Of a stretch of 64,000 bases of DNA, positions 1 to 64,000 are shown piece by piece. Source of the DNA: Brevinematales bacterium (GTDB lineage Bacteria; Spirochaetota; Brevinematia; Brevinematales; Thermospiraceae). The stretch's first letter is position 1, and every line of letters starts with the position of its first letter. The DNA is taken from contig JAOADA010000006.1 in NCBI GenBank assembly GCA_026417555.1, positions 1 through 64,000 on the forward strand, read 5' to 3'. The notes under the pieces were generated by a model that was not told the origin of the DNA, did not search any database, and saw only the letters and a program-made list of their open reading frames with translations. The position numbers and the translations under genes are program-made.

Positions 1-245
1 ATTCTATGAAACAGTCTTTTCAACAAGCTTATGGATACTCACCATACCCAATGTATGGTGAAGATTTTCAGGTGTTGCCCGGACTCCCTATCGAGTCCAA
101 ACAAAAAAATAAAAGGAGGAATTCTATGAAACAGTCTTTTCAACAAGCTTATGGATACTCACCATACCCAATGTATGGTGAAGATTTTCAGGTGTTGTCC
201 GGACTCCCTACCGAGTCTAAAAGAAATACTCTAAAGGAGGATAAT
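1..245 (+). repeat. Tandem 120-bp repeat carrying SD, start codon and N-terminal peptide
   Basis: Bases 1-98 recur at 121-218 with three mismatches (78/198, 91/211, 98/218); the first 77 bases are identical. Each unit contains an ATG (6 and 126) and encodes a near-identical 32-residue peptide rich in Gln, Tyr and Pro. Each unit ends in a strong Shine-Dalgarno (111-120 and 233-240) placed 5-6 bases before the next ATG (126 and 246). The unit is 40 codons long, so all three ATGs share one frame with no stop between. Two of the three substitutions change an amino acid (Pro/Ser, Ile/Thr). The window begins inside the array, so further copies may lie upstream. Confidence 0.93.
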
Positions 246-1415
246 ATGAAAAGAATACCCCTTTCACCCCAAAGCCAGTTCTATGCTGAACCTCAAGATT
301 CTTTCCCCTTACTCACCAAGAATACTCACTTCCCAACTGATGATGAGACCAACTTCAACGAAGAACTCCGGAAAATCCAAGAAATACTCTTTTCTTTGGA
401 AGAAGAGGAAGAAAATGATGACTTCTTCAACTCTGACCCAACCTCAAACTCTCCTTCCCATCGGAAAACAAACAAAAAACACAAACAGCTCAAGAAAAAG
501 AAAAATTGGAAGGAACTCGTAGAAAACATCAGAAAAAAGTACATCAAAAAAACAAACGAAGGGGAAGTGCTGTTTGATCCACCCTCTCCCAGAAAACCCA
601 ACCCCTCCGCAGACGAAGAGATTATCCTGGAGAGTTTTCCCCGGCTCCTCCAAAAATTCAAAAAAAATATCGCCGCAGAAAAAAAACTACAAAAATGGGG
701 TATCAAAAGACCCCATACCCACACGGACCCTAACATAACCAGAGTTATCCTCCTCCTCTACGGTCCCTCAGGTACAGGAAAGAGTCTTACAGTAGAGCTT
801 CTCGCCCAAAAAAACAATGCCGATATCCTAGAAATCAATGCCAACCATATCTTCCACCGATATATGGGAGAAAGCCCGAAAAATGCAGAAAATATTTTCA
901 ACTACTACCAGGAACTCTTTGAACTCTACCACGCCCACAACAGAAAAATCTTTTTAGTCGTCAATGAGGCTGACCAGATCTTCTCCACCCGAAGGGCCCT
1001 CATGGCAAGCGTTGACCAGGAACTTAACAGTTGCCAGAATATCTTCCTCACAAAACTTGAACATTTCAAAGGTTACTTCATCGCCACCACCAACCTTCCA
1101 GAAAACTTTGACAAAGCCTTCTGGAGACGTTTCACCCTGAAATGGGAGATCCCCTTCCCCGACGAAACAACCCGAAAAAAACTCTGGGATTACTATCTCC
1201 CCAAACCACCCTACCGGAAAAAAGAGATTAACGAAGACTTTCTGGAAAAGCTGGCAAAATACCCCCTCTCCGGAGGACAGATTGTCAATATTGTGATACA
1301 AGCTGCCTACGATGCTGTTTACGAAGATCGCCACATCTCACAAAAAGATCTCACCACCTACATCGAGGCAGAGCTCGGTGTTGTTGAAAATAAGTACACC
1401 CGAATAGGGTTTTAA
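6..1415 (+). CDS. AAA+ ATPase, Asn-type Walker B, duplicated N-terminus (copy 1)
   Basis: Single AAA+ module, role unknown. From the first ATG it has 469 residues: two copies of a Gln/Tyr/Pro-rich peptide (1-32, 41-72), a charged linker with acidic (131-138) and Lys-rich stretches, then the ATPase core. Walker A GPSGTGKS is at 253-260. The Walker B reads FLVVNEAD (NEAD 320-323), with Asn where Asp is usual. Sensor-1 ATTN is at about 360, an arginine-finger pair WRRF at 373-376, and sensor-2-like GGQIVNIV at 423-430. Translation could start at 6, 126 or 246; the last two have visible strong SD sites, and the true start may be 246 with the upstream copies as extensions. A close relative follows 10 bases downstream with its SD overlapping this stop, so the two are co-translated. 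Substrate cannot be inferred. Confidence 0.85.
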   Translation: MKQSFQQAYGYSPYPMYGEDFQVLPGLPIESKQKNKRRNSMKQSFQQAYGYSPYPMYGEDFQVLSGLPTESKRNTLKEDNMKRIPLSPQSQFYAEPQDSFPLLTKNTHFPTDDETNFNEELRKIQEILFSLEEEEENDDFFNSDPTSNSPSHRKTNKKHKQLKKKKNWKELVENIRKKYIKKTNEGEVLFDPPSPRKPNPSADEEIILESFPRLLQKFKKNIAAEKKLQKWGIKRPHTHTDPNITRVILLLYGPSGTGKSLTVELLAQKNNADILEINANHIFHRYMGESPKNAENIFNYYQELFELYHAHNRKIFLVVNEADQIFSTRRALMASVDQELNSCQNIFLTKLEHFKGYFIATTNLPENFDKAFWRRFTLKWEIPFPDETTRKKLWDYYLPKPPYRKKEINEDFLEKLAKYPLSGGQIVNIVIQAAYDAVYEDRHISQKDLTTYIEAELGVVENKYTRIGF

Positions 1416-1425
1416 GGAGGTCTTT

Positions 1426-3021
1426 ATGAATTACAAGAAAGAGCAATGGTATACCACCAACACATGGACGTCTCAAAACAGAGAAACACACCGCCACAGC
1501 ATTGAGACAAAAAAGGCTCATCACCCTGCCAAGAACAAAACCCCTCTTCTCATCAGGGCTGTAGAAAAATTTATCCTCAAACTTCTTGATAGTCCTTCCC
1601 TAACCAAGAGAATACAAGAAATTTTCTCGGTAAACCCACCTCAAAACCAACTACGAGAAGACTCCCCGCCATGGCCTACAACACCTCCCCCCTATATCCT
1701 CCTCACCCAAAATGGCTTCTCATGTGCCGACCCGAACGAACCCATACCCACCCCAGTACTGCTAGAAGAGTTTCCATCTTTCCCTTCTTCCTCGCCTCCC
1801 TCCTCCCCTACAAGACCCCTCTCAAAATATCCACATCACCCTTGCCTTGATGAAGAGGAAGAAGAAAGAAAACGACTGAAACACCTTCCTAAATATTTAT
1901 TTGAAGAAGAAGAAGAAGAAGATGAGGAGGAGGAGGAAGACATCACCATCCAAGAAAACAGAGAATACAAAGAAGAAACAAATGAAGAAGAAGAAGAGGA
2001 GGAAAAGACCCTATCGATCTCTATAAAAGCCGCTAACATCTATGCATTTTCACAGCAAAATAGCTCCACATTGTCAGAAAATACCACTCTCGGCAAGGGC
2101 GAGATACACGCCCCAAAAGTGAATTGGGATGATATTATCATCCGTAAAGACATCAAAGATGAAATCCAGAATGCCATCAATATGCAAAAACTCATCCCCA
2201 TCCTCAATGAATGGGAGATAACCCCCTCCCTCACACAAAAAAACCAAAGCGTAAAAATCCTCCTCTACGGACCATCTGGCACCGGAAAAACCTCCCTTGC
2301 AGAAGCAGCCGCAGCGTCCATCGGTGCCGATATCTACACCTTTGACGCCTCCTCCATTTACTCCTCGCTACTGGGAGCCACGGAACAAAATATAAAATCC
2401 CTCTTGAAAGACTACCATGAAAAATACAAAGAATACAAAAACCAAAACAAAGAACTCATCCTTGTCATCAATGAGGCAGACCAGATCTTCTCTCTACGAA
2501 CAACCACCATAGAACGCTCTGTCGACGTGTCATTAAACCGTATCCAAAATGTCCTTCTCGAAGAGTTTGAAAATTTTGAGGGAATCTTGATAGCCACCAC
2601 CAACCTGACCACAAACATAGATCCAGCATGGGATAGACGATTCTCTCACAAAATATTTATAAACATACCCAAAGAAGAAGAAAGAATCAAAATATGGGAA
2701 AAACACCTGCGACCAAAACTTCCCATAGATTCAGAAATTAACCGAAAAGAACTCCTTGATACCCTCGCAAAAGAAGAACTTACCGGGGGACAGATTGCCA
2801 ATATCGTTTATCGGGCAGCCATTATGGCAGCCTCCCGAGAGGGAGAAAGACAAAAAATCTTCAAGGAAGACCTTCTCCTGGCCATCGAAAAAGAACTCCA
2901 TAACATGCGCACCGCCCCCTCTTCCTTCACCTCTTCCGGTTGGGAAAAAATCCATATCAAAGGCTTCTGTCCAGACCTACCCACACCCACCATTTCACAG
3001 AAAAAAAACCACCAAAAATAA
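1426..3021 (+). CDS. AAA+ ATPase with Glu-rich tract (copy 2)
   Basis: Paralogue of the preceding ATPase, 531 residues, role unknown. Residues 1-140 are unrelated to the first gene's repeated N-terminus and include a Pro-rich stretch (about 105-135). Residues 142-193 are dominated by Glu in three runs encoded mainly by GAA/GAG repeats. The AAA core has Walker A GPSGTGKT (282-289), NEAD in place of DExD (349-352), TTN sensor-1 (391-393), RRF arginine fingers (404-406) and GGQIANIV sensor-2 (454-461). The shared Asn Walker B suggests a paralogous pair, possibly a mixed ring (inference). The SD TAAGGAGG sits on the upstream stop, and a strong hairpin terminator follows 17 bases after the gene. 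Confidence 0.87.
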   Translation: MNYKKEQWYTTNTWTSQNRETHRHSIETKKAHHPAKNKTPLLIRAVEKFILKLLDSPSLTKRIQEIFSVNPPQNQLREDSPPWPTTPPPYILLTQNGFSCADPNEPIPTPVLLEEFPSFPSSSPPSSPTRPLSKYPHHPCLDEEEEERKRLKHLPKYLFEEEEEEDEEEEEDITIQENREYKEETNEEEEEEEKTLSISIKAANIYAFSQQNSSTLSENTTLGKGEIHAPKVNWDDIIIRKDIKDEIQNAINMQKLIPILNEWEITPSLTQKNQSVKILLYGPSGTGKTSLAEAAAASIGADIYTFDASSIYSSLLGATEQNIKSLLKDYHEKYKEYKNQNKELILVINEADQIFSLRTTTIERSVDVSLNRIQNVLLEEFENFEGILIATTNLTTNIDPAWDRRFSHKIFINIPKEEERIKIWEKHLRPKLPIDSEINRKELLDTLAKEELTGGQIANIVYRAAIMAASREGERQKIFKEDLLLAIEKELHNMRTAPSSFTSSGWEKIHIKGFCPDLPTPTISQKKNHQK

Positions 3022-3033
3022 TCTTGACAACAA

Positions 3034-3066
3034 AAAAGGCTGCCCCTCACGGGGCAGCCTTTTTCC
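3034..3066. terminator. Bidirectional intrinsic terminator
   Basis: Perfect 9-bp stem GGCTGCCCC (3038-3046) and GGGGCAGCC (3051-3059) with TCAC loop. It is flanked by an A-run on the left and a T-run on the right, so it can end both the AAA operon (plus) and the mltG end of the flagellar operon (minus). Confidence 0.9.
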
Positions 3067-3128
3067 TTTAAATTTTTTCTCTCTTTTTTCAAAAAACTCT
3101 CAAGTTTTCTCCCCCTTTTTCCGATAAA

Positions 3129-3166
3129 CCCTCCGGAAGGAGGGGGGCGTGAGGGAATCCCTCACG
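3129..3166 (-). terminator. Paired hairpins after mltG
   Basis: Two short inverted repeats lie 14-50 bases after the mltG stop: CGTGAGGG/CCCTCACG (3148-3155/3159-3166) and CCCTCC/GGAGGG (3129-3134/3139-3144) with a four-base loop. Neither is followed by a good T-run on the minus strand. They may stabilise the 3' end or assist the stronger terminator at 3038-3059. Confidence 0.4.
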
Positions 3167-3179
3167 AAACTCTCTCAGG

Positions 3180-4169
3180 TTACTTCCTCATCTGATACCG
3201 TCGAACGGCTTCCGCATGCTCCTGAAGTGTCGAAGAGAAATAATGCGTTCCATCATTCTTTGAAACAAAATAAAGATAGTCCGTCTGGGCAGGATAGGCA
3301 ACAGCAAGAAGGGCACTCTTGCCGGGATTGGCAATCGGCCCGGGAGGGAGCCCATAGTACTTGTACGTGTTATAGGGCGACTCGTTGGTGAAATCTCGTT
3401 TCCGAATATTCCCATCCCATGTCCCTTCCATCTGGCGAATGTAAATCAGCGTAGGATCTGTCTGAAGCTTCATGCGTATCCGTAAACGATTATACAATAC
3501 CCCTGCCACAAGCGGCTTCTCATACTCTACACTGGTCTCCTTTTCTACAATACTCGCCAAAGTCACCGCCTCTAACAAAGAAAGCCCACGAGAACATAAG
3601 GCCTCTCTCATCTTAGGTGTTACAATATGTTTGAATTGGTTAACCATCATTTTTACAATATCATAAACTGTCATATCAAGAGAGACGCTATACGTATCCG
3701 GAAAAAGAAAACCTTCCAAGTTTTTTATCCCTTTCACCCCCAAATCAGCAACAAGATCTACTCGCCTACACGCTTCATAGAAATCCGCTTCCTGAGTGAT
3801 GAGATTCTCCTTCACCAAATACTTGGCAATATCATAAATACTCCACCCCTCCAAAATTGTCACACGACGGGCATACACCCGCCCACTCACCATTTTTTGG
3901 ATGAGATCATCAAGAGATTCCCCAGGCATAATCTGATATGTCCCCGCCTGAAGTTTTTTGTCATACCCACGGATCTTCGCCCTTACCTTGAAACGAACCG
4001 AATCTCGAATAATACGGTTCTGAGCTAGACGACTGGCAATCCGGTTGAGACTCTCTCCTTTCTCTACCTCAAAAAGTACTGGTTCCTTGTTGAGCGTTAC
4101 ATCCCGAGCACACCCCACTATTCCTGCACATACCACCCCAAAAACACACCATAATACAACCTTCTTCAT
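3180..4169 (-). CDS. mltG: Endolytic murein transglycosylase MltG (YceG family)
   Basis: Cleaves nascent peptidoglycan glycan strands near the membrane and so helps terminate them. The 329-residue product has an N-terminal hydrophobic segment (4-19) ending in IVGC (Cys20), so it may be a lipoprotein rather than the usual single-pass protein. A LysM-like region follows at about 30-82, then the YceG domain with LEGFLFPDTY (151-160) and the catalytic glutamate in ASIVEKET (Glu209). The start at 4169 is chosen because a GGAGG lies just upstream and its ATG overlaps the rlmB stop (ATGA); a longer reading from 4205 lacks this. It is the last gene of the flagellar run and ends before the shared terminator. 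Confidence 0.93.
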   Translation of the reverse strand: MKKVVLWCVFGVVCAGIVGCARDVTLNKEPVLFEVEKGESLNRIASRLAQNRIIRDSVRFKVRAKIRGYDKKLQAGTYQIMPGESLDDLIQKMVSGRVYARRVTILEGWSIYDIAKYLVKENLITQEADFYEACRRVDLVADLGVKGIKNLEGFLFPDTYSVSLDMTVYDIVKMMVNQFKHIVTPKMREALCSRGLSLLEAVTLASIVEKETSVEYEKPLVAGVLYNRLRIRMKLQTDPTLIYIRQMEGTWDGNIRKRDFTNESPYNTYKYYGLPPGPIANPGKSALLAVAYPAQTDYLYFVSKNDGTHYFSSTLQEHAEAVRRYQMRK

Positions 4170-4894
4170 CGCTGTCCTCCAGAGAGTTGTGTATACACTT
4201 CCCATAAACAGATGGCTGTCGCTACCGAAACATTCAAACTGTCAAGCTTCTCCGTTGTCGGAATACGAATCATTCCATCACATGCCTTGCGCATCATACG
4301 ACGTATACCTTTATCCTCTGAACCTACCACAAGACACAAAGGCTTCGTAAACGTGATAGCCCCTAACACCCTATCCCCACGCATATCTAGCCCATACACA
4401 CAAAACCCCCTCTGCTTCAGCCTTTCCGTCGTCCTTACAATATTTCGTACATACACCACCGCAAGATGATATAACGCCCCAGCAGAAGCCCGGATCACCT
4501 GCGGCGTAATCCGTGCACTATGATCCTCAGGCAAAACCACAACATCCACCCCCAACAAAAGAGCCGAACGAAGTATCGCCCCAACATTTCCCGTATCCGT
4601 GAGACCATCCAACATGAGAATTACCTTTGCCTCTTCCCAGCCAGAAAACTCATCCTCATCCTCATATACCGTCGGAGGAAGATCTATCTCCGCTACAATC
4701 CCTTGATGTTTCTGAGTCCCCGCAAGCCGACTCATGTCCTTCGCCGAAAGATACTCTACTCCTACCCCTTCTCGCTGGAGCCGAACGACAAGAGAAGCAA
4801 ATTTCGCCTTCTTGGAAAACTCTACTACTACCCGCCGAAGCCCTACGCGTTCTCGAAGAGCTTCCTCAACAGAATTCCTGCCGTAAACAAACAC
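4166..4894 (-). CDS. rlmB: 23S rRNA 2'-O-ribose methyltransferase, SpoU/TrmH family (RlmB-like)
   Basis: SPOUT-class methyltransferase that uses SAM to methylate a ribose in 23S rRNA (G2251 for E. coli RlmB). It has 242 residues: an N-terminal substrate-binding domain (about 1-75) and the SpoU domain with NVGAILRSA (103-111), GSEDKGI (191-197) and LNVSVA (220-225), which form the trefoil knot and cofactor pocket. The start is GTG at 4894, 15 bases after the flhG stop. The family contains several rRNA/tRNA specificities, so the exact target is inferred from overall similarity to RlmB. Confidence 0.88.
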   Translation of the reverse strand: MFVYGRNSVEEALRERVGLRRVVVEFSKKAKFASLVVRLQREGVGVEYLSAKDMSRLAGTQKHQGIVAEIDLPPTVYEDEDEFSGWEEAKVILMLDGLTDTGNVGAILRSALLLGVDVVVLPEDHSARITPQVIRASAGALYHLAVVYVRNIVRTTERLKQRGFCVYGLDMRGDRVLGAITFTKPLCLVVGSEDKGIRRMMRKACDGMIRIPTTEKLDSLNVSVATAICLWEVYTQLSGGQR

Positions 4895-4908
4895 ACGTAC
4901 CCCTCACC

Positions 4909-5802
4909 TCAGGCAGGCATGCGCTTGAAAAACGCATTGAGAAACTTAAACCACCCCTTGTCCTCATCAGAAACCTGAAGATTGAGAAGCCGTTTGGCAA
5001 TGTGGTTGAGACAAAGATTCACGGGAGCATTCGGAGCAAGAAAAGCAAACGGTATCTGCTTCTTCACCGCTGCCGCTACCACAGGATCCTCAAAAACAAA
5101 CCCCAGACTCTCCACCTTCACATTCAAAAACTGCCCACAAATCTGAATAATCCGCTGAGACACCTTGTTCGCCTCCGCCGGAGAAGAAACCCGATTCATA
5201 AGAAGTTTTATATTCGCATTGTCCGTCTCAGCTACAATCGCCTTGATCACCCCATACGCATCCGTAATCGACGTAGGTTCAGGCGTAGCCACAACAATAA
5301 TCTCATGCGCCGCCAAAAGAAAACTGATCACATTACTCGAAATGCCTGCCGACGTATCAATGATAATATAATCCGCATAACTGATCTCACGAATGGCTTG
5401 AATGAGATTTTGCTTCTCCTCATCCTTGAGATTAGCAAGCTGCGAGAAACCATTGGCCCCAGCAATAATATCAAGCCCATACTCCGTCTTGTAAATGATC
5501 TCAGAAATCTTCTTTTGCCCTTTGATCACATGCATGAGATTGTACTTGGGAATAATCCCCATCAAAACATTGATATTGGCAAGCCCAAGATCCGCATCCA
5601 TTACTATGACCTTTTTGGGAGATTCTTTCATCCTTGCCAGATGAATCCCTAGATTGAGTGAGATACTACTCTTCCCCACTCCTCCCTTCCCCGACGTGAT
5701 CGCAATAATCTTTGTATCATGATTGCTAAAAGTCCCCATCATCCGACGAAGACCTTCAGCTTGATCTGGTCCCAAAATCCCTTTTTCCATTGTCGTTGAC
5801 AT
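4909..5802 (-). CDS. flhG: FlhG (YlxH/FleN), MinD-like ATPase controlling flagellar number
   Basis: ParA/MinD-type ATPase that partners FlhF to set number and site of flagella. The 297-residue product begins with DQAEGLRR (13-20), the N-terminal motif that in FlhG proteins stimulates FlhF GTPase activity. A deviant Walker A, SGKGGVGKSS (37-46), follows, then VIVMDADLGLANIN and the IIIDTSAGIS switch region near 148. It lies directly after flhF, as in most flagellated bacteria. The C-terminal part should hold the amphipathic membrane-targeting helix; this was not verified. Confidence 0.95.
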   Translation of the reverse strand: MSTTMEKGILGPDQAEGLRRMMGTFSNHDTKIIAITSGKGGVGKSSISLNLGIHLARMKESPKKVIVMDADLGLANINVLMGIIPKYNLMHVIKGQKKISEIIYKTEYGLDIIAGANGFSQLANLKDEEKQNLIQAIREISYADYIIIDTSAGISSNVISFLLAAHEIIVVATPEPTSITDAYGVIKAIVAETDNANIKLLMNRVSSPAEANKVSQRIIQICGQFLNVKVESLGFVFEDPVVAAAVKKQIPFAFLAPNAPVNLCLNHIAKRLLNLQVSDEDKGWFKFLNAFFKRMPA

Positions 5803-5820
5803 AACCGTCCCTCTCCTCTC

Positions 5821-7137
5821 TTATTTCAATGCTTGATTCACCAAGTTTTCAAGATTCGCTATCTCAAAATCCTGCGGAACCTCCTGCCCATTGGTGATAA
5901 ACGAAAGCGGAAGCTGATACCTATACAACATGGAAAGAAGCGAACCATAACACACCGTCTCATCCAACTTGGTGGCTAACACATGCCTAAAACGAAGACA
6001 TGAATAATTCTCCACAATAAAAGCAAGATCCCGTGGCTTGGTGGTCGCCGAAACAACAAGATGAATATCAAAAGGTACATCACATTGATCTAACCACTCC
6101 GAAAGCTCCTTCAACGGAATCGTATCCCGAGGACTCTTCCCCGCTGTATCAATAAACGTAAAATACTCATCCCCAGATTGTTTCATGAGTTTGAAAAAGT
6201 CATCCCTCGTCTTGATCTCATAAAACGGAGAACGAAGAATCTCCGCATACTTCGCAAGCTGCGGATCCGCCCCTACCTTATAACGATCTATAGAGATAAA
6301 CCGCATCTTCTTCTGCCGCATCGCCGCAAGATGTGCTGCAAGCTTCACAAGCGTGACGGTTTTCCCAACCCCCGTTGGACCCACAAAGAGAATATTCCTC
6401 CCATACGGATAATTCTCTAAAGAAATAGGCTGACTCTTGAGCCGAGAAAGAAAAAACTGCTTCACTTCAAGAAGAACCTGATTCTTGTCAATAAGAACAT
6501 TCGTCTTGAGAGTTTTGAGATACTCAAGCACATCTTCAATCACCTTGGCATCAAAATCCCTCTCCGCAAGAAAATCTTCCATCCAAAGAAGATGATTTTT
6601 GGCTATCTCCGCATCCCGAACAATCTCATTCTCTTTCTCATACTCCTCACTGAGATGGTGACTCATCAAACCTTCACGAATACACGAAAGCTCTTGCTTG
6701 ATGAAATTCTGAAGAGAAGAAATCTCCATCTCAAGCTTGCTCACCTTGCTGACAAGTTCATTGTCAACAGGAGCAGACGAAGAAGCAATATTTTTCATCA
6801 CCGTGGCCGATTTTTCCGCTATAACCTGAAGGGCTTGCTCCTTGATAGGAGTCTTTGAAATATTCACTCCACTGGGCTCCGGAGAGGAAGACGAAGACTG
6901 GGAAAAGAGGGGCATCTCATCACGAGAGGTAACAACCGGACGACGAGAGGATTTGGTTTGAATAGAAGCTACCGCCACCCACACCACATCCTTCTTGAGA
7001 CCAAACCACCGCTTCACCTCCTTGCTTGTCACACGCAAAAGCTGGGTCTCGTTGAGACGATTTTCACGGATGGCCTCTGCAAACATCCTGTCAATAGCCT
7101 CTTTGCGTGTCCGCCCTTCATAATTGCGATATTCCAT
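5821..7137 (-). CDS. flhF: FlhF, SRP-type GTPase for flagellar placement
   Basis: SRP54/FtsY-related GTPase that recruits early flagellar parts to the assembly site. From ATG 7137 it has 438 residues: a variable basic B domain (1 to about 180), an N domain, and the G domain with GPTGVGKT (253-260), DTAGKS (330-335) and TKLDE (389-393). The start at 7137 has SD GGGAGGG; the upstream ATG at 7155 has none and would overlap it. The gene follows flhA by 57 bases, and that gap holds its own promoter, so FlhF/FlhG can be made independently of the export apparatus. Confidence 0.95.
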   Translation of the reverse strand: MEYRNYEGRTRKEAIDRMFAEAIRENRLNETQLLRVTSKEVKRWFGLKKDVVWVAVASIQTKSSRRPVVTSRDEMPLFSQSSSSSPEPSGVNISKTPIKEQALQVIAEKSATVMKNIASSSAPVDNELVSKVSKLEMEISSLQNFIKQELSCIREGLMSHHLSEEYEKENEIVRDAEIAKNHLLWMEDFLAERDFDAKVIEDVLEYLKTLKTNVLIDKNQVLLEVKQFFLSRLKSQPISLENYPYGRNILFVGPTGVGKTVTLVKLAAHLAAMRQKKMRFISIDRYKVGADPQLAKYAEILRSPFYEIKTRDDFFKLMKQSGDEYFTFIDTAGKSPRDTIPLKELSEWLDQCDVPFDIHLVVSATTKPRDLAFIVENYSCLRFRHVLATKLDETVCYGSLLSMLYRYQLPLSFITNGQEVPQDFEIANLENLVNQALK

Positions 7138-7163
7138 GTCACCCTCCCTTCTCACTCTTTACT

Positions 7164-7192
7164 ATTATATCACAGTTCTGTTATTTATGCAA
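7164..7192 (-). promoter_or_regulatory. Internal promoter before flhF
   Basis: Minus-strand -35 TTGCAT (7187-7192) and perfect -10 TATAAT (7164-7169) with a 17-bp spacer lie between the flhA stop and flhF, about 27 bases before the flhF ATG. Confidence 0.75.
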
Positions 7193-7193
7193 C

Positions 7194-9269
7194 TCATGAC
7201 ACTACCCGCGGAGAACTTATCATCCCTATCTGATCTACAGAAACATCAATGGGAACCTCCGAGTAGGACAACACTCCCACCGAGGGAAACATCCGCTCTA
7301 TCATCTCTCGCACCAACCGACGAACCCGCTGAGAACAGAGAATCACAGGAGAATACCCATTTTGAAGAGCATTCTCAATGATCCGAGAAGCCTCATTGAC
7401 AAAATGGTTCATAATCTCTGGATCAAGATTAGCATAGGTTGCATTCTGCTGCTCATAAATGGAATCCTGAAGCACCTCCTCCAATTCGGGATCGATCATC
7501 ACAGCTTTGAGCGTGTTCTTCTCGTCAACATAGTTCCCTACAATCTGTTTGCCAAGAGCCTGTCGAACATACTCCACAAGAGTATCTACATTCTTGGTCG
7601 TCGCCCCATAATCCGAAAGCGTCTCCAAAATAGTTACCATATTCCGAATCCTCACCCCCTCTCGAAGAAGCCCTTGTAATACCTTCTGAATGTCCCCAAC
7701 ACTCATATGCTTGAGAGCTTCTTCCACAACAACAGGATACTCCTTACGAATGGCATCCAACATCGCCTGAGTATCTTGACGGGTGAGAAGAGTAGCCGCA
7801 TTGCGCTTGATAACCTCCGTAAGATGCGTCGCTATCACCGCTGGAGCATCATACACAGAAAACCCCATAGACTCCGCCTTGACCCGCTCCTCAGCAGAAA
7901 TCCACTTGGCAGGAAGCCCAAAAGCTGGTTCCTTCACACTGATCCCATCAATAGCATCAAGATCAAGCCGCGCATTCATGGCAAGAAACTTGCTGGGATA
8001 TACCTTGCCACGAGCCACATCTATCCCCCGAATCTTGATCACATATTCCGACGCATCTAAAGCCACATTGTCCACAATACGAATAGGAGGCACCAAAACC
8101 CCAAGATCAAGACCAATCCGTTTACGAATCATACGAATCCTATCCAAAAGATCACCCCCTTGCTGTTTGTCCACAAGGGGAATAAGATTGTACCCTATCT
8201 CAAGATTCATAGGATCTACCTTGACAATATCTTCGACAGTGGTAGTCTGCTCTGCCGCTTGTTTGCTTTTTGTCTCCTGCTGCTTCTTCACCTCTTCCTT
8301 TGTCTGTGCCGATTGCATCATATATCCTAAAGCCACAAGCCCACCCCCCATCACCATCATAATCAGCGTGGGAAACCCAGGAAGAAATGCCATCACCCCA
8401 AGCACCCCTCCGGTAATGTACAAAATAGAAGAGGTTGAGGCAATCTGCTTCACCACATTCCGCCCAAAACGCTCCTGAGAAGCCGACCTCGTCACAATAA
8501 TACCTGTCGCTGTCGAAATCAAAAGGGCTGGAATCTGAGAAACAAGACCATCACCAATCGTGAGAAGAGTATAAGTTTGCGCCGCCGTCGCTATATCTTC
8601 CCCACGAACAATCGTCCCAATCACTATCCCCATAATGATATCCACCAACGTAATAACAAGGGCAACTTTCACATTCCCAGAAACAAACTTGGACGAACCA
8701 TCCATAGCCCCATAAAAATCAGCCTCCTGCCGCACCTCCTCCCGACGCTTCCTGGCCTCTTCCTCCGTGATAAGCCCTGCATTCAGATCACTGTCTATAG
8801 AAAGTTGTTTCGCTGGCATCGCATCAAGAGTAAATCTCGCTGCCACTTCCGATACACGACTCGCTCCTTTGGTGATCACCAAAAACTGAATAGCCAACAG
8901 CACAATAAAAATGGTAATCCCAATCCAATAATTTCCCCCTACCACAAACTCCCCAAACGCCCGAATAATTTTTCCCTCAAATGCCACCCCTTGACTCAAA
9001 ATCAAACGAGTGGAAGACACATTCAAACCTAACCCAAAAATCGTCGTCAGAAGAATAAGCGTCGGAAAAGTATGGAAATCAGCAGGTTTTCTGATAGAAA
9101 GCGTACTCAGAATAATCATCAAGCTAATCGCAAGATTCAACGCAAGCATCATATCAAGAATCCACGCCGGCAAAGGAATCACCATCATAAGCACAATCAC
9201 TACCACAGCAATTGCCATGGGAAATTCATCCAGAAGCGAAAAAAGAAGATTCTGCCTCTCGTTTGCCAT
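7194..9269 (-). CDS. flhA: FlhA, flagellar type III export gate
   Basis: Nonameric inner-membrane export gate that uses proton motive force and docks export chaperones. The 691 residues match family length. The N-terminal half has about eight membrane helices starting at residue 16 and the FHIPEP-region signature, with conserved RKPADFHTFPT at about 60-70. The large cytoplasmic domain begins near 330. The SD AAGGAGG precedes ATG 9269. It lies 9 bases after flhB in the export operon. Confidence 0.97.
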   Translation of the reverse strand: MANERQNLLFSLLDEFPMAIAVVVIVLMMVIPLPAWILDMMLALNLAISLMIILSTLSIRKPADFHTFPTLILLTTIFGLGLNVSSTRLILSQGVAFEGKIIRAFGEFVVGGNYWIGITIFIVLLAIQFLVITKGASRVSEVAARFTLDAMPAKQLSIDSDLNAGLITEEEARKRREEVRQEADFYGAMDGSSKFVSGNVKVALVITLVDIIMGIVIGTIVRGEDIATAAQTYTLLTIGDGLVSQIPALLISTATGIIVTRSASQERFGRNVVKQIASTSSILYITGGVLGVMAFLPGFPTLIMMVMGGGLVALGYMMQSAQTKEEVKKQQETKSKQAAEQTTTVEDIVKVDPMNLEIGYNLIPLVDKQQGGDLLDRIRMIRKRIGLDLGVLVPPIRIVDNVALDASEYVIKIRGIDVARGKVYPSKFLAMNARLDLDAIDGISVKEPAFGLPAKWISAEERVKAESMGFSVYDAPAVIATHLTEVIKRNAATLLTRQDTQAMLDAIRKEYPVVVEEALKHMSVGDIQKVLQGLLREGVRIRNMVTILETLSDYGATTKNVDTLVEYVRQALGKQIVGNYVDEKNTLKAVMIDPELEEVLQDSIYEQQNATYANLDPEIMNHFVNEASRIIENALQNGYSPVILCSQRVRRLVREMIERMFPSVGVLSYSEVPIDVSVDQIGMISSPRVVS

Positions 9270-9278
9270 GATTCCTCC

Positions 9279-10430
9279 TTAGGCCACCACACTTTTTCCC
9301 TTGGCTTGATACACCAGAGAAAGAATACGCGCCACCGCCTCAAAAAACTCGGGAGGTATCTCCTCTCCCACCTCAACCATCTGATACAAAGAACGGGCCA
9401 ATGGCTTGTTCTCTATCACATAGATATCATGTTCCTTAGCAAGAGCCTTGATCCGCTCCGCAATAGGCCCCTCCCCTTTGGCTATCACCACCGGAGCATT
9501 CATATAATGGGGATCGTACTTCAACGCCACCGCAATGTGGGTTGGGTTGGTGATAACTACATCCGCCTTCGGCACCTCCCGGGCAAGATTCTGACTGAGA
9601 AACCGCCTCTGCATCTCCCGAATCTTTGCCTTAATCTCCGGATTACCTTCCATCTCTTTAAATTCCTCTTTGATCTCTTGCTTGGTCATCTTGAGAGATT
9701 GAATGAAATTCCACCGCTGAAAAGCATAATCCACCAACGCAAACACAAGCAGAAGAATCCCTACCGTACTCACAAACTGAAAAAGAAAAACCGCCAGAAA
9801 CTCAACCGATTCGGGAAGTGTCCGCCGACTCATGGTCAATAATTCACCAAAACGATTCATAAGAAATAGCCCAGCCACAGCAAACACCCCCACAAGCTTC
9901 ACGAGTGACTTGGCAAGATTAAAAAGTGTCTCCACCGACCAGAACATACGAGCAAAATTCTTGCCTATGTTTCCCCAAATCTTGGCAAAATTGAACTGAA
10001 TCCGCTTGGTGGTAAAAACAAACCCCCCTTGAATCGCATTTCCCACTATAGCCGCTACAACAGCCACCAAAAAAACAGGCAACAGTACCTGCGCTATCAC
10101 CCATAACATATTCACATAAAGAGCAGACAGATTATTGGCCGTCGCAGACAGGGTAAGTATATTCTCAAGATAAAAACGAAACAGAGATCGCATCAAGTAC
10201 CACACATAACCCGCCATCAAACTCAACGCCCAAAATACCAAAAGAAACACAATAATCGCTGTAAGCTCCTGAGAACGAGGAATCTGTCCCTCTTCCCTTG
10301 CCTTGCGTTTCTTGTACTCTGTCGGCTCCTCAGTACGCCCCTCATCCTCCGCCGCAAAAAGCTGGAGATCAAACCTCACAACCGATATCTCAGGAGAAAG
10401 AGAAAGAAGCCACTCCCTCGTCGTCATCAT
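9279..10430 (-). CDS. flhB: FlhB, export substrate-specificity switch
   Basis: Membrane component of the flagellar export gate; self-cleavage switches secretion from hook to filament substrates. The 383 residues include EEPTEYKKRKAREEGQIPRS (34-53), four membrane helices between about 55 and 235, and the autocleavage motif NPTH at 295-298. The first ATG (10430) overlaps the fliR stop; a second in-frame ATG at 10427 shares the AGGAGGGG site. The N-terminal tail before the EEPT motif (about 30 residues) is longer than in E. coli FlhB. Confidence 0.96.
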   Translation of the reverse strand: MMTTREWLLSLSPEISVVRFDLQLFAAEDEGRTEEPTEYKKRKAREEGQIPRSQELTAIIVFLLVFWALSLMAGYVWYLMRSLFRFYLENILTLSATANNLSALYVNMLWVIAQVLLPVFLVAVVAAIVGNAIQGGFVFTTKRIQFNFAKIWGNIGKNFARMFWSVETLFNLAKSLVKLVGVFAVAGLFLMNRFGELLTMSRRTLPESVEFLAVFLFQFVSTVGILLLVFALVDYAFQRWNFIQSLKMTKQEIKEEFKEMEGNPEIKAKIREMQRRFLSQNLAREVPKADVVITNPTHIAVALKYDPHYMNAPVVIAKGEGPIAERIKALAKEHDIYVIENKPLARSLYQMVEVGEEIPPEFFEAVARILSLVYQAKGKSVVA

Positions 10431-11218
10431 GCCCCTCCTGCCCGTTGAAGCATCCTCACCATCGCTCGCACATCCCCTAATACCTGCGAGACAAAGGCAT
10501 CACCTACATTCACCACAACAGGCAGAAAAACCCAAAGCACCACAAAACCAACAATCAACTTGATATGAAACCCCATAATCATCACATTGAACTGAGGAGC
10601 CACACGCCCAATCATGGCCACAGCCACATCCAGGAGAAGTGATACCCCAATAATAGGAAATGCAATCCGCATCCCTACATCAAAAAGTACCATCACACCC
10701 GCCGTCAAACTTTTCACAAAAACATTGAGAGAAGCCACATCTAGCTTCCAGAACCCACGAAAACTCTCCGCTATCACCTGAACAAGATAAATGTGCCCAT
10801 CTACACGTAAAAAAAGCAAAAGGATCAGAATCCCCAACACATTCCCAAAAGAAGGAGTCTGTTGCTCCGACATAGGATCATAAACTTCATTAATACCCAA
10901 TCCCATCTGCATACTAAACATCTGGGCCGCATTCTGAAACGCCGATATACAAAAATATACAAAACTCCCTATCCCAAAACCAATAAGAAAATTCACCACC
11001 ATATCCGCTCCCAGTTCCACAAACCCCTGGGGTTGCGACACATTATACCCCACCACAAGGGGAACAAGTACCAAACTCACAAAAAACGCAAGCGACAACT
11101 TGACCCTCATGGGGAGAGCCTGCCCAGAAAAAAACGGAGCACTCGTAAACATCCCCATCATCCTCACAAAAACCACAAGAAAAACCTCAAAATACCGATA
11201 AAACGCCTCGTAGAGCAT
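10427..11218 (-). CDS. fliR: FliR, flagellar export apparatus membrane protein
   Basis: Forms the FliP5-FliQ4-FliR1 export pore at the base of the flagellum. It has 263 residues and about six hydrophobic segments, starting with FLVVFVRMMGMFTSAPFFSG (13-32), which is typical of FliR. It has a strong SD AGGAGGGAAG before ATG 11218 and lies 8 bases after fliQ. Its stop overlaps the flhB start (ATGA), giving translational coupling. Confidence 0.95.
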   Translation of the reverse strand: MLYEAFYRYFEVFLVVFVRMMGMFTSAPFFSGQALPMRVKLSLAFFVSLVLVPLVVGYNVSQPQGFVELGADMVVNFLIGFGIGSFVYFCISAFQNAAQMFSMQMGLGINEVYDPMSEQQTPSFGNVLGILILLLFLRVDGHIYLVQVIAESFRGFWKLDVASLNVFVKSLTAGVMVLFDVGMRIAFPIIGVSLLLDVAVAMIGRVAPQFNVMIMGFHIKLIVGFVVLWVFLPVVVNVGDAFVSQVLGDVRAMVRMLQRAGGA

Positions 11219-11226
11219 CTTCCCTC

Positions 11227-11496
11227 CTACAGGCGCGCTTGAGCAATATACTCAAAAATCCTATACGTAAAATCCTTAAATTCACGCAAAAAAAGCGGTC
11301 CCAAAAACACCATAAGAAGCAAAATCACTACCATCTTTGGCACAAAGGTAAGCGTCTGTTCCTGAATAGACGTCGTCGCCTGAAAAATACTGATAATAAG
11401 CCCCACGATCATCGAGATACCAAGAAGTGGAACCGACAGAAAAAGCACCTGATACAAAGATTCACTCATCAGCTTAAGAATAAGCCCATCTGTCAT
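11227..11496 (-). CDS. fliQ: FliQ, flagellar export apparatus membrane protein
   Basis: Small helical-hairpin subunit of the export gate, 89 residues, with two membrane helices (about 15-36 and 50-72). The family pattern LFLSVPLLGISMIVGLIISI (18-37) followed by FQATTSIQEQTLTF is present. It lies 9 bases after fliP and 8 bases before fliR. Confidence 0.95.
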   Translation of the reverse strand: MTDGLILKLMSESLYQVLFLSVPLLGISMIVGLIISIFQATTSIQEQTLTFVPKMVVILLLMVFLGPLFLREFKDFTYRIFEYIAQARL

Positions 11497-11505
11497 ACCT
11501 TACCC

Positions 11506-12258
11506 CTACCGAAAACTCAGCACAAGTTTCTCCACCAGAAGATCCCAACCATCAACCGCCAAAAACAACACCAACTTCAACGGAAAAGCCACCATCGTCG
11601 GGGGAAGCATCATCATACCCATCGACATCAACACACTCGCCACCACAATGTCAATGATCGTAAAAGGAATCAAAATAAGCATCCCCATATAAAACGAAAT
11701 CGTCAACTCATTCAAAATAAAAGCCGGAATGAGCACATAATCCGGCACCTCATCGCGATTCCGAGGCCTCTCCACTTTCGCCATTTTGACAAAACGATAA
11801 ATATACCGCTCTGAGGTCTGCTTGAACATAAACTCCCGAAGAGGTTTCATGGCCTTTTTGTAGCCCTCTGCAAGAGATACCTTCCCATCCAAATAAGGCC
11901 CTACCCCCTCCTGATAGGATTTCTGAAAGATGGGATACATCACAAAAAGACTCATAAAAAGAGCAAGACTCACAATAATCTGGTTAGGAGGAAGCCCCTG
12001 CTGAGAAAGCCCTCGCCCCACAAAAGAAAGCACAATATACATCCGAATATAACTCGTCAAAGTAATCAAAAGCGTAGGAGCAAGAGAAATAATGGTGATC
12101 AGAAATAACACCTGAAGAGAAAGCGCCACCTGTCGAGGTGTCCTCGCCTCAGTAACATTCACATTCACCGAGGGTATAGGAATAGCCTGAGCCTGCTGAG
12201 CAAAACTAGCCCCAGACAAGGCCAAAAAAAGCCCTACATAGAGAGCCGGTTTTTTCAC
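11506..12258 (-). CDS. fliP: FliP, flagellar export apparatus membrane protein
   Basis: Pore-forming subunit of the export gate. The start is taken as GTG 12258, directly behind GGGAGGGAGG. It gives 250 residues with a cleavable signal peptide (about 1-25, ending near QAQA), then the FliP core with LTSYIRMYIVLSFVGRGL and four membrane helices. A longer open frame to 12510 encodes Phe/Lys-rich non-FliP sequence and crosses the promoter, so it is rejected. fliO, which often precedes fliP, is not recognisable here. It is the first gene of the operon. Confidence 0.94.
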   Translation of the reverse strand: MKKPALYVGLFLALSGASFAQQAQAIPIPSVNVNVTEARTPRQVALSLQVLFLITIISLAPTLLITLTSYIRMYIVLSFVGRGLSQQGLPPNQIIVSLALFMSLFVMYPIFQKSYQEGVGPYLDGKVSLAEGYKKAMKPLREFMFKQTSERYIYRFVKMAKVERPRNRDEVPDYVLIPAFILNELTISFYMGMLILIPFTIIDIVVASVLMSMGMMMLPPTMVAFPLKLVLFLAVDGWDLLVEKLVLSFR

Positions 12259-12278
12259 TTCCTCCCTCCCCAAAAAGA

Positions 12279-12306
12279 GTAGTAGTAGAAGGATACTTAC
12301 TACTAC
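12279..12306 (-). promoter_or_regulatory. Inverted repeat at the 5' end of the fliP transcript
   Basis: GTAGTAGTA (12279-12287) and TACTACTAC (12298-12306) form a perfect 9-bp stem with a 10-base loop. The predicted start site (about 12309) lies just upstream, so nearly the first transcribed bases would form this hairpin. It may be a 5'-end stabiliser or a protein-binding operator. Confidence 0.6.
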
Positions 12307-12315
12307 GGATGATAT

Positions 12316-12344
12316 ATTATGCAACGATAGAAAAAAAAAATCAA
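12316..12344 (-). promoter_or_regulatory. Promoter of the flagellar export operon
   Basis: Minus-strand -35 TTGATT (12339-12344), 17-bp spacer and -10 CATAAT (12316-12321). A/T tracts lie immediately upstream (12354-12388) and could act as an UP element. It resembles a housekeeping promoter; no sigma-28-type motif was seen. Confidence 0.7.
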
Positions 12345-12353
12345 GTGTTTTTG

Positions 12354-12388
12354 AAAGATTTTTTGAAAAATTTTTCAAAAAAGTCTTT
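12354..12388. repeat. Loop-less 17-bp AT palindrome upstream of the fliP promoter
   Basis: The arms 12354-12370 and 12371-12388 are complementary apart from one bulged base (G83 of the 12300 block), giving a 17-bp stem without a loop made of A and T runs. It could extrude as a cruciform, bend the DNA as an UP element, or be a T-rich terminator for an unseen minus-strand transcript. The rest of the gene-free stretch 12389-12625 holds no convincing reading frame. Confidence 0.55.
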
Positions 12389-12629
12389 GTTTGGCATAAA
12401 CATACCACCCTTTCCCAGCCGCATACCGCCTCACATTTTTCAAACAATGGCTTTCCAAAAAAACCGAGAAAACCATCTGAAGCCCTGAGATACTCACAGA
12501 AGGGAGACAAGAGCCCCCTAACGCCAGTTTTGAGTCCTCTCCTCGTTTGAAAAAAATCACAAAAACACCTTACTTATATCTAAACTCTCGTTTTCTGGTA
12601 ATTCCCCCCAGCAAAACGTTACCAAAAAC

Positions 12630-12659
12630 TTGTATTTTCTTTGCCTTTGCTTGTATAAT
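12630..12659 (+). promoter_or_regulatory. Promoter of argD-proC-yggT-yggU
   Basis: -35 TTGTAT (12630-12635), 18-bp spacer and perfect -10 TATAAT (12654-12659). The leader to the argD start is about 25 bases. Confidence 0.75.
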
Positions 12660-12691
12660 ACAGAGACCCAACTTTTGCAAGGAGTTTGTCG

Positions 12692-13888
12692 GTGACCATA
12701 CAGGAGAGAACTGACCATTACCTCATTCCCTTCTACAAACGAACCCCTGTCACCATTACACGAGGGAAGGGATGTTACGTCTGGGATGAAAAAGGACAAC
12801 GCTACCTTGACATGACAGCAGGTATTGCCGTAGTCAATCTTGGCCACAATCACCCCTCCGTTGTCAGAGCCCTGAAAACCCAAGCTAGCAAAATCTGGCA
12901 CATCTCTAACCTCTTCTACCAAGAACCTCAGGCTACGCTTGCCCAGGCTTTGGTGGAACGGAGTTTTGATGGGATGGTTTTTTTTGCCAATAGCGGGGCC
13001 GAAGCTAACGACGGAGCTCTTAAGATAGCTCGCCTCTGGGGAAACAAACAAGGGAAAAACAAAGTCATCGCTCTTCAACAGTCTTTTCACGGAAGAACCA
13101 TTGCCACGATTAGTCTCACTGGACAAGACAAATACAAGCAGGGCTTTGACCCTCTCTTAGGAGAGATTGCCTTTGTTGCCCCTGGTGACATTCACACCCT
13201 CCGAGAGAAATGGGATCATAGCGTATGTGCTATTTTTCTTGAGGTGATCCAATGCGAAGGAGGAGTGAGGGCTCTCTCCCCAGAATTTCTGCAGGAGATC
13301 TTTTCTCTCGCCCGAGAAAAAAACTCTCTGATCATCATTGACGAAATCCAAACAGGAATGGGAAGAACAGGTACCCTCTTCGGTTACCAACACTTTGGAA
13401 TAGAACCAGATATCATCACCTTGGCAAAAGGACTTGGAAATGGTTTCCCTATAGGAGCTATTGTGGTGAAACGTGCCATTGCCCAAACTATGCCCGTGGG
13501 AATGCACGCCTCTACCTTTGGGGGAAATTTTCTTGCCTGCCGAGTGGCTTCAGAGGTACTCCATACCCTCACCCCAACGTTTCTCGAAAACGTCCAAAAA
13601 ACCTCCCATTGGTTTCATGAGAAACTTGTCTCTCTGCAAAGGCATTTTCCAGAGCTTGTCCTCGATGTTCGGGTCTACGGCCTCATGATAGGAATTGACC
13701 TCACCCCTTCGTTACCCGTTACCGAGGTGATAGATGCCCTTCGCCACAAGGGCATCCTCGCCCTCAGGGCAGGAGAAAATACCCTCCGTCTCGCCCCACC
13801 CCTCATCATAGGGAAAAAAGAAATCACTTTCTTCATCCAGGTTTTCTCTCACATTCTTGAGGAAAAAAAGAGAGGTCAAAACGTATGA
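12692..13888 (+). CDS. argD: Acetylornithine aminotransferase-type class III aminotransferase
   Basis: PLP-dependent class III (subgroup II) aminotransferase interconverting N-acetylglutamate semialdehyde and N-acetylornithine in arginine synthesis. It has 398 residues. Visible features are NSGAEAND (cofactor phosphate site, about 100), IIIDEIQTGMGRTG (about 214-227) and the PLP lysine in TLAKGLGNG (Lys246). The start is GTG 12692, seven bases after AAGGAG; TTG 12686 is too close to the SD. The co-located proC raises the alternative of an ornithine aminotransferase feeding pyrroline-5-carboxylate to ProC, so the exact substrate is uncertain. Confidence 0.85.
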   Translation: MTIQERTDHYLIPFYKRTPVTITRGKGCYVWDEKGQRYLDMTAGIAVVNLGHNHPSVVRALKTQASKIWHISNLFYQEPQATLAQALVERSFDGMVFFANSGAEANDGALKIARLWGNKQGKNKVIALQQSFHGRTIATISLTGQDKYKQGFDPLLGEIAFVAPGDIHTLREKWDHSVCAIFLEVIQCEGGVRALSPEFLQEIFSLAREKNSLIIIDEIQTGMGRTGTLFGYQHFGIEPDIITLAKGLGNGFPIGAIVVKRAIAQTMPVGMHASTFGGNFLACRVASEVLHTLTPTFLENVQKTSHWFHEKLVSLQRHFPELVLDVRVYGLMIGIDLTPSLPVTEVIDALRHKGILALRAGENTLRLAPPLIIGKKEITFFIQVFSHILEEKKRGQNV

Positions 13889-14682
13889 AGCTTGGGGTTA
13901 TTGGATATGGCCAGATGGGCCAGGCTATTGTTCGGGGTGTCGTGAAAAAAAACCTCTTTGACTCTATCCTCGTCTACGATGTTGCCAAACCAAAGCTCTC
14001 CCGTCTCCCAAGAAGCACCTCGCAGGCACAAAAGATCGAAGAGGTTTTTGAGTGTGATATCCTTCTTCTCGCCATCAAACCTCAGGACGTTCCGTCTTTC
14101 TGTGAAACCAACCGTACCCTCCTAAAAAATAGAAACACCGTCCTTGTCACTATTGTAGCAGGATTGCCTGTGGCCTTTTATAGACAATGGACACAAGCCC
14201 CTCTTGCACGTGTGATGCCCAATACCCCAGCACAGGTGGGAGAAGGTGCCTCAGGGATTTATTTTGATGGCGATCTCCCTGACACTACACGCCAGATGGT
14301 GATCACGATGTTTGCCTCTCTCGGTATAGCAGAAGTAGTAACCAAAGAAGACCTTCTTCACGCTGTTACAGGGCTCTCAGGATCAGGACCAGCGTATGTG
14401 ATGCTTTTCCTCTCGGCACTTGCCGACGGCGGAGTAATGGAAGGGTTGCCCAGAGATATAGCCAAACGCCTTGCTATACAAACTGTCCTTGGTTCAGCTG
14501 CCCTTGCTCGTGAGGCTATGAAAAACGGCAAAAGTTTCGAAGACCTCAAGGATATGGTGATGTCTCCTGGAGGTACGACTGCCCGAGGACTCTACGCCCT
14601 TGAAGAAGGTAAACTTCGTTCCGTCATTATGAAAGCTGTGAGCGAGGCTACAAAACGCTCCCGAGAATTAGGAGGCAAATAA
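13885..14682 (+). CDS. proC: Pyrroline-5-carboxylate reductase
   Basis: Last step of proline synthesis, reducing pyrroline-5-carboxylate with NAD(P)H. It has 265 residues with a Rossmann start GYGQMGQAI (7-15), MPNTPAQVGEGASG near 110-125, and the C-terminal dimer domain with TGLSGSGPAYV and DMVMSPGGTTARGL. It overlaps argD by ATGA and is followed by yggT at TAATG, a common proC-yggT arrangement. Confidence 0.96.
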   Translation: MKLGVIGYGQMGQAIVRGVVKKNLFDSILVYDVAKPKLSRLPRSTSQAQKIEEVFECDILLLAIKPQDVPSFCETNRTLLKNRNTVLVTIVAGLPVAFYRQWTQAPLARVMPNTPAQVGEGASGIYFDGDLPDTTRQMVITMFASLGIAEVVTKEDLLHAVTGLSGSGPAYVMLFLSALADGGVMEGLPRDIAKRLAIQTVLGSAALAREAMKNGKSFEDLKDMVMSPGGTTARGLYALEEGKLRSVIMKAVSEATKRSRELGGK

Positions 14683-14972
14683 TGCTTGGCTATATCCTTC
14701 TCTATCTCATGGTCGCTCTCGAGATCTACAGTTGGGTCTTCTTAGCCTATATTATGCTCTGCTGGCTTCCCATCAATGACAGCGATCCTATTTTGGGAAG
14801 ACTTATGCGCTTTCTCTCTGCCCTCTGTGAACCGGTATATGGCCTTGTTTTGCGATTTCTCCCCCCCTTGCGCCTCGGTATACTGGATTTCTCACCTCTC
14901 TATATTTTTTTCCTGATTTACCTTTTGCGACTTCTCCTGAGTCGTGTTATGGTATGGGCAGCCATGCTCTGA
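14682..14972 (+). CDS. yggT: YggT family membrane protein
   Basis: Small inner-membrane protein of 96 residues with two hydrophobic helices (about 5-28 and 68-93). The central loop CEPVYGLVLRFLPPL fits the YggT signature (C-E/D-P-x-x-x...R..P). Function is poorly known; relatives sit beside proC or the division gene sepF and are linked to envelope processes. The start overlaps the proC stop by one base behind TTAGGAGG. Confidence 0.92.
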   Translation: MLGYILLYLMVALEIYSWVFLAYIMLCWLPINDSDPILGRLMRFLSALCEPVYGLVLRFLPPLRLGILDFSPLYIFFLIYLLRLLLSRVMVWAAML

Positions 14973-14979
14973 ACATCCT

Positions 14980-15255
14980 ATGACAAGAAATAGTATTTGC
15001 CTTACGGTTGTGCCTAAAAGCCGACGAGAAGGTATCTTCCTCGAGGGAAACCTCATCAAGGTCCATGTCCATGCCTCTCCTACTGATGGAGAAGCTAACA
15101 AGGCTCTCAAAGAGGTCCTCTCCCACTGCCTGGGGGTACCCAAATCCTCCATCTCCCTTCTTTCGGGGGAAAAAAGTCGCCACAAAATCGTTTCGATCGA
15201 GGGTTGGAACGAAGAAAACCTCAAAGCCTTCCTCGCTCAAAACCAGAGAAAATAA
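14980..15255 (+). CDS. yggU: DUF167 (YggU) protein
   Basis: Small cytoplasmic protein of the DUF167/YggU family, 91 residues from ATG 14980. The family core is visible: VVPKSRREG, the HVHASPTDGEANKALKE block (about 28-44) and SGEKSRHKIVSI. Molecular function is unknown. yggT-yggU adjacency is seen in many bacteria. An alternative start at 14944 would overlap yggT; neither has a strong SD. Confidence 0.88.
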   Translation: MTRNSICLTVVPKSRREGIFLEGNLIKVHVHASPTDGEANKALKEVLSHCLGVPKSSISLLSGEKSRHKIVSIEGWNEENLKAFLAQNQRK

Positions 15256-15294
15256 AATCCCCCACACAACCTTTTCCAAGAAAAAAGCACTTGG

Positions 15295-15323
15295 TTGACT
15301 TTTCTCTCGCTTTTATGTATACT
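15295..15323 (+). promoter_or_regulatory. Promoter of ribBA
   Basis: -35 TTGACT (15295-15300), 17-bp spacer, -10 TATACT (15318-15323). The start would be near 15330, leaving only about 23 bases of leader. There is therefore no room for an FMN riboswitch. Confidence 0.85.
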
Positions 15324-15352
15324 TTAGACGATGTTTTCTCCAAGGAGAACCT

Positions 15353-16591
15353 ATGAATGAAAAGCCTCACGTCTTCGACTCTGTGGAAACAGCTCTCCAA
15401 GCGATAAAAAATGGAGATATGATTGTCGTCGTTGACGACGAAGATAGAGAAAATGAAGGAGACATCATCCTTGCCGCCGAAAAGGCCACACCAGAAAAGA
15501 TAAACTTCATCCTCAAAGAGGCTCGTGGACTCCTGTGTGCCCCTATGGCCCCAGAAATTGCCGAAAGACTTCATCTCCCCATCATGGCACAGGACGCCGA
15601 TGAGAAATGGGGAACTGCTTTTACAGTTTCTGTGGATCACAAAGACACAACAACAGGTATCTCTGCCTATGAACGTGCCCTTACGTTGAACAAATTGGCC
15701 GATCCTTCCTCCAAAGCCGAGGATTTCGAAAGACCGGGACATATCTTTCCCCTCAAAGCACGCCCCGGAGGAGTACTCAAACGAGCTGGCCATACCGAAG
15801 CCGCCGTTGACCTCATGCGTCTTGCTGGACTCCAACCAGTGGGAGCCATCTGTGAGATCCTCAAAGACGATGGGACAATGGCCCGCCTCCCCGATCTTAT
15901 CTCCTTTGCCAAGAAACACCATATGCCCATTATCAGTGTTGCCCAAATCATCGAGTATCGTCGCACAAAAGAAAAACATGTCTTTCGAGCCGCCCAAGCC
16001 CATCTCCCTACCACATACGGGGACTTCCACATTCTTGTGTACGAAAATGATATTGATTTCAAGGAACACGTGGCCCTCATAAAAGGAACATGGACAGAAA
16101 ATGAACCTGTTTTAGTAAGAGTACATTCCGAATGTTTTACAGGGGATATCTTGGGCTCACTCCGCTGTGACTGTGGAGACCAACTCCACAATGCCCTTCG
16201 AATGATAGAACAGGAGGGAAAAGGCGTCCTTCTCTACATGCGTCAAGAGGGACGAGGTATCGGGCTTGTCAACAAAATCCGAGCCTATGACCTTCAGGAA
16301 AAAGAAGGTCTCGATACCGTCGAGGCCAATATCCACCTGGGATTCAAACCGGATTTGAGAGATTACGGGGTTGGGGCACAGATACTCAAGGACCTTGGCA
16401 TATCAAAAATCCGACTTCTCACCAACAATCCCACCAAGATCATTGGTCTTCATGGTTATGGCCTCGAGATTGTAGAAAGAGTCCCCATCATCATCCCCCC
16501 TAATGAAGTGAATAAACACTATCTCTACACCAAAGAAATCAAAATGGGACACCTCTTTCACCCCCATGACCACAAAGAAAACAAATCATAA
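15353..16591 (+). CDS. ribBA: Bifunctional DHBP synthase / GTP cyclohydrolase II
   Basis: Supplies both precursors of riboflavin: ribulose-5-phosphate to dihydroxybutanone phosphate, and GTP to the pyrimidine precursor. It has 412 residues. The N-terminal RibB domain (1 to about 205) has the acidic loop [10 protein letters not shown] (28-37). The C-terminal RibA domain has zinc cysteines Cys261, Cys272 and Cys274 in ECFTGD...RCDC, and [21 protein letters not shown] precedes ATG 15353. Other rib genes are not in the window. It ends 20 bases from the convergent metal-transport operon with no clear terminator. Confidence 0.97.
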
Positions 16592-16611
16592 GATTTCTCG
16601 AGCCAACACCA

Positions 16612-17454
16612 TTATCTTCCCTGACGAGATTTCACCATTAACGACACTACATACCCAACCGCTAACAAAAGTACCGTCACAGATCCGGGAGGCAAATCGG
16701 CATAATAACTCACCACAAGCCCAAGAAGAGAAAATACCACCACAAGCAGAGAGGCTGCGATCATCACAGAGGAAAGCTTGTTATAAAAAAGAGAAGCCAT
16801 TGCCGCAGGAAGAGTAAGAAGCGCAATCACCATAAGAGACCCCATCACCTGAAGCATCAGAAACACAGTGAGAGAGACAAGAAGAACAAGAAGCATCTGG
16901 AAAAAACCCACCCTCACTCCTCGGGTCACGGCAAAATCCTCATCAAAACTCACCGCCTGCAATTGTGGATAAAACATGAACGTAAGAATGGAAACCACCA
17001 TTCCCAAAATTCCCACCAGCCACACATCCCCCACCGAAAGCAAAAGAATATTCCCAAAAAGATAACTCATGGGATCTGTATAGGTAGGGGTGAGGGAAAG
17101 TAGTACCAACCCCACTGACATCCCAATCACCCACACCGCCCCAAGGAGAGTATCCATGCGCTCCCTCCCCCGAAGAGAAAGCCACCCAATCAAAAGGCCC
17201 ACCACAACAGAGGCAAACATCGCCCCCCACGTCGGAGACATCCAAGACAACTTCCACACCACTTGAAGGTACACCCCTACCCCAACCCCCCCAATAATTG
17301 CATGACTCACTGCCCCAGCCATAGCACTCATTCGCTTCACTACCACAAATCCACCCATCATCCCAAACGGTACACTCGAAAAAAGAGAGGCCAAAACCGC
17401 ATACCTGAGAAATGGAACATCCCCACTCCAGAAAACAGACCAAAACGAATCCAT
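16612..17454 (-). CDS. znuB: Metal (Zn/Mn) ABC transporter permease, ZnuB family
   Basis: ABC-3-family permease for high-affinity zinc or manganese uptake. It has 280 residues and seven to nine hydrophobic helices. GAVSHAIIGGVGVG (about 48-61) and VMGSLMVIALLTLPAAMA (about 205-222) match the family. ATG 17454 overlaps the znuC stop and has AGGAGG seven bases upstream; GTG 17457 is possible. It is the third gene of the importer operon. Confidence 0.92.
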   Translation of the reverse strand: MDSFWSVFWSGDVPFLRYAVLASLFSSVPFGMMGGFVVVKRMSAMAGAVSHAIIGGVGVGVYLQVVWKLSWMSPTWGAMFASVVVGLLIGWLSLRGRERMDTLLGAVWVIGMSVGLVLLSLTPTYTDPMSYLFGNILLLSVGDVWLVGILGMVVSILTFMFYPQLQAVSFDEDFAVTRGVRVGFFQMLLVLLVSLTVFLMLQVMGSLMVIALLTLPAAMASLFYNKLSSVMIAASLLVVVFSLLGLVVSYYADLPPGSVTVLLLAVGYVVSLMVKSRQGR

Positions 17455-18191
17455 CACCCCTCCTCCTGCGTTCGCTCATGATGAATAACCCCATACTCTG
17501 GCCCATAACCATGACCAGCCGCCAATCCTCCCGAAACCTCAAAAGGATGCTCACATACCCCCCTATGGATACAGAGTACCCTATCTGTGATCTTGTGAAC
17601 AAAGCCCGTATCATGCGTCACGAGAATAATAGTCTTCTGCCCCTTCAAAGACTGAAGAAGTGAAAAAAGCTGTTTTTCACTCTCACTATCAATACTTGCC
17701 GAGGGCTCATCCAACAAAAGAATTGGGGCCTCTGAAACCAAGGCCCTCGCAATCAGCGCCCGCTGAAGCTGCCCACCTGAAAGGGAAGAAAACGAGACTT
17801 TTTTTAAAGAAGAGAGCCCAACCTGATCAAGGACCTGTGCTACTTTTTTCTTATCCTGACGACTGTACCATCCCCATGGCCGGATTCTCCCCTGCAAAAC
17901 CATCTCCTCCACCGTCATAGGAAACGCCCGATCAAAAACCCCATGCTGAGGAACATACCCCATGAGATGTCTCTGTTCTGCATGAGGCCTTCCATAGATG
18001 GTAATACTCCCCTCCCACGGACAAAGAAGCCCCAACAAAAGCCTGAGAAGCGTTGTTTTTCCTCCCCCATTCGGACCAACAATTGTGACAAACTCACCCT
18101 CCCGAATGAAAAAACTCACATCCTTCAAAAGAGCCACATCTGTATACCCAAACGAGAGCCCCTCAACCCTTATTACCTCCCTCTTTTTCAT
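17454..18191 (-). CDS. znuC: Metal ABC transporter ATP-binding protein, ZnuC family
   Basis: Energises metal import through ZnuB. It has 245 residues. Walker A GPNGGGKTT, Q-loop near GYVPQH, signature SLSGGQLQRALIARAL and Walker B ILLLDEPSASID are all intact, with a switch histidine in VTHDTG. The C-terminal tail is His/Glu-rich (HHERTQEEG) and may bind metal (inference). ATG 18191 overlaps the znuA stop as ATGA. Confidence 0.93.
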   Translation of the reverse strand: MKKREVIRVEGLSFGYTDVALLKDVSFFIREGEFVTIVGPNGGGKTTLLRLLLGLLCPWEGSITIYGRPHAEQRHLMGYVPQHGVFDRAFPMTVEEMVLQGRIRPWGWYSRQDKKKVAQVLDQVGLSSLKKVSFSSLSGGQLQRALIARALVSEAPILLLDEPSASIDSESEKQLFSLLQSLKGQKTIILVTHDTGFVHKITDRVLCIHRGVCEHPFEVSGGLAAGHGYGPEYGVIHHERTQEEG

Positions 18192-19069
18192 TGCCACCCC
18201 TCAATGAGCACGTCCACAATCCTGCGAAACATCCCAGGATAATCCGAAGAAAGGGGGTTGATATCCTCTACCTTCCCCCCTATAGCCCTCGCCATAGCCT
18301 CCGCACTTTTTCGAGAAAACCCCTCCTGAACAAAAACCACCTTCACTCCCTCCTGCTTCGCCCGATGAATAACCGCTTGCAACCGCCGGGGAGACGGCTC
18401 TTTCCCCCCAACCTCAATAGCCATTTGCAGAAGTCCATAGTCATCAGCAAAATACCCCAACACTGGATGATAAACAAAAAACACCCTCCCCTTGTATGGA
18501 GCTAACCTCCTGGATATCTCGTTATCCAACTCGCGAAGCTCTTTCACCAGAGCCTCATAATTTTTCTGATACGTTTTTGTCCCTGCCTTATCCAGGGCAA
18601 TAAGCACATCCCGAATCCACCTCGCCTGAACCTCTGCCAACCTGACACTCATCCAGATATGGGGATCAACACCACCAACCCTCTCCTCATCATGAGAGGC
18701 CCCCTCATGCTCATGGGGCAGAATCTCCCCTTGAGAAAAACAACGTCTCTTGATTCCTTCTGACGTATCCACCACTCGAAGATGAGGATAAGAAGTCCTG
18801 ATCCTTTTGAGAAGCACATTCTCAAACTCAAGCCCTACCGTAAACCACACCCGTGCTCGTTGGAGAAAAACAAGCTGAGATGGCGTCGGTTCATACACAT
18901 GGGGACTCTTCCCCTGCGGTACCACCACATTCACCCGCACCCTCTCCTTCCCAATACTCTCTACAAGATACCGCTGCGGCTCAATACTCACAACAACTCC
19001 AAGAGGATCGGCAAACACCACCCCTCCCAGAAAGAAAAACACACCCCACCTCCATCCACTCCTGAGCAT
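18188..19069 (-). CDS. znuA: Metal ABC transporter substrate-binding protein, ZnuA family
   Basis: Exported cluster A-I binding protein delivering Zn or Mn to ZnuBC. From ATG 19069 (SD GGAGGG) it has 293 residues with a signal peptide (about 1-20). Metal-ligand positions are visible as SPHVYEPTPSQ, a short His/Glu-rich loop (HEHEGASHDEE) next to DPHIWMS, and VYHPVLGYFADDYGL. The His-rich loop favours zinc over manganese (family knowledge plus inference). The open frame reaches 19114, but the SD supports 19069. Confidence 0.92.
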   Translation of the reverse strand: MLRSGWRWGVFFFLGGVVFADPLGVVVSIEPQRYLVESIGKERVRVNVVVPQGKSPHVYEPTPSQLVFLQRARVWFTVGLEFENVLLKRIRTSYPHLRVVDTSEGIKRRCFSQGEILPHEHEGASHDEERVGGVDPHIWMSVRLAEVQARWIRDVLIALDKAGTKTYQKNYEALVKELRELDNEISRRLAPYKGRVFFVYHPVLGYFADDYGLLQMAIEVGGKEPSPRRLQAVIHRAKQEGVKVVFVQEGFSRKSAEAMARAIGGKVEDINPLSSDYPGMFRRIVDVLIEGWQ

Positions 19070-19084
19070 CCATCCCTCCAAAAT

Positions 19085-19097
19085 GCAACCGAGTTGC
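19085..19097. promoter_or_regulatory. Candidate metal-repressor operator
   Basis: GCAAC-CGA-GTTGC is a perfect 5-bp inverted repeat located over the predicted znuA transcription start (about 19095), just downstream of the -10. A repressor such as a Zur/Fur-, MarR- or DtxR-type protein could act here. No regulator gene is adjacent. Confidence 0.45.
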
Positions 19098-19101
19098 GTA
19101 T

Positions 19102-19131
19102 AGTATACATACAAAGATACCAGAAAGTCAA
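19102..19131 (-). promoter_or_regulatory. Promoter of znuACB operon
   Basis: Minus-strand -35 TTGACT (19126-19131), 18-bp spacer and -10 TATACT (19102-19107). Confidence 0.8.
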
Positions 19132-19486
19132 GCCAAAAATCCTTGGGTAAGAAAGCCTTTCCCCTTTCCCACCCTCCAGAAACAAGAGAGTCTTATCTCC
19201 ATGGTTGAAGGAAGAATTGTAGAGTTAGTAACCAATCACCTCGTTTATTGCTTTCATTAGAAAGAAACTCATTGATAGAAAGCTCAAAAATGTAAGATTA
19301 TTATATAAAGTTTCACTTAGTAACGAGAACCCTTTGTCCAAAACAAAATCCATACCTTCAATAGACGGGAAATGGCATATAACGTCTGCGGCTATGCGAA
19401 ATTGCCCTAAGCGAAGCGTAGGGCAATTTGGGAGAGGGCGGCTACCAGCCCACGAAATCGGCAACTTGAAGTTGGGCGCACTGAAA
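19115..19486. other. Gene-poor AT-rich segment downstream of the antiporter pseudogene
   Basis: This interval holds the znuA promoter at its left end, then AT-rich sequence with no recognised gene. A 79-codon minus-strand frame (19225-19464) runs through the hairpin at 19399-19429 and shows no family. Composition resembles the neighbouring antiporter remnant rather than the flanking operons, so the foreign segment probably begins here. Confidence 0.4.
19399..19429. repeat. 11-bp perfect hairpin in the foreign segment
   Basis: AAATTGCCCTA (19399-19409) and TAGGGCAATTT (19419-19429) are perfectly complementary around the loop AGCGAAGCG. It is set in a locally G/C-rich island (about 19380-19480) 58 bases past the antiporter stop. 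It could terminate minus-strand transcription, or be part of the element that delivered this segment. The island also contains GTTGGGC at 19471-19477, matching an integron GTTRRRY core, but no complete attC fold was found. Confidence 0.6.
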
Positions 19487-20913
19487 TTATCTTTTTAAAA
19501 ACATTCTCAATATCTCGTGAGTGCATTCGTCAATTTTATTTTTTTCTACCAATACGGAAAGGATATCGCCAGGCATTATTAAAGTCTGACCTGACGGCGC
19601 TATAACAGCGTTATTTCTATTAATCATCGTTATAGTAGTTCCTACAGGCAAAGACAAATCAGAGATTTTGCACTCTCCTTGATATATATCCTCATCAATA
19701 GGTATTTCAATCAATTCATAATCTGTATCATGTACTGTAATTAATTCCATTGTTTGCTTAGCTTTATTTTTAGCCTTACCGCTTAATTTCAGTAAATCCG
19801 CTAACTTTCCAATAGTAGTCCCTTGAATGAGTATTGACAAAGTAACGGCAAAAAATACTATATTAAAGATGTGATGTTCATTATCGATTCCAGCTGCAGC
19901 AGGGTAGGTTGCCAATACTATTGGTACCGCACCTCGTATTCCGCTCCAACTCAAAAATATTTTTTCTTTCAAAGAGAGTTTAGTTAAATAAAGTACACAC
20001 AAGTACGGTAATCGGTCTTGCTATAAAGGTTATTATCAGAAAGAGAATAACCCCGAGGTTCCAGATTTTTGAAAAGTTTTTGGGAAAAACCAAAAGCCCC
20101 AAAAGAACAAATAACCCAACATTTGCTATAAACGACAATATTTCCGTAAACGATGCAATTCCATTTTTGTAAGGTAATTTTTTGTTCCCCATGATCAATC
20201 CTGTGAAAAAAACCGCTAACATTCCGCTTGCTCTACATAGATCAGCCAATCCAAAACTTAGCAGAATTAAACCGATGAGAAATAAATAAAAATATCCAAC
20301 ATCGATATCTTTAATTTTATTAAAAATAATTGCGCCAATAAAACCAATTATTATACCAAAACCAACCCCGCCAATCAACTGCCAGATAAAGAGCGACAAT
20401 GATGCAAATGCGTTCAATTGCGAACCAAGGATACATTGTATGATAAAAGTAGTTGAAATAATAGCCATAGGATCGTTAGCGGCAGATTCTATTTCACTTA
20501 TTGAAGTAACATTTCCATTGATCGAACGAGATCGCAAAATAGAGAAAACTGCCGCCGCGTCTGTGGAAGATATAATAGCGCACAACAACAATGATTTGAT
20601 AAAAGTCCATCCAGACAAAAAACAAAAAACTATAGCAGCGATATTTGCGGTAAGTAAAACGCCTAATGTTGCCAAAATCATTGTCGGTTTTATTACAGGC
20701 TTTACATGTGAGTATTTCGTCCCAAATCCTCCGGCAAATAATACAAATATAAGCCCAATGTTTGCGAGTTCTTTTGCTAAAAGATATTATAATCAGCGGT
20801 ATATTGAGTTTTTTAGAAATTACCGCAGTAAAAACTATAACGATTACTATTATTGCTACTAATAACAACATAAAAAATCCTCCGGCAGATTGTACGTTAA
20901 CCACATCACCCAT
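19487..20913 (-). pseudogene. Broken K+(Na+)/H+ antiporter, NhaP2/CvrA type
   Basis: Remnant of a CPA1 antiporter with C-terminal TrkA-C domain. Three pieces lie in different frames. 20913 to about 20780 encodes the first membrane helix through KLNIPLIII. About 20780-19998 encodes ELANIGLIFVLFAGGFGTKY through IARPITVLVC, including SSTDAAAVFS. About 20000-19487 encodes SWSGIRGAVPIVLATYPAA and the TrkA-C part (GTTITMINR...GDILSVLVEK). At the first junction about 25-30 family residues seem missing, so this is a deletion with frameshift. The second junction is a one- or two-base shift. The promoter and SD (AAAGGA before ATG 20913) look intact. AT-rich codons (ATA, AAT, TTA) differ from all neighbours, which suggests transfer. 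Confidence 0.85.
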
Positions 20914-20924
20914 CCCTATCCTTT

Positions 20925-20952
20925 ATTATACCATACTCCGGCACGCTGTCAA
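20925..20952 (-). promoter_or_regulatory. Promoter of the antiporter pseudogene
   Basis: Minus-strand -35 TTGACA (20947-20952), 16-bp spacer and -10 TATAAT (20925-20930), a near-consensus promoter still in place ahead of a broken gene. Confidence 0.75.
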
Positions 20953-21243
20953 GGGGGATAGTGGTCTTTTTCAAGGGAAACGAGACATGCCCTCGGCTTT
21001 CGCCAAAGAAACGTGTATCACGTTAATACTATACAAAGAGATAGAGAAGTTTGAGAAAGGGGGAGAGCCTCCTCCCTGAGAAACAGAAAGTTCTCTTGGA
21101 AGCTGGTTTCTTCACTTTTTCTTTTCTCTCAGGGAATTGTCATCTGAGAAGGGGAAAAGGATCCCTTTCCCAAAAAAATAGACATTTTTTCCCTCTTTCA
21201 TTACACTATACTTCTCAGTAAGACACTATGAAAAGGAGTCTAT
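20953..21243. other. Intergenic region with loose inverted repeats
   Basis: No gene was found. CCCTGAGA (21074-21081) and TCTCAGGG (21127-21134) can pair across about 45 bases. An imperfect GGGAAAAGG/CCCTTTCCC repeat lies near 21151-21171, followed by an A-run. A weak -10 TATACT (21207-21212) without a good -35 may serve the next gene. Confidence 0.35.
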
Positions 21244-21795
21244 ATGAGAAAACTTCTTCTTTTTTGTTTGTTTTTTCCTGCCTCCTTTCTGGCAAACACA
21301 AACGTCGCTGGACATTGTCTCGCGGTTGACCTTGGTTGGACAACCGAGGGAATAGTGAACCAGGGTATAGGATGGGGCATCCTCTTGGATCTCTCGTTTT
21401 CTCCCCACCTGTATGCCAGACTCCGTCACGGTGTAGTAGAAACAGACAAAGCCATCGTTGGCAAACGAGTAGGAAACTACGTGTCATCTCTTTTGGTGGG
21501 ATACCGCCCATGGGGAGACTCGCGGGCCTGGTTTTCAGGAATATACATCGCCACTGGATTCGGGTACGACCAGGTCATCACTGCCGATCCTGTCTCCGGA
21601 GCCGTGGCTGACCATTTTCTCTTGCCTTTTGCAGACTTCTCTTTAGGCTATCGCTTTCTTATCGGCCGGGTGGTCATCGAACCCTATGTGAGTATTCTTC
21701 TCCCCTTTGTAGAACCAGAACGAAGCAAAACAGGGATTGCTATGTACACGCGACATGTGGATCTCGAAGGCATTTCCATTGGAATACTTTTTTGA
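21244..21795 (+). CDS. Small outer-membrane beta-barrel protein (predicted)
   Basis: Function unknown. The 183 residues start with a clear Sec signal peptide (1-17 or so, LLLFCLFFPASFLANT). Alternating hydrophobic/aromatic strands follow (e.g. GWGILLDLSFSPHLYARLRHG, YVSSLLVGYRPWG), with an ending GISIGILF whose last residue is Phe, as in many BAM substrates. This pattern suggests an eight-stranded barrel (inference). SD AAAAGGAG precedes ATG 21244. It is followed 9 bases later by a DUF3783 gene. Confidence 0.65.
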   Translation: MRKLLLFCLFFPASFLANTNVAGHCLAVDLGWTTEGIVNQGIGWGILLDLSFSPHLYARLRHGVVETDKAIVGKRVGNYVSSLLVGYRPWGDSRAWFSGIYIATGFGYDQVITADPVSGAVADHFLLPFADFSLGYRFLIGRVVIEPYVSILLPFVEPERSKTGIAMYTRHVDLEGISIGILF

Positions 21796-21804
21796 GGAGC
21801 CCCT

Positions 21805-22167
21805 ATGCCAAGTATCATCCTCTATGGGTACGCCCAAGAAGAAGCCTCCCTTCTCCAAGAAAACCTTGAGACTCTTCTCGAAACAGACATCGAAATTCTC
21901 TCCGCCTGTGGTATGGAAAATGCCACTGTAACGGAGATCATCTCCTTGCGCCCCAACAAGATTTTTTTCTCCCATCCTTTCAAGGTATTGGTTTTCATAG
22001 ATTTTGAGGATGAAGCCATACAAAAGACTGTTTACAACTTTCCTGCAGGGGTGAGTCGCCCTATTTTCTGCGGACTTACTCCGGACAATGTGAAATGGCG
22101 CTTTGGCTATCTTCTTGAACATCTCTTGGAAGAGTACCGCCTCTGGCAAAAAAGAAAACAAAACTAA
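21805..22167 (+). CDS. DUF3783 domain protein
   Basis: A 120-residue cytoplasmic protein. The C-terminal half (KVLVFIDFEDEAIQKTV... GLTPDNVKWRFGYLLEHLLEEY) matches the DUF3783 pattern as I know it. The N-terminal half (1-50) looks like a small receiver-like alpha/beta start (SIILYGYAQEEASLLQENLE) without phosphoacceptor. Function is unknown. It is probably co-transcribed with the upstream barrel protein and ends 29 bases from the convergent tilS. Confidence 0.7.
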   Translation: MPSIILYGYAQEEASLLQENLETLLETDIEILSACGMENATVTEIISLRPNKIFFSHPFKVLVFIDFEDEAIQKTVYNFPAGVSRPIFCGLTPDNVKWRFGYLLEHLLEEYRLWQKRKQN

Positions 22168-22196
22168 TCCACTTCCCGCAAAAAAGACGCCGAAAT

Positions 22197-23579
22197 TCAA
22201 ATTTTTACTTTCTTTCTTAGTGTGAGGGCTTGCCACCGCACCCCTGACCCCTCCTCAATATAAAACTCTCGGCTTACCCGGAACCCATACCCAGGAATAT
22301 AGACCGCAACGATCCTCCCCTCACTCTCCATCACAAACGACCATCGCCTCTCAAGCCACGGCACATGCGCATCTACCCAGATATCTTGAACCTTCTTATG
22401 CCCTCTCCCTAGGCTAATCCTATCCCCTTTGCGCACTGGTCGAATCACCAGTTTTTCTATCTTCCATGGCAGAAAACACCTCTCCTGAGATGCTTTCGGA
22501 AATCCCGGTGGCACCCCATCGCCCTCTTCCCACTGAATATTCCATGGTCCTACACTCCCCTCATCTCCCCTCCTGAACTCTCGTGTTTGCGGAGTCTCAA
22601 ACTCCTTCCAACGTACCCACGTGAGCCAATCCCTATCAAGAAAGAGCCCCCCCTCTTTCATTTCTACAATCCTTTTTAACCCAGAGTCTCCATACTCCCG
22701 GATAGCCTCAAGCCATCTCCCCCTTACAAACCATATCCCTTCCTCACGCCACAAGGTACGCACCAGTTCCCTGACCCAAAAAATCTTTTCCTGCCTCAAA
22801 AGTTTCCTCGGAAGTCTCCACCCTCCGTGAAAATATTCCACCCTCTCCCGAAGAGAATACAGAGTGACTTCCATTCCCTCCGTCACCTCTGCCAAAAAGT
22901 GCATAAAATTTACCACCTTCTCTCGAAAAGCAGGAAATCTTCCCTCCACCAAAGGGACAAGTTCATGACGGATCCAATTTCTGTCAAAGGCTCTCTCTTC
23001 ATTTGACTCATCCTCACACCACAATACCCCCTTCCGCTGAAGATAATGAACAAGTTCCTCATGAGAGAACCCGAGAAGAGGTCTCAGATACACTCCCTCT
23101 TTCGGTTTCATTCCCGCAAGGGAAGCAATCCCTCCCCCTCGAAACATTCTGAGAAAAAAAGACTCCACTTGATCGTCACGATGATGAGCAAGACACACCC
23201 ACCGAAGACCATACTCCTTCAAAACCCTCTCATAGCCCTGGCGTCTTCTTTCCCTTCCGGCCTCTTCAAGAGACCAGCCTTGCTGCCGGGCAAGAAGCTT
23301 CACATCCTCATGATCCACCACAAGGGGAACCCCCAAGCGATCACAGAAAGACCTACAAAAAGCCTCATCATGCGCTGCCGTGTCTCGAAGACCATGATTG
23401 AGATGATAGGCTACCACAGAAAAAGAAGCAAAAAAAGAACGAAGACTCACAAGGAGAGACAAAAGACTCGTTGAATCCGCCCCCCCTGAAAACCCAATCA
23501 CACACGAAACTTCATTTCCAACAAGTTCCCGCCAGTGATCCAAAAAAACCTTCTCCAGCGGATCCACCATCCTACCCAT
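22197..23579 (-). CDS. tilS: tRNA(Ile)-lysidine synthetase TilS
   Basis: Converts C34 of the CAU-anticodon tRNA(Ile) to lysidine so that it reads AUA. It has 460 residues with the PP-loop SGGADSTSL (30-38), LNHGLR (60-65), LAHHRDDQVESFF and the RNWIRHELVP motif. The C-terminal half carries the TilS substrate-binding domain. The start is ambiguous: ATG 23579 overlaps pth by 8 bases and ATG 23570 lies just after the pth stop; neither has a strong SD, which suggests coupling. Last gene of the long minus-strand run. Confidence 0.94.
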   Translation of the reverse strand: MGRMVDPLEKVFLDHWRELVGNEVSCVIGFSGGADSTSLLSLLVSLRSFFASFSVVAYHLNHGLRDTAAHDEAFCRSFCDRLGVPLVVDHEDVKLLARQQGWSLEEAGRERRRQGYERVLKEYGLRWVCLAHHRDDQVESFFLRMFRGGGIASLAGMKPKEGVYLRPLLGFSHEELVHYLQRKGVLWCEDESNEERAFDRNWIRHELVPLVEGRFPAFREKVVNFMHFLAEVTEGMEVTLYSLRERVEYFHGGWRLPRKLLRQEKIFWVRELVRTLWREEGIWFVRGRWLEAIREYGDSGLKRIVEMKEGGLFLDRDWLTWVRWKEFETPQTREFRRGDEGSVGPWNIQWEEGDGVPPGFPKASQERCFLPWKIEKLVIRPVRKGDRISLGRGHKKVQDIWVDAHVPWLERRWSFVMESEGRIVAVYIPGYGFRVSREFYIEEGSGVRWQALTLRKKVKI

Positions 23580-24132
23580 TGAAGCGATTCATAGCTTCTT
23601 CAAGATTCCCCATCACAATCATTTCAATGGCTTCACACGCTCGATCAATCACCGGATCTAAAACGGCCATCTCCTCAGGGGTAAATGGCTCAAGCACATA
23701 GTCTTCCATGCGCTTTCCCTCAGGGGGCGCACCAATCCCAATCCTCACCCGGGGAAAATTATCCGACTTCAAGAATTGGATGAGAGACTTGATTCCATTG
23801 TGACCACCGCTTGAACCATACCCTCGGATCCGCATCTTGCCCAAAGGCAGATTGAGATCATCACACACCACAATGATATTTTCTGGCATAATACGGAGAA
23901 AGCTCGCCATATAAAGAACGGCCTCTCCACTCAGGTTGACAAAAGTCTGGGGTTTCAGGAGCATGACCCTTTCCTTGTCTATCTTGACACGTGCTACCAG
24001 GGATTTTTTCTTCTTGAGGTCAATCACGGCATCGTACTTTGCAGCCAAACGGTCAAGCACCATGAAACCAAGGTTGTGCCTCGTATTTTCGTACTCTTCT
24101 CCAGGGTTTCCCAAACCCACTACGAGTTTCAA
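23572..24132 (-). CDS. pth: Peptidyl-tRNA hydrolase
   Basis: Releases tRNA from peptidyl-tRNAs that drop off ribosomes. It has 186 residues from TTG 24132, chosen because AAGGAGG lies seven bases upstream; GTG 24138 would be one base from it. Family features are VGLGNPGEEYENTRHNLGF with catalytic His, KPQTFVNLSGEAV and DDLNLPLGKMRIRGYGSSGGHNGIKS. rplY lies 21 bases upstream and tilS overlaps downstream, as in Borrelia. Confidence 0.96.
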   Translation of the reverse strand: MKLVVGLGNPGEEYENTRHNLGFMVLDRLAAKYDAVIDLKKKKSLVARVKIDKERVMLLKPQTFVNLSGEAVLYMASFLRIMPENIIVVCDDLNLPLGKMRIRGYGSSGGHNGIKSLIQFLKSDNFPRVRIGIGAPPEGKRMEDYVLEPFTPEEMAVLDPVIDRACEAIEMIVMGNLEEAMNRFNG

Positions 24133-24153
24133 GAGCACACCTCCTTTTTCTTA

Positions 24154-24702
24154 TTATCGAACCTCAACCAGTGTTGTTCCCTCGTGTGTCATGATTTTTA
24201 CACCCTCGAGTTTCACATCACGAACAATGAGGTAATCTTTTGCCTTGAGATGAGAAACATCTACCTCAATAACCTCAGGAAGCTTGTCAACAGTAGTGCT
24301 TACCTTCAGCTTCCGCGCATAGACAAACATACTTCCACCCTCTTTCACTCCCACAGGTGTCCCTACAAACTTTACAGGAACCTCTGTGACAAAGGGCTTT
24401 TTTGCCGCGTAGGCATAAAGATCCACATGCAGAATCTTTCGAGTCACAGGATGAATCTCTATCCCTTTGACAATCACATGATACTTGTCCTTGCCAACCT
24501 CTACCGTCAAGGGCTTATGTGTTCCCACAGACTGAAAGACCTTCTCAAATTCATTGGCACTGAGGGAAATATACAGATTTTCTTTCAGTTCTGGTCCGTA
24601 TATCACAGCAGGAAGTCCATTTTTCGCGCGCACCTTGACAGCTGCTGAAGTTCCCGTAGTAGAACGAAGTTCTGCCTTCACTGTCAAACCTGTTTTCGAC
24701 AT
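24154..24702 (-). CDS. rplY: Ribosomal protein bL25, long CTC form
   Basis: Binds 5S rRNA in the large subunit. The 182-residue length indicates the CTC form: an N-terminal L25 domain (1 to about 92, with GLPAVIYG and HVDLYA at its end) and a C-terminal beta domain (about 95-182, VPVKFVGTPVGVKEGG). It lies between prs and pth as in Firmicutes and spirochaetes. SD GGAGGATAAC precedes ATG 24702. Confidence 0.95.
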   Translation of the reverse strand: MSKTGLTVKAELRSTTGTSAAVKVRAKNGLPAVIYGPELKENLYISLSANEFEKVFQSVGTHKPLTVEVGKDKYHVIVKGIEIHPVTRKILHVDLYAYAAKKPFVTEVPVKFVGTPVGVKEGGSMFVYARKLKVSTTVDKLPEVIEVDVSHLKAKDYLIVRDVKLEGVKIMTHEGTTLVEVR

Positions 24703-24732
24703 AGAGTTATCCTCCTCACTATCTCTATCACA

Positions 24733-25701
24733 TTACGTCTTTGGCACACTCACAAAGAGTGAACTCACCGAAAGATTGAGATGGATCCTCTCAATAGCCT
24801 TTCCAAAGAGTTCACTCACGGAAAGAATATGAAGCTTCTCTCCAATAATGCTTCGCTTGTTCTCGTCCATGTATATCGTATCCGTGAGGCACAGACGGTC
24901 TATAGCACAATTCTGAAGTCTCTCAGCCGCTGGATGAGAAAGTACCGCGTGCGTAGCATACACCGTCACTGTTTTCGCACCCCGACGCTTCAATATATCT
25001 GCTGCTTGAACAATCGTACCTGCCGTATCAATCATATCGTCAATCATGATCACATGCCTATCCTCAACACTTCCAATAAGGTTGAGTACTTCTGCTTCGT
25101 TTTTCTTTTCCCGTCGCTTGTCAAGAATAGCAAGTGCCACATCAATTTGTCTTGCAAAAAAACGGGAACGCTCCACTCCTCCCGTATCAGGAGAAACTAC
25201 CACATACTCAGAGAGATCTCCCAACTGCTTCGCGTGCTCTAAAAACACCGGAGTAGCATACAAATGATCGACAGGGATATCAAAAAAACCCTGGATCTGA
25301 GCCGCATGGAGATCCATCGTAAGTACCCGACTTGCCCCTGCTACTGTCAAGAGATTTGCCACCAGTTTTGCCGTAATCGGCACACGAGGCTCTGCTTTCC
25401 TGTCCTGGCGAGCATACCCAAAATAGGGAATCACTGCCGTAATACTGGCGGCGGAGGCTCGCCTCAGTGCATCCACCAGAATGAGAAGCTCCATAAGATT
25501 CTTGTGTCCGGGATTCGAGGTTGGTTGCACCACAAAAACATCCGTACCCCGAATATCCTCACGAATCTTGACGAATATCTCCCCATCGGCAAACTCTGTG
25601 ATATACACATCCACCAAATCTACACCAATATAACGAGCAATCTTTTCAGCCAGAGGACGATTAGCACGCCCCGCAATGAGCTTCAAATCTCCCGTCGGCA
25701 C
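24733..25701 (-). CDS. prs: Ribose-phosphate pyrophosphokinase
   Basis: Makes PRPP from ribose-5-phosphate and ATP for nucleotide, His and Trp synthesis. It has 322 residues from GTG 25701, which has AAAGGAG seven bases upstream. The open frame continues into the tRNA(Gln) gene, so upstream starts are artefacts. Signatures are GDLKLIAGRANRPLAEKIA, YFGYARQDRK (ATP loop), DLHAAQIQGFF and the PRPP loop VIMIDDMIDTAGT. It lies between tRNA(Gln) and rplY. Confidence 0.97.
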   Translation of the reverse strand: MPTGDLKLIAGRANRPLAEKIARYIGVDLVDVYITEFADGEIFVKIREDIRGTDVFVVQPTSNPGHKNLMELLILVDALRRASAASITAVIPYFGYARQDRKAEPRVPITAKLVANLLTVAGASRVLTMDLHAAQIQGFFDIPVDHLYATPVFLEHAKQLGDLSEYVVVSPDTGGVERSRFFARQIDVALAILDKRREKKNEAEVLNLIGSVEDRHVIMIDDMIDTAGTIVQAADILKRRGAKTVTVYATHAVLSHPAAERLQNCAIDRLCLTDTIYMDENKRSIIGEKLHILSVSELFGKAIERIHLNLSVSSLFVSVPKT

Positions 25702-25736
25702 GTTACTGCTCCTTTCACCATACAAAAAAAGACAAA

Positions 25737-25809
25737 CTGGGGCGGAAGGATTCGAACCTCCGAATGTCGGGACCAAAACCCGATGCCTTGCCAGCTTGGC
25801 GACGCCCCA
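25737..25809 (-). tRNA. trnQ: tRNA-Gln (anticodon TTG)
   Basis: Minus-strand cloverleaf: acceptor TGGGGCG/CGCCCCA (25803-25809 with 25738-25744), D-arm with GCCA...TGGC, anticodon stem TCGGG/CCCGA around loop TTTTGGT (anticodon TTG), and a T-arm containing GGTTCGAATCC. Discriminator base G at 25737. The 3' CCA is not encoded. It sits inside a protein operon between spoVG and prs, with 23 bases to spoVG and 35 to the prs start. Confidence 0.95.
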
Positions 25810-25832
25810 GAAATTTTCTTTGTTACGCAATC

Positions 25833-26093
25833 TTATGCAGAAACCTCAGCGTTATACTTCTCCAAGATAGCATTCTGCATCTTTTCGCGAAACTCTGTGT
25901 TGATAGGATGAGCCACATCCTTCATCTCACCACTCCTCGTTTTGCGAGAAGGCATCGCAATAAACAACCCACTGTTCCCTTCTATAACCTTGATATTATG
26001 GACAACAAAACTGTTGTCAAAGGTCACAGAAGCGTACGCTTTGAGCTTGTTCTCACCTTCTACCCTTTTGATGCGGATGTCGGTAATTTCCAT
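25833..26093 (-). CDS. spoVG: SpoVG-family nucleic-acid-binding regulator
   Basis: Small DNA/RNA-binding protein of 86 residues. It begins [12 protein letters not shown] and contains [23 protein letters not shown] and [19 protein letters not shown], which are diagnostic of SpoVG. In Borrelia it binds DNA and RNA; its role here is probably gene regulation rather than sporulation. SD AGGAGGATAG precedes ATG 26093. ispE lies 37 bases upstream. Confidence 0.96.
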
Positions 26094-26130
26094 AGGTCTA
26101 TCCTCCTGTAGAAAAATTGAAAAACCCTTT

Positions 26131-26979
26131 TTAGCCTTTTTTACTCAAGCGGTAGACAGGGTCCGCACAAAACACCTGTATACCCCTTATGGTGGAGAAG
26201 AGCTCTTTATCCCTCTCTCGCTTACCAGCCGAATCGTACACATACACAAGCGAGGACCCACTTCCGCTCATAAAAGAAAGCGAGGCCTGACTTTCTCGAT
26301 CCAGCATTGTCTTCTTTGCGGCAAGCTCCTCACACGCAGCAAACACAAAAGGCTGGAATTTATTATACACTATTTTTCGCAAAAAATCAAGTGAGCCATC
26401 CAAAGAAGCAAAAATATTTTCTTTTGTGCTCTGAGGTGTGTAATCAGTAATCAAGGCATAGGCCCATGCTGTACTGATATGGATGCCAGGGTACACAATC
26501 AGAAAATACACATCTCGCAAACGGTGAGAGAGGACCTCTATCCTTTCCCCTTTTCCACTGACCCATGCCATACCTCCCCTCAGAAAAAAAGACACATCAC
26601 TCCCAATACAAGAAGCCAATGGAAACACCTGTTCTTCCTCTACTCCCTCCAAAGAGGCAAGTGCTCGCAACACTGCTGCTGCATTGGAACTCCCCCCACC
26701 CAGGCCAGCCCCCATGGGGATACGTTTCCTCACAGTAATAGCATAGGGTGTTTTGGTACCAAAGGACTTTTGAAACAACCGAAGAGCTTTGTGAACCGTC
26801 GTTTCTCCCTCAACCACCATGCCCTCAAAAACCACCCTTTCCTCATCGGCTGGTTCCACTTCCACCTCATCGGCTAAACTCACTTCCTGAAAAAGACTCT
26901 CAATAAAATGATAGCCGTCTGTATCTTTCCCAATCACATCAAGATAGAGATTGATCTTGGCACAGGAATCAATTCTCAT
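26131..26979 (-). CDS. ispE: 4-diphosphocytidyl-2-C-methyl-D-erythritol kinase
   Basis: GHMP kinase of the MEP isoprenoid pathway. It has 282 residues with [19 protein letters not shown] (6-24), the ATP loop [15 protein letters not shown] (about 88-102), IGSDVSFFL and the C-terminal [13 protein letters not shown] 26979 overlaps the ilvE stop by ATGA. Placement before spoVG matches Bacillus (ispE...spoVG...prs-ctc-pth). Confidence 0.96.
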
Positions 26980-27851
26980 GCAATAGGAGTTCCTACCGTT
27001 TTCACATACTCTTTGAAACGGTCAATAAGTCTTTTCGTCAGAGGACCCACAGTACCGTTTCCGATCTTTCGCCCATCAATAGAGGAGATAGGTACTACCT
27101 CGGCCGCTGTCCCTGTCAAAAAGACCTCATCAGCAATAAAGAGCTCTCCGCGTGTGATAGGCATTTCCACTACCTTGATTCCCATTTCTCCAGCAAGATC
27201 CATCACGGTTGCTCGAGTAATTCCAGGAAGTACCCCCATATACACAGGTGGCGTATACAACACCCCCTTCTTGATCATAAAGATATTGTCCCCAGTACAC
27301 TCAGCCACATACCCCTCTTGGTTAATCATGATGGCCTCTTCGGCTCCTGCATTTTTCGCCTCTATCTTTGCCAGAATATTATTGAGATAATTGAGAGATT
27401 TGACAATAGGATTCACTGCCTCTGCAAGATTTCGCCTCGTCGGCACGGTAACAATAGGAAGGCCCTTCTCATAATATTCATCAGGATAGAGTTTGATCGT
27501 ATCAGCAATAACAAAAATATTTGGTTTCGGACACAACCAGGGAGAAAGTCCCAAGGTCCCCGCTCCTCGAGTCACCACAGGACGAATATACCCATCAACA
27601 ATTTCATTGGCTTTACACACACTGATGATGGCTTTCTTAAACTCCTCTTGGGAGAGAGGAATCTCAAGCATGATAATCTTGGCAGAATTGTAGAGTCTTT
27701 CTATGTGTTCATCAAGTTTAAAGATCCGACGGTTATACGCCCGAATCCCCTCAAATACCCCATCCCCATACAACACCCCATGATCAAAAACGGTAATCTT
27801 CGCCTCTTCTTGAGGAACCAGTTCTCCATTAAGATAGACATACTTTCCCAT
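26976..27851 (-). CDS. ilvE: Branched-chain amino acid aminotransferase
   Basis: PLP fold-type IV transaminase for Val, Leu and Ile. It has 291 residues. FDHGVLYGDGVFEGIRAYN (22-40), the PLP lysine in VKSLNYLNN (near 159), EAIMINQEGYVAECTGDNIF and TGTAAEVVPI are typical of IlvE. D-amino-acid transaminase is a less likely relative. SD GAGGAG precedes ATG 27851. It lies 24 bases after lolD and is coupled to ispE. Confidence 0.93.
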   Translation of the reverse strand: MGKYVYLNGELVPQEEAKITVFDHGVLYGDGVFEGIRAYNRRIFKLDEHIERLYNSAKIIMLEIPLSQEEFKKAIISVCKANEIVDGYIRPVVTRGAGTLGLSPWLCPKPNIFVIADTIKLYPDEYYEKGLPIVTVPTRRNLAEAVNPIVKSLNYLNNILAKIEAKNAGAEEAIMINQEGYVAECTGDNIFMIKKGVLYTPPVYMGVLPGITRATVMDLAGEMGIKVVEMPITRGELFIADEVFLTGTAAEVVPISSIDGRKIGNGTVGPLTKRLIDRFKEYVKTVGTPIA

Positions 27852-27875
27852 AGGTTTCTCCTCTCTACCTCTCTA

Positions 27876-28535
27876 TTATCCAAGGTTAATTATGGCATCA
27901 CACCGTTTTGCAAGTTCCATATTGTGGGTAGCCACAACAAAGGTTTTTCCCATACTCCGGCAGAGATCCCAAATGAGATGCTCCACCATCTCCGCATTTC
28001 TTTTGTCAAGACTCCCTGTGGGCTCATCGGCAAACACTACCTCAGGATCATGGATCAACGCACGAATAATTGCTACCCGCTGCCTCTCCCCCCCAGAGAG
28101 TTGATCTGGATAATGCGTCAACCGTTTCTCAAGCCCTACTCGTGCAAGAAGCTCCCTGGCTCTTTCCTTCTCCCTGCTTCCAACAGAAATTTGCTGAATC
28201 CTCAAAGGAAGAAGTACATTTTCCAAGGCTGTAAAATCCTCCAAGAGGTAATGGTGCTGAAAGATAAATCCCACATGACGACTGCGAAAATCGGAAAGCT
28301 TCTCTTCATCCAGGGTGTCAATCCTCTCCCCTCCAAACCACACCTCTCCGGAGGACGGCCTATCCAAACCAGAGAGAATATTGAGAAGGGTGGTTTTTCC
28401 CCGGCCTGACTCCCCTACCAGAGCCACCATTGAGCCCTGAGGAATAGTTACCTGGAGATTCTCAAACACCTGTACTCTATCCACAAGAGTCCGATACTCT
28501 TTTGCAAGGGATTTGCCAACAATCATCTCAGTCAT
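27876..28535 (-). CDS. lolD: LolD-like lipoprotein-release ABC ATPase
   Basis: ATP-binding subunit of a MacB/LolD-type transporter that extracts lipoproteins from the inner membrane. It has 219 residues with Walker A GESGRGKTT (about 38-46), Q-loop FIFQHHYLLEDFTALENVLLP (LolD-type), signature LSGGERQRVAIIRAL and Walker B VVFADEPTGSLD. It overlaps the permease gene upstream by 8 bases, so the two are coupled. Confidence 0.9.
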   Translation of the reverse strand: MTEMIVGKSLAKEYRTLVDRVQVFENLQVTIPQGSMVALVGESGRGKTTLLNILSGLDRPSSGEVWFGGERIDTLDEEKLSDFRSRHVGFIFQHHYLLEDFTALENVLLPLRIQQISVGSREKERARELLARVGLEKRLTHYPDQLSGGERQRVAIIRALIHDPEVVFADEPTGSLDKRNAEMVEHLIWDLCRSMGKTFVVATHNMELAKRCDAIINLG

Positions 28536-29811
28536 TCCGAAGCACCTCTATCGGACGAAGCTTCCCTGCTCTATAGGCCGGCCATATCACGGCCACCATA
28601 CTACACACCACAGACAATCCCATAATCACTATCAAATCCTCAAGTTGAATCTTCATGGGAAATTCTCTTATATAATAAGCGGTAGGATCAAAAAATTCAA
28701 ATTTCGCCGGCTTTTTCACAGCAAAAAATATCCTCAAACTCAGGTAGGCCACGTGATTCCAAAAATTCACAAAAGCCTCAATGCCATGGAGAATATGATT
28801 GAGATTCAAGGCAAAGAAAAGCCCAAAAAATATCCCCACCACACTCCCTATCACACCAATGAGAAACCCATCCATAAGAAACACACTCATCACCGATTTT
28901 GGCCGAAGCCCCATTGCTTTCAGAATGCCTATTTCTTCCCGTTTGTCCAAAACCGTTGCCATCATGGTTGAAAGAATATTAAAACATACCACAATAAAGA
29001 AGATCGTCAAGATGATCCGCATCATTACCTTCTCATTGCGAATATTGACAAGGTTATTACGATTGAGAGATTTCCAACTATACACGTAGAAAGGAGAAAT
29101 CTCCCGAATCTTGGGAAGCCATCTTTCGATCTGGAAAGGATCCTTCACTCGAAGGGCAAGAGAGGCTCTCACGTTTTCCTGAAGAGCCATCGCATCCTCA
29201 AGATTCACAAACACCAGCGAGGTATCATACTCCGCGTAGCCAGCCTCAAAAATCCCTGCCACTTTGAATTTGTACTGCAAGAGACTCAACATATCATCAT
29301 TCACAAGCGTCAGATAGACCCAATCCCCCATGGTGACTCCAAGATTGTCGGCAAGATTATACCCCAAGAAAATGGCATGTCGCCATACTGAATTTGTCTC
29401 TTCACCCTTCAAAAGAGGAAAACGTGTTCGAAACTCCCTATCATTGAAATAAAAGTCCCTTGGAAACGCCTTGACCATTACCCCATAGGTACCCAATGGA
29501 CCCTTGATGAGGGCCTGTTGATCCAAAAAAGGGACCACATCAACCACCCCAGGAGCTTTTTTAAGTTCAAGCGCAAGGGTTTCATAGTCAGGCACCCCTC
29601 GTCCATACCCATAAATCACCGCATGAAAATCCTTTGACGCTAACTTATCCATATAACTATAATGCATCCCATTCGCCGCCGAGAGAATCACCGTGGCTGC
29701 CATGGCACTCACCACGATGGTAAAAAGAGCAATGAGAGAGATAATCGATATCCCTCGGTCTGAACCTTTAAACTTGAGGTATTTTGTGGCCAGGTAAACA
29801 ATCACATTCAT
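28528..29811 (-). CDS. lolE: LolC/LolE-like lipoprotein-release permease
   Basis: MacB/FtsX-fold permease of the lipoprotein-sorting system. It has 427 residues: a first membrane helix (about 20-45) preceded by YLKFKGSDRGISIISLIAL, a periplasmic MacB-type domain (about 48-255), then three more helices with ILKAMGLRPKSVMSVFLMDGFLIGVIGS and a final PAYRAGKLRPIEVLRND. A single permease gene suggests a homodimer rather than a LolC/LolE pair (inference). It is the first gene of the long minus-strand run, SD GAGGAG. Confidence 0.9.
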   Translation of the reverse strand: MNVIVYLATKYLKFKGSDRGISIISLIALFTIVVSAMAATVILSAANGMHYSYMDKLASKDFHAVIYGYGRGVPDYETLALELKKAPGVVDVVPFLDQQALIKGPLGTYGVMVKAFPRDFYFNDREFRTRFPLLKGEETNSVWRHAIFLGYNLADNLGVTMGDWVYLTLVNDDMLSLLQYKFKVAGIFEAGYAEYDTSLVFVNLEDAMALQENVRASLALRVKDPFQIERWLPKIREISPFYVYSWKSLNRNNLVNIRNEKVMMRIILTIFFIVVCFNILSTMMATVLDKREEIGILKAMGLRPKSVMSVFLMDGFLIGVIGSVVGIFFGLFFALNLNHILHGIEAFVNFWNHVAYLSLRIFFAVKKPAKFEFFDPTAYYIREFPMKIQLEDLIVIMGLSVVCSMVAVIWPAYRAGKLRPIEVLRND

Positions 29812-29850
29812 TTAAGTAATCTCCTCTTTCTTCCGATAAAGGGTATGTAT

Positions 29851-29879
29851 ATTATACACCAAAAAGCAAAACGTGTAAA
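29851..29879 (-). promoter_or_regulatory. Promoter of the lolE...tilS run
   Basis: Minus-strand -35 TTTACA (29874-29879), 17-bp spacer and -10 TATAAT (29851-29856). Its -35 is only five bases from the -35 of the divergent promoter. Confidence 0.8.
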
Positions 29880-29884
29880 CTTTC

Positions 29885-29913
29885 TTGACTTTTTGCCCTG
29901 AACATGATAAGAT
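29885..29913 (+). promoter_or_regulatory. Divergent promoter for the tail-anchored protein gene
   Basis: -35 TTGACT (29885-29890), 17-bp spacer, -10 TAAGAT (29908-29913). Confidence 0.75.
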
Positions 29914-29953
29914 ATGTTCATAAGAAAAGGCAAAACAGAAAAAGGAGTCCGCT

Positions 29954-30955
29954 GTGGAGTTTTCCCCTGATACAAACTACCTTGTCATCAAAGGTCGTTT
30001 CAAAGCCACTGCCTCCAGCTCCTATGGCCTCTTTCTCATTTTTATGGATAACATCACCAAAAACACAGACAAAATAGAAACTGTGGCTTCCCACTTCAGT
30101 ACCGTTTATGACACCAATGTCAATATGCCATGGAGTGAACTTCAGGATCTCATCACCAAACTCCGCTGGAAAGGAGAATTCGCCACCAGCTTGACCCATG
30201 ATGTTCAGGCAACCCTGGAGGATCTTTTCCAACCAGGAACAGGCCGAGGACCAGATATCTGGAATGCTATCAAAAAAGCCATGATCAACAAAGCCGCCAA
30301 TTTTTTTGAAGAATTTTTAGCAAGACCTACAGGGGACAAAGGTGTCAAGGTTGAGCTTGCTATTGAGACCATCACCAAAAGTGATATTGACAACGTCAAA
30401 AAGATGCGCGAAGAGCGAGACATGCTCAATACCCTCAACCTTCAAAACCAAAGCAAACCGGCGCCTGCTGAACCAAAACTTGAAGAGAGTGCCGTAGTCC
30501 TGGATGTCTCCCTCGTCCTCTCTCCGATTTCTGGAGTACCCATCTACGAACTCAAAGAAGGCACCAAGATATTCATCAAGATCACCGAACAAACCAGCCG
30601 AGGACAATACTTCAACGATCTGTTAGGAGCAAGTGAAGGAGGGGAAACGCTCCCTGTCCCCGCAACTGTCAAAAAGGTCTCCAAAGAAGGCAAGATCTAC
30701 ACGGTTCTTGTCGAGATTGGGCCTGGTATCTATGGAAAATCCCTTGACGAAGACACCGTCAAGGTCAAACTCTATGATAGTGCTCAAGACAAGCGAAAAA
30801 TTCAGAAAACTATCGAGCCGACACTTTCGACTATTGACACCACACCAGAAACCTCTCAACCCACCTCAAAGGGAGGAAGTTTTCTCTTCTGGGTTATGGG
30901 AGGGATTGGACTTCTCATCCTGATGATCCTGGTCTATCTTGGTCTTGGGATTTAG
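29954..30955 (+). CDS. Unknown C-terminally membrane-anchored protein
   Basis: I do not recognise this 333-residue protein. The start is GTG 29954, six bases after AAAGGAG. There is no N-terminal signal. Residues 1 to about 150 are a helical, charged region; 150-180 is a Glu/Lys/Pro linker; 182-290 is beta-rich with SPISGVPIYELKEGTKIFIKI, which may be a small folded domain. Residues 290-307 are Thr/Pro-rich, and one membrane helix (about 312-331, FWVMGGIGLLILMILVYLGL) ends the chain. This is the layout of a tail-anchored protein facing the cytoplasm. Its last 90 bases overlap the convergent Gx gene. Confidence 0.75.
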   Translation: MEFSPDTNYLVIKGRFKATASSSYGLFLIFMDNITKNTDKIETVASHFSTVYDTNVNMPWSELQDLITKLRWKGEFATSLTHDVQATLEDLFQPGTGRGPDIWNAIKKAMINKAANFFEEFLARPTGDKGVKVELAIETITKSDIDNVKKMREERDMLNTLNLQNQSKPAPAEPKLEESAVVLDVSLVLSPISGVPIYELKEGTKIFIKITEQTSRGQYFNDLLGASEGGETLPVPATVKKVSKEGKIYTVLVEIGPGIYGKSLDEDTVKVKLYDSAQDKRKIQKTIEPTLSTIDTTPETSQPTSKGGSFLFWVMGGIGLLILMILVYLGLGI

Positions 30956-31468
30956 GTATCTCTCTACCAACCAAGCAAGCCCCAAAGATGTCCCTATCCC
31001 TATCATCATAAGGAAAGCCACATACAAGATGATACCCTTGGTAAACCCAAGGAAAAAACCCGCCACGACTCCTTGAGCTAAAGCATGGGCCCACCCACCC
31101 CACAGAGAAACCCCATATACTGAGAGAAATGACCCAAAAAAAGAATGCACCCCACTCATGACAAAGGCAGAAACCACCGACCCTGAGAGCGAAAGCCAAA
31201 AACCAAAGGTAAAAAGCGTCCCCCCCAGCACATGACTCACCACCACCCGAAAAAAAGCCACCACCAAAGACAACCGATAGCGACGACGCAATACAAGCAC
31301 AAGAGTGACCATATTGGCGAGTCCGATTTTAGCAAGGGGAAGAGGTTTAGGAATCCAGCCATCCACTACCGAGAGAAGAGATGCCACAGCGACCAAATAG
31401 GCCACCAAAAACTCCTGTCCTTCGGGAGAAAGACGCTCAAACTCATCAATATCATTCAGTAACCCCAT
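30866..31468 (-). CDS. Gx transporter family protein (heptaprenyl diphosphate synthase component I-like)
   Basis: Multi-pass membrane protein of the Hpre_diP_synt_I/Gx family, 200 residues from ATG 31468 (SD GGGGGAG). Helices run from about 20 to 170. LPLAKIGLANMVTLVLVL, VVSHVLGGTLFTFGFWLSLSG and SGVHSFFG are family signatures. Relatives form pairs with NusG-II proteins and are thought to be substrate-binding membrane components of transporters. The tail after 173 is a polar extension (KTKIDQDHQDEKS...) that overlaps the opposite gene by 90 bases and may be non-essential. Confidence 0.82.
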   Translation of the reverse strand: MGLLNDIDEFERLSPEGQEFLVAYLVAVASLLSVVDGWIPKPLPLAKIGLANMVTLVLVLRRRYRLSLVVAFFRVVVSHVLGGTLFTFGFWLSLSGSVVSAFVMSGVHSFFGSFLSVYGVSLWGGWAHALAQGVVAGFFLGFTKGIILYVAFLMMIGIGTSLGLAWLVERYLNPKTKIDQDHQDEKSNPSHNPEEKTSSL

Positions 31469-31829
31469 CCCACTCCCCCTTCGTCTCTCCGAGAATCTCA
31501 ACAACCACATGGTTCGGCATACAGATGATGGCATCACCCTTTCGGAAAATCCATCCCTTTTTCACACAGATATGGTCTGGGCAATCAGATTCAAGCATAC
31601 GAACTTTTCCTTTCTTGATTTCTATTTTTCCCTTCCCATGGGTACTCTGCCAGACCATCACCCGATCATCCCCCAAAGGATACCGATACCTACGCCCCTC
31701 TATACGTATCTCGACCCACGATCCTTCCCCCCCACTCCAACCAACCAACGCTAAGACCAGAAAAAATCCCATGACAAAAACAAAAGAAACGCCATCCCCT
31801 ATCTTAACGGTTTTCAAAATACTCGACAT
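31452..31829 (-). CDS. NusG domain II-containing exported protein
   Basis: 125 residues from ATG 31829, with one hydrophobic N-terminal segment (about 14-30) and a NusG-II (DUF1312) domain: EIRIEGRRYRYPL, MLESDCPDHICVKKGWI (with two Cys) and AIICMPNHVVVEI. It is not the transcription factor NusG. It regularly precedes Gx genes, as here, with overlapping ends. The start overlaps the end of the PPIase-like gene. Function of the pair is unproven. Confidence 0.82.
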   Translation of the reverse strand: MSSILKTVKIGDGVSFVFVMGFFLVLALVGWSGGEGSWVEIRIEGRRYRYPLGDDRVMVWQSTHGKGKIEIKKGKVRMLESDCPDHICVKKGWIFRKGDAIICMPNHVVVEILGETKGEWDGVTE

Positions 31830-32667
31830 GAAGATACCTGATATCTGCTTTTTCCATCTCTTCATCGAGGAGACGTTCATAGGCTTTGGTCCGTCTCTCT
31901 TTTTCCAGATAACGTTTCACATCCTCTCGAACACTCTCAAGAGATCGTTGTTTCCCCTCTCGACGAGAGATCAGCTTGTAAACTACATACCCTCCATCCG
32001 GAAGGACCATCGTTCCAATTTCCTGAACCCCTATATCCGACAATATCGCCCGTACCTCTTCAGGAATACTCCCCTCTACCACATCAACATGATGCAAAAA
32101 TGTCTCCCCCTTCCCCTTCACATAATTCTCAAGATCTATCATATCCTGTGTCGTTCTCACATAACGAACAATCTCCTCCAGATTCTCTCGGGTTGAAGCA
32201 GAAATCTCATAAAAGGTATAAAGTGTGGGATCCCTCAAGAATTGCGCATTCATTTCATAAAACGAAGAAACCAATTCCTCAGTGATAGGCTCTTTGGCGG
32301 ATTCCATATCAATGAGCCGTTCAATAAGCATATCCCCCCGAACCTCTTCACGAACCTCATTTTCCGATAATTGGAAAAGAATGAGATTATTTTCCCAGTT
32401 TTCGATGCTCTCGAAGGAGGAACGAATAGTTTCCATCTCCCCATCCACATCCTCATCCGAGACCATACAACCTTGTCGCTTTGCCCTCTCAAGAAGAAGA
32501 AGACGAGAGATCAGGGCATTGGAAGCCTCTACACGCAAGAACTTCAGATTCTCCTTTGTGGGCTCATAGGGGCGATCATCCTCTTCAAGCTGAACAATAT
32601 ATCGAATCAGCGCCCTATCAATATCTCGATCAGTAATCATCTTCCCATTGACTGCAATTACATCCAT
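31804..32667 (-). CDS. SurA/parvulin-like protein without signal peptide
   Basis: 287 residues from ATG 32667, which has GGGGAGG ten bases upstream. It opens with IAVNGKMITDRDIDRALIRY, the typical SurA N-domain start, followed by helices to about 160. A divergent PpiC-like region follows (EISASTRENLEEIVRYVR..., PEEVRAILSDIGVQEIGTMVLPDGGYVVYKL). There is no export signal, so it appears cytoplasmic, unlike SurA or PrsA. It may be a chaperone rather than an active isomerase. First gene of the operon with NusG-II and Gx. Confidence 0.7.
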   Translation of the reverse strand: MDVIAVNGKMITDRDIDRALIRYIVQLEEDDRPYEPTKENLKFLRVEASNALISRLLLLERAKRQGCMVSDEDVDGEMETIRSSFESIENWENNLILFQLSENEVREEVRGDMLIERLIDMESAKEPITEELVSSFYEMNAQFLRDPTLYTFYEISASTRENLEEIVRYVRTTQDMIDLENYVKGKGETFLHHVDVVEGSIPEEVRAILSDIGVQEIGTMVLPDGGYVVYKLISRREGKQRSLESVREDVKRYLEKERRTKAYERLLDEEMEKADIRYLHVEYFENR

Positions 32668-32699
32668 CGGTCTCAAGCCTCCCCATCAGGATACCCATT

Positions 32700-32728
32700 A
32701 TTATAAGCAGGAAAAGAAAAAAAGGCAA
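32700..32728 (-). promoter_or_regulatory. Promoter of the PPIase-like/NusG-II/Gx operon
   Basis: Minus-strand -35 TTGCCT (32723-32728), 17-bp spacer, -10 TATAAT (32700-32705). Confidence 0.75.
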
Positions 32729-32734
32729 CTCCTC

Positions 32735-33364
32735 TTATTCATGACCACACTCACACGACTCCCCCCGGGCCTTGGCAAAACTTTCCCTGCCTTCTTTCCA
32801 AGAGAAAAAGGCAAGCCCAAGGGCTCCAAGGCTATCCACATATGAGATACCCCATATCTCATACAACCCACTACTTATCAAAAGCACAAAAGACATATAC
32901 ATACACACCAGCGTACAATTGGCATCAGCAAGAATCGCCTCTGAATGAAGAAGCCTACCAACCTTTTTCTTTGCAAAAACCAAAAAGCCCATGGTGAGAA
33001 TTGAAACCCCAGCAATCACTACCCCCCAAAAAGTGGTTTCTGGCTTATGTCCCCGTAAAATATTGGAAAAAGCTGAGATCACGAGCCCAAACGTTAAAAG
33101 ATAAAACGCTACCCCCGTGATTCGTAGCGCTGTCTGCTCAAACTGGCTTTTTTCTTTGGCAGGGAACTTCCAGATACGGTACACCATATGAGCAATTCCC
33201 ACCCCAGAGATCACCTCAACAAAACTATCTACCCCAAACCCAAAGAGGGCTAAACTCTCATCAGAAAGACCAAAGATCATCGAGATCACTCCCTCTGCTA
33301 CATTGTAGGCAATCGTAAAAAGTGCCAACCCAAAAGCCACTCGGTATAATCCTTGTTCTTTCAT
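32735..33364 (-). CDS. Cation-efflux (CDF) type membrane protein, short form
   Basis: 209 residues with about six membrane helices. The pattern GLSDESLALFGFGVDSFVEVISG (about 32-54) and HSEAILADANCTLVCMYMSF (about 140-159) place it in the cation diffusion facilitator fold, where the Asp and His residues of helices 2 and 5 bind metal. The C-terminal cytoplasmic domain of CDF proteins is absent and replaced by a short tail ending CECGHE. Substrate unknown. ATG 33364 follows AAGGGG; it has its own promoter. Confidence 0.78.
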   Translation of the reverse strand: MKEQGLYRVAFGLALFTIAYNVAEGVISMIFGLSDESLALFGFGVDSFVEVISGVGIAHMVYRIWKFPAKEKSQFEQTALRITGVAFYLLTFGLVISAFSNILRGHKPETTFWGVVIAGVSILTMGFLVFAKKKVGRLLHSEAILADANCTLVCMYMSFVLLISSGLYEIWGISYVDSLGALGLAFFSWKEGRESFAKARGESCECGHE

Positions 33365-33395
33365 ACAAAAACCCCTTGGAAAAGTCTATTTTTTT

Positions 33396-33424
33396 ATGCT
33401 AAAGAACCACGAAAAAAAATGCAA
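33396..33424 (-). promoter_or_regulatory. Promoter of the CDF-type gene
   Basis: Minus-strand -35 TTGCAT (33419-33424), 17-bp spacer, -10 TAGCAT (33396-33401). Confidence 0.55.
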
Positions 33425-33552
33425 GCAATGGTAAAAAGAACCCTCTTCTTGCTCGTCCCATTCCCCTGCCTTTTCCCGAAAAAGAGACAACAAAAAATCC
33501 TACCAAGAAAAGTCCTTTTGCATGGAGAAGGGAGCCTCTTCTCACCATGAAC

Positions 33553-33581
33553 TTGATTTTTTTCCCCTGTTTCTCTATCCT
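33553..33581 (+). promoter_or_regulatory. Promoter of the following lipoprotein gene
   Basis: -35 TTGATT (33553-33558), 17-bp spacer, -10 TATCCT (33576-33581). The predicted start near 33588 leaves no SD for ATG 33595, so it supports ATG 33613. Confidence 0.6.
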
Positions 33582-33612
33582 AAAGGAAGAAAAAATGATA
33601 ATGAGGATACGC

Positions 33613-34947
33613 ATGAAACCTTATGTTCTTCTTGCAGGCCTTTTTTGTCTCATCCTCAGCTGTGGAAAAGCAACAAAAGCAGAAACCATCACAGAGCTTT
33701 CTCCTTCACCTGAAACCCACAAAGAAGCAAGCGAGAAACAAAACGAGGTCTTCGAGGTAAAACTCCGTGATACCACTGTGGGGGAGGTTGAGAAGGCATA
33801 TCTCCAATTTCGTCTTTTTCTCAATCACCGAATCTCCAACTTGACTCTCCATCCTACCCTTGTCCAGGCATTTTCCAACGAGTTTGTCTCTAGTCTTGAG
33901 GACACAAGTGCCTATCGATCGGCCTACCTCTCCTACCTTGCCCTTACCAACGTATTCACCAACACGAGTGAAGAAAGGGCATTTTTACTTGGGCGGGCTG
34001 GCATCGCTGCCTTCAAAGGCAAACAGTATTCTCTTGCTATCCAGATCCTCCGACAAGCCTTTGAAATCCAGGTCACGGATGAAACTCTTTACTACTATGG
34101 TCTCTGGTACTGGTACATCCAAAAAGACAAAACCAAAGCCAAGGAGATTCTCTCTCGTTTACGCCCCGAGCGTCTCGGTATTGACAAACATCAATGGAAG
34201 GCCTTTCTGCTTGATAGCGTTCCACCTGCAGAAAATGCTCTCTCTCTCCTCCAATCTTCAAACCCTTCTGATCAGGTAAAGGGTTTTTTCCTCTGGCTCG
34301 AAGAATACAAAAAAACGGGTGAGCCTTTTTGGTCTTATGAGACTGCTCTTCCTCCCTATCTGCCACCATCTTCCTCAGTAGGATACTACCTCTCGGCGAT
34401 GGGTAGCCAGTTTCCCCGCATGACACGAGACTGGCCTATGCCATTCTCTATCCGGCCAGGAAAACCAGGACAAAACCGCTATGCTCTCATGAGTGAAGAC
34501 CCTTTGGAAGAAGAGAGATTTCTTTTCCTCTATGCCCAGCCTATTGACTTCCCATGGAAGTCTGGATATCAGGGTTTGACTCCCGTTTTTTCCAGACCAG
34601 CCTATACGAATGCCTTCTTTGTATATGCCTCCCCCCAGCGAGAAACTAACAATAAAATCACTAACCTCATTCTCCAAACAGTGTCTATCCCTGTACGTTA
34701 CTTCCTCTCCTCAGCAAAACTCTACCGTCAGGGAACATGGCACTATGTGATTGTAGGCTTTCAGAATCCTGATATCCTTGAGGTGGTTGTTTTTGATCCT
34801 CTGTCTCAAAGATTTTCTCGCCTTGAGGTCTCCCTTCGAAAGATCCAGCACCTCTATTATCTACGCCATCCCCTTTCCGGAGAGTGGTGCTGGTTAGGAG
34901 TCGGAAAAACCCTTGTCCTTCTAGAAGAAAAGCCCATCTCTCGGTGA
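33613..34947 (+). CDS. Predicted lipoprotein, function unknown
   Basis: 444 residues from ATG 33613 (SD GAGGA five bases upstream). A lipoprotein signal peptide ends at ILSC (Cys17). The mature protein has a helical, repeat-like region (about 70-200) resembling degenerate TPRs (AFLLGRAGIAAFKGKQYSLA, DETLYYYGLWYWYIQKDKTK), followed by a beta-rich aromatic C-terminal half. ATGs at 33595 and 33601 are alternatives adding up to six residues. No family recognised. Probably monocistronic. Confidence 0.75.
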   Translation: MKPYVLLAGLFCLILSCGKATKAETITELSPSPETHKEASEKQNEVFEVKLRDTTVGEVEKAYLQFRLFLNHRISNLTLHPTLVQAFSNEFVSSLEDTSAYRSAYLSYLALTNVFTNTSEERAFLLGRAGIAAFKGKQYSLAIQILRQAFEIQVTDETLYYYGLWYWYIQKDKTKAKEILSRLRPERLGIDKHQWKAFLLDSVPPAENALSLLQSSNPSDQVKGFFLWLEEYKKTGEPFWSYETALPPYLPPSSSVGYYLSAMGSQFPRMTRDWPMPFSIRPGKPGQNRYALMSEDPLEEERFLFLYAQPIDFPWKSGYQGLTPVFSRPAYTNAFFVYASPQRETNNKITNLILQTVSIPVRYFLSSAKLYRQGTWHYVIVGFQNPDILEVVVFDPLSQRFSRLEVSLRKIQHLYYLRHPLSGEWCWLGVGKTLVLLEEKPISR

Positions 34948-34997
34948 ATATACCCTGACGCCTTTTTCCTTCTTCGCAAAAAGAGCGGTGGGAAAAT

Positions 34998-35026
34998 TTG
35001 CTTTTTTTCTGAGATTATCGTATGAT
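34998..35026 (+). promoter_or_regulatory. Promoter of the radical SAM gene
   Basis: -35 TTGCTT (34998-35003), 17-bp spacer, -10 TATGAT (35021-35026). Confidence 0.5.
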
Positions 35027-35047
35027 GTCTTTGAAGGAAACGATCCC

Positions 35048-36415
35048 ATGACCCTTTCTGAAAAACTTTCTTTGCTCGCGGGTGCAGCTCGCTACGATGC
35101 CTCTTGTGCCAGTTCTGGAAGTGAACGGTATCCCCCAAGGGGTTTTGGTTCTACCGTACGGGCAGGAATATGCCATAGTTGGTCAGACGATGGAAGGTGC
35201 ATCTCTCTTCTCAAGGTTCTCCTCACCAATATTTGTATCTATGATTGTGCCTACTGTATCAATCGCAGGTCCAATACCATCCCACGAGCCCTGTTTTCTT
35301 CTGAGGAGCTTGTCACTCTTACCATGGAATTTTATCGCAGAAACTATATCGAAGGGCTTTTTTTGAGTTCTGGGGTCTTTCAGAGTCCAGATACGACGAT
35401 GGCGCTTATGCTTGAAGTTGTCAAAAACCTTCGCCTGAAGCAGGGGTTCACGGGGTATATCCATATGAAGGCTATCCCCGGGGCAAGCCACGAACTTCTC
35501 GACCAGGCGGGAAGGTATGTTGATAGACTCAGTGCCAACATTGAACTCCCTTCTGAACGATCGCTTCATGCCCTTGCCCCAGACAAACAGGGGAGGCTTG
35601 TATTTTCCACTATGCGATACATCGAAGATCAGCGACATACTCTCCTTGGCGACAAGAAAAAAGGATACAAAGCCCCTCTCTATGTCCCTGCAGGACAATC
35701 TACCCAGGTAATTGTAGGGGCCACACCGGATAGTGACAAGCAGATCCTCACCCTCTCTCACGTCCTCTACACCAAATTTCACCTCAAGCGAGTCTATTAT
35801 TCAGCCTATACACCCGTTAACATCGATAGTCGCCTCCCCTCTCTGACAACCATGCCTCCTCTCAAACGGGAACATCGGTTATATCAGGCCGATTGGCTTT
35901 TGCGGTTTTACCATTTTGAGGTAGATGAGCTTTTTGATCACACCCCCTTTCTTGATGAACGTTTTGATCCAAAAACCTGGTGGGCACTTACGCATAGAGA
36001 AATGTTTCCGGTTGAGGTGAGCACAGCTGATTATGAGACTCTTCTCCGTGTACCAGGAATTGGGGTCACCTCAGCAAAACGCATCCTCACGGCCAGAAAA
36101 CATGGTCCTCTTTCTTTTGAAGCCCTGAAAAAAATGGGTGTGGTCATAAAGCGCGCTCAATTTTTCATCACCTGTCATGGGATATCCTCTGCCCCCTGCG
36201 ACCTTCACTCCCCCCGCGTGGAGGATTTTCTCTCTGCCGAAGAACAGCATGAAGAATCCCCTCTCCTCTTTCCTGATTCAGAAGGCATCATCCCTTTCCC
36301 CCCTCTTTCAGAAGCAAAGACAAGTCCTCATACGTCTTCACCAGGGAAAGTGTCTGTCGTAGGTGCCGAGCATGAGGGATACCATGGATCATCGAAAGAA
36401 GTATCCCTCGGATAG
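35048..36415 (+). CDS. Putative DNA modification/repair radical SAM protein
   Basis: Matches the radical SAM family usually annotated as linked to a UDG-fold (DUF4130) protein. It has 455 residues from ATG 35048 (SD AAGGA). KLSLLAGAARYDASCASSG opens the protein. The 4Fe-4S motif CIYDCAYC follows (about 62-69), and a helix-hairpin-helix LLRVPGIGVTSAKRIL sits near 338, which suggests nucleic-acid binding. The C-terminal tail (after about 395) is Ser/Pro-rich and low in similarity to the core. The usual DUF4130 partner is not adjacent. The last 128 bases overlap the convergent dus gene. Confidence 0.85.
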   Translation: MTLSEKLSLLAGAARYDASCASSGSERYPPRGFGSTVRAGICHSWSDDGRCISLLKVLLTNICIYDCAYCINRRSNTIPRALFSSEELVTLTMEFYRRNYIEGLFLSSGVFQSPDTTMALMLEVVKNLRLKQGFTGYIHMKAIPGASHELLDQAGRYVDRLSANIELPSERSLHALAPDKQGRLVFSTMRYIEDQRHTLLGDKKKGYKAPLYVPAGQSTQVIVGATPDSDKQILTLSHVLYTKFHLKRVYYSAYTPVNIDSRLPSLTTMPPLKREHRLYQADWLLRFYHFEVDELFDHTPFLDERFDPKTWWALTHREMFPVEVSTADYETLLRVPGIGVTSAKRILTARKHGPLSFEALKKMGVVIKRAQFFITCHGISSAPCDLHSPRVEDFLSAEEQHEESPLLFPDSEGIIPFPPLSEAKTSPHTSSPGKVSVVGAEHEGYHGSSKEVSLG

Positions 36416-37250
36416 GCACAAGGGTAGAGGTTTTGTTGACTTGCAAATACACACTGGCATACTCCAAAAGCATCTCCTTGATATCCTCAAATGAAGGCTT
36501 CTGATACGTTCCCGTTTCCACATAGTCCCGAATTTGGCGAAAAATATATGGCATCCCGAGAGCTGCCCGCCCAATCATCACCCCATCTACTCCACTCTCC
36601 TCTTTTCTCTGGATCGCGAGTTCCGGACGTGTAATATCTCCATTGCCAATAAGCACACCTTGATAACACTGACGGATATCCTTTATTTTCTCCCAATCAG
36701 CCACTCCAGCATACATTTGCACCGCATACCTTCCATGCACCGTAATCGCATCCACACCCGCTTCCTCTAATGCGGGAACAAACGCTTCCCAAAGAGGCGT
36801 CTCAACCCCCAAACGTACCTTGGCTGTAGCTATTGCCCCTGCATCCTTGAGTGCTCTCACAATATCCGCCATGCCACGAGGAGAGACAAGAAGAGCAGAT
36901 CCCGCTCCTGTTTTGACGACTTTTTTTACGGGACACCCAAAATTCACATCAATCAGCCTCACCCCCAACCGACTGATAACCTTTCGTGCCACAGTATACC
37001 ACTTTGCATACTCACTTTTCCCAAAGAGCTGGATCCAGGGGAGGGGTTCCTCAAAGACATCAAGAAGCATCCAGGTTTTTTTCTGATCTCGGTAGAGTCC
37101 CTCAACACTCACCATTTCACTCACAACGAAGCCTGCACCCCATTGCCTCATCCAATCTCGATACGCCCTATGGGAGAAACCCGCCAAAGGAGCAGCCCCA
37201 GCCCAAAAAGGAAACTCTATCTCTCCAATACGAAGTGTCTTTTGCGACAC
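36288..37250 (-). CDS. dus: tRNA-dihydrouridine synthase
   Basis: FMN enzyme reducing uridines in the tRNA D-loop. It has 320 residues from GTG 37250. Barrel signatures are APLAGFSHRAYR, VNFGCPVKKVVKTGAGSALL (catalytic Cys about 105), KVRLGVETP, ITVHGRYAVQMYAGVADW and GNGDITRPE...DGVMIGRAALG. It resembles the DusB subgroup. Third gene of the tyrS operon, 47 bases after the methyltransferase gene. Its 3' end runs antisense to the radical SAM gene. Confidence 0.93.
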   Translation of the reverse strand: MSQKTLRIGEIEFPFWAGAAPLAGFSHRAYRDWMRQWGAGFVVSEMVSVEGLYRDQKKTWMLLDVFEEPLPWIQLFGKSEYAKWYTVARKVISRLGVRLIDVNFGCPVKKVVKTGAGSALLVSPRGMADIVRALKDAGAIATAKVRLGVETPLWEAFVPALEEAGVDAITVHGRYAVQMYAGVADWEKIKDIRQCYQGVLIGNGDITRPELAIQRKEESGVDGVMIGRAALGMPYIFRQIRDYVETGTYQKPSFEDIKEMLLEYASVYLQVNKTSTLVPIRGILLSMIHGIPHARHLRQTLSLVKTYEDLSLLLKEGGKG

Positions 37251-37297
37251 GCCTCACCCCTTCCTCGCCCAAAGCGTACTCTTGCCTATTTTCTTTG

Positions 37298-38080
37298 TCA
37301 GCCTTCTTGCTTCACAGCATACACCTCAAACGTATCCCCAAGTCGAAGCTTTTTTTGAAGATTCTGCCAGAAACGACGAGACGGCAACCCTATCCGTTCA
37401 GGATGGAGCCCAAAGATCTCCGTATGAACGATTCTCAGATGATACCTTTTCAAAAGAGCCCTGATTCCTTTCAAAGACGGTTCCGTACAATGTTCTACCG
37501 GACGACATCGAAAATACTCCCTTTTCCGAAAACGGGCAAAAGCCCCATACCCATTGGGGAGTCCAAGAGCGAGACATCCTCCAACACGGAGTTTACTCAC
37601 CACCATCTGCATAACACCTTCAATATCCATCATGTGTTCAAGGGTGAACCATGCCGTCACCACATCAACATCTCCCTCTACAAGCTCCAGGGAGCGATAC
37701 ACCGGATACCCAAACCTATCTTGAATATACCGAATAGAACCCTCATGAATCTCAACCCCCATAACCTCATACCCCACCCGACGTGCCTCATCTAAAAAAA
37801 AACCATATGCTGCCCCAATATCCACCAGTACCCCTCCCGGCACATATTTCTGGATCTCTTTTAACCGACGAAGGGCATAACTCCGAATCATAGGCTCATC
37901 CTCTTCGTAGGATTTGCCATACACCTGCTCATAATGCTCCTGAAAATAGGTTTCATCGTAGACGTCCACAGGACTACAAAAGAGCTTGATATTCGAGTGA
38001 CATCGCCTACACTGATAAAGCCTATCCCCATCTGCATGCCACAATCGAACATGAGAAGAAAGACAATAAGGACACCTCAT
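37298..38080 (-). CDS. SAM-dependent methyltransferase with N-terminal zinc ribbon
   Basis: 260 residues. The N-terminus has a four-Cys ribbon (CPYC at 3-6 and CRRC at 24-27). A class I methyltransferase domain follows: motif [19 protein letters not shown] (about 84-101), acidic loop [13 protein letters not shown] and [14 protein letters not shown]. It resembles the Methyltransf_23/glycan-type group with zinc ribbons, often acting on sugars or unknown small molecules. Substrate unknown. ATG overlaps the tyrS stop (ATGA). Confidence 0.85.
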
Positions 38081-39279
38081 TGGACTCTCAAAAACTTTCG
38101 TTTTCCTACTTTGATAACCCGCTCTTGGCCAGGATGAAGTACTACTGTTTCAGAACTCACCCTTTCCCCATCAAGAGAGACAGCCTGTTGTTGAACCATA
38201 CGACGTACCTCACTCCGAGAAGGCAACGTCCCACTCTGCACCAGGATATCAATAAGCGCCATAGGAGAAGAAAGAGAAAAAATTGGCATCTCATCCGGCG
38301 TCCCCCCCTGCCGAAAAATACGCTCAAACTCCTCATGACAAGCCTCTGCCTCACTTTTCGAATAATAAAACCCAACAATCTCCTTGGCCAAAAGAATCTT
38401 GTAATCACGAGGATTCGCCCCCTGTTTCATCTCCTGCTCGTAGCGCTTCAAGGTCTCTGGAGAAACATCGGTAAGGAGCTCAAAATACTTCAGAATAAGC
38501 GTATCCGGAATAGACATAATCTTGCCAAAAATCTGAGAAGGCGGCTCATTGATACCAATATAATTTCCAAGAGATTTGCTCATCTTCTGTGTTCCATCCG
38601 TTCCTTCAAGAATCGGCATGGTGAGAATAACCTGAGATTCTTGGCCATACTCCTTTTGAAGCTCACGCCCCACCATAAGGTTGAAGGTCTGATCCGTCCC
38701 CCCCAATTCCACATCAGCCCGAAGTGCCACCGAATCATACCCCTGGATCAAGGGATACATGAACTCGATAAGAGAAATCGGTTTGCCCTCACGGTAACGC
38801 TTCCCAAAGTCTTCACGCTCCAAAAGTCTGGCCACGGTATACCTTGCTGTCAAATCCAGCACCTCTGCAAACCGCATCTCCGAACACCAGGAACTATTGA
38901 AAACAATCTCGGTACGATCTGGATCAAGAATCTTGAATATCTGCGTTTTGTAGGTTTCGGCATTTGCAAGCACCTCTTCCCGAGAAAGCCTTTTGCGTGT
39001 TGTAGACTTGCCTGTGGGATCCCCAATCATTCCCGTGAAATCCCCAATCAAAAAGATCACATGATGACCCAATTTTTGAAATTGCCGAAGTTTACGAAGT
39101 ACAACGGTGTGTCCAAGATGGAGATCTGGTGCAGAAGGATCCGCGCCAAACTTGACACGAAGGGGAACATTCTCTTGACAAGAACGTTCAAGCTTTTTCT
39201 TCAGATCCTCAAAAGGCACAATATCTACCACTCCCCGAGTGAGAAGAGAAAGCTGTTCTTCAACCGATGGAAAAGCCAT
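38077..39279 (-). CDS. tyrS: Tyrosyl-tRNA synthetase
   Basis: Class Ic synthetase charging tRNA(Tyr). It has 400 residues from ATG 39279 (AGAGG six bases upstream; ATG 39285 would abut the SD). [20 protein letters not shown] gives the HIGH motif, [16 protein letters not shown] is the Tyr/tRNA region, and KMSKS is near 235. A C-terminal S4 domain runs from about 335 ([22 protein letters not shown]). The longer insertion pattern fits the TyrZ-like type. First gene of its operon. Confidence 0.97.
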
Positions 39280-39305
39280 GGACATCCTCTTTTCTTTTTC
39301 CTTAT

Positions 39306-39334
39306 AGTCTAAGGAAAAGAAGAAAAAAAGTCAA
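39306..39334 (-). promoter_or_regulatory. Promoter of tyrS operon
   Basis: Minus-strand -35 TTGACT (39329-39334), 17-bp spacer, -10 TAGACT (39306-39311). Confidence 0.75.
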
Positions 39335-39363
39335 CGTCTCTCCCAGAAGACCATCCGTCTCTT

Positions 39364-40755
39364 TTACTGAGAATATTTCTGTGTGTTACCACCAAAACAA
39401 ATCATGGCATGATAGTTTTTCCCTGGAATCCTCTGGTATGTCCCACGAAGCGTTCCCGTGACCATGGTCGTGATGAGGTCAAGACCAAGGTGATAGGTGT
39501 GGTCTCCTTCTGGCTCATGCCACTTCCCATTGTCCTCATACTCGAGACAAAGATGTTCCCCTTCACTCTTGAGCACAATCCTCACCCGCGGATGATTCTC
39601 CTCACAAAAGGCATGCTTGAAACTATTCTGAATGAGTTCGGTAATCACAATTCCCAACGCTATCCCTTTATCCACAGAAAGAAAAAGATTCTCCTCAAGA
39701 TGCAAGTCCCAGCCAATATCCCTCTCATAGATTTGCGAGATCACCACAGTGATCTCCTGAATATAGTGACCTACGTCAAACTCCGTGAGGGTTTTGCCCT
39801 GATAGAGCATATCATGCAGCTTGGCCATCGCCCGAATCTTTGCCTCAATATCCTGAAAAACCCCTTCCGCCCCTCCACACCGATACTTGTACAAAGAGAG
39901 AAGACTCAAAATAGTCTGCATATTGTTGCGGGTTCGATGAAATATCTCACGAATCAACGTTTTTTGCCCCTCAAGTGCTGTCCTTAACTCTTCTTGTTGA
40001 GAATACAGATCCTCTATATCCAAAAGGAGAATATCAAAGACCTGAGGTGACTTTTTCTCATCTCGTTGGACATACCAACGCATATTGGTGTACCTATATT
40101 CTCCATCCTTGCGAAGACGGACCTGAATATCTGCAAAATCCTGATCATGGGTATAAAAAAACTCCTCAAACGTATAATCCACAAGGGCCCAATCCTCCGG
40201 ATGAAAGATCTCTCGAAGATCGGCAAAGCTCCGTAGTCCTCCATCCTTGAGAATAGAGAGGTTTTTCGAGCAATAGAAAGTAGCCTGTACTTTGTCAAAC
40301 CGGAGAGAATACAGCCCAAAATGATCAGCAAGAAGCTCAAGGATGTTTTCCATGTAGGCATTGTACCTCTGATTCTCCTCCCAGAGGACTACCGCATAGT
40401 TATGAGCCCGCAAGAGACTCCGGAGAGTGGCATGCAGTTGCACCTTCTCTACAGGAAGATAGAGAATCATATCCACCAGCTCTACAAGATTGTCCTTCTC
40501 ATACGACACATACTCGTTGGTGGTTACAAGGAGACAGGGAACAAAATACGGACTCTTCTCCCTATACATCGCAATGGTTTTTTTATTCTCTGCAAATGAA
40601 ACCCCATCTATGACAAGAAGATCCAAAGGAAAAGAGAGATGTGCCGGCTCTGTTATTTCATGGGCACTATACCCACACTCTCTCAAAAAATCCCCTACTG
40701 TTTTTCTGTCCTCAGGATTGGTCAGCCAGTAGGCAATCACAGGATTGCCCTTCAT
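39364..40755 (-). CDS. Histidine kinase with degenerate receiver and HisKA_2 domain
   Basis: 463 residues, no membrane segments. Residues 1-118 look like a receiver fold with an Asp at the expected strand end (LLVIDG, Asp50), but the conserved Lys is replaced (YLPVEK), so it may be a pseudo-receiver. Residues 125-250 form a PAS domain (FHPEDWALVDYTFEEFF, YRYTNMRWYVQRD). HisKA_2 carries His273 in EIFHRTRNNMQ. The ATPase domain has ITELIQNSFKHAF (371-383) and YEDNGK (406-411). It starts three bases after a KaiC-like gene, so the two probably form one signalling unit. No partner response regulator is adjacent. Confidence 0.88.
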   Translation of the reverse strand: MKGNPVIAYWLTNPEDRKTVGDFLRECGYSAHEITEPAHLSFPLDLLVIDGVSFAENKKTIAMYREKSPYFVPCLLVTTNEYVSYEKDNLVELVDMILYLPVEKVQLHATLRSLLRAHNYAVVLWEENQRYNAYMENILELLADHFGLYSLRFDKVQATFYCSKNLSILKDGGLRSFADLREIFHPEDWALVDYTFEEFFYTHDQDFADIQVRLRKDGEYRYTNMRWYVQRDEKKSPQVFDILLLDIEDLYSQQEELRTALEGQKTLIREIFHRTRNNMQTILSLLSLYKYRCGGAEGVFQDIEAKIRAMAKLHDMLYQGKTLTEFDVGHYIQEITVVISQIYERDIGWDLHLEENLFLSVDKGIALGIVITELIQNSFKHAFCEENHPRVRIVLKSEGEHLCLEYEDNGKWHEPEGDHTYHLGLDLITTMVTGTLRGTYQRIPGKNYHAMICFGGNTQKYSQ

Positions 40756-40758
40756 ACC

Positions 40759-42222
40759 TCACCCCTTTTCCCCTTCCTTTCTCAAAATAGGATTGCCAGT
40801 AAGTATCCCAGAAAGACTCGTGAGAGGTTCTCCGACCTTGATACCATATGGCGTGATTTCAAATTCTCGCATCGTCTTCTCAAACCCTCCAAGACGCTTC
40901 TTGAGAACACCAATAGCACGACGGATAGTTCCAGCCACCTCAATATACCGAAGAAAAAGGATATTGTCTGTGATATTGCTGAGATTGTACTGGGTCGCCT
41001 GAAATTCCGTGGAAATCACTTTTGAATCCTCATGGATCAAAAAAACCGTCACCCCCATTTTGAGCAAAAGTTTGCAAAAAAGAAGAAGGGGACGAATGGT
41101 TTTCTCCTTTCCATAATACTCTACAAAGGTATTGACAGAATCAAGGACCAAAACATCCATTCTGTGCTGGGTGAGAAACTCAAGAGTCTGTCCTATCAGT
41201 TCATACGAGGATTGGCTCTCCCCAAAAAATTCATACAGCACTAACTTCTTCTGATCAAGAAGGGACGTGATTGGAATATTCACAGACTCACAACGGGCAA
41301 TGATGCTTTCTTTTCTCTCATCAAAACTGTAGTAGAGAATCCTATGGTTCAGAAGAGCAAGTTGTTTGAGAAACTGCATCAGAAAGGTTGTTTTGCCAAC
41401 CCCAGAAGGACCAGTAATGAGGGTCACCGAAGCAAAGGGAAAACCTCCACCCAAGAGTTCATCAATATGGGGTACCCCCGAAGAAAAGGTATCGGTGACT
41501 GCTTCCTTCACGAAGGAAAGTTTTTTCACCTCATTTATTTCTGGGAGAACACTGACAACTATCCCCTTTTCCGTAATCCGATAATCAAACCTTCCTGCCC
41601 GAAAATTCGAAGACCTATCCTTTAGAACCTCGAGTGTCATCTCCTCGCTTGTTCTCGTAAGCCTGAGAGCACAATCCACATTGTAGCGTATATCCACAAC
41701 ATCCTGATGCGCCTCATCCGGTTCTGAGGTAAAGAGGGTGGTGATCCCCTGTTCTCGAAGAAACGAAAAAAACGAAATCATATATCGCAAAAATTGGTAC
41801 GGATTATTGGCAAGAAATCGAAACTGAGTTGCAGAATCAATCAGGATTCGAGTCGGTTTTACCGCCTCTATTTCCTGATAGATGCGGCGGGTGAGAGGAT
41901 CCCTCTCTACATCAGCAGGGGTAAAAACGTCATAGATCCTATTTTCTGTAAAAAAACTTGAAGAAGGGCTCACATCAAGAAAACGAATCTTGTCCAAAAA
42001 GAGATCGGGAAAAAACTTTTTGATCTGTTGTTGAGGTTCTTCAAGAGAAATAAACAGCACGTCCTCTCCCTGCGTGACCCCCTGCCGGAGAAAACCAAGC
42101 CCTAGGGTTGTTTTCCCTGTGCCGGGCAACCCCTCCACAAGACATATCCCCCCTGCTGGAAAACCTCCCCGAAGAAGAATATCCAACCCCTCACAACCTG
42201 TCGATATCTTTCCTCCTCTCAT
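40759..42222 (-). CDS. KaiC-like double-domain RecA-fold ATPase
   Basis: 487 residues with two KaiC domains. Domain 1: Walker A GLPGTGKT (31-38), catalytic EE (61-62), Walker B RILIDS (125-130). Domain 2: Walker A GPSGVGKT (271-278), DE at 301-302 where EE is usual, Walker B VLVLDS (357-362). By alignment from memory with cyanobacterial KaiC, the phosphosite pair Ser431-Thr432 corresponds to Ser415-Asn416 here (LSNITDN), so only one acceptor would remain. Length fits KaiC (about 520). kaiA and kaiB are absent. It is followed by a histidine kinase, as in many non-cyanobacterial kaiC loci. Clock function is not implied. Confidence 0.9.
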   Translation of the reverse strand: MRGGKISTGCEGLDILLRGGFPAGGICLVEGLPGTGKTTLGLGFLRQGVTQGEDVLFISLEEPQQQIKKFFPDLFLDKIRFLDVSPSSSFFTENRIYDVFTPADVERDPLTRRIYQEIEAVKPTRILIDSATQFRFLANNPYQFLRYMISFFSFLREQGITTLFTSEPDEAHQDVVDIRYNVDCALRLTRTSEEMTLEVLKDRSSNFRAGRFDYRITEKGIVVSVLPEINEVKKLSFVKEAVTDTFSSGVPHIDELLGGGFPFASVTLITGPSGVGKTTFLMQFLKQLALLNHRILYYSFDERKESIIARCESVNIPITSLLDQKKLVLYEFFGESQSSYELIGQTLEFLTQHRMDVLVLDSVNTFVEYYGKEKTIRPLLLFCKLLLKMGVTVFLIHEDSKVISTEFQATQYNLSNITDNILFLRYIEVAGTIRRAIGVLKKRLGGFEKTMREFEITPYGIKVGEPLTSLSGILTGNPILRKEGEKG

Positions 42223-42257
42223 CTTTTCCTCCTGAACTGCACTAGAGTTTCAATTTT

Positions 42258-42285
42258 ATTATAGCACCAAAAATCCTTTTGTCAA
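42258..42285 (-). promoter_or_regulatory. Promoter of the kaiC-like/kinase operon
   Basis: Minus-strand -35 TTGACA (42280-42285), 16-bp spacer, -10 TATAAT (42258-42263); both hexamers are consensus. Confidence 0.85.
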
Positions 42286-42409
42286 GTTTTCTCTCCCCTA
42301 GGAAGTACTTTTTGTGAGAAAAGACCTTTGCCCCTCTGAAAGACCGTTTCCCCCAGCAAAGAAAAAAAGACATCCCTTCCGTCCTCTGGTATGAGAATCC
42401 CAGGGGGTC

Positions 42410-43540
42410 CTAAAACACACATTGGACTTCACCCACAAGAATAGGCAACGGAGAGGCTCCTGGTATCGTTCCAAGTTCTTCTGTATAATACGTTATATGC
42501 GTCTTCACAAAAGGAAAATCAAGCCCTACCCCAAGCGTAGGATACCCTTTGTAAAGCCCTGCCCGAAGAAGAAGAAAACCAATCATCCTTCCTTCCACTC
42601 CAAATCGTGTCTTGAGCCACCCGTTTTCCCGCCAGTCAGTGATATTGACCATATCGGCATACAAGGCCACATTCCCCACGAAGTACTGAGAGAAGATACT
42701 CCCCAACTGATAACTGACCCCTACATCCAGAGATGGCCACCACGTGGTAATACCCACCTCGTTTGAAACCACCTTAAAATGAGCATCGTACTTCACCCAT
42801 TGAAAACTCGTCGTAAACCAATCCCTCACTACAAAACCAACCCGCCATTTGTCCTGCTTGTAGAGAAGCCCCACATCTGAGCCAATCGCCTGCCCCATCA
42901 AAAAACCATCCTGAAATGAGAAAAGGGCATTCACTTTGTCTATCAGTTCGAGAACAGAGAGTCTCGGATTCACATACTGCAAACGATTGAGAATCTTAAT
43001 GGCTATGCCCGCATACAGCCTTCCATGCCGTGGAAGAATGCCAATATCTGGCACACTAAACCCAGCCCCCATCTGAATCCCCATATCGAGATAACTTGCC
43101 CATTCAAAATAGGGCAAAATCGGCGAGGCCTTTTGCTTCACAAAAGTGCGAAAATCATTAAACAGCACCATCCCCACATTGTTCCCTAAATACCCCAGGT
43201 AGAAAGGCCCAATCACGGAAGCATAAAGGGCAAGAGAAGAAAGTTTCTTCCACTGATCCGACGAGAGCGTTGCAAGATCATAGGCATTCTTTGAGAGATG
43301 CTGATACACCTCATACATATCAACAAGCGAAAGATTTGCCCCTCCTCCTCCTGTGCCAAGCAGAAAACGCCTTTCTCCCCTCACAGCATACACCGCGGGG
43401 TTCATAAAGAGAAGTCCTGTCTTATCCTCCGCAGCCACCCCTGCTCCCCCTGTTGCCAAGACATCCGTCGGAAGACGAAGCTTCCACTCCACCGCCCAGA
43501 GTGAGGAAAACATCCCCACCCACACAAGAAACCACTTCAT
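42410..43540 (-). CDS. PorV/FadL-like outer-membrane beta-barrel protein
   Basis: 376 residues with signal peptide (about 1-16, FLVWVGMFSSLWA). TGGAGVAAEDKTGLLFMNPAVYA (31-53) is the N-terminal hatch-like pattern of PorV/UPF0164-type barrels common in spirochaetes and Bacteroidetes. Amphipathic strands follow, ending QCVF with terminal Phe. Function may be transport or an assembly scaffold; not known. It lies 9 bases after the TPR lipoprotein gene and is probably its partner. Confidence 0.72.
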   Translation of the reverse strand: MKWFLVWVGMFSSLWAVEWKLRLPTDVLATGGAGVAAEDKTGLLFMNPAVYAVRGERRFLLGTGGGGANLSLVDMYEVYQHLSKNAYDLATLSSDQWKKLSSLALYASVIGPFYLGYLGNNVGMVLFNDFRTFVKQKASPILPYFEWASYLDMGIQMGAGFSVPDIGILPRHGRLYAGIAIKILNRLQYVNPRLSVLELIDKVNALFSFQDGFLMGQAIGSDVGLLYKQDKWRVGFVVRDWFTTSFQWVKYDAHFKVVSNEVGITTWWPSLDVGVSYQLGSIFSQYFVGNVALYADMVNITDWRENGWLKTRFGVEGRMIGFLLLRAGLYKGYPTLGVGLDFPFVKTHITYYTEELGTIPGASPLPILVGEVQCVF

Positions 43541-43549
43541 GCCCCCCTC

Positions 43550-44515
43550 CTACAAACCAAAATAATTACTGATTGCATCTAGTCCCCCAACTAAATCAGG
43601 AAAGGCATTGGTAACCTCATGCCAGTTTGTTATCCCTGCCTGAGCCAAATCATTGGTAAAAGCTGTGTATCCGGCGGGATTTTGAGGATATCCCCCTTGA
43701 ACAATAAGATTGGTGACCTGATCAGGATTATTGGTCCCAAGGAGATTGGTAGCTGAGGCACTCATAGCCAAAATCTCTTCGACAGAAGACCGAATCGCCG
43801 AAAAACCCTCCGTCAAAGAACCAAACAAATTCTTGGTTTGCTCACTCACCAATTGCCCCATAATGTTGGATAGGCTCACATCACTGTAACTGAGAAGGAC
43901 AAGAATGGTGGCACGCCGTTTCTGGAAAACTATCCCAGCCTGAGCAAGATCAACAAACGAGCGGTTTGTGGTATTGTTATCGACGGTGAAGTCCTTGTTC
44001 AGGATAAAAAGATCCTTGGTATCATTTTCCACATTTCCATTCCCATTACTATCAAGCTCAAGAAACACGGCATACAGATTTCCTACCAAAAAAAACACCG
44101 TATTCACCTGGACATCATTGGAAGCAAGCCCTTTTGCCCCACCGGATATAATCTTGAGCATATTTCTACATACCGTTCCTGCAGCCCTGTACAGTCCATT
44201 CCGAGAAATACGCGTACTGTCTTTTTTCACAATGGCAAGAATCACATTGGTATAAGGTACTTCACGGTAAAGGGCTGCCGTAGCCTGCCCCTCCAGGGCT
44301 TTGGCATTCTCAGGCTCGAGATCCACCGCACGGCTATAGACCTCATACGCCTTGTCGTACTCCATATTCTGAATATAGTATTCCCCCAGCCCAAGGAGAT
44401 AATCTACATTGGTCTCTTGAGAAACATCAGTAGTATTAAAGACACTGAAGACATTGCACCCGCTCAAAAGAAGAACAAGCCCTATCCCCCATGCTTTTTT
44501 TCTCACCTCTCTCAT
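43550..44515 (-). CDS. TPR-containing lipoprotein
   Basis: 321 residues with a lipoprotein signal ending LLSGC (Cys20). A TPR unit (VDYLLGLGEYYIQNMEYDKA, YEVYSRAVDLEPENAKALEGQ) spans about 38-85. An acidic Asn-rich loop LDSNGNGNVENDTKD (near 155) resembles an EF-hand/dockerin calcium loop. The C-terminal half is helical and Asn/Thr-rich. Outer-membrane-attached, function unknown. Co-transcribed with the PorV-like barrel gene. Confidence 0.75.
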   Translation of the reverse strand: MREVRKKAWGIGLVLLLSGCNVFSVFNTTDVSQETNVDYLLGLGEYYIQNMEYDKAYEVYSRAVDLEPENAKALEGQATAALYREVPYTNVILAIVKKDSTRISRNGLYRAAGTVCRNMLKIISGGAKGLASNDVQVNTVFFLVGNLYAVFLELDSNGNGNVENDTKDLFILNKDFTVDNNTTNRSFVDLAQAGIVFQKRRATILVLLSYSDVSLSNIMGQLVSEQTKNLFGSLTEGFSAIRSSVEEILAMSASATNLLGTNNPDQVTNLIVQGGYPQNPAGYTAFTNDLAQAGITNWHEVTNAFPDLVGGLDAISNYFGL

Positions 44516-44674
44516 ACACGATCCTCCCTTCTTTAATCATACGACAAGATCCCTCTCAAAGTGAAGTTTTCTCTTCAAGACAAAGATGAAAACATAGTTC
44601 CCCTTCTTTTCTTGGTCCTCTAGCGTTCTGTTTCTCTCACTCCTGAGGAGGAAAACACATGTTTTTTTGTTTAC

Positions 44675-44703
44675 ATGATAACACGCAAAAAAGAAAAAGT
44701 CAA
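44675..44703 (-). promoter_or_regulatory. Promoter of the TPR lipoprotein operon
   Basis: Minus-strand -35 TTGACT (44698-44703), 17-bp spacer, -10 TATCAT (44675-44680). This leaves an unusually long leader of about 150 bases. Confidence 0.65.
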
Positions 44704-44718
44704 ACGCCCCCAGAATCA

Positions 44719-44756
44719 AAAAAGGTAGGGCCGTCTCACCTCCAGAGACGACCCCA
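44719..44756 (-). terminator. Terminator of ppdK
   Basis: Inverted repeat CGTCTC (44732-44737)/GAGACG (44745-44750), extended by GGG (44728-44730)/CCC (44752-44754). On the minus strand it is followed by a six-T run, just after the ppdK stop. It also sits directly upstream of the promoter at 44675-44703. Confidence 0.8.
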
Positions 44757-44762
44757 CGCTTT

Positions 44763-47465
44763 TCACTTTTCCTTTGCGCGTTTCTCTTCTATCACTGCCT
44801 GCGCTGCAGCAAGTCGGGCAATAGGGACCCGGAACGGCGAACACGACACATAATCCATCCCTACCCTATGACAGAACTTCACTGAAGCCGCATCCCCACC
44901 ATGTTCCCCACAGATACCGATCTTGAGATTTGGGCGAGTGGAACGTCCCTTTTCGATAGCCCATTTCACCAGCATACCCACCCCTTCTTGATCAAGAGAC
45001 TGGAAGGGATCAGCTTTGAAAATCCCTGTTTTCTTTTCGTCTACATAATCTGGGAGAAAACGTCCCGCATCATCACGTGAAAGCCCCATGGTCATCTGGG
45101 TGAGATCATTCGTTCCAAAGGAGAAGAATTCTGCTCTTTCTGCAATCTTGTCAGCAAGAAGGGCTGCCCGAGGAACCTCAATCATTGTTCCTACCTTGTA
45201 CTCTATCTTCATTTTGTTTTCCTCAAGAACCTTGTCAGCCACCTCTCGGATACGTTTCTCCAGAATCTCAAACTCCTTCTTGTCCATCACAAGAGGAACC
45301 ATAATCTCAGGAAATACCTTGACTCCCTGTTTGGAACACTCACAGGCCGCTTCCATGATAGCCCTCACCTGCATATCCTGGATCTCCGGATACGTAATAG
45401 CAAGACGGCATCCACGATGACCAAGCATAGGGTTGGCTTCCTCAAGTTGGGCCACCCTTTGACGGATCTTGTCCACAGGCACCTTGAGTTTTTGGGCAAG
45501 AACCTCTTGGCCATTCCAGCCATGAGGAACAAACTCATGAAGGGGAGGATCAATGAGACGAATGGTCACAGGTTTTCCATCCATGGCCTTAAAAATACCT
45601 ATGAAGTCATTGCGTTGGAAGGGCAAAAGTTTCTCCAAAGCCTTGACTCTCTGTTCATAGGTATCAGCAATAATCATACTCTGGATAGCCAAACGGCGCT
45701 CTTCTGTATCAAAAAACATATGCTCCGTGCGACAAAGTCCAATCCCTTCTGCCCCCATTTCAATAGCATTCTCAGCATCATAGGGGGTATCGGCATTCGT
45801 GCGAACCCGAAGTCGACGGATCTCATCAGCCCACTTCATCAAGGTATAATATTGTTCGGGTGGAGTCGGTTTGATGAGTTTCATAGCACCCTTGAAAACC
45901 TCTCCAGTACTTCCATTGAGGGTTATCTCATCTCCCTTCTTCACCACAATATCACCTACTCGAAACTCTTCTTTGGTGTAGTCAATCTCCATCTTTTCAC
46001 ACCCGACAATACAACATTTTCCCCATCCTCTGGCCACCACAGCAGCATGAGATGTCTTTCCTCCCGTCGAGGTCAGGATACCCTGGGCAGCATGCATTCC
46101 GCCAACATCCTCAGGGCTTGTTTCTCTTCTCACAAGAATCACTTTCTCACCTTTCGCAGCCCATTCTTCAGCCTCTTTGGCCGTGAAGACAACCCGTCCC
46201 GTAGCGGCCCCAGGTACGGCATCAATCCCTTGGACAATAAAGTTTTTCTTGAGTTCTTCTTTCTGCGACGGATCAATAATAGGATAGAAGAGTCCCTCAA
46301 TATCCTGAGGACGGATACGCATGAGAGCATCCTCTTTGGTGATAAGACCTTCGTTCACCATGTCTACGGCTATCTTGAAGGCTGCCATTGGAGTACGCTT
46401 ACCACTCCGACACTGAAGCATGTAGAGTTTTCCTTCTTCTACAGTGAATTCCAGGTCTTGCATGTCCTTGTAATGGGTCTCAAGAATCTTGCGTACCTCT
46501 ACCAGCTGCTTGTAAGCTTCGGGCATGGTTCTTTCAAATTCCGAGAGCTTGAGAGGTGTACGAATACCTGCCACCACGTCTTCTCCCTGTGCATTGGGAA
46601 GAAAATCCCCATAGAAGACGTTTTCTCCACTACTTGGATCACGGGTAAAACACACACCCGTCCCACTGGTATCTCCTTTGTTCCCAAAGACCATCTGCAC
46701 AACATTGACGGCTGTCCCCCGAATCCCCGTAATCTTTTCGACCTTCCGGTAGGTCACCGCTTTGTCCGCCATCCAGGAATCAAACACTGCCCGGATAGCC
46801 CCCCACAACTGCTCATGAGGATCCTGGGGAAAATCTTTTTTCACATGGTGTTTGTAGATCTCTTTAAACTCTTTGATAAGTTCCTCAAGTTCTTCTTCAT
46901 TCACATCGGTATCCTGAACCTTCTGCCCCCGAGGAATACCAAGGCGTTTGCGCGTTTTTGCCTCTTTGATATGATCAAAAGCTTCATCAAACTCCTCTCG
47001 CGGTACCCCCATGGCAATCGACCCATACATCATAATAAATCGGCGGTAGGCATCCAGGGCAAAACGGCGATTGCCTGTTTTCCTTGCAAGCCCCTCCACT
47101 GATTTGTCATTTAACCCAAGATTAAGGATAGTCTCCATCATACCTGGCATAGAAATAGGGGCTCCCGACCGTACCGATACCAGAAGAGGATCTTCGGGAT
47201 CACCCAGCTTCTTGCCCACCAGATTCTCTAGACGCTTGAGGTGTTCTTCAACCTCTTCCTTCAGTCCATCGGGATACTGTCGGTTGTTTTTATAGTAGAG
47301 TTCACACACCTCTGTGGTAATTGTAAATCCTGCCGGCACAGGTAGTCCAATACTTGTCATCTCAGCAAGACCGGCTCCCTTCCCTCCTAAAAGGTCTTTC
47401 ATTTTACCATTACCCTCTGCCTTACCGGCACCAAAAAAGTACACATATTTCGGTTTCTCAGCCAT
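44763..47465 (-). CDS. ppdK: Pyruvate, phosphate dikinase
   Basis: Interconverts pyruvate + ATP + Pi and PEP + AMP + PPi; in anaerobes it often works glycolytically. It has 900 residues: an N-terminal ATP-grasp domain (KDLLGGKGAGLAEM, 22-35), the swivelling phosphohistidine domain with GGKTSHAAVVARGWGK (catalytic His near 457), and the C-terminal PEP/pyruvate barrel (EGIGLCRTEHMFF; GHRGCRLAI; FSFGTNDLTQM; CGEHGGD). PEP synthase is excluded by these PPDK-type motifs. Monocistronic with clear promoter and terminator. Confidence 0.97.
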   Translation of the reverse strand: MAEKPKYVYFFGAGKAEGNGKMKDLLGGKGAGLAEMTSIGLPVPAGFTITTEVCELYYKNNRQYPDGLKEEVEEHLKRLENLVGKKLGDPEDPLLVSVRSGAPISMPGMMETILNLGLNDKSVEGLARKTGNRRFALDAYRRFIMMYGSIAMGVPREEFDEAFDHIKEAKTRKRLGIPRGQKVQDTDVNEEELEELIKEFKEIYKHHVKKDFPQDPHEQLWGAIRAVFDSWMADKAVTYRKVEKITGIRGTAVNVVQMVFGNKGDTSGTGVCFTRDPSSGENVFYGDFLPNAQGEDVVAGIRTPLKLSEFERTMPEAYKQLVEVRKILETHYKDMQDLEFTVEEGKLYMLQCRSGKRTPMAAFKIAVDMVNEGLITKEDALMRIRPQDIEGLFYPIIDPSQKEELKKNFIVQGIDAVPGAATGRVVFTAKEAEEWAAKGEKVILVRRETSPEDVGGMHAAQGILTSTGGKTSHAAVVARGWGKCCIVGCEKMEIDYTKEEFRVGDIVVKKGDEITLNGSTGEVFKGAMKLIKPTPPEQYYTLMKWADEIRRLRVRTNADTPYDAENAIEMGAEGIGLCRTEHMFFDTEERRLAIQSMIIADTYEQRVKALEKLLPFQRNDFIGIFKAMDGKPVTIRLIDPPLHEFVPHGWNGQEVLAQKLKVPVDKIRQRVAQLEEANPMLGHRGCRLAITYPEIQDMQVRAIMEAACECSKQGVKVFPEIMVPLVMDKKEFEILEKRIREVADKVLEENKMKIEYKVGTMIEVPRAALLADKIAERAEFFSFGTNDLTQMTMGLSRDDAGRFLPDYVDEKKTGIFKADPFQSLDQEGVGMLVKWAIEKGRSTRPNLKIGICGEHGGDAASVKFCHRVGMDYVSCSPFRVPIARLAAAQAVIEEKRAKEK

Positions 47466-47531
47466 ACTATCCTCCCTCTATCTGATTTTCAACTTTTTCC
47501 CATTTTTCCCACAACAAAAACCCACGCTCTC

Positions 47532-47559
47532 ATTATACACCATTTTTGTTTTTTTGCAA
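47532..47559 (-). promoter_or_regulatory. Promoter of ppdK
   Basis: Minus-strand -35 TTGCAA (47554-47559), 16-bp spacer, -10 TATAAT (47532-47537). Confidence 0.75.
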
Positions 47560-47689
47560 GGGGTTTTGAAGAAAAATGTTCCCCTTCTGAAAACATCCCC
47601 AAAAAACATACCCCCTCGTATCTTTCTGATTTCTTCTTTGCAGGTTGTATGCTCTTGTTGTTCAAAAAGAGGTGCTGAAAGTGACCAAA

Positions 47690-47714
47690 CACAAAAAATA
47701 TCCCCGAGGGGTAT
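47690..47714 (-). terminator. Probable terminator of the STAS-thiE operon
   Basis: On the minus strand AATACCC-CTCG-GGGaTATT forms a hairpin with one bulged A followed by a T-run. It lies about 155 bases past the thiE stop. Confidence 0.45.
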
Positions 47715-47867
47715 TCAAAAACACTCCAAACTTATCCCCTAAAAAGAAGAGACATCTTTGCTGTGTGAGAAAAAGAAAGGGCTCTCTGGGCAAAAAAGGA
47801 GAGAATACACACAAGATTCTTATTCTTTGAGAGATTTTTGCAACATGTGGAGGGTTCTCTTGTTCCC

Positions 47868-48512
47868 CTATTGAAAAGTATGATAGTGTTGCATGCGATG
47901 TACCAGGGAACGGACCTTTTCGGTTACATTTTTCGCTTGGGTAATTTCTGTTACAAGGCAGACTGTACGTGCCCCACGCTTCAGGACTTCGCCAATATTA
48001 TGCTCCTTAATCCCTCCAATAGCCACAAAAGAAAGAGGGATATGCTTCACCACATAATCCAAATAAGAAAGACCAACAGGTCCTTCCGGATGTATCTTTG
48101 TCTGGGTAGGGAAAAGAGGCCCCACACCAATATAATCTACTACCCCAGATTCAAAAGCTTTCTGGGCTTGCTCGGCACTATGGGTAGAGAGTCCAAGAAG
48201 TTTCTCTGGTCCAAGAAGTTGCCGAACAACAGAAACAGGGAGATCCTCCTGCCCTATATGTACTCCATCCGCCCCACAGGCAAGGGCAAGATCTACCCAA
48301 TCATTCACGAGAAACACTACGCCGGCTTCTCTCGTCATCTGACGTAATACAACACATTCTTCATACTGAACTCGCCTGGGTTTATCTTCTTTTTCTCGAT
48401 ACTGAAGAATACGAATCCCACCCGCAATCATGTCTCTCGCTACCTCAAGAACCGATCTCCCCCCACATAGTTTCTCTGTCACAATACCGTAAATACCCTC
48501 AGGAAGTTTCAT
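47868..48512 (-). CDS. thiE: Thiamine-phosphate synthase
   Basis: Joins HMP-pyrophosphate and thiazole phosphate to make thiamine phosphate. It has 214 residues. GIRILQYREKEDKP (33-46), FLVNDWVDLALACGADGVHIGQEDLP, LLGLSTHS, DYIGVGPLFPTQTK and AIGGI are diagnostic. No other thiamine gene is present in the window. It overlaps the membrane-protein gene upstream. Confidence 0.94.
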   Translation of the reverse strand: MKLPEGIYGIVTEKLCGGRSVLEVARDMIAGGIRILQYREKEDKPRRVQYEECVVLRQMTREAGVVFLVNDWVDLALACGADGVHIGQEDLPVSVVRQLLGPEKLLGLSTHSAEQAQKAFESGVVDYIGVGPLFPTQTKIHPEGPVGLSYLDYVVKHIPLSFVAIGGIKEHNIGEVLKRGARTVCLVTEITQAKNVTEKVRSLVHRMQHYHTFQ

Positions 48513-48954
48513 GTCTCACCTCCATCGCTATCTGACAATGATGGGCTATTTCTTTCAGTTGGGCATACTCCTTCTCTTGGATAATCCCAACCACACACGG
48601 GGATCCCTTGAGCTCAATCCCAAAAAGATAAGAAAAAGACCTCTTCCCCCGCCAGTCTTTTTGCTCCACATACCAGAAAAGAAACTTTACATCCTGAAAT
48701 GACCATCGTTCCGTTTTCACAAAAACTCGACGAGAAACCCAAAGACGAACAGGATCTACCACCCAAACGGGGGTACTCCACACACTCCAGAGCTCAAGAC
48801 AAAAAATGATCCCCCATCCTATTCCCGCCACCGGAGAAAAAGACACCTCTTTGGCATACCACACCCCCATCACGATGACGAGAAGAATGAGCGCCCCCCA
48901 TCCTATCTGCCGTATCCATATCCCCCGAGGATATACCCAGATATTCAAGAACAT
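48499..48954 (-). CDS. Unknown two-helix membrane protein
   Basis: 151 residues. Two adjacent membrane helices (about 15-34 and 41-62) are followed by a soluble part (70-151) with RLWVSRRVFVKTERWSFQDVKFLFW, reminiscent of small PH-like membrane proteins. No family assigned. It overlaps the STAS gene by 10 bases and thiE by 14, so the three are translationally coupled. Confidence 0.7.
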   Translation of the reverse strand: MFLNIWVYPRGIWIRQIGWGALILLVIVMGVWYAKEVSFSPVAGIGWGIIFCLELWSVWSTPVWVVDPVRLWVSRRVFVKTERWSFQDVKFLFWYVEQKDWRGKRSFSYLFGIELKGSPCVVGIIQEKEYAQLKEIAHHCQIAMEVRHETS

Positions 48955-49280
48955 TTTTGGATAGCTTCATCCTCCGAGCCACAGATATCAAAAAACGCTC
49001 GAAGACGGCTAATATCAAGCACCTTGAGAATCGTCTCTTGTGGATTAACCAGGGCAAGCTTCCCCCCTTTTTTGGTTACCGTCGTACGGGCATAAACGAG
49101 AACCCCTATCCCTGAACTATCAATATAAGGGGTTTTTTCAAGGTTAAAAACCAGATTATAAATTCCTTTTCCAAAAATATCGTCCAATGTCTGCCGGAAC
49201 TTCCCCGCATGGTAGAGATCAAGGTCCCCCCAGAGGCGGATCACCATCACACTTCCTTTCTGTTCGGTTCCGATTTCCAT
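48945..49280 (-). CDS. STAS-domain anti-sigma factor antagonist-like protein
   Basis: 111-residue single STAS domain. GSVMVIRLWGDLDLYHAGKF and the phosphorylation site TPYIDSSGIGVLVYA (Ser near 58) match SpoIIAA/RsbV-type antagonists, which bind an anti-sigma kinase when dephosphorylated. No RsbW-like kinase or PP2C phosphatase lies in the window, so the partner is elsewhere. SD GGAGGAG precedes ATG 49280; it has its own promoter. Confidence 0.9.
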   Translation of the reverse strand: MEIGTEQKGSVMVIRLWGDLDLYHAGKFRQTLDDIFGKGIYNLVFNLEKTPYIDSSGIGVLVYARTTVTKKGGKLALVNPQETILKVLDISRLRAFFDICGSEDEAIQKCS

Positions 49281-49301
49281 GAGTCTCCTCCATACGTGTA
49301 T

Positions 49302-49330
49302 ATTTTATCTTTTTTGGATGGATTTGTCAA
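49302..49330 (-). promoter_or_regulatory. Promoter of the STAS operon
   Basis: Minus-strand -35 TTGACA (49325-49330), 17-bp spacer, -10 TAAAAT (49302-49307). Confidence 0.8.
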
Positions 49331-49383
49331 GAAAAAATGTTTGCTTTTTCAGGGATATTTCAGTCAACCACAAAAGAAAAAAG

Positions 49384-49412
49384 TTGACTTATTCCGCCCT
49401 TTGCTTTATACT
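49384..49412 (+). promoter_or_regulatory. Promoter of the biotin operon
   Basis: -35 TTGACT (49384-49389), 17-bp spacer, -10 TATACT (49407-49412). The leader to bioB is only about 15 bases. No long inverted repeat typical of a BirA operator was seen. Confidence 0.8.
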
Positions 49413-49433
49413 TATCTTTCAGGGAGGGTGGTC

Positions 49434-50390
49434 ATGAGAGAGGTTTCACTTCTCAAAAAACGTATCCTCAGCGGTGGAGAAATTTCTTTTGAAGAGGCTC
49501 TCGAACTCTACAAGGTTGAGTCAGAAAGCCTTTTTGCCGCCGCCCATGAGATCCGCCACGTTTTTTGTGGAAAGAGAGCTGATCTCTGTGCTATCCTTAA
49601 CGCCAAGAGTGGTGGTTGTGAGGAGAACTGTGCCTACTGCGCCCAGTCAAAACATTTTTTCACCGGCATCCAAGAATACCCTCTCATCGATGCCAAAACG
49701 GCTTTATCACGGGCCAAAGAATACGAGAAAGCAGGTGTCCACCGTTTCTCCCTTGTCACCAGCGGACGATCCCTTGGGGAAAAAGATTTTGAAAACATCC
49801 TTTCTCTCTATCATCTCCTTCGAAAAGAAACCACTCTCTCCCTTTGTGCCTCCCTTGGGACCCTTTCGTATGAACATCTCCGAGCCCTTCGGCAAGTTGG
49901 GGTGAGTCGTTATCACCACAATCTCGAAACAGGACCAGCCTATTTTTCTTCCATCTGTTCCACTCATACCTTTGACGATCGAGTACGCACCATCGAGGCT
50001 TCTCTTTTGGCTGGTCTTGAGGTGTGCAGTGGAGGGATCTTTGGTTTAGGGGAACGTCGAGAGGATAGGCTTGAGATGGCCTTTGTTCTCCGTTCCCTCC
50101 GAGTAACCTCTGTCCCTCTCAATATCCTTGTCCCCATCAAGGGAACCCCTCTTGAGCATCAACCTCCTCTCCCAGAAGAAGAGGTTTACCGCACCATGGC
50201 TATCTACCGTTTTATCCTCCCACACGCTTCTTTGCGATTTGCTGGTGGGAAAGAACGTCTTGGTCCAGGGTACGGAAAAGCCTACACGGTGGGAATAAAT
50301 GCTTCCCTTGTCGGAAACCTTCTCACCACCCCAGGTACTGCTATTCACCAGGAAAAACATCTTATACAAAAGGCTGGTTTGGAGGTATAG
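49434..50390 (+). CDS. bioB: Biotin synthase
   Basis: Radical SAM enzyme inserting sulphur into dethiobiotin. It has 318 residues from ATG 49434 (SD GGGAGGG); the longer frame from 49209 would cross the promoter. The 4Fe-4S cysteines are Cys62, Cys66 and Cys69 (CEENCAYC). HNLETGPAYFSSICSTHTFDDR, CSGGIFGLGE and NILVPIKGTPLE follow, and the 2Fe-2S ligand Arg lies in SLRFAGGKE. First gene of the biotin operon. Confidence 0.97.
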   Translation: MREVSLLKKRILSGGEISFEEALELYKVESESLFAAAHEIRHVFCGKRADLCAILNAKSGGCEENCAYCAQSKHFFTGIQEYPLIDAKTALSRAKEYEKAGVHRFSLVTSGRSLGEKDFENILSLYHLLRKETTLSLCASLGTLSYEHLRALRQVGVSRYHHNLETGPAYFSSICSTHTFDDRVRTIEASLLAGLEVCSGGIFGLGERREDRLEMAFVLRSLRVTSVPLNILVPIKGTPLEHQPPLPEEEVYRTMAIYRFILPHASLRFAGGKERLGPGYGKAYTVGINASLVGNLLTTPGTAIHQEKHLIQKAGLEV

Positions 50391-50391
50391 G

Positions 50392-51114
50392 ATGAAAGGT
50401 GTATTTGTCACAGGCACAGGCACAGAGATTGGAAAAACCTTTGTCGCAGCCGGTCTCGTGTATCATCTCCAAAAGCGCGGTTTCCAAGTAGGGTATTTTA
50501 AACCTATAGCCACTGGGGGAATCCGAAAAAAAAATGGACTCTCTTCTCCTGATGTAGAGTATGTGAAACATCTCTGTGGAACACACCTTGCCCATCAAGG
50601 ATACGTATTTGAAGAACCAGTTTCTCCTCACCTCGCCTCCCGAAAAACCCAAATCCCTATTCATCTTGAAAACATTGCCTCTCAGTACCTCTCCCTTTGC
50701 AAGAAATACGATCTTTTGATTGTTGAAGGGGCAGGAGGAGTAGCCGTTCCCATCAATGACACGGGAACCCTTATGACAGAGGTTATGCATACGATAGGAC
50801 TTCCTATCGTATTAGTAGGTTTGGCTGGTTTGGGAACTCTTAACCATACCCTCCTTTCCGTAAACTTTTTGCAACAAAATGGCTTGGATATTCTTTCTAT
50901 TGTCCTCAATAAGGGAGAAAGACAAGAATTAGAACAAGACAATCAAAAGACCCTTGCTTATCTCACGGGAATTCCCGTTGCAGGGATACTTCCCCGAATA
51001 CCTGGGAGAGTCTCCATGCGCAAGATACAATTGGCTATAGAAAACGCTGAGGATATCTTTGTCAGTGTCATAGAACGTATTCTTCATCCAAAGGAAAAAC
51101 ATCATGATAGCTGA
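50392..51114 (+). CDS. bioD: Dethiobiotin synthetase
   Basis: ATP-dependent closure of the ureido ring of dethiobiotin. It has 240 residues from ATG 50392 (SD TTGGAGG spanning the bioB end). P-loop GTGTEIGKT (8-16), YFKPIATGG, EEPVSPHLASRK, and VEGAGGVAVPIN (substrate loop) are all present. It starts one base after the bioB stop and overlaps bioF by 11 bases. Confidence 0.95.
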   Translation: MKGVFVTGTGTEIGKTFVAAGLVYHLQKRGFQVGYFKPIATGGIRKKNGLSSPDVEYVKHLCGTHLAHQGYVFEEPVSPHLASRKTQIPIHLENIASQYLSLCKKYDLLIVEGAGGVAVPINDTGTLMTEVMHTIGLPIVLVGLAGLGTLNHTLLSVNFLQQNGLDILSIVLNKGERQELEQDNQKTLAYLTGIPVAGILPRIPGRVSMRKIQLAIENAEDIFVSVIERILHPKEKHHDS

Positions 51115-52270
51115 GTATGAGAATCTTTTTCGCTCTCGCTTAGAAGAATTGGAAAAAAAACACCTTCGACGTATTCCCGTTGAGGTAAGCTCTTCTCAAG
51201 GAAGATTCCTTACCTTAGAAGGGAAAACATACCTCTCTTTTGGTTCCAATAGTTATCTAGGATTAGGGGAAGATAAGAGCCTCATTATGGCAGGAATACA
51301 GGCTCTCAAGACCTTTGGATCAGGCAGTGGAGGATCTCGCCTTGTAAATGGAAATTACACCATTCACCGAAGACTTGAGAAAGAAATTGCCACCCTCAAA
51401 GGTCAAGAAGACGCTATTCTTTTCGCTACCGGATTTCAAACCAATGTTTCGGTAATAACAGCCCTTTTTGATGCAGAATGGGTGGTCTTCTGTGATCGTT
51501 TGAATCATGCATCCCTCATTGACGGAATTCGATTTTCAGGTGCTCGATTGGTAGTATACAGACATTTGGATATGGAAGATCTTGAAAACAAAGCAAAGAA
51601 ATGGCAAGGACACAAGGGTGTGATTGTCACTGATGGAGTTTTTAGCATGGACGGAGATATCGCCCCCCTTGACACTATCGTACGTATTGCTCGTCACTAT
51701 GGTTTTCTCACCATGGTAGATGATGCCCACGGTACAGGAATTCTTGGTGAAAATGGCTCAGGTACATCGGACTTATGTGGGGTAAAGGGAATGGTAGATA
51801 TCGAAATGGGAACTTTTTCCAAAGCCTTTGCAAGCGAAGGAGGGTTTGTGGCCTCTCGCTTTTCTCTCATAGAGTATCTCAGACATTTTGCCAGAGGATA
51901 TATGTTTTCTACCGCTCTTCCCCCCCATGTGGCAGCCATATCGCAAGAGGCTCTGAGAAAAAGTATTGAGCAGCCTTGGCGACGGAAACGTCTCCAGGAA
52001 CTCTCTTCTCTTTTCAGAAAAAAACTCCAACAACAAGGATGGAATATTTCTGATAATACAACTCCCATTGTTCCTTTTTTTGTGCACTCCCCCCTGGCTT
52101 GCCTTGATCTTTCTCATTTTCTCAGAGAAAAAGGAATATTTGTTCCGGCGATCAGACCCCCAGCTGTGAAGGAGAGTCGATTGCGGTTTTCCCTCATGGC
52201 TACTCATACCGAAGAAGATATAGAAAAGGTTGTCCATACCCTCTGTTTGTGGCGGGAGAAAAAATCATGA
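51104..52270 (+). CDS. bioF: 8-amino-7-oxononanoate synthase
   Basis: PLP alpha-oxoamine synthase condensing pimeloyl-ACP/CoA with alanine. It has 388 residues with FGSNSYLGL (46-54), GSGGSRLVNGNYTIHRRLEK, DDAHGTGILG and PLP lysine Lys240 in GTFSKAF. Family relatives (Kbl, HemA, SPT) are excluded by context. It overlaps bioH by ATGA. Confidence 0.95.
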   Translation: MIAEYENLFRSRLEELEKKHLRRIPVEVSSSQGRFLTLEGKTYLSFGSNSYLGLGEDKSLIMAGIQALKTFGSGSGGSRLVNGNYTIHRRLEKEIATLKGQEDAILFATGFQTNVSVITALFDAEWVVFCDRLNHASLIDGIRFSGARLVVYRHLDMEDLENKAKKWQGHKGVIVTDGVFSMDGDIAPLDTIVRIARHYGFLTMVDDAHGTGILGENGSGTSDLCGVKGMVDIEMGTFSKAFASEGGFVASRFSLIEYLRHFARGYMFSTALPPHVAAISQEALRKSIEQPWRRKRLQELSSLFRKKLQQQGWNISDNTTPIVPFFVHSPLACLDLSHFLREKGIFVPAIRPPAVKESRLRFSLMATHTEEDIEKVVHTLCLWREKKS

Positions 52271-52980
52271 AATGCTGCTTTTTCATCCCTGGTTGGGGAT
52301 TTTCGGAAACCATCTACCAAAAACTCTGGATACAAGGGTGGCTTTGGCATTTTGCCAAGGTATGGAAATGTACTTCTCCTGACACTCTAGAAAAAAAGGT
52401 CATCCAGGATTTTATCTCTTCCAAAGCTCGCGTGGTATGCGGGTATTCCCTTGGGAGTATGCTCGCTTTAGAACTTGCTTTTCGATTTCCTTTTATCAGT
52501 GACGTGATTCTCATCTCTCCAACAGCCAGGTTCTGTAGAGAAGATGGAGGTGGGTTCTCACAAAGAGTGATAAAAAGAATGCTTGTAAAACTCTCTCTTT
52601 TCCCCTCTACTGTGCTTCAAGATTTTGTATGGCAATGTGTAGCCCCACATGAAAAGGATATTGCCCATGCACTCCTCTCCACACCCCAAAAAAATCTCCT
52701 CCCTTTTCAAACCCCTTTTCTCCGAAGCGGTCTTGAAGCACTGATGCAATGGGACAAAAGATCTCTTCTCCCCAAAATTTCTTCACATGTCTGGATCTTA
52801 CGAGGCACAGCTGATACCCTTTGTACTGAATATATGGCAAAAGAAATCACAAAAACTATTCCATGTTCAAGAGAAAAAACATATGATAGGGCAGGACATC
52901 TTCCCTTTCTCTCTTGTCCAGATTTTCTTCAGGATTGGAAGGACCTCTTTCAAAGGATAGGAAATGCATATGATAAATAA
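52267..52980 (+). CDS. bioH: BioH-like pimeloyl-ACP methyl ester carboxylesterase
   Basis: Alpha/beta hydrolase expected to remove the methyl group that BioC adds, releasing pimeloyl-ACP. It has 237 residues from ATG 52267. The nucleophile is Ser61 in GYSLG, acid Asp183 in GTADTLC, His211 in RAGHLPF. FIPGWGFSETIYQKL at the start matches BioH/BioG-type proteins. The assignment to BioH rather than BioG rests on fold and position between bioF and bioC. Confidence 0.85.
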   Translation: MKCCFFIPGWGFSETIYQKLWIQGWLWHFAKVWKCTSPDTLEKKVIQDFISSKARVVCGYSLGSMLALELAFRFPFISDVILISPTARFCREDGGGFSQRVIKRMLVKLSLFPSTVLQDFVWQCVAPHEKDIAHALLSTPQKNLLPFQTPFLRSGLEALMQWDKRSLLPKISSHVWILRGTADTLCTEYMAKEITKTIPCSREKTYDRAGHLPFLSCPDFLQDWKDLFQRIGNAYDK

Positions 52981-53776
52981 ACATCTTGTAGCAAAAAGAT
53001 TTTCTCTACGAGCTCGTGAATACGACCGTTATGCCACTCTTCAGTGGCACATGGCCCAAAAACTTCTTCTTTTTTCTGAGCGTCTCCCTCTCCCTTCCCG
53101 CATCCTTGAGATAGGATGTGGAACTGGGAGATTAACCCAAGCCCTTTCGCTACAATTTCCGTCGGCGCATATCACCGCTGTAGACATAGCAGAAGGAATG
53201 ATAGAAGTAGCAAAAAAGCGATGTGAGGGACTCCCCATAACCTTTCTTTGTGGTGATGCTGAAACCCTTGGATACGAAGCCCCCTTTGATCTCATCGTAT
53301 CCAACGCCACCTTTCAATGGATGGAAGATCTCCCCGCCTTTTTCTTCAAACTTCACCATATTCTTGCGAGGGGAGGAACGCTCATTTTCTCTCTTTTTGT
53401 TCAAGGAACTCTCTCTTCTCTTCGAGAGGCGTATACACGTGCCTTTTTTTCTCTCTATGGGAGAGTTTCCTCCCCTTCTGGAATACATTTTCTGAGTGAA
53501 AACGATATTCACGCAAGCCTTCTTGCCGTCTTTAAAAGAGAACCTTTCATTTTCGAAAAAGAAAATCATACCCCCTTCTATCCAGATTTTCGTTCCCTTA
53601 TGCAGGCGGTTTCTCGTATCGGAGCTTCAGGACAACAAAAAGAATTGGCTCCACCCAGGGTAATAAAATCCCTTGCTGATGTTTACGAATCTCAATACCG
53701 AACCCCTCAAGGACTTCCAGCTGAATATAACGTTCTCTACGTGGGAATAAGGAGAAGCTATGACACCATGGAATGA
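52964..53776 (+). CDS. bioC: Malonyl-ACP O-methyltransferase
   Basis: Methylates malonyl-ACP to start pimelate synthesis through the fatty-acid machinery. It has 270 residues. The BioC N-terminal pattern KRFSLRAREYDRYATLQ (11-27) precedes motif I ILEIGCGTGRLTQAL (47-61), and FDLIVSNATFQWMEDLPAFF is the family's post-motif region. It overlaps bioH and bioA. SD AAAGGA six bases before ATG 52964. Confidence 0.94.
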   Translation: MHMINKHLVAKRFSLRAREYDRYATLQWHMAQKLLLFSERLPLPSRILEIGCGTGRLTQALSLQFPSAHITAVDIAEGMIEVAKKRCEGLPITFLCGDAETLGYEAPFDLIVSNATFQWMEDLPAFFFKLHHILARGGTLIFSLFVQGTLSSLREAYTRAFFSLYGRVSSPSGIHFLSENDIHASLLAVFKREPFIFEKENHTPFYPDFRSLMQAVSRIGASGQQKELAPPRVIKSLADVYESQYRTPQGLPAEYNVLYVGIRRSYDTME

Positions 53777-55118
53777 AAGAGACCTCGCGGTCATCTGGCA
53801 TCCCTGTACCCAAATGAAAGACCATGAGACTTTTCCACCTCTTGTGATCGAGAGAGGAGAAGGAGTATGGCTATATGATATCCATGGAAAAAGATACCTT
53901 GATGCCATTTCAAGCTGGTGGGTAAATCTTTTTGGCCACGCAAGACAAGAAATAGCAGATGCTATTGCCCAACAAGCCCATACCCTAGAACAAGTGATTT
54001 TCTCCCATTTTTCTCACACCCCAGCCATCATGCTAGCAGAACGTCTTGTTCACAAAGCCCCTTCAGGTCTCTCCAAAGTATTCTTCTCGGACAACGGTTC
54101 TACAGCCGTAGAAGTGGCTCTCAAGATGTCCTTTCAATACCATCGACAAACGAACAATCCCCAAAAGCATCTTTTCGTAAAACTTACAGACGCCTACCAC
54201 GGGGAAACAGTAGGGGCTCTCTCAGTAGGAGACATAAGCCTCTATCGGGAGATTTTTCATCCCCTTCTTTTTGCTACCGTAACTGTAGAGGGACCAGATT
54301 GTTATCGATGCCCATATGGAAAAAACAGGGACACGTGTGAAGTAGAATGCTTTGAGAAAATGGCACAAGCCCTTACCATATGGGGAGATGAGGTGGCTGC
54401 TGTCATTATAGAACCTCTTGTACAGGCTGCAGCTGGTATGAAAATGTATCCCCCCCTTTACCTCAAAAAACTTAGAGAAATAACATCCTCACTTGACATT
54501 CATCTTATTGCCGATGAAGTGGCTGTTGGTTTTGGTCGAACAGGAACCTTTTTTGCCTGTGAGCAGGCTGAAATTTCTCCTGATTTTCTTTGTCTTTCCA
54601 AGGGACTCACAGGAGGATTTCTTCCTATGGGGCTTACCCTCACCACTGAAAATATATATCAGGCTTTTTATGATGATTACAAAAGTCTCCGAGCCTTTAT
54701 GCACAGTCATAGCTATACAGGAAACCCTCTTGCCTGTGCTGCTGCTTTAGCTACTCTCAATCTTTTTGACACAACCCAAGTTTTAAAGGAAAATATCTCT
54801 AAATCCACTTTTCTCTTCCAACAAGCTTCTACTTCCTTAGCTAACCTTGAAATGATCGGAGAATACCGTCAACGAGGTATGATAGGTGCTATCGAACTTG
54901 TTGAAGATAAAAAGACAAAAAAAACCTTTGACTGGGAAAAGCGAATTGGTTACAGAATATACCGAAGGGCATTGGATAAGGGGCTCCTCCTTCGTCCCCT
55001 CGGAAATATTCTCTATTTTATGCCTCCATACAATATCAACTATGAGGAAATCCAATGGATGGTAGAAACCGCTGTTACATCAATTTCAGAGTTTTTTACC
55101 CAAGAGAGAGATTGGTAA
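53760..55118 (+). CDS. bioA: Adenosylmethionine-8-amino-7-oxononanoate aminotransferase
   Basis: Makes DAPA using SAM as amino donor. It has 452 residues. IWHPCTQMKDHE (12-23), AISSWWVNLFGHAR (49-62), ADEVAVGFGRTG (251-262) and PLP Lys281 in LSKGLTGG identify it. An insertion with four cysteines (Cys181, Cys184, Cys193, Cys197), as in some BioA, may hold a structural metal. Last gene of the operon, ending 61 bases before the convergent copper ATPase; no strong terminator seen. Confidence 0.96.
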   Translation: MTPWNERDLAVIWHPCTQMKDHETFPPLVIERGEGVWLYDIHGKRYLDAISSWWVNLFGHARQEIADAIAQQAHTLEQVIFSHFSHTPAIMLAERLVHKAPSGLSKVFFSDNGSTAVEVALKMSFQYHRQTNNPQKHLFVKLTDAYHGETVGALSVGDISLYREIFHPLLFATVTVEGPDCYRCPYGKNRDTCEVECFEKMAQALTIWGDEVAAVIIEPLVQAAAGMKMYPPLYLKKLREITSSLDIHLIADEVAVGFGRTGTFFACEQAEISPDFLCLSKGLTGGFLPMGLTLTTENIYQAFYDDYKSLRAFMHSHSYTGNPLACAAALATLNLFDTTQVLKENISKSTFLFQQASTSLANLEMIGEYRQRGMIGAIELVEDKKTKKTFDWEKRIGYRIYRRALDKGLLLRPLGNILYFMPPYNINYEEIQWMVETAVTSISEFFTQERDW

Positions 55119-55179
55119 TTTCCTTCCACCATCTAAAACCCCCCCCTCACGTTCTTCTCCATACTCAAATAAAAACACC

Positions 55180-57399
55180 TCACTCCTTTTCGAACGTTTT
55201 GTCTATTTTTCTCCCCAGTAATAACGAATTCATCACTACCGTTAGAGAACTCAAGGCCATTGCCACCTCGGCTACAAGGGGATGCAACACGCCTAACACA
55301 GCCAAAGGAATAGCCACACTATTGTAGAAAAACGCCCAAAAAAGATTCTGGGTAATCCTCTCAAAGGTCATACGAGAGAGCAAAAACACTCGAGGAACAC
55401 CCCCAAGACTCCCACTCACCAAAGCCACATCGGCTGCCTCCAAAGCCACATCCGTTCCTGTACCAAGAGCTATGCCAACATCAGCTTGTTTGAGAGCCGG
55501 AGCATCGTTAATCCCGTCTCCTACCATCGCTACTTTGTGGCCATTGTGTTGCATTATGCGAATCTTTTGAATTTTCTCCTGGGGAAGCAACTCGGCATAA
55601 TACTCCATAATACCCAACTCTGTGGCTACCGCCTCTGCTGTGGTGTGGTTATCCCCCGTAAGCATAACCGTCCGAAACCCCATCCGATGGAGAGACGCAA
55701 TAGCCGCAAAAGAATCCTTTTTTACCGCGTCAGCAATTGCAAATGCTCCAACAAAGTCTCCCCTATACCCAACAGCAACTATTGTCATTCCTTGACGAGA
55801 GGCATTTTCACATGCCAATTTCTCCTCCTCTGGTATATGGATCTTCTCTTCTTCCAGATACCGAAGATTGCCAACAACCAGCTTCTCTCCCCGATACATT
55901 CCTCGCATTCCCTTTCCAGGAAGAGTCTCCACACCCTCTACCTCTTCCTGCCCCTGTTTAGCCTCAAGAAAACCCAATACATAGGTCTCAATGGCCTTTG
56001 CCAAAGGATGGTTGGAAAGTTTTTCGATAACATAGGCAAGTTCAAAGAGATATGGTCGATTTTGTGTGATGACCTGAGAGACAACAGGTTTTCCCGTGGT
56101 GAGGGTCCCCGTCTTATCACACACAATAGTATCAATGCCTTTCATCCGCTCGATAGCCTCACCATTTCGGATAAGAATACCAAGAGAGGCAGCCTTTCCC
56201 ATCCCCACCATGAGGGCTGTGGGGGTAGCAAGCCCAAGCGCACAGGGACACGCAATCACCAACGTCGCCAGACTTGCAAACAAGGCTCGAGAAATCCCTT
56301 CTCCCTTTCCTACCATCCAGGGGAAAAAATGCTGGAAATACTCCATCACACCAGGAAAAATCATCCACAACATAAACGTAACCACAGACACCATCAAAAT
56401 CCCCGGAACAAAAAAGGCAGTTACGCGATCAGCAAGTTGTTGAATAGGCACCTGAGAGGCTGTCGCATTTTCCACCAGCCGGATCACCTGAGAGAGAAAG
56501 GTCTTTTCTCCCACCTTTTCAATGCGTACCTTGATCAATCCGTTCAGATTCACCGTCGCCCCTATCACTTTTTCCCCCACCGATTTGTCCACTGGCAAAG
56601 ACTCCCCTGTCATCATGGATTCATCCACACTTGCCGCTCCCTCCAGGATAATCCCATCAGAGGGTATCTTCTCCCCTGCCTTCACAAGCACGATGTCCCC
56701 CTCTTTGAGAGAACTCACAGGAACATCCTGAACCTCTCCATCCACTATACGATGGGCTTCCTTAGCCCCTAATTCCACAAGTTTTTGAATAGCCTTTCCA
56801 GCCTTGCCTGTTGAGATCTGTTTGATAACATTCCCAATCTCGTAGATAGCCACAATCATAGCCCCAATCACAGAAAAATCCTCTACTTCCACATGAAAAA
56901 AGCGCAAAAGCCCAGTGATAAACGACGCCACCGCTCCCATGCCAATGAGAGCCTCCATCGTGAAAGAAAAACGCCTCATCCCAAGAACAAGAGACCGTAC
57001 CACAGGAAAACCTAGCCCAAAAATCACCACCCCACTCCCAACAAGATCGACAACCTTTCCAAGAAAAGGGGGCAAAGGATCACTATGAAAAACCATCCCT
57101 GCCACCATTTTCACTACAAGAGGAAACGTAACCAGCCACACAAGAAGTAAACGTATTTTTTCCCTTTTTAGAGCCCTCTCCTCTGCCATCTTGTCCGGAA
57201 GAAGCTCATATCCTGCCTCCCTCACCACCTGGGAGAGAAGAGAAAAAGGAATATCTCTGGTCGTTACCAGCCTGGCTTCTTTGCCACCCAGATCCACATA
57301 AACCGAGTGTACCCCATCAATTTTTTCCAACGCCGCCTTCACATGGACTGCACAACTTGCACAGTGCATACCCTCAACTTTATATCTTACCTCTGACAT
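55180..57399 (-). CDS. copA: Copper-transporting P1B-type ATPase
   Basis: Exports Cu(I) across the inner membrane. It has 739 residues: one N-terminal heavy-metal domain with GMHCASC (Cys13, Cys16), eight helices, actuator TGES, CPC motif ACPCALGL in helix 6, phosphorylation site [11 protein letters not shown] motif ([10 protein letters not shown]), TGDN and [10 protein letters not shown]. The CPC and CxxC pair favour copper/silver. No CopZ or CsoR/CueR gene is adjacent. Confidence 0.95.
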
Positions 57400-57442
57400 A
57401 GGATTTCCCCCTTTGATACTCTACAATTTTCGTAGGCTATTA

Positions 57443-57471
57443 AATATACACTTTCTCCTGTGGGAGGTCAA
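57443..57471 (-). promoter_or_regulatory. Promoter of copA
   Basis: Minus-strand -35 TTGACC (57466-57471), 17-bp spacer, -10 TATATT (57443-57448). The spacing is normal, unlike the long spacer expected for a MerR/CueR promoter. Confidence 0.65.
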
Positions 57472-57535
57472 ATTTTTGCTTCATTTCACAGCCGTAGCGT
57501 GTTCGGCTTTCAAAACAGCAAAGAAAACAGAAACC

Positions 57536-57564
57536 TTGCAGTTTTTTTCGCTTTCATGTATAAT
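57536..57564 (+). promoter_or_regulatory. Promoter of the plsC...pheA operon
   Basis: -35 TTGCAG (57536-57541), 17-bp spacer, -10 TATAAT (57559-57564). Confidence 0.75.
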
Positions 57565-57601
57565 GATACTCTCAAAAGAAAGTCCCAAAAGGAGAGATCC
57601 C

Positions 57602-58345
57602 TTGAAACGGCTCATAGGTTTTTTGCACCTCGTAATTGCCAATGCCCTTTCGTATACCTTGAGTTTGCCCCTCACTATAGGACTCACCCTTATTGCTTTT
57701 GTCCTTGCTACCTTTGGAAGGGGAAAAAGCATCCTGACAATCACCAGGATATGGGCAAAACTCCTTTTTCTTTTTGCTCTTCGACCAATTAAAGTCGTGG
57801 GGAAAGAACATATCGATTTCACAAAGCCCTACCTCATCCTGATGAATCATGCCAGTATGTTTGATATTCCCCTCCTGTATGCTGTGTATCCAGGCAAAAT
57901 CCAGTGGATATCCAAAGAATCTATTTTTTCCATTCCCCTCTGGGGAAGAATTATGCGCCAGCTTGGGTGTATCTCTATGGAAAGGGAAAAACTCAAGTCA
58001 GCCAAGGCCTCGCTTGAAAAAGCGATCCAAGGGGATAGAAATGCCTCTATTGCCATGTTTCCTGAGGGGACCCGTACCCCCAATGGAGAGCTACAGCGAT
58101 TCAAACGGGGGTTTGTTTATATCTTTCGAAACACAGCCTATGATATTCTCCCTATCACATTCAATGGCCTTTTCTCGTTTTGTCCCAAGCACCGATTTGC
58201 TGTAGACCCACGACAAGCCATTGAGGTTATCTTTCATCCTCCCCTCAAGCGAGAAACGCTTTTGCAGAAAACGGATGATGAGATTCTCGACATAGTACGA
58301 CAACACATCGCCAGAGATTACAGGGGAACGCCATGCTCGAGTTAA
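57602..58345 (+). CDS. plsC: 1-acyl-sn-glycerol-3-phosphate acyltransferase
   Basis: Second acylation in phosphatidic acid synthesis. It has 247 residues from TTG 57602, seven bases after AAAGGAG; upstream ATGs overlap the -10 or lack an SD. One or two N-terminal membrane helices (about 5-45), the NHASMFD (HX4D) motif near 83, and FPEGTRTPNGELQRFKRG near 158-175. First gene of the run; its end overlaps the next gene by 13 bases. Confidence 0.92.
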   Translation: MKRLIGFLHLVIANALSYTLSLPLTIGLTLIAFVLATFGRGKSILTITRIWAKLLFLFALRPIKVVGKEHIDFTKPYLILMNHASMFDIPLLYAVYPGKIQWISKESIFSIPLWGRIMRQLGCISMEREKLKSAKASLEKAIQGDRNASIAMFPEGTRTPNGELQRFKRGFVYIFRNTAYDILPITFNGLFSFCPKHRFAVDPRQAIEVIFHPPLKRETLLQKTDDEILDIVRQHIARDYRGTPCSS

Positions 58346-58965
58346 AAGAGTTTTTGGCAATCTTCGATGTTTTAGTAAACGAGTTTCGGATCATCAATGA
58401 CCACTTTGAGGCAAATGTTCACTCAACAATTGAAGACTATGACAACATTTTTCACCGATGGCGACAGGATATCCAGAGGCGTTTTCGACAGGTAGTCATT
58501 GGCCATCGGTGGGCTACGAATCAGAGACCCATTCTACAAAATACCCTCTTTTTTATTGTGAGGTATGGAAATACCTATAACTGTGAAGTTAAATACCTTT
58601 TCAATCCTCAATTTCGTCAGGAATTTGGGACACTTCTCCGCGAGGCCCTAGATGCCCTCTCTGAGATTCTGTTTCGTTTTCAGGTATTTGTGATAACCTA
58701 CAAAGCAGACCACCCTACCCTGGACCATCATGAATTTGAGCAAGAGTTTCTTGAATGGAAGAAAACCCTCTACAAACAAGCGGATGTGTATGCCGTCGAT
58801 TTCCTCTGGGCAGAAGAGATGGCCACAGAAGAGGAAAATCCCAAATCCCATACGGTGGAACTCACCCTCTCTCAAAAAGATAACGTAACCTTTTTCGTCC
58901 AGTACGACTTGGATAATCCTCCACCCTTGATCAAAGAGATACAGATAGAACAGGATATTTCATAG
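58333..58965 (+). CDS. Unknown cytoplasmic protein
   Basis: 210 residues, not recognised. Predominantly helical and rich in aromatic residues, with no signal or membrane segment. The N-terminal half (EFRIINDHFEANVHSTIEDYDNIFHRW) and the middle (ALDALSEILFRFQVFVITYK) look coiled. It ends in an acidic tail. It is coupled to plsC and lies 14 bases before trpS, so it is clearly expressed; no function can be inferred. Confidence 0.75.
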   Translation: MLELKEFLAIFDVLVNEFRIINDHFEANVHSTIEDYDNIFHRWRQDIQRRFRQVVIGHRWATNQRPILQNTLFFIVRYGNTYNCEVKYLFNPQFRQEFGTLLREALDALSEILFRFQVFVITYKADHPTLDHHEFEQEFLEWKKTLYKQADVYAVDFLWAEEMATEEENPKSHTVELTLSQKDNVTFFVQYDLDNPPPLIKEIQIEQDIS

Positions 58966-58979
58966 CAAAGGAGAAAGAT

Positions 58980-59990
58980 ATGCGAATCCTGAGTGGTATT
59001 CAGCCAACGGGCTATCTCCATTATGGCAACTATTTTGGGGCTGTAAGGAATTGGGTAAAACTTCAAAATGATCCTGCTAACGAGACTTTTTACTTTATTG
59101 CTGACCTGCATGCCCTCACATCCAATCAAGCAGGGTATAAAACAGAGGTCCAGGTTTACATTGAAAATATGGTGGTTGATCTCCTCGCCGCTGGGATTGA
59201 TCCCAATACCTCTGTGCTTTTTCTCCAATCCGACATTCCAGAACATAGTGAACTCTTTGTCATCCTTTCCATGCTCTCCCCTGTATCCTGGCTTGAACGC
59301 AACCCAACCTACAAGGAAAAAATGGAAGAAATCAAAGGAAAAGACCTTGATAACCTAGGATTTCTAGGGTATCCTGTGCTTCAGACAGCCGATATTGCCC
59401 TCTATGAGGCCACCCATGTTCCGGTAGGCAAAGACCAGGTCCCTCATTTGGAGATCAGTCGTGAGATCATTCGCCGTTTCAACGCCACCTATGAAACCGA
59501 TGTCCTTGTAGAACCCCAACCTCTCTTTTCTGAGGTTCCAAAACTCAACGGGCTTGACGGCCGAAAAATGTCCAAATCCTATAACAATGCCATCTACCTC
59601 TCTGATGATGCAGATACCATCCGTAAAAAAATCATGTCAATGATCACCGACATCAATCGCCCTAAAAAAACAGATCCTGGTCATCCCGATGAGTGTCTCC
59701 TTTTTCCGTATTATGCCGTTTTCTGTCAAGATAAAGAACACATTGAAGAGATTCGCAAACGCTGCATGGCTGCAGACCTTGGTTGTGTAGAGGACAAAAA
59801 ACATATGGCAGAACTCATTATCGATTATTTTGCTGATTTTCACAGGAAGCGATCAGAGATCCTGGCCAAAAAAGGCTTGGTAAATGAGATCCTTGCCGAA
59901 GGGGCCAAAAAAGCCCGTGCCATTGCCAAAGCTACGATGGAAAAGGTGCGTGCTGCCATGGGAATGGCCAGTCAGAGACGGTATGGATAG
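58980..59990 (+). CDS. trpS: Tryptophanyl-tRNA synthetase
   Basis: Class Ic synthetase. It has 336 residues. ILSGIQPTGYLHYGNYFGA (3-21) carries the HIGH-type motif, DLHALTS follows, GKDQVPHLEISREIIRRFN binds tRNA, and KMSKS is near 198. SD AAAGGAG precedes ATG 58980. Confidence 0.97.
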   Translation: MRILSGIQPTGYLHYGNYFGAVRNWVKLQNDPANETFYFIADLHALTSNQAGYKTEVQVYIENMVVDLLAAGIDPNTSVLFLQSDIPEHSELFVILSMLSPVSWLERNPTYKEKMEEIKGKDLDNLGFLGYPVLQTADIALYEATHVPVGKDQVPHLEISREIIRRFNATYETDVLVEPQPLFSEVPKLNGLDGRKMSKSYNNAIYLSDDADTIRKKIMSMITDINRPKKTDPGHPDECLLFPYYAVFCQDKEHIEEIRKRCMAADLGCVEDKKHMAELIIDYFADFHRKRSEILAKKGLVNEILAEGAKKARAIAKATMEKVRAAMGMASQRRYG

Positions 59991-59999
59991 GAGACACGT

Positions 60000-60746
60000 G
60001 TGATTGGTATCATCCATCGAGGCTACACCCTTCACATAGCCAATTTTGAGGGTCCTCTTGATCTTCTCCTTGAGCTCATTCAGGAAAACAAGCTTCAGAT
60101 CACCGAGGTATCCCTCTCTGCTGTCACAGATCAGTATCTTGGATACCTCAGAACAATGCAGCTTTTCAATATCGATATTGCCTCGGAATTTTTTGTAGTT
60201 GCTGCTACTCTCGTATACCTCAAAACAAAATATCTTCTCCCCAAAATGGTCTCTGAAGAGGATGAGGACCACCTCACAGAAAAAGAGCTTCTTGCCCGTC
60301 TCAGAGAGTACAAAAAGTTTCGCTACCTTGCTCGACAGCTGGAGAAAATAGCCGAACAAGGAGATATTTATTATACAAGAGGATACATCCCTGACCCCAT
60401 TGAGGGAAAATCTCACCGTATCCGTATTCAGCATACCCTTTATGTAGGAGATCTTCTCCTAAGTCTTTCTCGTTACAAAGGTGCCTTCATCCGAAAACCC
60501 ATCCCTATTAAACGAAGAGAAGTCAGAGTAGAAGAAAAGATGGAAAAAATCCTCCACAAAGTCTACCAAGAGAAAATGGTGAGATTCAGCCAGCTTGCCT
60601 CTGAAGAACCGACCAAGATAGACAAAGTGGCGAGTTTCCTTGGAGGATTGGAGCTCTCCTTCCGCCAAAAGGTTCTTCTGAAACAGGTGAGAATTTTTAC
60701 AGACATCTATATCCATCTCAGAGAAAAACAGGGAGTTGAGGTATGA
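60000..60746 (+). CDS. scpA: Segregation and condensation protein A
   Basis: Kleisin subunit of the SMC-ScpAB condensin. It has 248 residues from GTG 60000 (SD TAGGAG). LHIANFEGPLDLLLELIQENKLQIT (11-35) and FFVVAATLVYLKTKYLLP are typical of the SMC-neck-binding domain. The winged-helix C-terminus is near 180-248. Overlaps scpB by ATGA. Confidence 0.95.
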   Translation: MIGIIHRGYTLHIANFEGPLDLLLELIQENKLQITEVSLSAVTDQYLGYLRTMQLFNIDIASEFFVVAATLVYLKTKYLLPKMVSEEDEDHLTEKELLARLREYKKFRYLARQLEKIAEQGDIYYTRGYIPDPIEGKSHRIRIQHTLYVGDLLLSLSRYKGAFIRKPIPIKRREVRVEEKMEKILHKVYQEKMVRFSQLASEEPTKIDKVASFLGGLELSFRQKVLLKQVRIFTDIYIHLREKQGVEV

Positions 60747-61384
60747 CTCAGTCACTCTTCTTAAACAAAACCTACTCACGACAGGAACTTCATGGGCTTG
60801 TTGAGGCTATCCTTTTTGTGCACGGCAAAGCCTACGACAAAAAAGAACTCTCCACCATTCTGGACTGTAGCCTCGAAGACCTGGAAAAACTCATCGAAGA
60901 AATGAACACTGTCTACAAAGAATCCAAACGAGGGCTTGTTATCATCCCCGTGGCTGGTGGCTACCAACTTGTCACCAATCCCCATTATCATCAAGAAATG
61001 AACGAACTCTTCGGAAGGCGAAATGAAAACAAACTCCCCCAGTCAGCCCTTGAAACCCTCGCTATCATCGCCTACAAACAACCTATTTCCAAAGAGGAGA
61101 TTGACAAGATCCGCGGTGTATCCTCCTCACGAAGCCTCAATACCCTTCTTGCCCTCAAACTGATCACCATCTCAGGGACAAGTGAGGATGTCCTCCAATC
61201 CCCTCTCTATACAACCACAGAAAGATTTTTAGAGTTTTTCCGTATCAATAGCCTGGAGGATCTCCCTTCCCTCTCTCAGCTTGAATGGCAAGAGATTGAT
61301 GCCGAAGAAACACATCTTGAGAAAGACGAGGAAAACGAAGAAGAAACACGTTCATCACACGATACAGAAACCGAGCTATTCTGA
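60743..61384 (+). CDS. scpB: Segregation and condensation protein B
   Basis: Two winged-helix domains that dimerise and hold ScpA. It has 213 residues. LVEAILFVHGKAYDKKELS (12-30), ALETLAIIAYKQPISKEEIDKIRGVSS (about 103-129) and TTERFLEFF are signatures. The C-terminal tail (after 175) is strongly acidic (EEETRSSHDTETE). Confidence 0.95.
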   Translation: MTQSLFLNKTYSRQELHGLVEAILFVHGKAYDKKELSTILDCSLEDLEKLIEEMNTVYKESKRGLVIIPVAGGYQLVTNPHYHQEMNELFGRRNENKLPQSALETLAIIAYKQPISKEEIDKIRGVSSSRSLNTLLALKLITISGTSEDVLQSPLYTTTERFLEFFRINSLEDLPSLSQLEWQEIDAEETHLEKDEENEEETRSSHDTETELF

Positions 61385-61401
61385 AAGAAAGGAGGTGGCT
61401 T

Positions 61402-62475
61402 ATGGCCAGAGATATAGAAACCATCAGAGAAAACATCAACGAGATTGATGCCCAGATCGTCCAACTTTTAGACAGACGGGCAGAGCTTGTGAAAGAGATT
61501 GGCGAATACAAAAAAAGCCAAAATATCCCTATCTACCACCCAGAAAGAGAGCAGGAAGTGAGAGATAGAGTCCTCGCCGCCTCAAAGGGAGTTTTTCCCC
61601 AAAAGGCCCTCATGCAAATCTTCACTGAGATCATGTCAGCAGCCCGCTCCCTTGAAGAAACCCTGCGCATTGCCTATCTTGGGCCAGAAGGCACCCATAC
61701 CGAACAGGCCGTCATCAGACACTTTGGTTCTTCAGTAGAACTTGAGTCTTTTCAAACCATCCCAGATGTTTTTCGCGAGGTCGAAAACGGCAAAACCCAC
61801 TTTGGTGTGGTCCCTATCGAAAACTCCCTCGAGGGAACAGTAAACATCACCCTGGATGAATTCGTAGACTCTCCTCTCCAGATTGTAGGGGAAACCTACC
61901 TCTCTATCCACCATTGTCTTATGGCAAACGTTGGGAGCCTTTCAGAAATCAAACGAGTGTATTCCCACCCCCAAGCATTTGCTCAGTGTCGCCTTTGGCT
62001 TGAAACCCATCTCCCCAACGTGGAGAAAATAGAAACCTCGAGTACCGCCAAAGCGGCAAGTATGGTCCCATGGGACAAGTTCTCGGCAGCCATTGCTGGT
62101 CCTCTTGCTGCAGAAAAGTATGGACTGAGAATCCTCGAAACCAACATTGAAGATAACCCTGAGAACTACACCCGTTTTTGGGTGATTGGACAAGCAGGGG
62201 TTCCTATCCAAAACCCAAACAAAACCACCATCCTTGTCTCCGTCAAGGATAGGCCTGGAGCCCTGTTAAAACTCCTCTCTCCTTTTCAGGTCTATGATAT
62301 CAATCTCTCAAAGATCGAGTCGAGACCTTCCAAAAGACGGCCGTGGGATTATCTTTTCTTCATTGATATCGATGCTGGAATACAGCAAAAAGGCCTTGCC
62401 AAAGCCTTGGAAAAGGTCAAAGAAGACGCCGTGTTTGTGAAGGTATTGGGTTCCTACATGAAAGGAACACTCTAA
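61402..62475 (+). CDS. pheA: Chorismate mutase / prephenate dehydratase (P-protein)
   Basis: Bifunctional phenylalanine-pathway enzyme, 357 residues. AroQ-type mutase at 1-85 (RENINEIDAQIVQLLDRRAELVKEIG), prephenate dehydratase from about 90 (AYLGPEGTHTEQA; VPIENSLEGTVN; STAKAA; NYTRFWVIG) and a regulatory ACT domain (TTILVSVKDRPGALLKLL; ESRPSKRRPWDYLFFID). ESRP is the Phe-binding motif, so feedback inhibition is likely. SD AAAGGAGG. A long-stem terminator follows. Confidence 0.96.
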   Translation: MARDIETIRENINEIDAQIVQLLDRRAELVKEIGEYKKSQNIPIYHPEREQEVRDRVLAASKGVFPQKALMQIFTEIMSAARSLEETLRIAYLGPEGTHTEQAVIRHFGSSVELESFQTIPDVFREVENGKTHFGVVPIENSLEGTVNITLDEFVDSPLQIVGETYLSIHHCLMANVGSLSEIKRVYSHPQAFAQCRLWLETHLPNVEKIETSSTAKAASMVPWDKFSAAIAGPLAAEKYGLRILETNIEDNPENYTRFWVIGQAGVPIQNPNKTTILVSVKDRPGALLKLLSPFQVYDINLSKIESRPSKRRPWDYLFFIDIDAGIQQKGLAKALEKVKEDAVFVKVLGSYMKGTL

Positions 62476-62480
62476 AAAAG

Positions 62481-62539
62481 AAAGATGAGAAGTTCCTCAC
62501 CCTACAAGGAATATCTTTACTCTCTATCTTCTCATCTTT
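62481..62539 (+). terminator. Long-stem terminator of pheA, abutting the rplM promoter
   Basis: AAAGATGAGAAG (62481-62492) and CTTCTCATCTTT (62528-62539) form a perfect 12-bp stem. The loop contains a second small hairpin, TTCCT/AGGAA (62493-62511). The T-run after the stem is only TTTTCTT and merges with the -35 of the next promoter. Confidence 0.7.
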
Positions 62540-62541
62540 TC

Positions 62542-62570
62542 TTGACAAAAATCTGGAAGTAGTGTATAAT
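62542..62570 (+). promoter_or_regulatory. Consensus promoter of rplM-rpsI
   Basis: -35 TTGACA (62542-62547), 17-bp spacer, -10 TATAAT (62565-62570). Both hexamers match consensus, as expected for ribosomal protein genes. An inverted repeat flanks the -10. Confidence 0.92.
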
Positions 62571-62578
62571 ATACTTCC
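62555..62578. promoter_or_regulatory. Inverted repeat straddling the rplM -10 element
   Basis: GGAAGTA (62555-62561) and TACTTCC (62572-62578) are perfect 7-bp arms separated by 10 bases that contain the -10 hexamer and end near the transcription start. The spacing of about 1.6 helical turns centre to centre suits a dimeric repressor (inference). Confidence 0.5.
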
Positions 62579-62602
62579 AATTTATGGCGTGAGGAGAAGC
62601 AG

Positions 62603-63031
62603 ATGAAGACGTTTGTACTGAAGTCTAAAGACATCAAGCGAGAATGGTATGTGATAGACGCTGCAGGTCAACCCGTAGGCCGTGTGGCAGCCAAAGCTGC
62701 CCATATCCTGATGGGAAAGCATAAGCCAACCTACACCCCTTTCTTGGACAATGGAGATTTTGTCGTGATAGTGAATGCTGGCAAAGTTATGCTTACGGGT
62801 CGAAAACCAAAAACGAAAATCTACTATCGTTATTCCGGGTACGTCGGGGGAATGAAAGAATCTACCTTTTTGGAGATGATACGCCGCAATCCTGTGTACC
62901 CTCTCCAGAAGGCCATCAAGGGAATGATGCGCAAGAATAAACTCGCCAAGAAGATGGTAAAAAAGCTCTACCTCTTCCCAGGCAGTGAGCATACGCTCAA
63001 GAATGTGACCCTCAAAAAGATTGAGTTGTAA
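62603..63031 (+). CDS. rplM: Ribosomal protein uL13
   Basis: Early-assembly large-subunit protein, 142 residues. WYVIDAAGQPVGRVAAKAAHIL (15-36), GKHKPTYTPFLDNGDFVVIVNA and the RKPKTKIYYRYSGYVGG block are diagnostic. SD GAGGAG precedes ATG 62603. Paired with rpsI as in most bacteria. Confidence 0.98.
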   Translation: MKTFVLKSKDIKREWYVIDAAGQPVGRVAAKAAHILMGKHKPTYTPFLDNGDFVVIVNAGKVMLTGRKPKTKIYYRYSGYVGGMKESTFLEMIRRNPVYPLQKAIKGMMRKNKLAKKMVKKLYLFPGSEHTLKNVTLKKIEL

Positions 63032-63043
63032 TCGGAGGAAGCC

Positions 63044-63439
63044 ATGGCACAGAAAAAGATCTACGCTACCGGTCGAAGAAAAACCAGTGTCGCACGTGTT
63101 TTTCTCACGCCTGGAGGAAAGGGAAAGTTCACAGTAAATAACAAGGATGCAGAAACGTATTTCCCAGCATATTATCATGAAACCCTCTATCAAGCACTCA
63201 CCCTCACCGAGATGAAGAACAAAGTGGATATCTATGCTACTGTAAAAGGTGGAGGTCTGACAGGACAAGCGGAGGCTCTCAGACATGGGATCGCTCGCGC
63301 CCTTGATGCCTACGATAGAGACAAATTCCACAAACTTTTGAAAGAACATGGGCTCCTCACTCGTGATGCTCGTATGGTGGAACGAAAAAAATACGGTCTC
63401 AAAAAAGCCCGCAAATCTCCTCAGTACTCCAAACGTTAA
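63044..63439 (+). CDS. rpsI: Ribosomal protein uS9
   Basis: Small-subunit protein whose C-terminal tail reaches the P-site tRNA. It has 131 residues. [18 protein letters not shown] (6-23), [19 protein letters not shown] and the terminal [12 protein letters not shown] with final Lys-Arg are conserved. SD CGGAGGAAG, 12 bases after rplM. Confidence 0.98.
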
Positions 63440-63450
63440 AGAAAATCTCC

Positions 63451-63485
63451 GAAGCCGGTCCAAGAGGCCGGCTTCTTTATTATTT
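63451..63485 (+). terminator. Terminator of rplM-rpsI
   Basis: GAAGCCGG (63451-63458) and CCGGCTTC (63468-63475) form an 8-bp GC-rich stem with a 9-base loop, followed by TTTATTATTTTATTT. Confidence 0.9.
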
Positions 63486-63582
63486 TATTTATTGAGAGTC
63501 ACAAAAAAACGTATCCCTCTCTGTGGACCATTCTTCTCATTTTCTTCCCCCTCTCTGCCGATATAAAAAATGGGAGGTGGGT

Positions 63583-64000
63583 ATGGAATCTTTTCTTGAC
63601 ACTTTCCTCGAAGCTCTTCAATATGAAAAGGGATACTCTCCCCACACGGTGGAGGCCTATAAACAGGATATCCAAGATTTCCTTGCCTTTGCCTCTGAGA
63701 AAGAATGGGAAATCTCTAATCTCTCGTACCCTCAGGTGCATGAGTATATGGCCTGGATGGGTCAACACTACACACCAACCACCATAGCCCGAAAACTCGC
63801 GTGTTTACGTTCGTTTTACCGGCATCTCATCAAACACAAAAAAATCTCCCACAATCCCTTTTCCCTTGTGAAAACCCCTCGGAAACCCCACCACCTTCCC
63901 AAAGTACTCTCGATAGAAGAGATGATGACTCTGTTATCTTCCTTGCCCAACACCACCCCTCAACACAGAAGAAACCAGTGTATCCTTCTTCTGATGTACG
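63583..64000 (+). CDS. Tyrosine recombinase XerC/XerD family (cut by window edge)
   Basis: First 139 codons of a site-specific recombinase. The N-terminal core-binding domain is visible: SFLDTFLEALQYEKGYSPHT, VEAYKQDIQDFLAFA, ARKLACLRSFYRHLI, and NPFSLVKTPRKPHHLPKVLS, which leads into the catalytic domain. The sequence ends at LLLMY before the R...HxxR...Y residues. SD GGGAGG precedes ATG 63583. Whether it is the chromosome-dimer XerC/D or another integrase cannot be decided from this part. Confidence 0.88.
   Translation, partial: MESFLDTFLEALQYEKGYSPHTVEAYKQDIQDFLAFASEKEWEISNLSYPQVHEYMAWMGQHYTPTTIARKLACLRSFYRHLIKHKKISHNPFSLVKTPRKPHHLPKVLSIEEMMTLLSSLPNTTPQHRRNQCILLLMY

Follow-up and report, generated by a model that had tools for sequence, protein, structure and literature searches.

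A locally repeated candidate structured mRNA leader upstream of an AAA+ ATPase pair in a spirochaete

The window comprises bases 1 to 64000 of contig C30, from a genome of 2.04 Mb in 33 contigs. Starting at the left edge of the contig, the plus strand carries two 120-bp units (termed c and d) arranged in tandem, and then continues directly as the gene for an AAA+ ATPase (AAA1). This is followed by a second AAA+ ATPase gene (AAA2), after which a terminator-like hairpin closes the operon. The positions of all these features are collected in Table 1. The GC skew of the plus strand is strongly negative over window positions 1–9000, where the two ATPase genes run counter to the predominant direction of transcription. 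Within the repeat units the skew is weaker (–0.05) than in the flanking DNA.

Table 1. Location of the features discussed in the text; positions refer to the window unless another locus is named
Feature	Position	Strand	Remark
Unit c, first 120-bp unit	1..120	+	truncated by contig edge; own SD outside
ATG of unit c	6..8	+	in frame with ATPase
Hairpin P1 of unit c	39..61	+	
Hairpin P2 of unit c	81..98	+	
SD AGGAGG serving unit d ATG	114..119	+	
Unit d, second 120-bp unit	121..240	+	
ATG of unit d	126..128	+	
Hairpin P1 of unit d	159..181	+	
Hairpin P2 of unit d	201..218	+	closing pair G-U
SD AGGAGG serving ATPase start	235..240	+	
AAA1, AAA+ ATPase, 389 aa	246..1415	+	third in-frame start at 246
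AAA2, second AAA+ ATPase, 531 aa	1426..3021	+	no element before gene
Terminator-like hairpin closing operon	3033..3064	+	
~700-aa AAA+ paralogue	L020 3433-5541; L021 4310-6436; L016 223-2316		

Units c and d are identical at 107 of 120 positions overall and at 95 of 98 across the first 98 bases, an identity that excludes chance duplication. The same array was called by TRF with a period of 120 and 97% matches, confirming the duplication given in the preliminary description of this DNA. The ATGs at positions 6, 126 and 246 share with the ATPase a single frame of 470 codons that is open to the left edge; the third in-frame start is real, and corresponds to ATG 246. By itself the open frame carries little weight, since 40 random codons would remain open with a probability of 0.155 at this composition. 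Each unit had been described as having both an SD and an ATG. Both ATGs are present, but only two SDs are visible; the window begins at base 1 of the contig, and thus the SD of unit c can only be inferred. The array had also been proposed to continue leftwards, which fits the additional copies described below, but the contig break prevents the units from being counted.

Two strong hairpins in the module were absent from the preliminary description. The core common to the copies is 69 nt in length, and comprises the hairpin P1, a linker of 19 nt and the hairpin P2, beyond which an A-rich segment leads to the SD-ATG. In unit c P1 (TCACCATAC-5-GTATGGTGA) is a perfect stem of 9 bp and P2 (GGACTC-6-GAGTCC) a perfect stem of 6 bp. 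Both hairpins are intact in all the full copies, where they are located just before an SD. A start-like SD-NNN-AAA precedes each copy, with ATC in place of ATG in one of them. The stems remain perfect despite a divergence of ~11–12% between copies. Of nine variable columns in the core eight are unpaired, while in the ninth C is replaced by U, with the pair preserved as G-U. No pair is altered on both sides among the copies of this genome, and taken alone the conservation of the stems is marginal (Fisher p = 0.067). The folding z-scores are –3.95 for unit c, –2.50 for unit d and –3.45 for the full copy on contig C28.

A search of the genome itself revealed two further copies of the core, both on contig C28. 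The third copy (C28:614-718(-)) is 89% identical, and the fourth (C28:1-33(-)) is cut by the end of that contig. There are thus four copies on C30 and C28, with none elsewhere in the genome. Both C28 copies are oriented towards the end of the contig, as a continuation of C28(-) into C30 would predict, from which we infer that the two contigs join and that all the copies lie at one locus. The genes flanking the junction are 0.2 Mb apart in the complete genome of a relative in the genus (G001) and on different contigs in Brevinematales bacterium Ch60, so that synteny in these genomes is uninformative on this point. An orphan ORF (MNTF...) of ~190 codons with its own SD lies between the two C28 copies (L004 14-583 (-)). 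Its chance of staying open is 0.012, its second codon positions are T-rich (hydrophobic), and no family match was found for it.

The element appears to be restricted to this locus. No Rfam family scored above its gathering threshold at positions 1–300, the best sub-threshold match being osmY (15.4 against 46.9 bits). A covariance model of the element (R1) gave no match above chance outside the locus in 393 genomes of the phylum, where E values of 0.004–0.044 per genome correspond to the chance level. Nothing specific to the element was found in the literature.

The ATPase pair is present in two of the 13 genomes of the order, this one and Ch60; the other ATPase matches in the order are a paralogue of 680–710 aa, and G001 is without the locus. 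Between this genome and Ch60 AAA1 is 42% and AAA2 41% identical, compared with 98% for FlhG and 78% for the paralogous ATPase, so that the pair is either fast-evolving or exchanged. Accessory or defence genes are often of this kind, and the pair is possibly a defence or accessory system. The best match of AAA1 and AAA2 in a defence library is IetA (PADLOC/NCBIfam IteA; E = 1.1e-23 and 7.9e-32), at scores of 76 and 97 bits against an NCBIfam equivalog cut-off of 510. Inspection of the neighbouring ORFs by eye revealed no subtilisin-like protease of the IetS type, and an mltG-like gene comes next downstream. The N-terminus of AAA1 is disordered-looking and fast-evolving. Both AAA1 and AAA2 have a low-complexity, acidic N-terminal part (window 246-3021; L019 8049-10782). 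The larger AAA+ paralogue (~700 aa) is conserved in all three genus genomes with the same second gene downstream of it, and is without the hairpin leader.

In Ch60 a single leader precedes the orthologous ATPase. Starting from an SD-ATG it forms an ORF of 22 codons, the hairpin CCAACCCT-12-AGGGTTGG, a second hairpin GGACC-CACG-GGTCC and then the SD-ATG of the gene. The ORF terminates inside the first hairpin, and is out of frame with the ATPase. The sequence is unrelated to that of the leaders in this genome, yet the P1-P2-SD layout is alike, and in both genomes the hairpins are located directly upstream of the SD of the orthologous genes. The leaders cannot be aligned base by base, since MAFFT does not bring their hairpins into register, and R1 does not recover the Ch60 leader. 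Its folding energy is ordinary (z from –0.06 to –2.0). The 95 nt before SD-ATG sites were scanned for the two-hairpin layout, with settings chosen after seeing both leaders. In the main loci four sites out of 78 had the layout; at the strictest setting it was found at four of 151 unique sites in all the loci examined, these being unit c, unit d, the C28 copy and Ch60. Random stretches gave 4/3000, and the shuffled Ch60 leader reached the layout in 6 to 36 of 2000 cases depending on settings; as the layout was defined post hoc, the true significance is lower than these frequencies suggest.

The copies, their intact hairpins, their position and the like layout at the Ch60 orthologue are direct observations. 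The reading that we tentatively prefer, with a confidence a little short of even, is that they constitute a locally amplified structured mRNA leader tuning translation of an accessory AAA+ operon, a candidate for which no function is proven. The element would consist of P1, the 19-nt linker, P2 and the SD-ATG, with a short translated start ahead in most copies, and at least three local duplications would have multiplied it ahead of the AAA+ pair. It would be transcribed as RNA and would influence, in cis, how the ORF that follows is translated. Ribosomes on the short leader ORF may be coupled to the following SD, or a regulator may be bound, and leader translation may serve as the sensor. ATG 246 would be the main ATPase start, with the upstream ATGs mostly feeding leader translation. 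Sequestration of the SD was considered, but the accessibility of the SD is no different from that in other genes. Coupling or a bound regulator is thus likelier than a simple on/off mask.

It is possible, although unlikely, that the array is neutral, slippage or recombination having copied the operon's 5′ region, with nothing functional beyond the last SD-ATG and copies freely lost and gained. The marginal conservation of the stems, the degenerate start of one copy, the single leader of Ch60 and the absence of the locus from G001 would all fit such a history. A weak colinear DNA match between unit d and ATPase codons ~278–391, which includes AAGAAATACTCT, would likewise fit repeated duplication of gene-start DNA. 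A match as good occurs in one of 2179 control stretches under one scoring and in 13 and 122 under two others, so that this similarity is suggestive and dependent on scoring. At the protein level the peptide aligned with the ATPase N-terminus no better than shuffles did, and the idea that it is a copy of this part was rejected. AAGAAATACTCT lies near the end of unit d, at window positions 221-232, and recurs at 379-390 in the ATPase coding sequence. Against neutrality stand stems kept perfect over the divergence of the copies, and the equal hairpin layout of the Ch60 leader.

The preliminary description had proposed that ATGs 6, 126 and 246 are all used, generating isoforms with two, one or no copies of a Tyr/Pro/Gln-rich peptide. 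The exact 40-codon period, the open frame and the SDs at two of the three starts are consistent with this, and the codon score of the units is +0.17 in the ATPase frame, while the remaining two forward frames give –0.17 and –0.23. The ATG of the C28 copy is moreover in frame with a downstream ORF of 239 codons (the orphan ORF). Taking the codon score together with this start, N-terminally extended ATPase products are possible. However, the C28 SD-ATG reads the module as GTHHTQRMVKIF where the C30 units read YSPYPMYGEDF, and in the C28 copy the latter frame is without a start and ends in a stop. The copies thus differ in their frame relative to the upstream ATG, and it is not the peptide that has been conserved. 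Nor was purifying selection on the peptide observed: units c and d differ by one synonymous and eight nonsynonymous codon changes, unit d and the C28 copy by one and three respectively. Searches for homologues of the peptide returned only the local copies; a weak match in Ch60 (E = 0.2) was rejected as lying antisense inside another gene. The Ch60 leader ORF, which stops in P1 out of frame with the ATPase, also speaks against the proposal. The in-frame starts and the codon score stand, while the use of all three ATGs as nested starts is improbable.

A role at the DNA level, with the palindromes acting as a protein-binding or recombination site or as remnants of a small mobile element rather than as an RNA signal, is hardly probable, for while the palindromic arms, the repeats at contig ends and the accessory gene neighbourhood (the ATPase pair being missing from most of the order) might suggest it, the element is not dispersed in the genome, has no match in phages, plasmids or viral contigs, and has a constant orientation directly before an SD-ATG.

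A stronger form of the preferred reading, that of a structured leader, would make copy number itself the control. A series of [start - hairpins - SD] modules, forming a lineage-specific leader, would then set both the output and the N-terminal length of this rapidly evolving, defence-like ATPase, and the array would expand and contract between strains; we regard this as very improbable. Confirmation of the leader would add an RNA absent from the catalogues and associated with two accessory ATPase genes, in an order of spirochaetes that has been little studied. It would also provide an example of tandem amplification of an entire translation-start module, through which expression could be tuned by copy number. 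If instead the array is neutral, it carries the caution that in-frame tandem SD-ATGs can mimic an isoform design when the frame is unconserved.

Three known systems may be compared with the locus. IetA, an anti-phage AAA+ ATPase, is the best defence-library match of AAA1 and AAA2, which differ from it in falling far below its cut-off and in the mltG-like next gene, and no protease partner was seen among the adjacent genes. N-terminal isoforms that arise from internal in-frame starts are known in bacteria, and the array resembles such cases in that one ORF is preceded by several SD-ATGs sharing a frame; it differs in that neither the third copy nor Ch60 retains the frame and the peptide. The third comparison is with structured 5′ leaders of bacterial mRNAs, either riboswitch-like or coupling translation. 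In contrast to these, the element is without an Rfam match, a known ligand or a signal of SD sequestration in its folding, and occurs in several tandem copies at one locus. It shares with them hairpins directly before the SD, a short leader ORF, and a single gene or operon in cis, and is best regarded as a new candidate of this known kind, a structured mRNA leader specific to the lineage and unusual in its local amplification.
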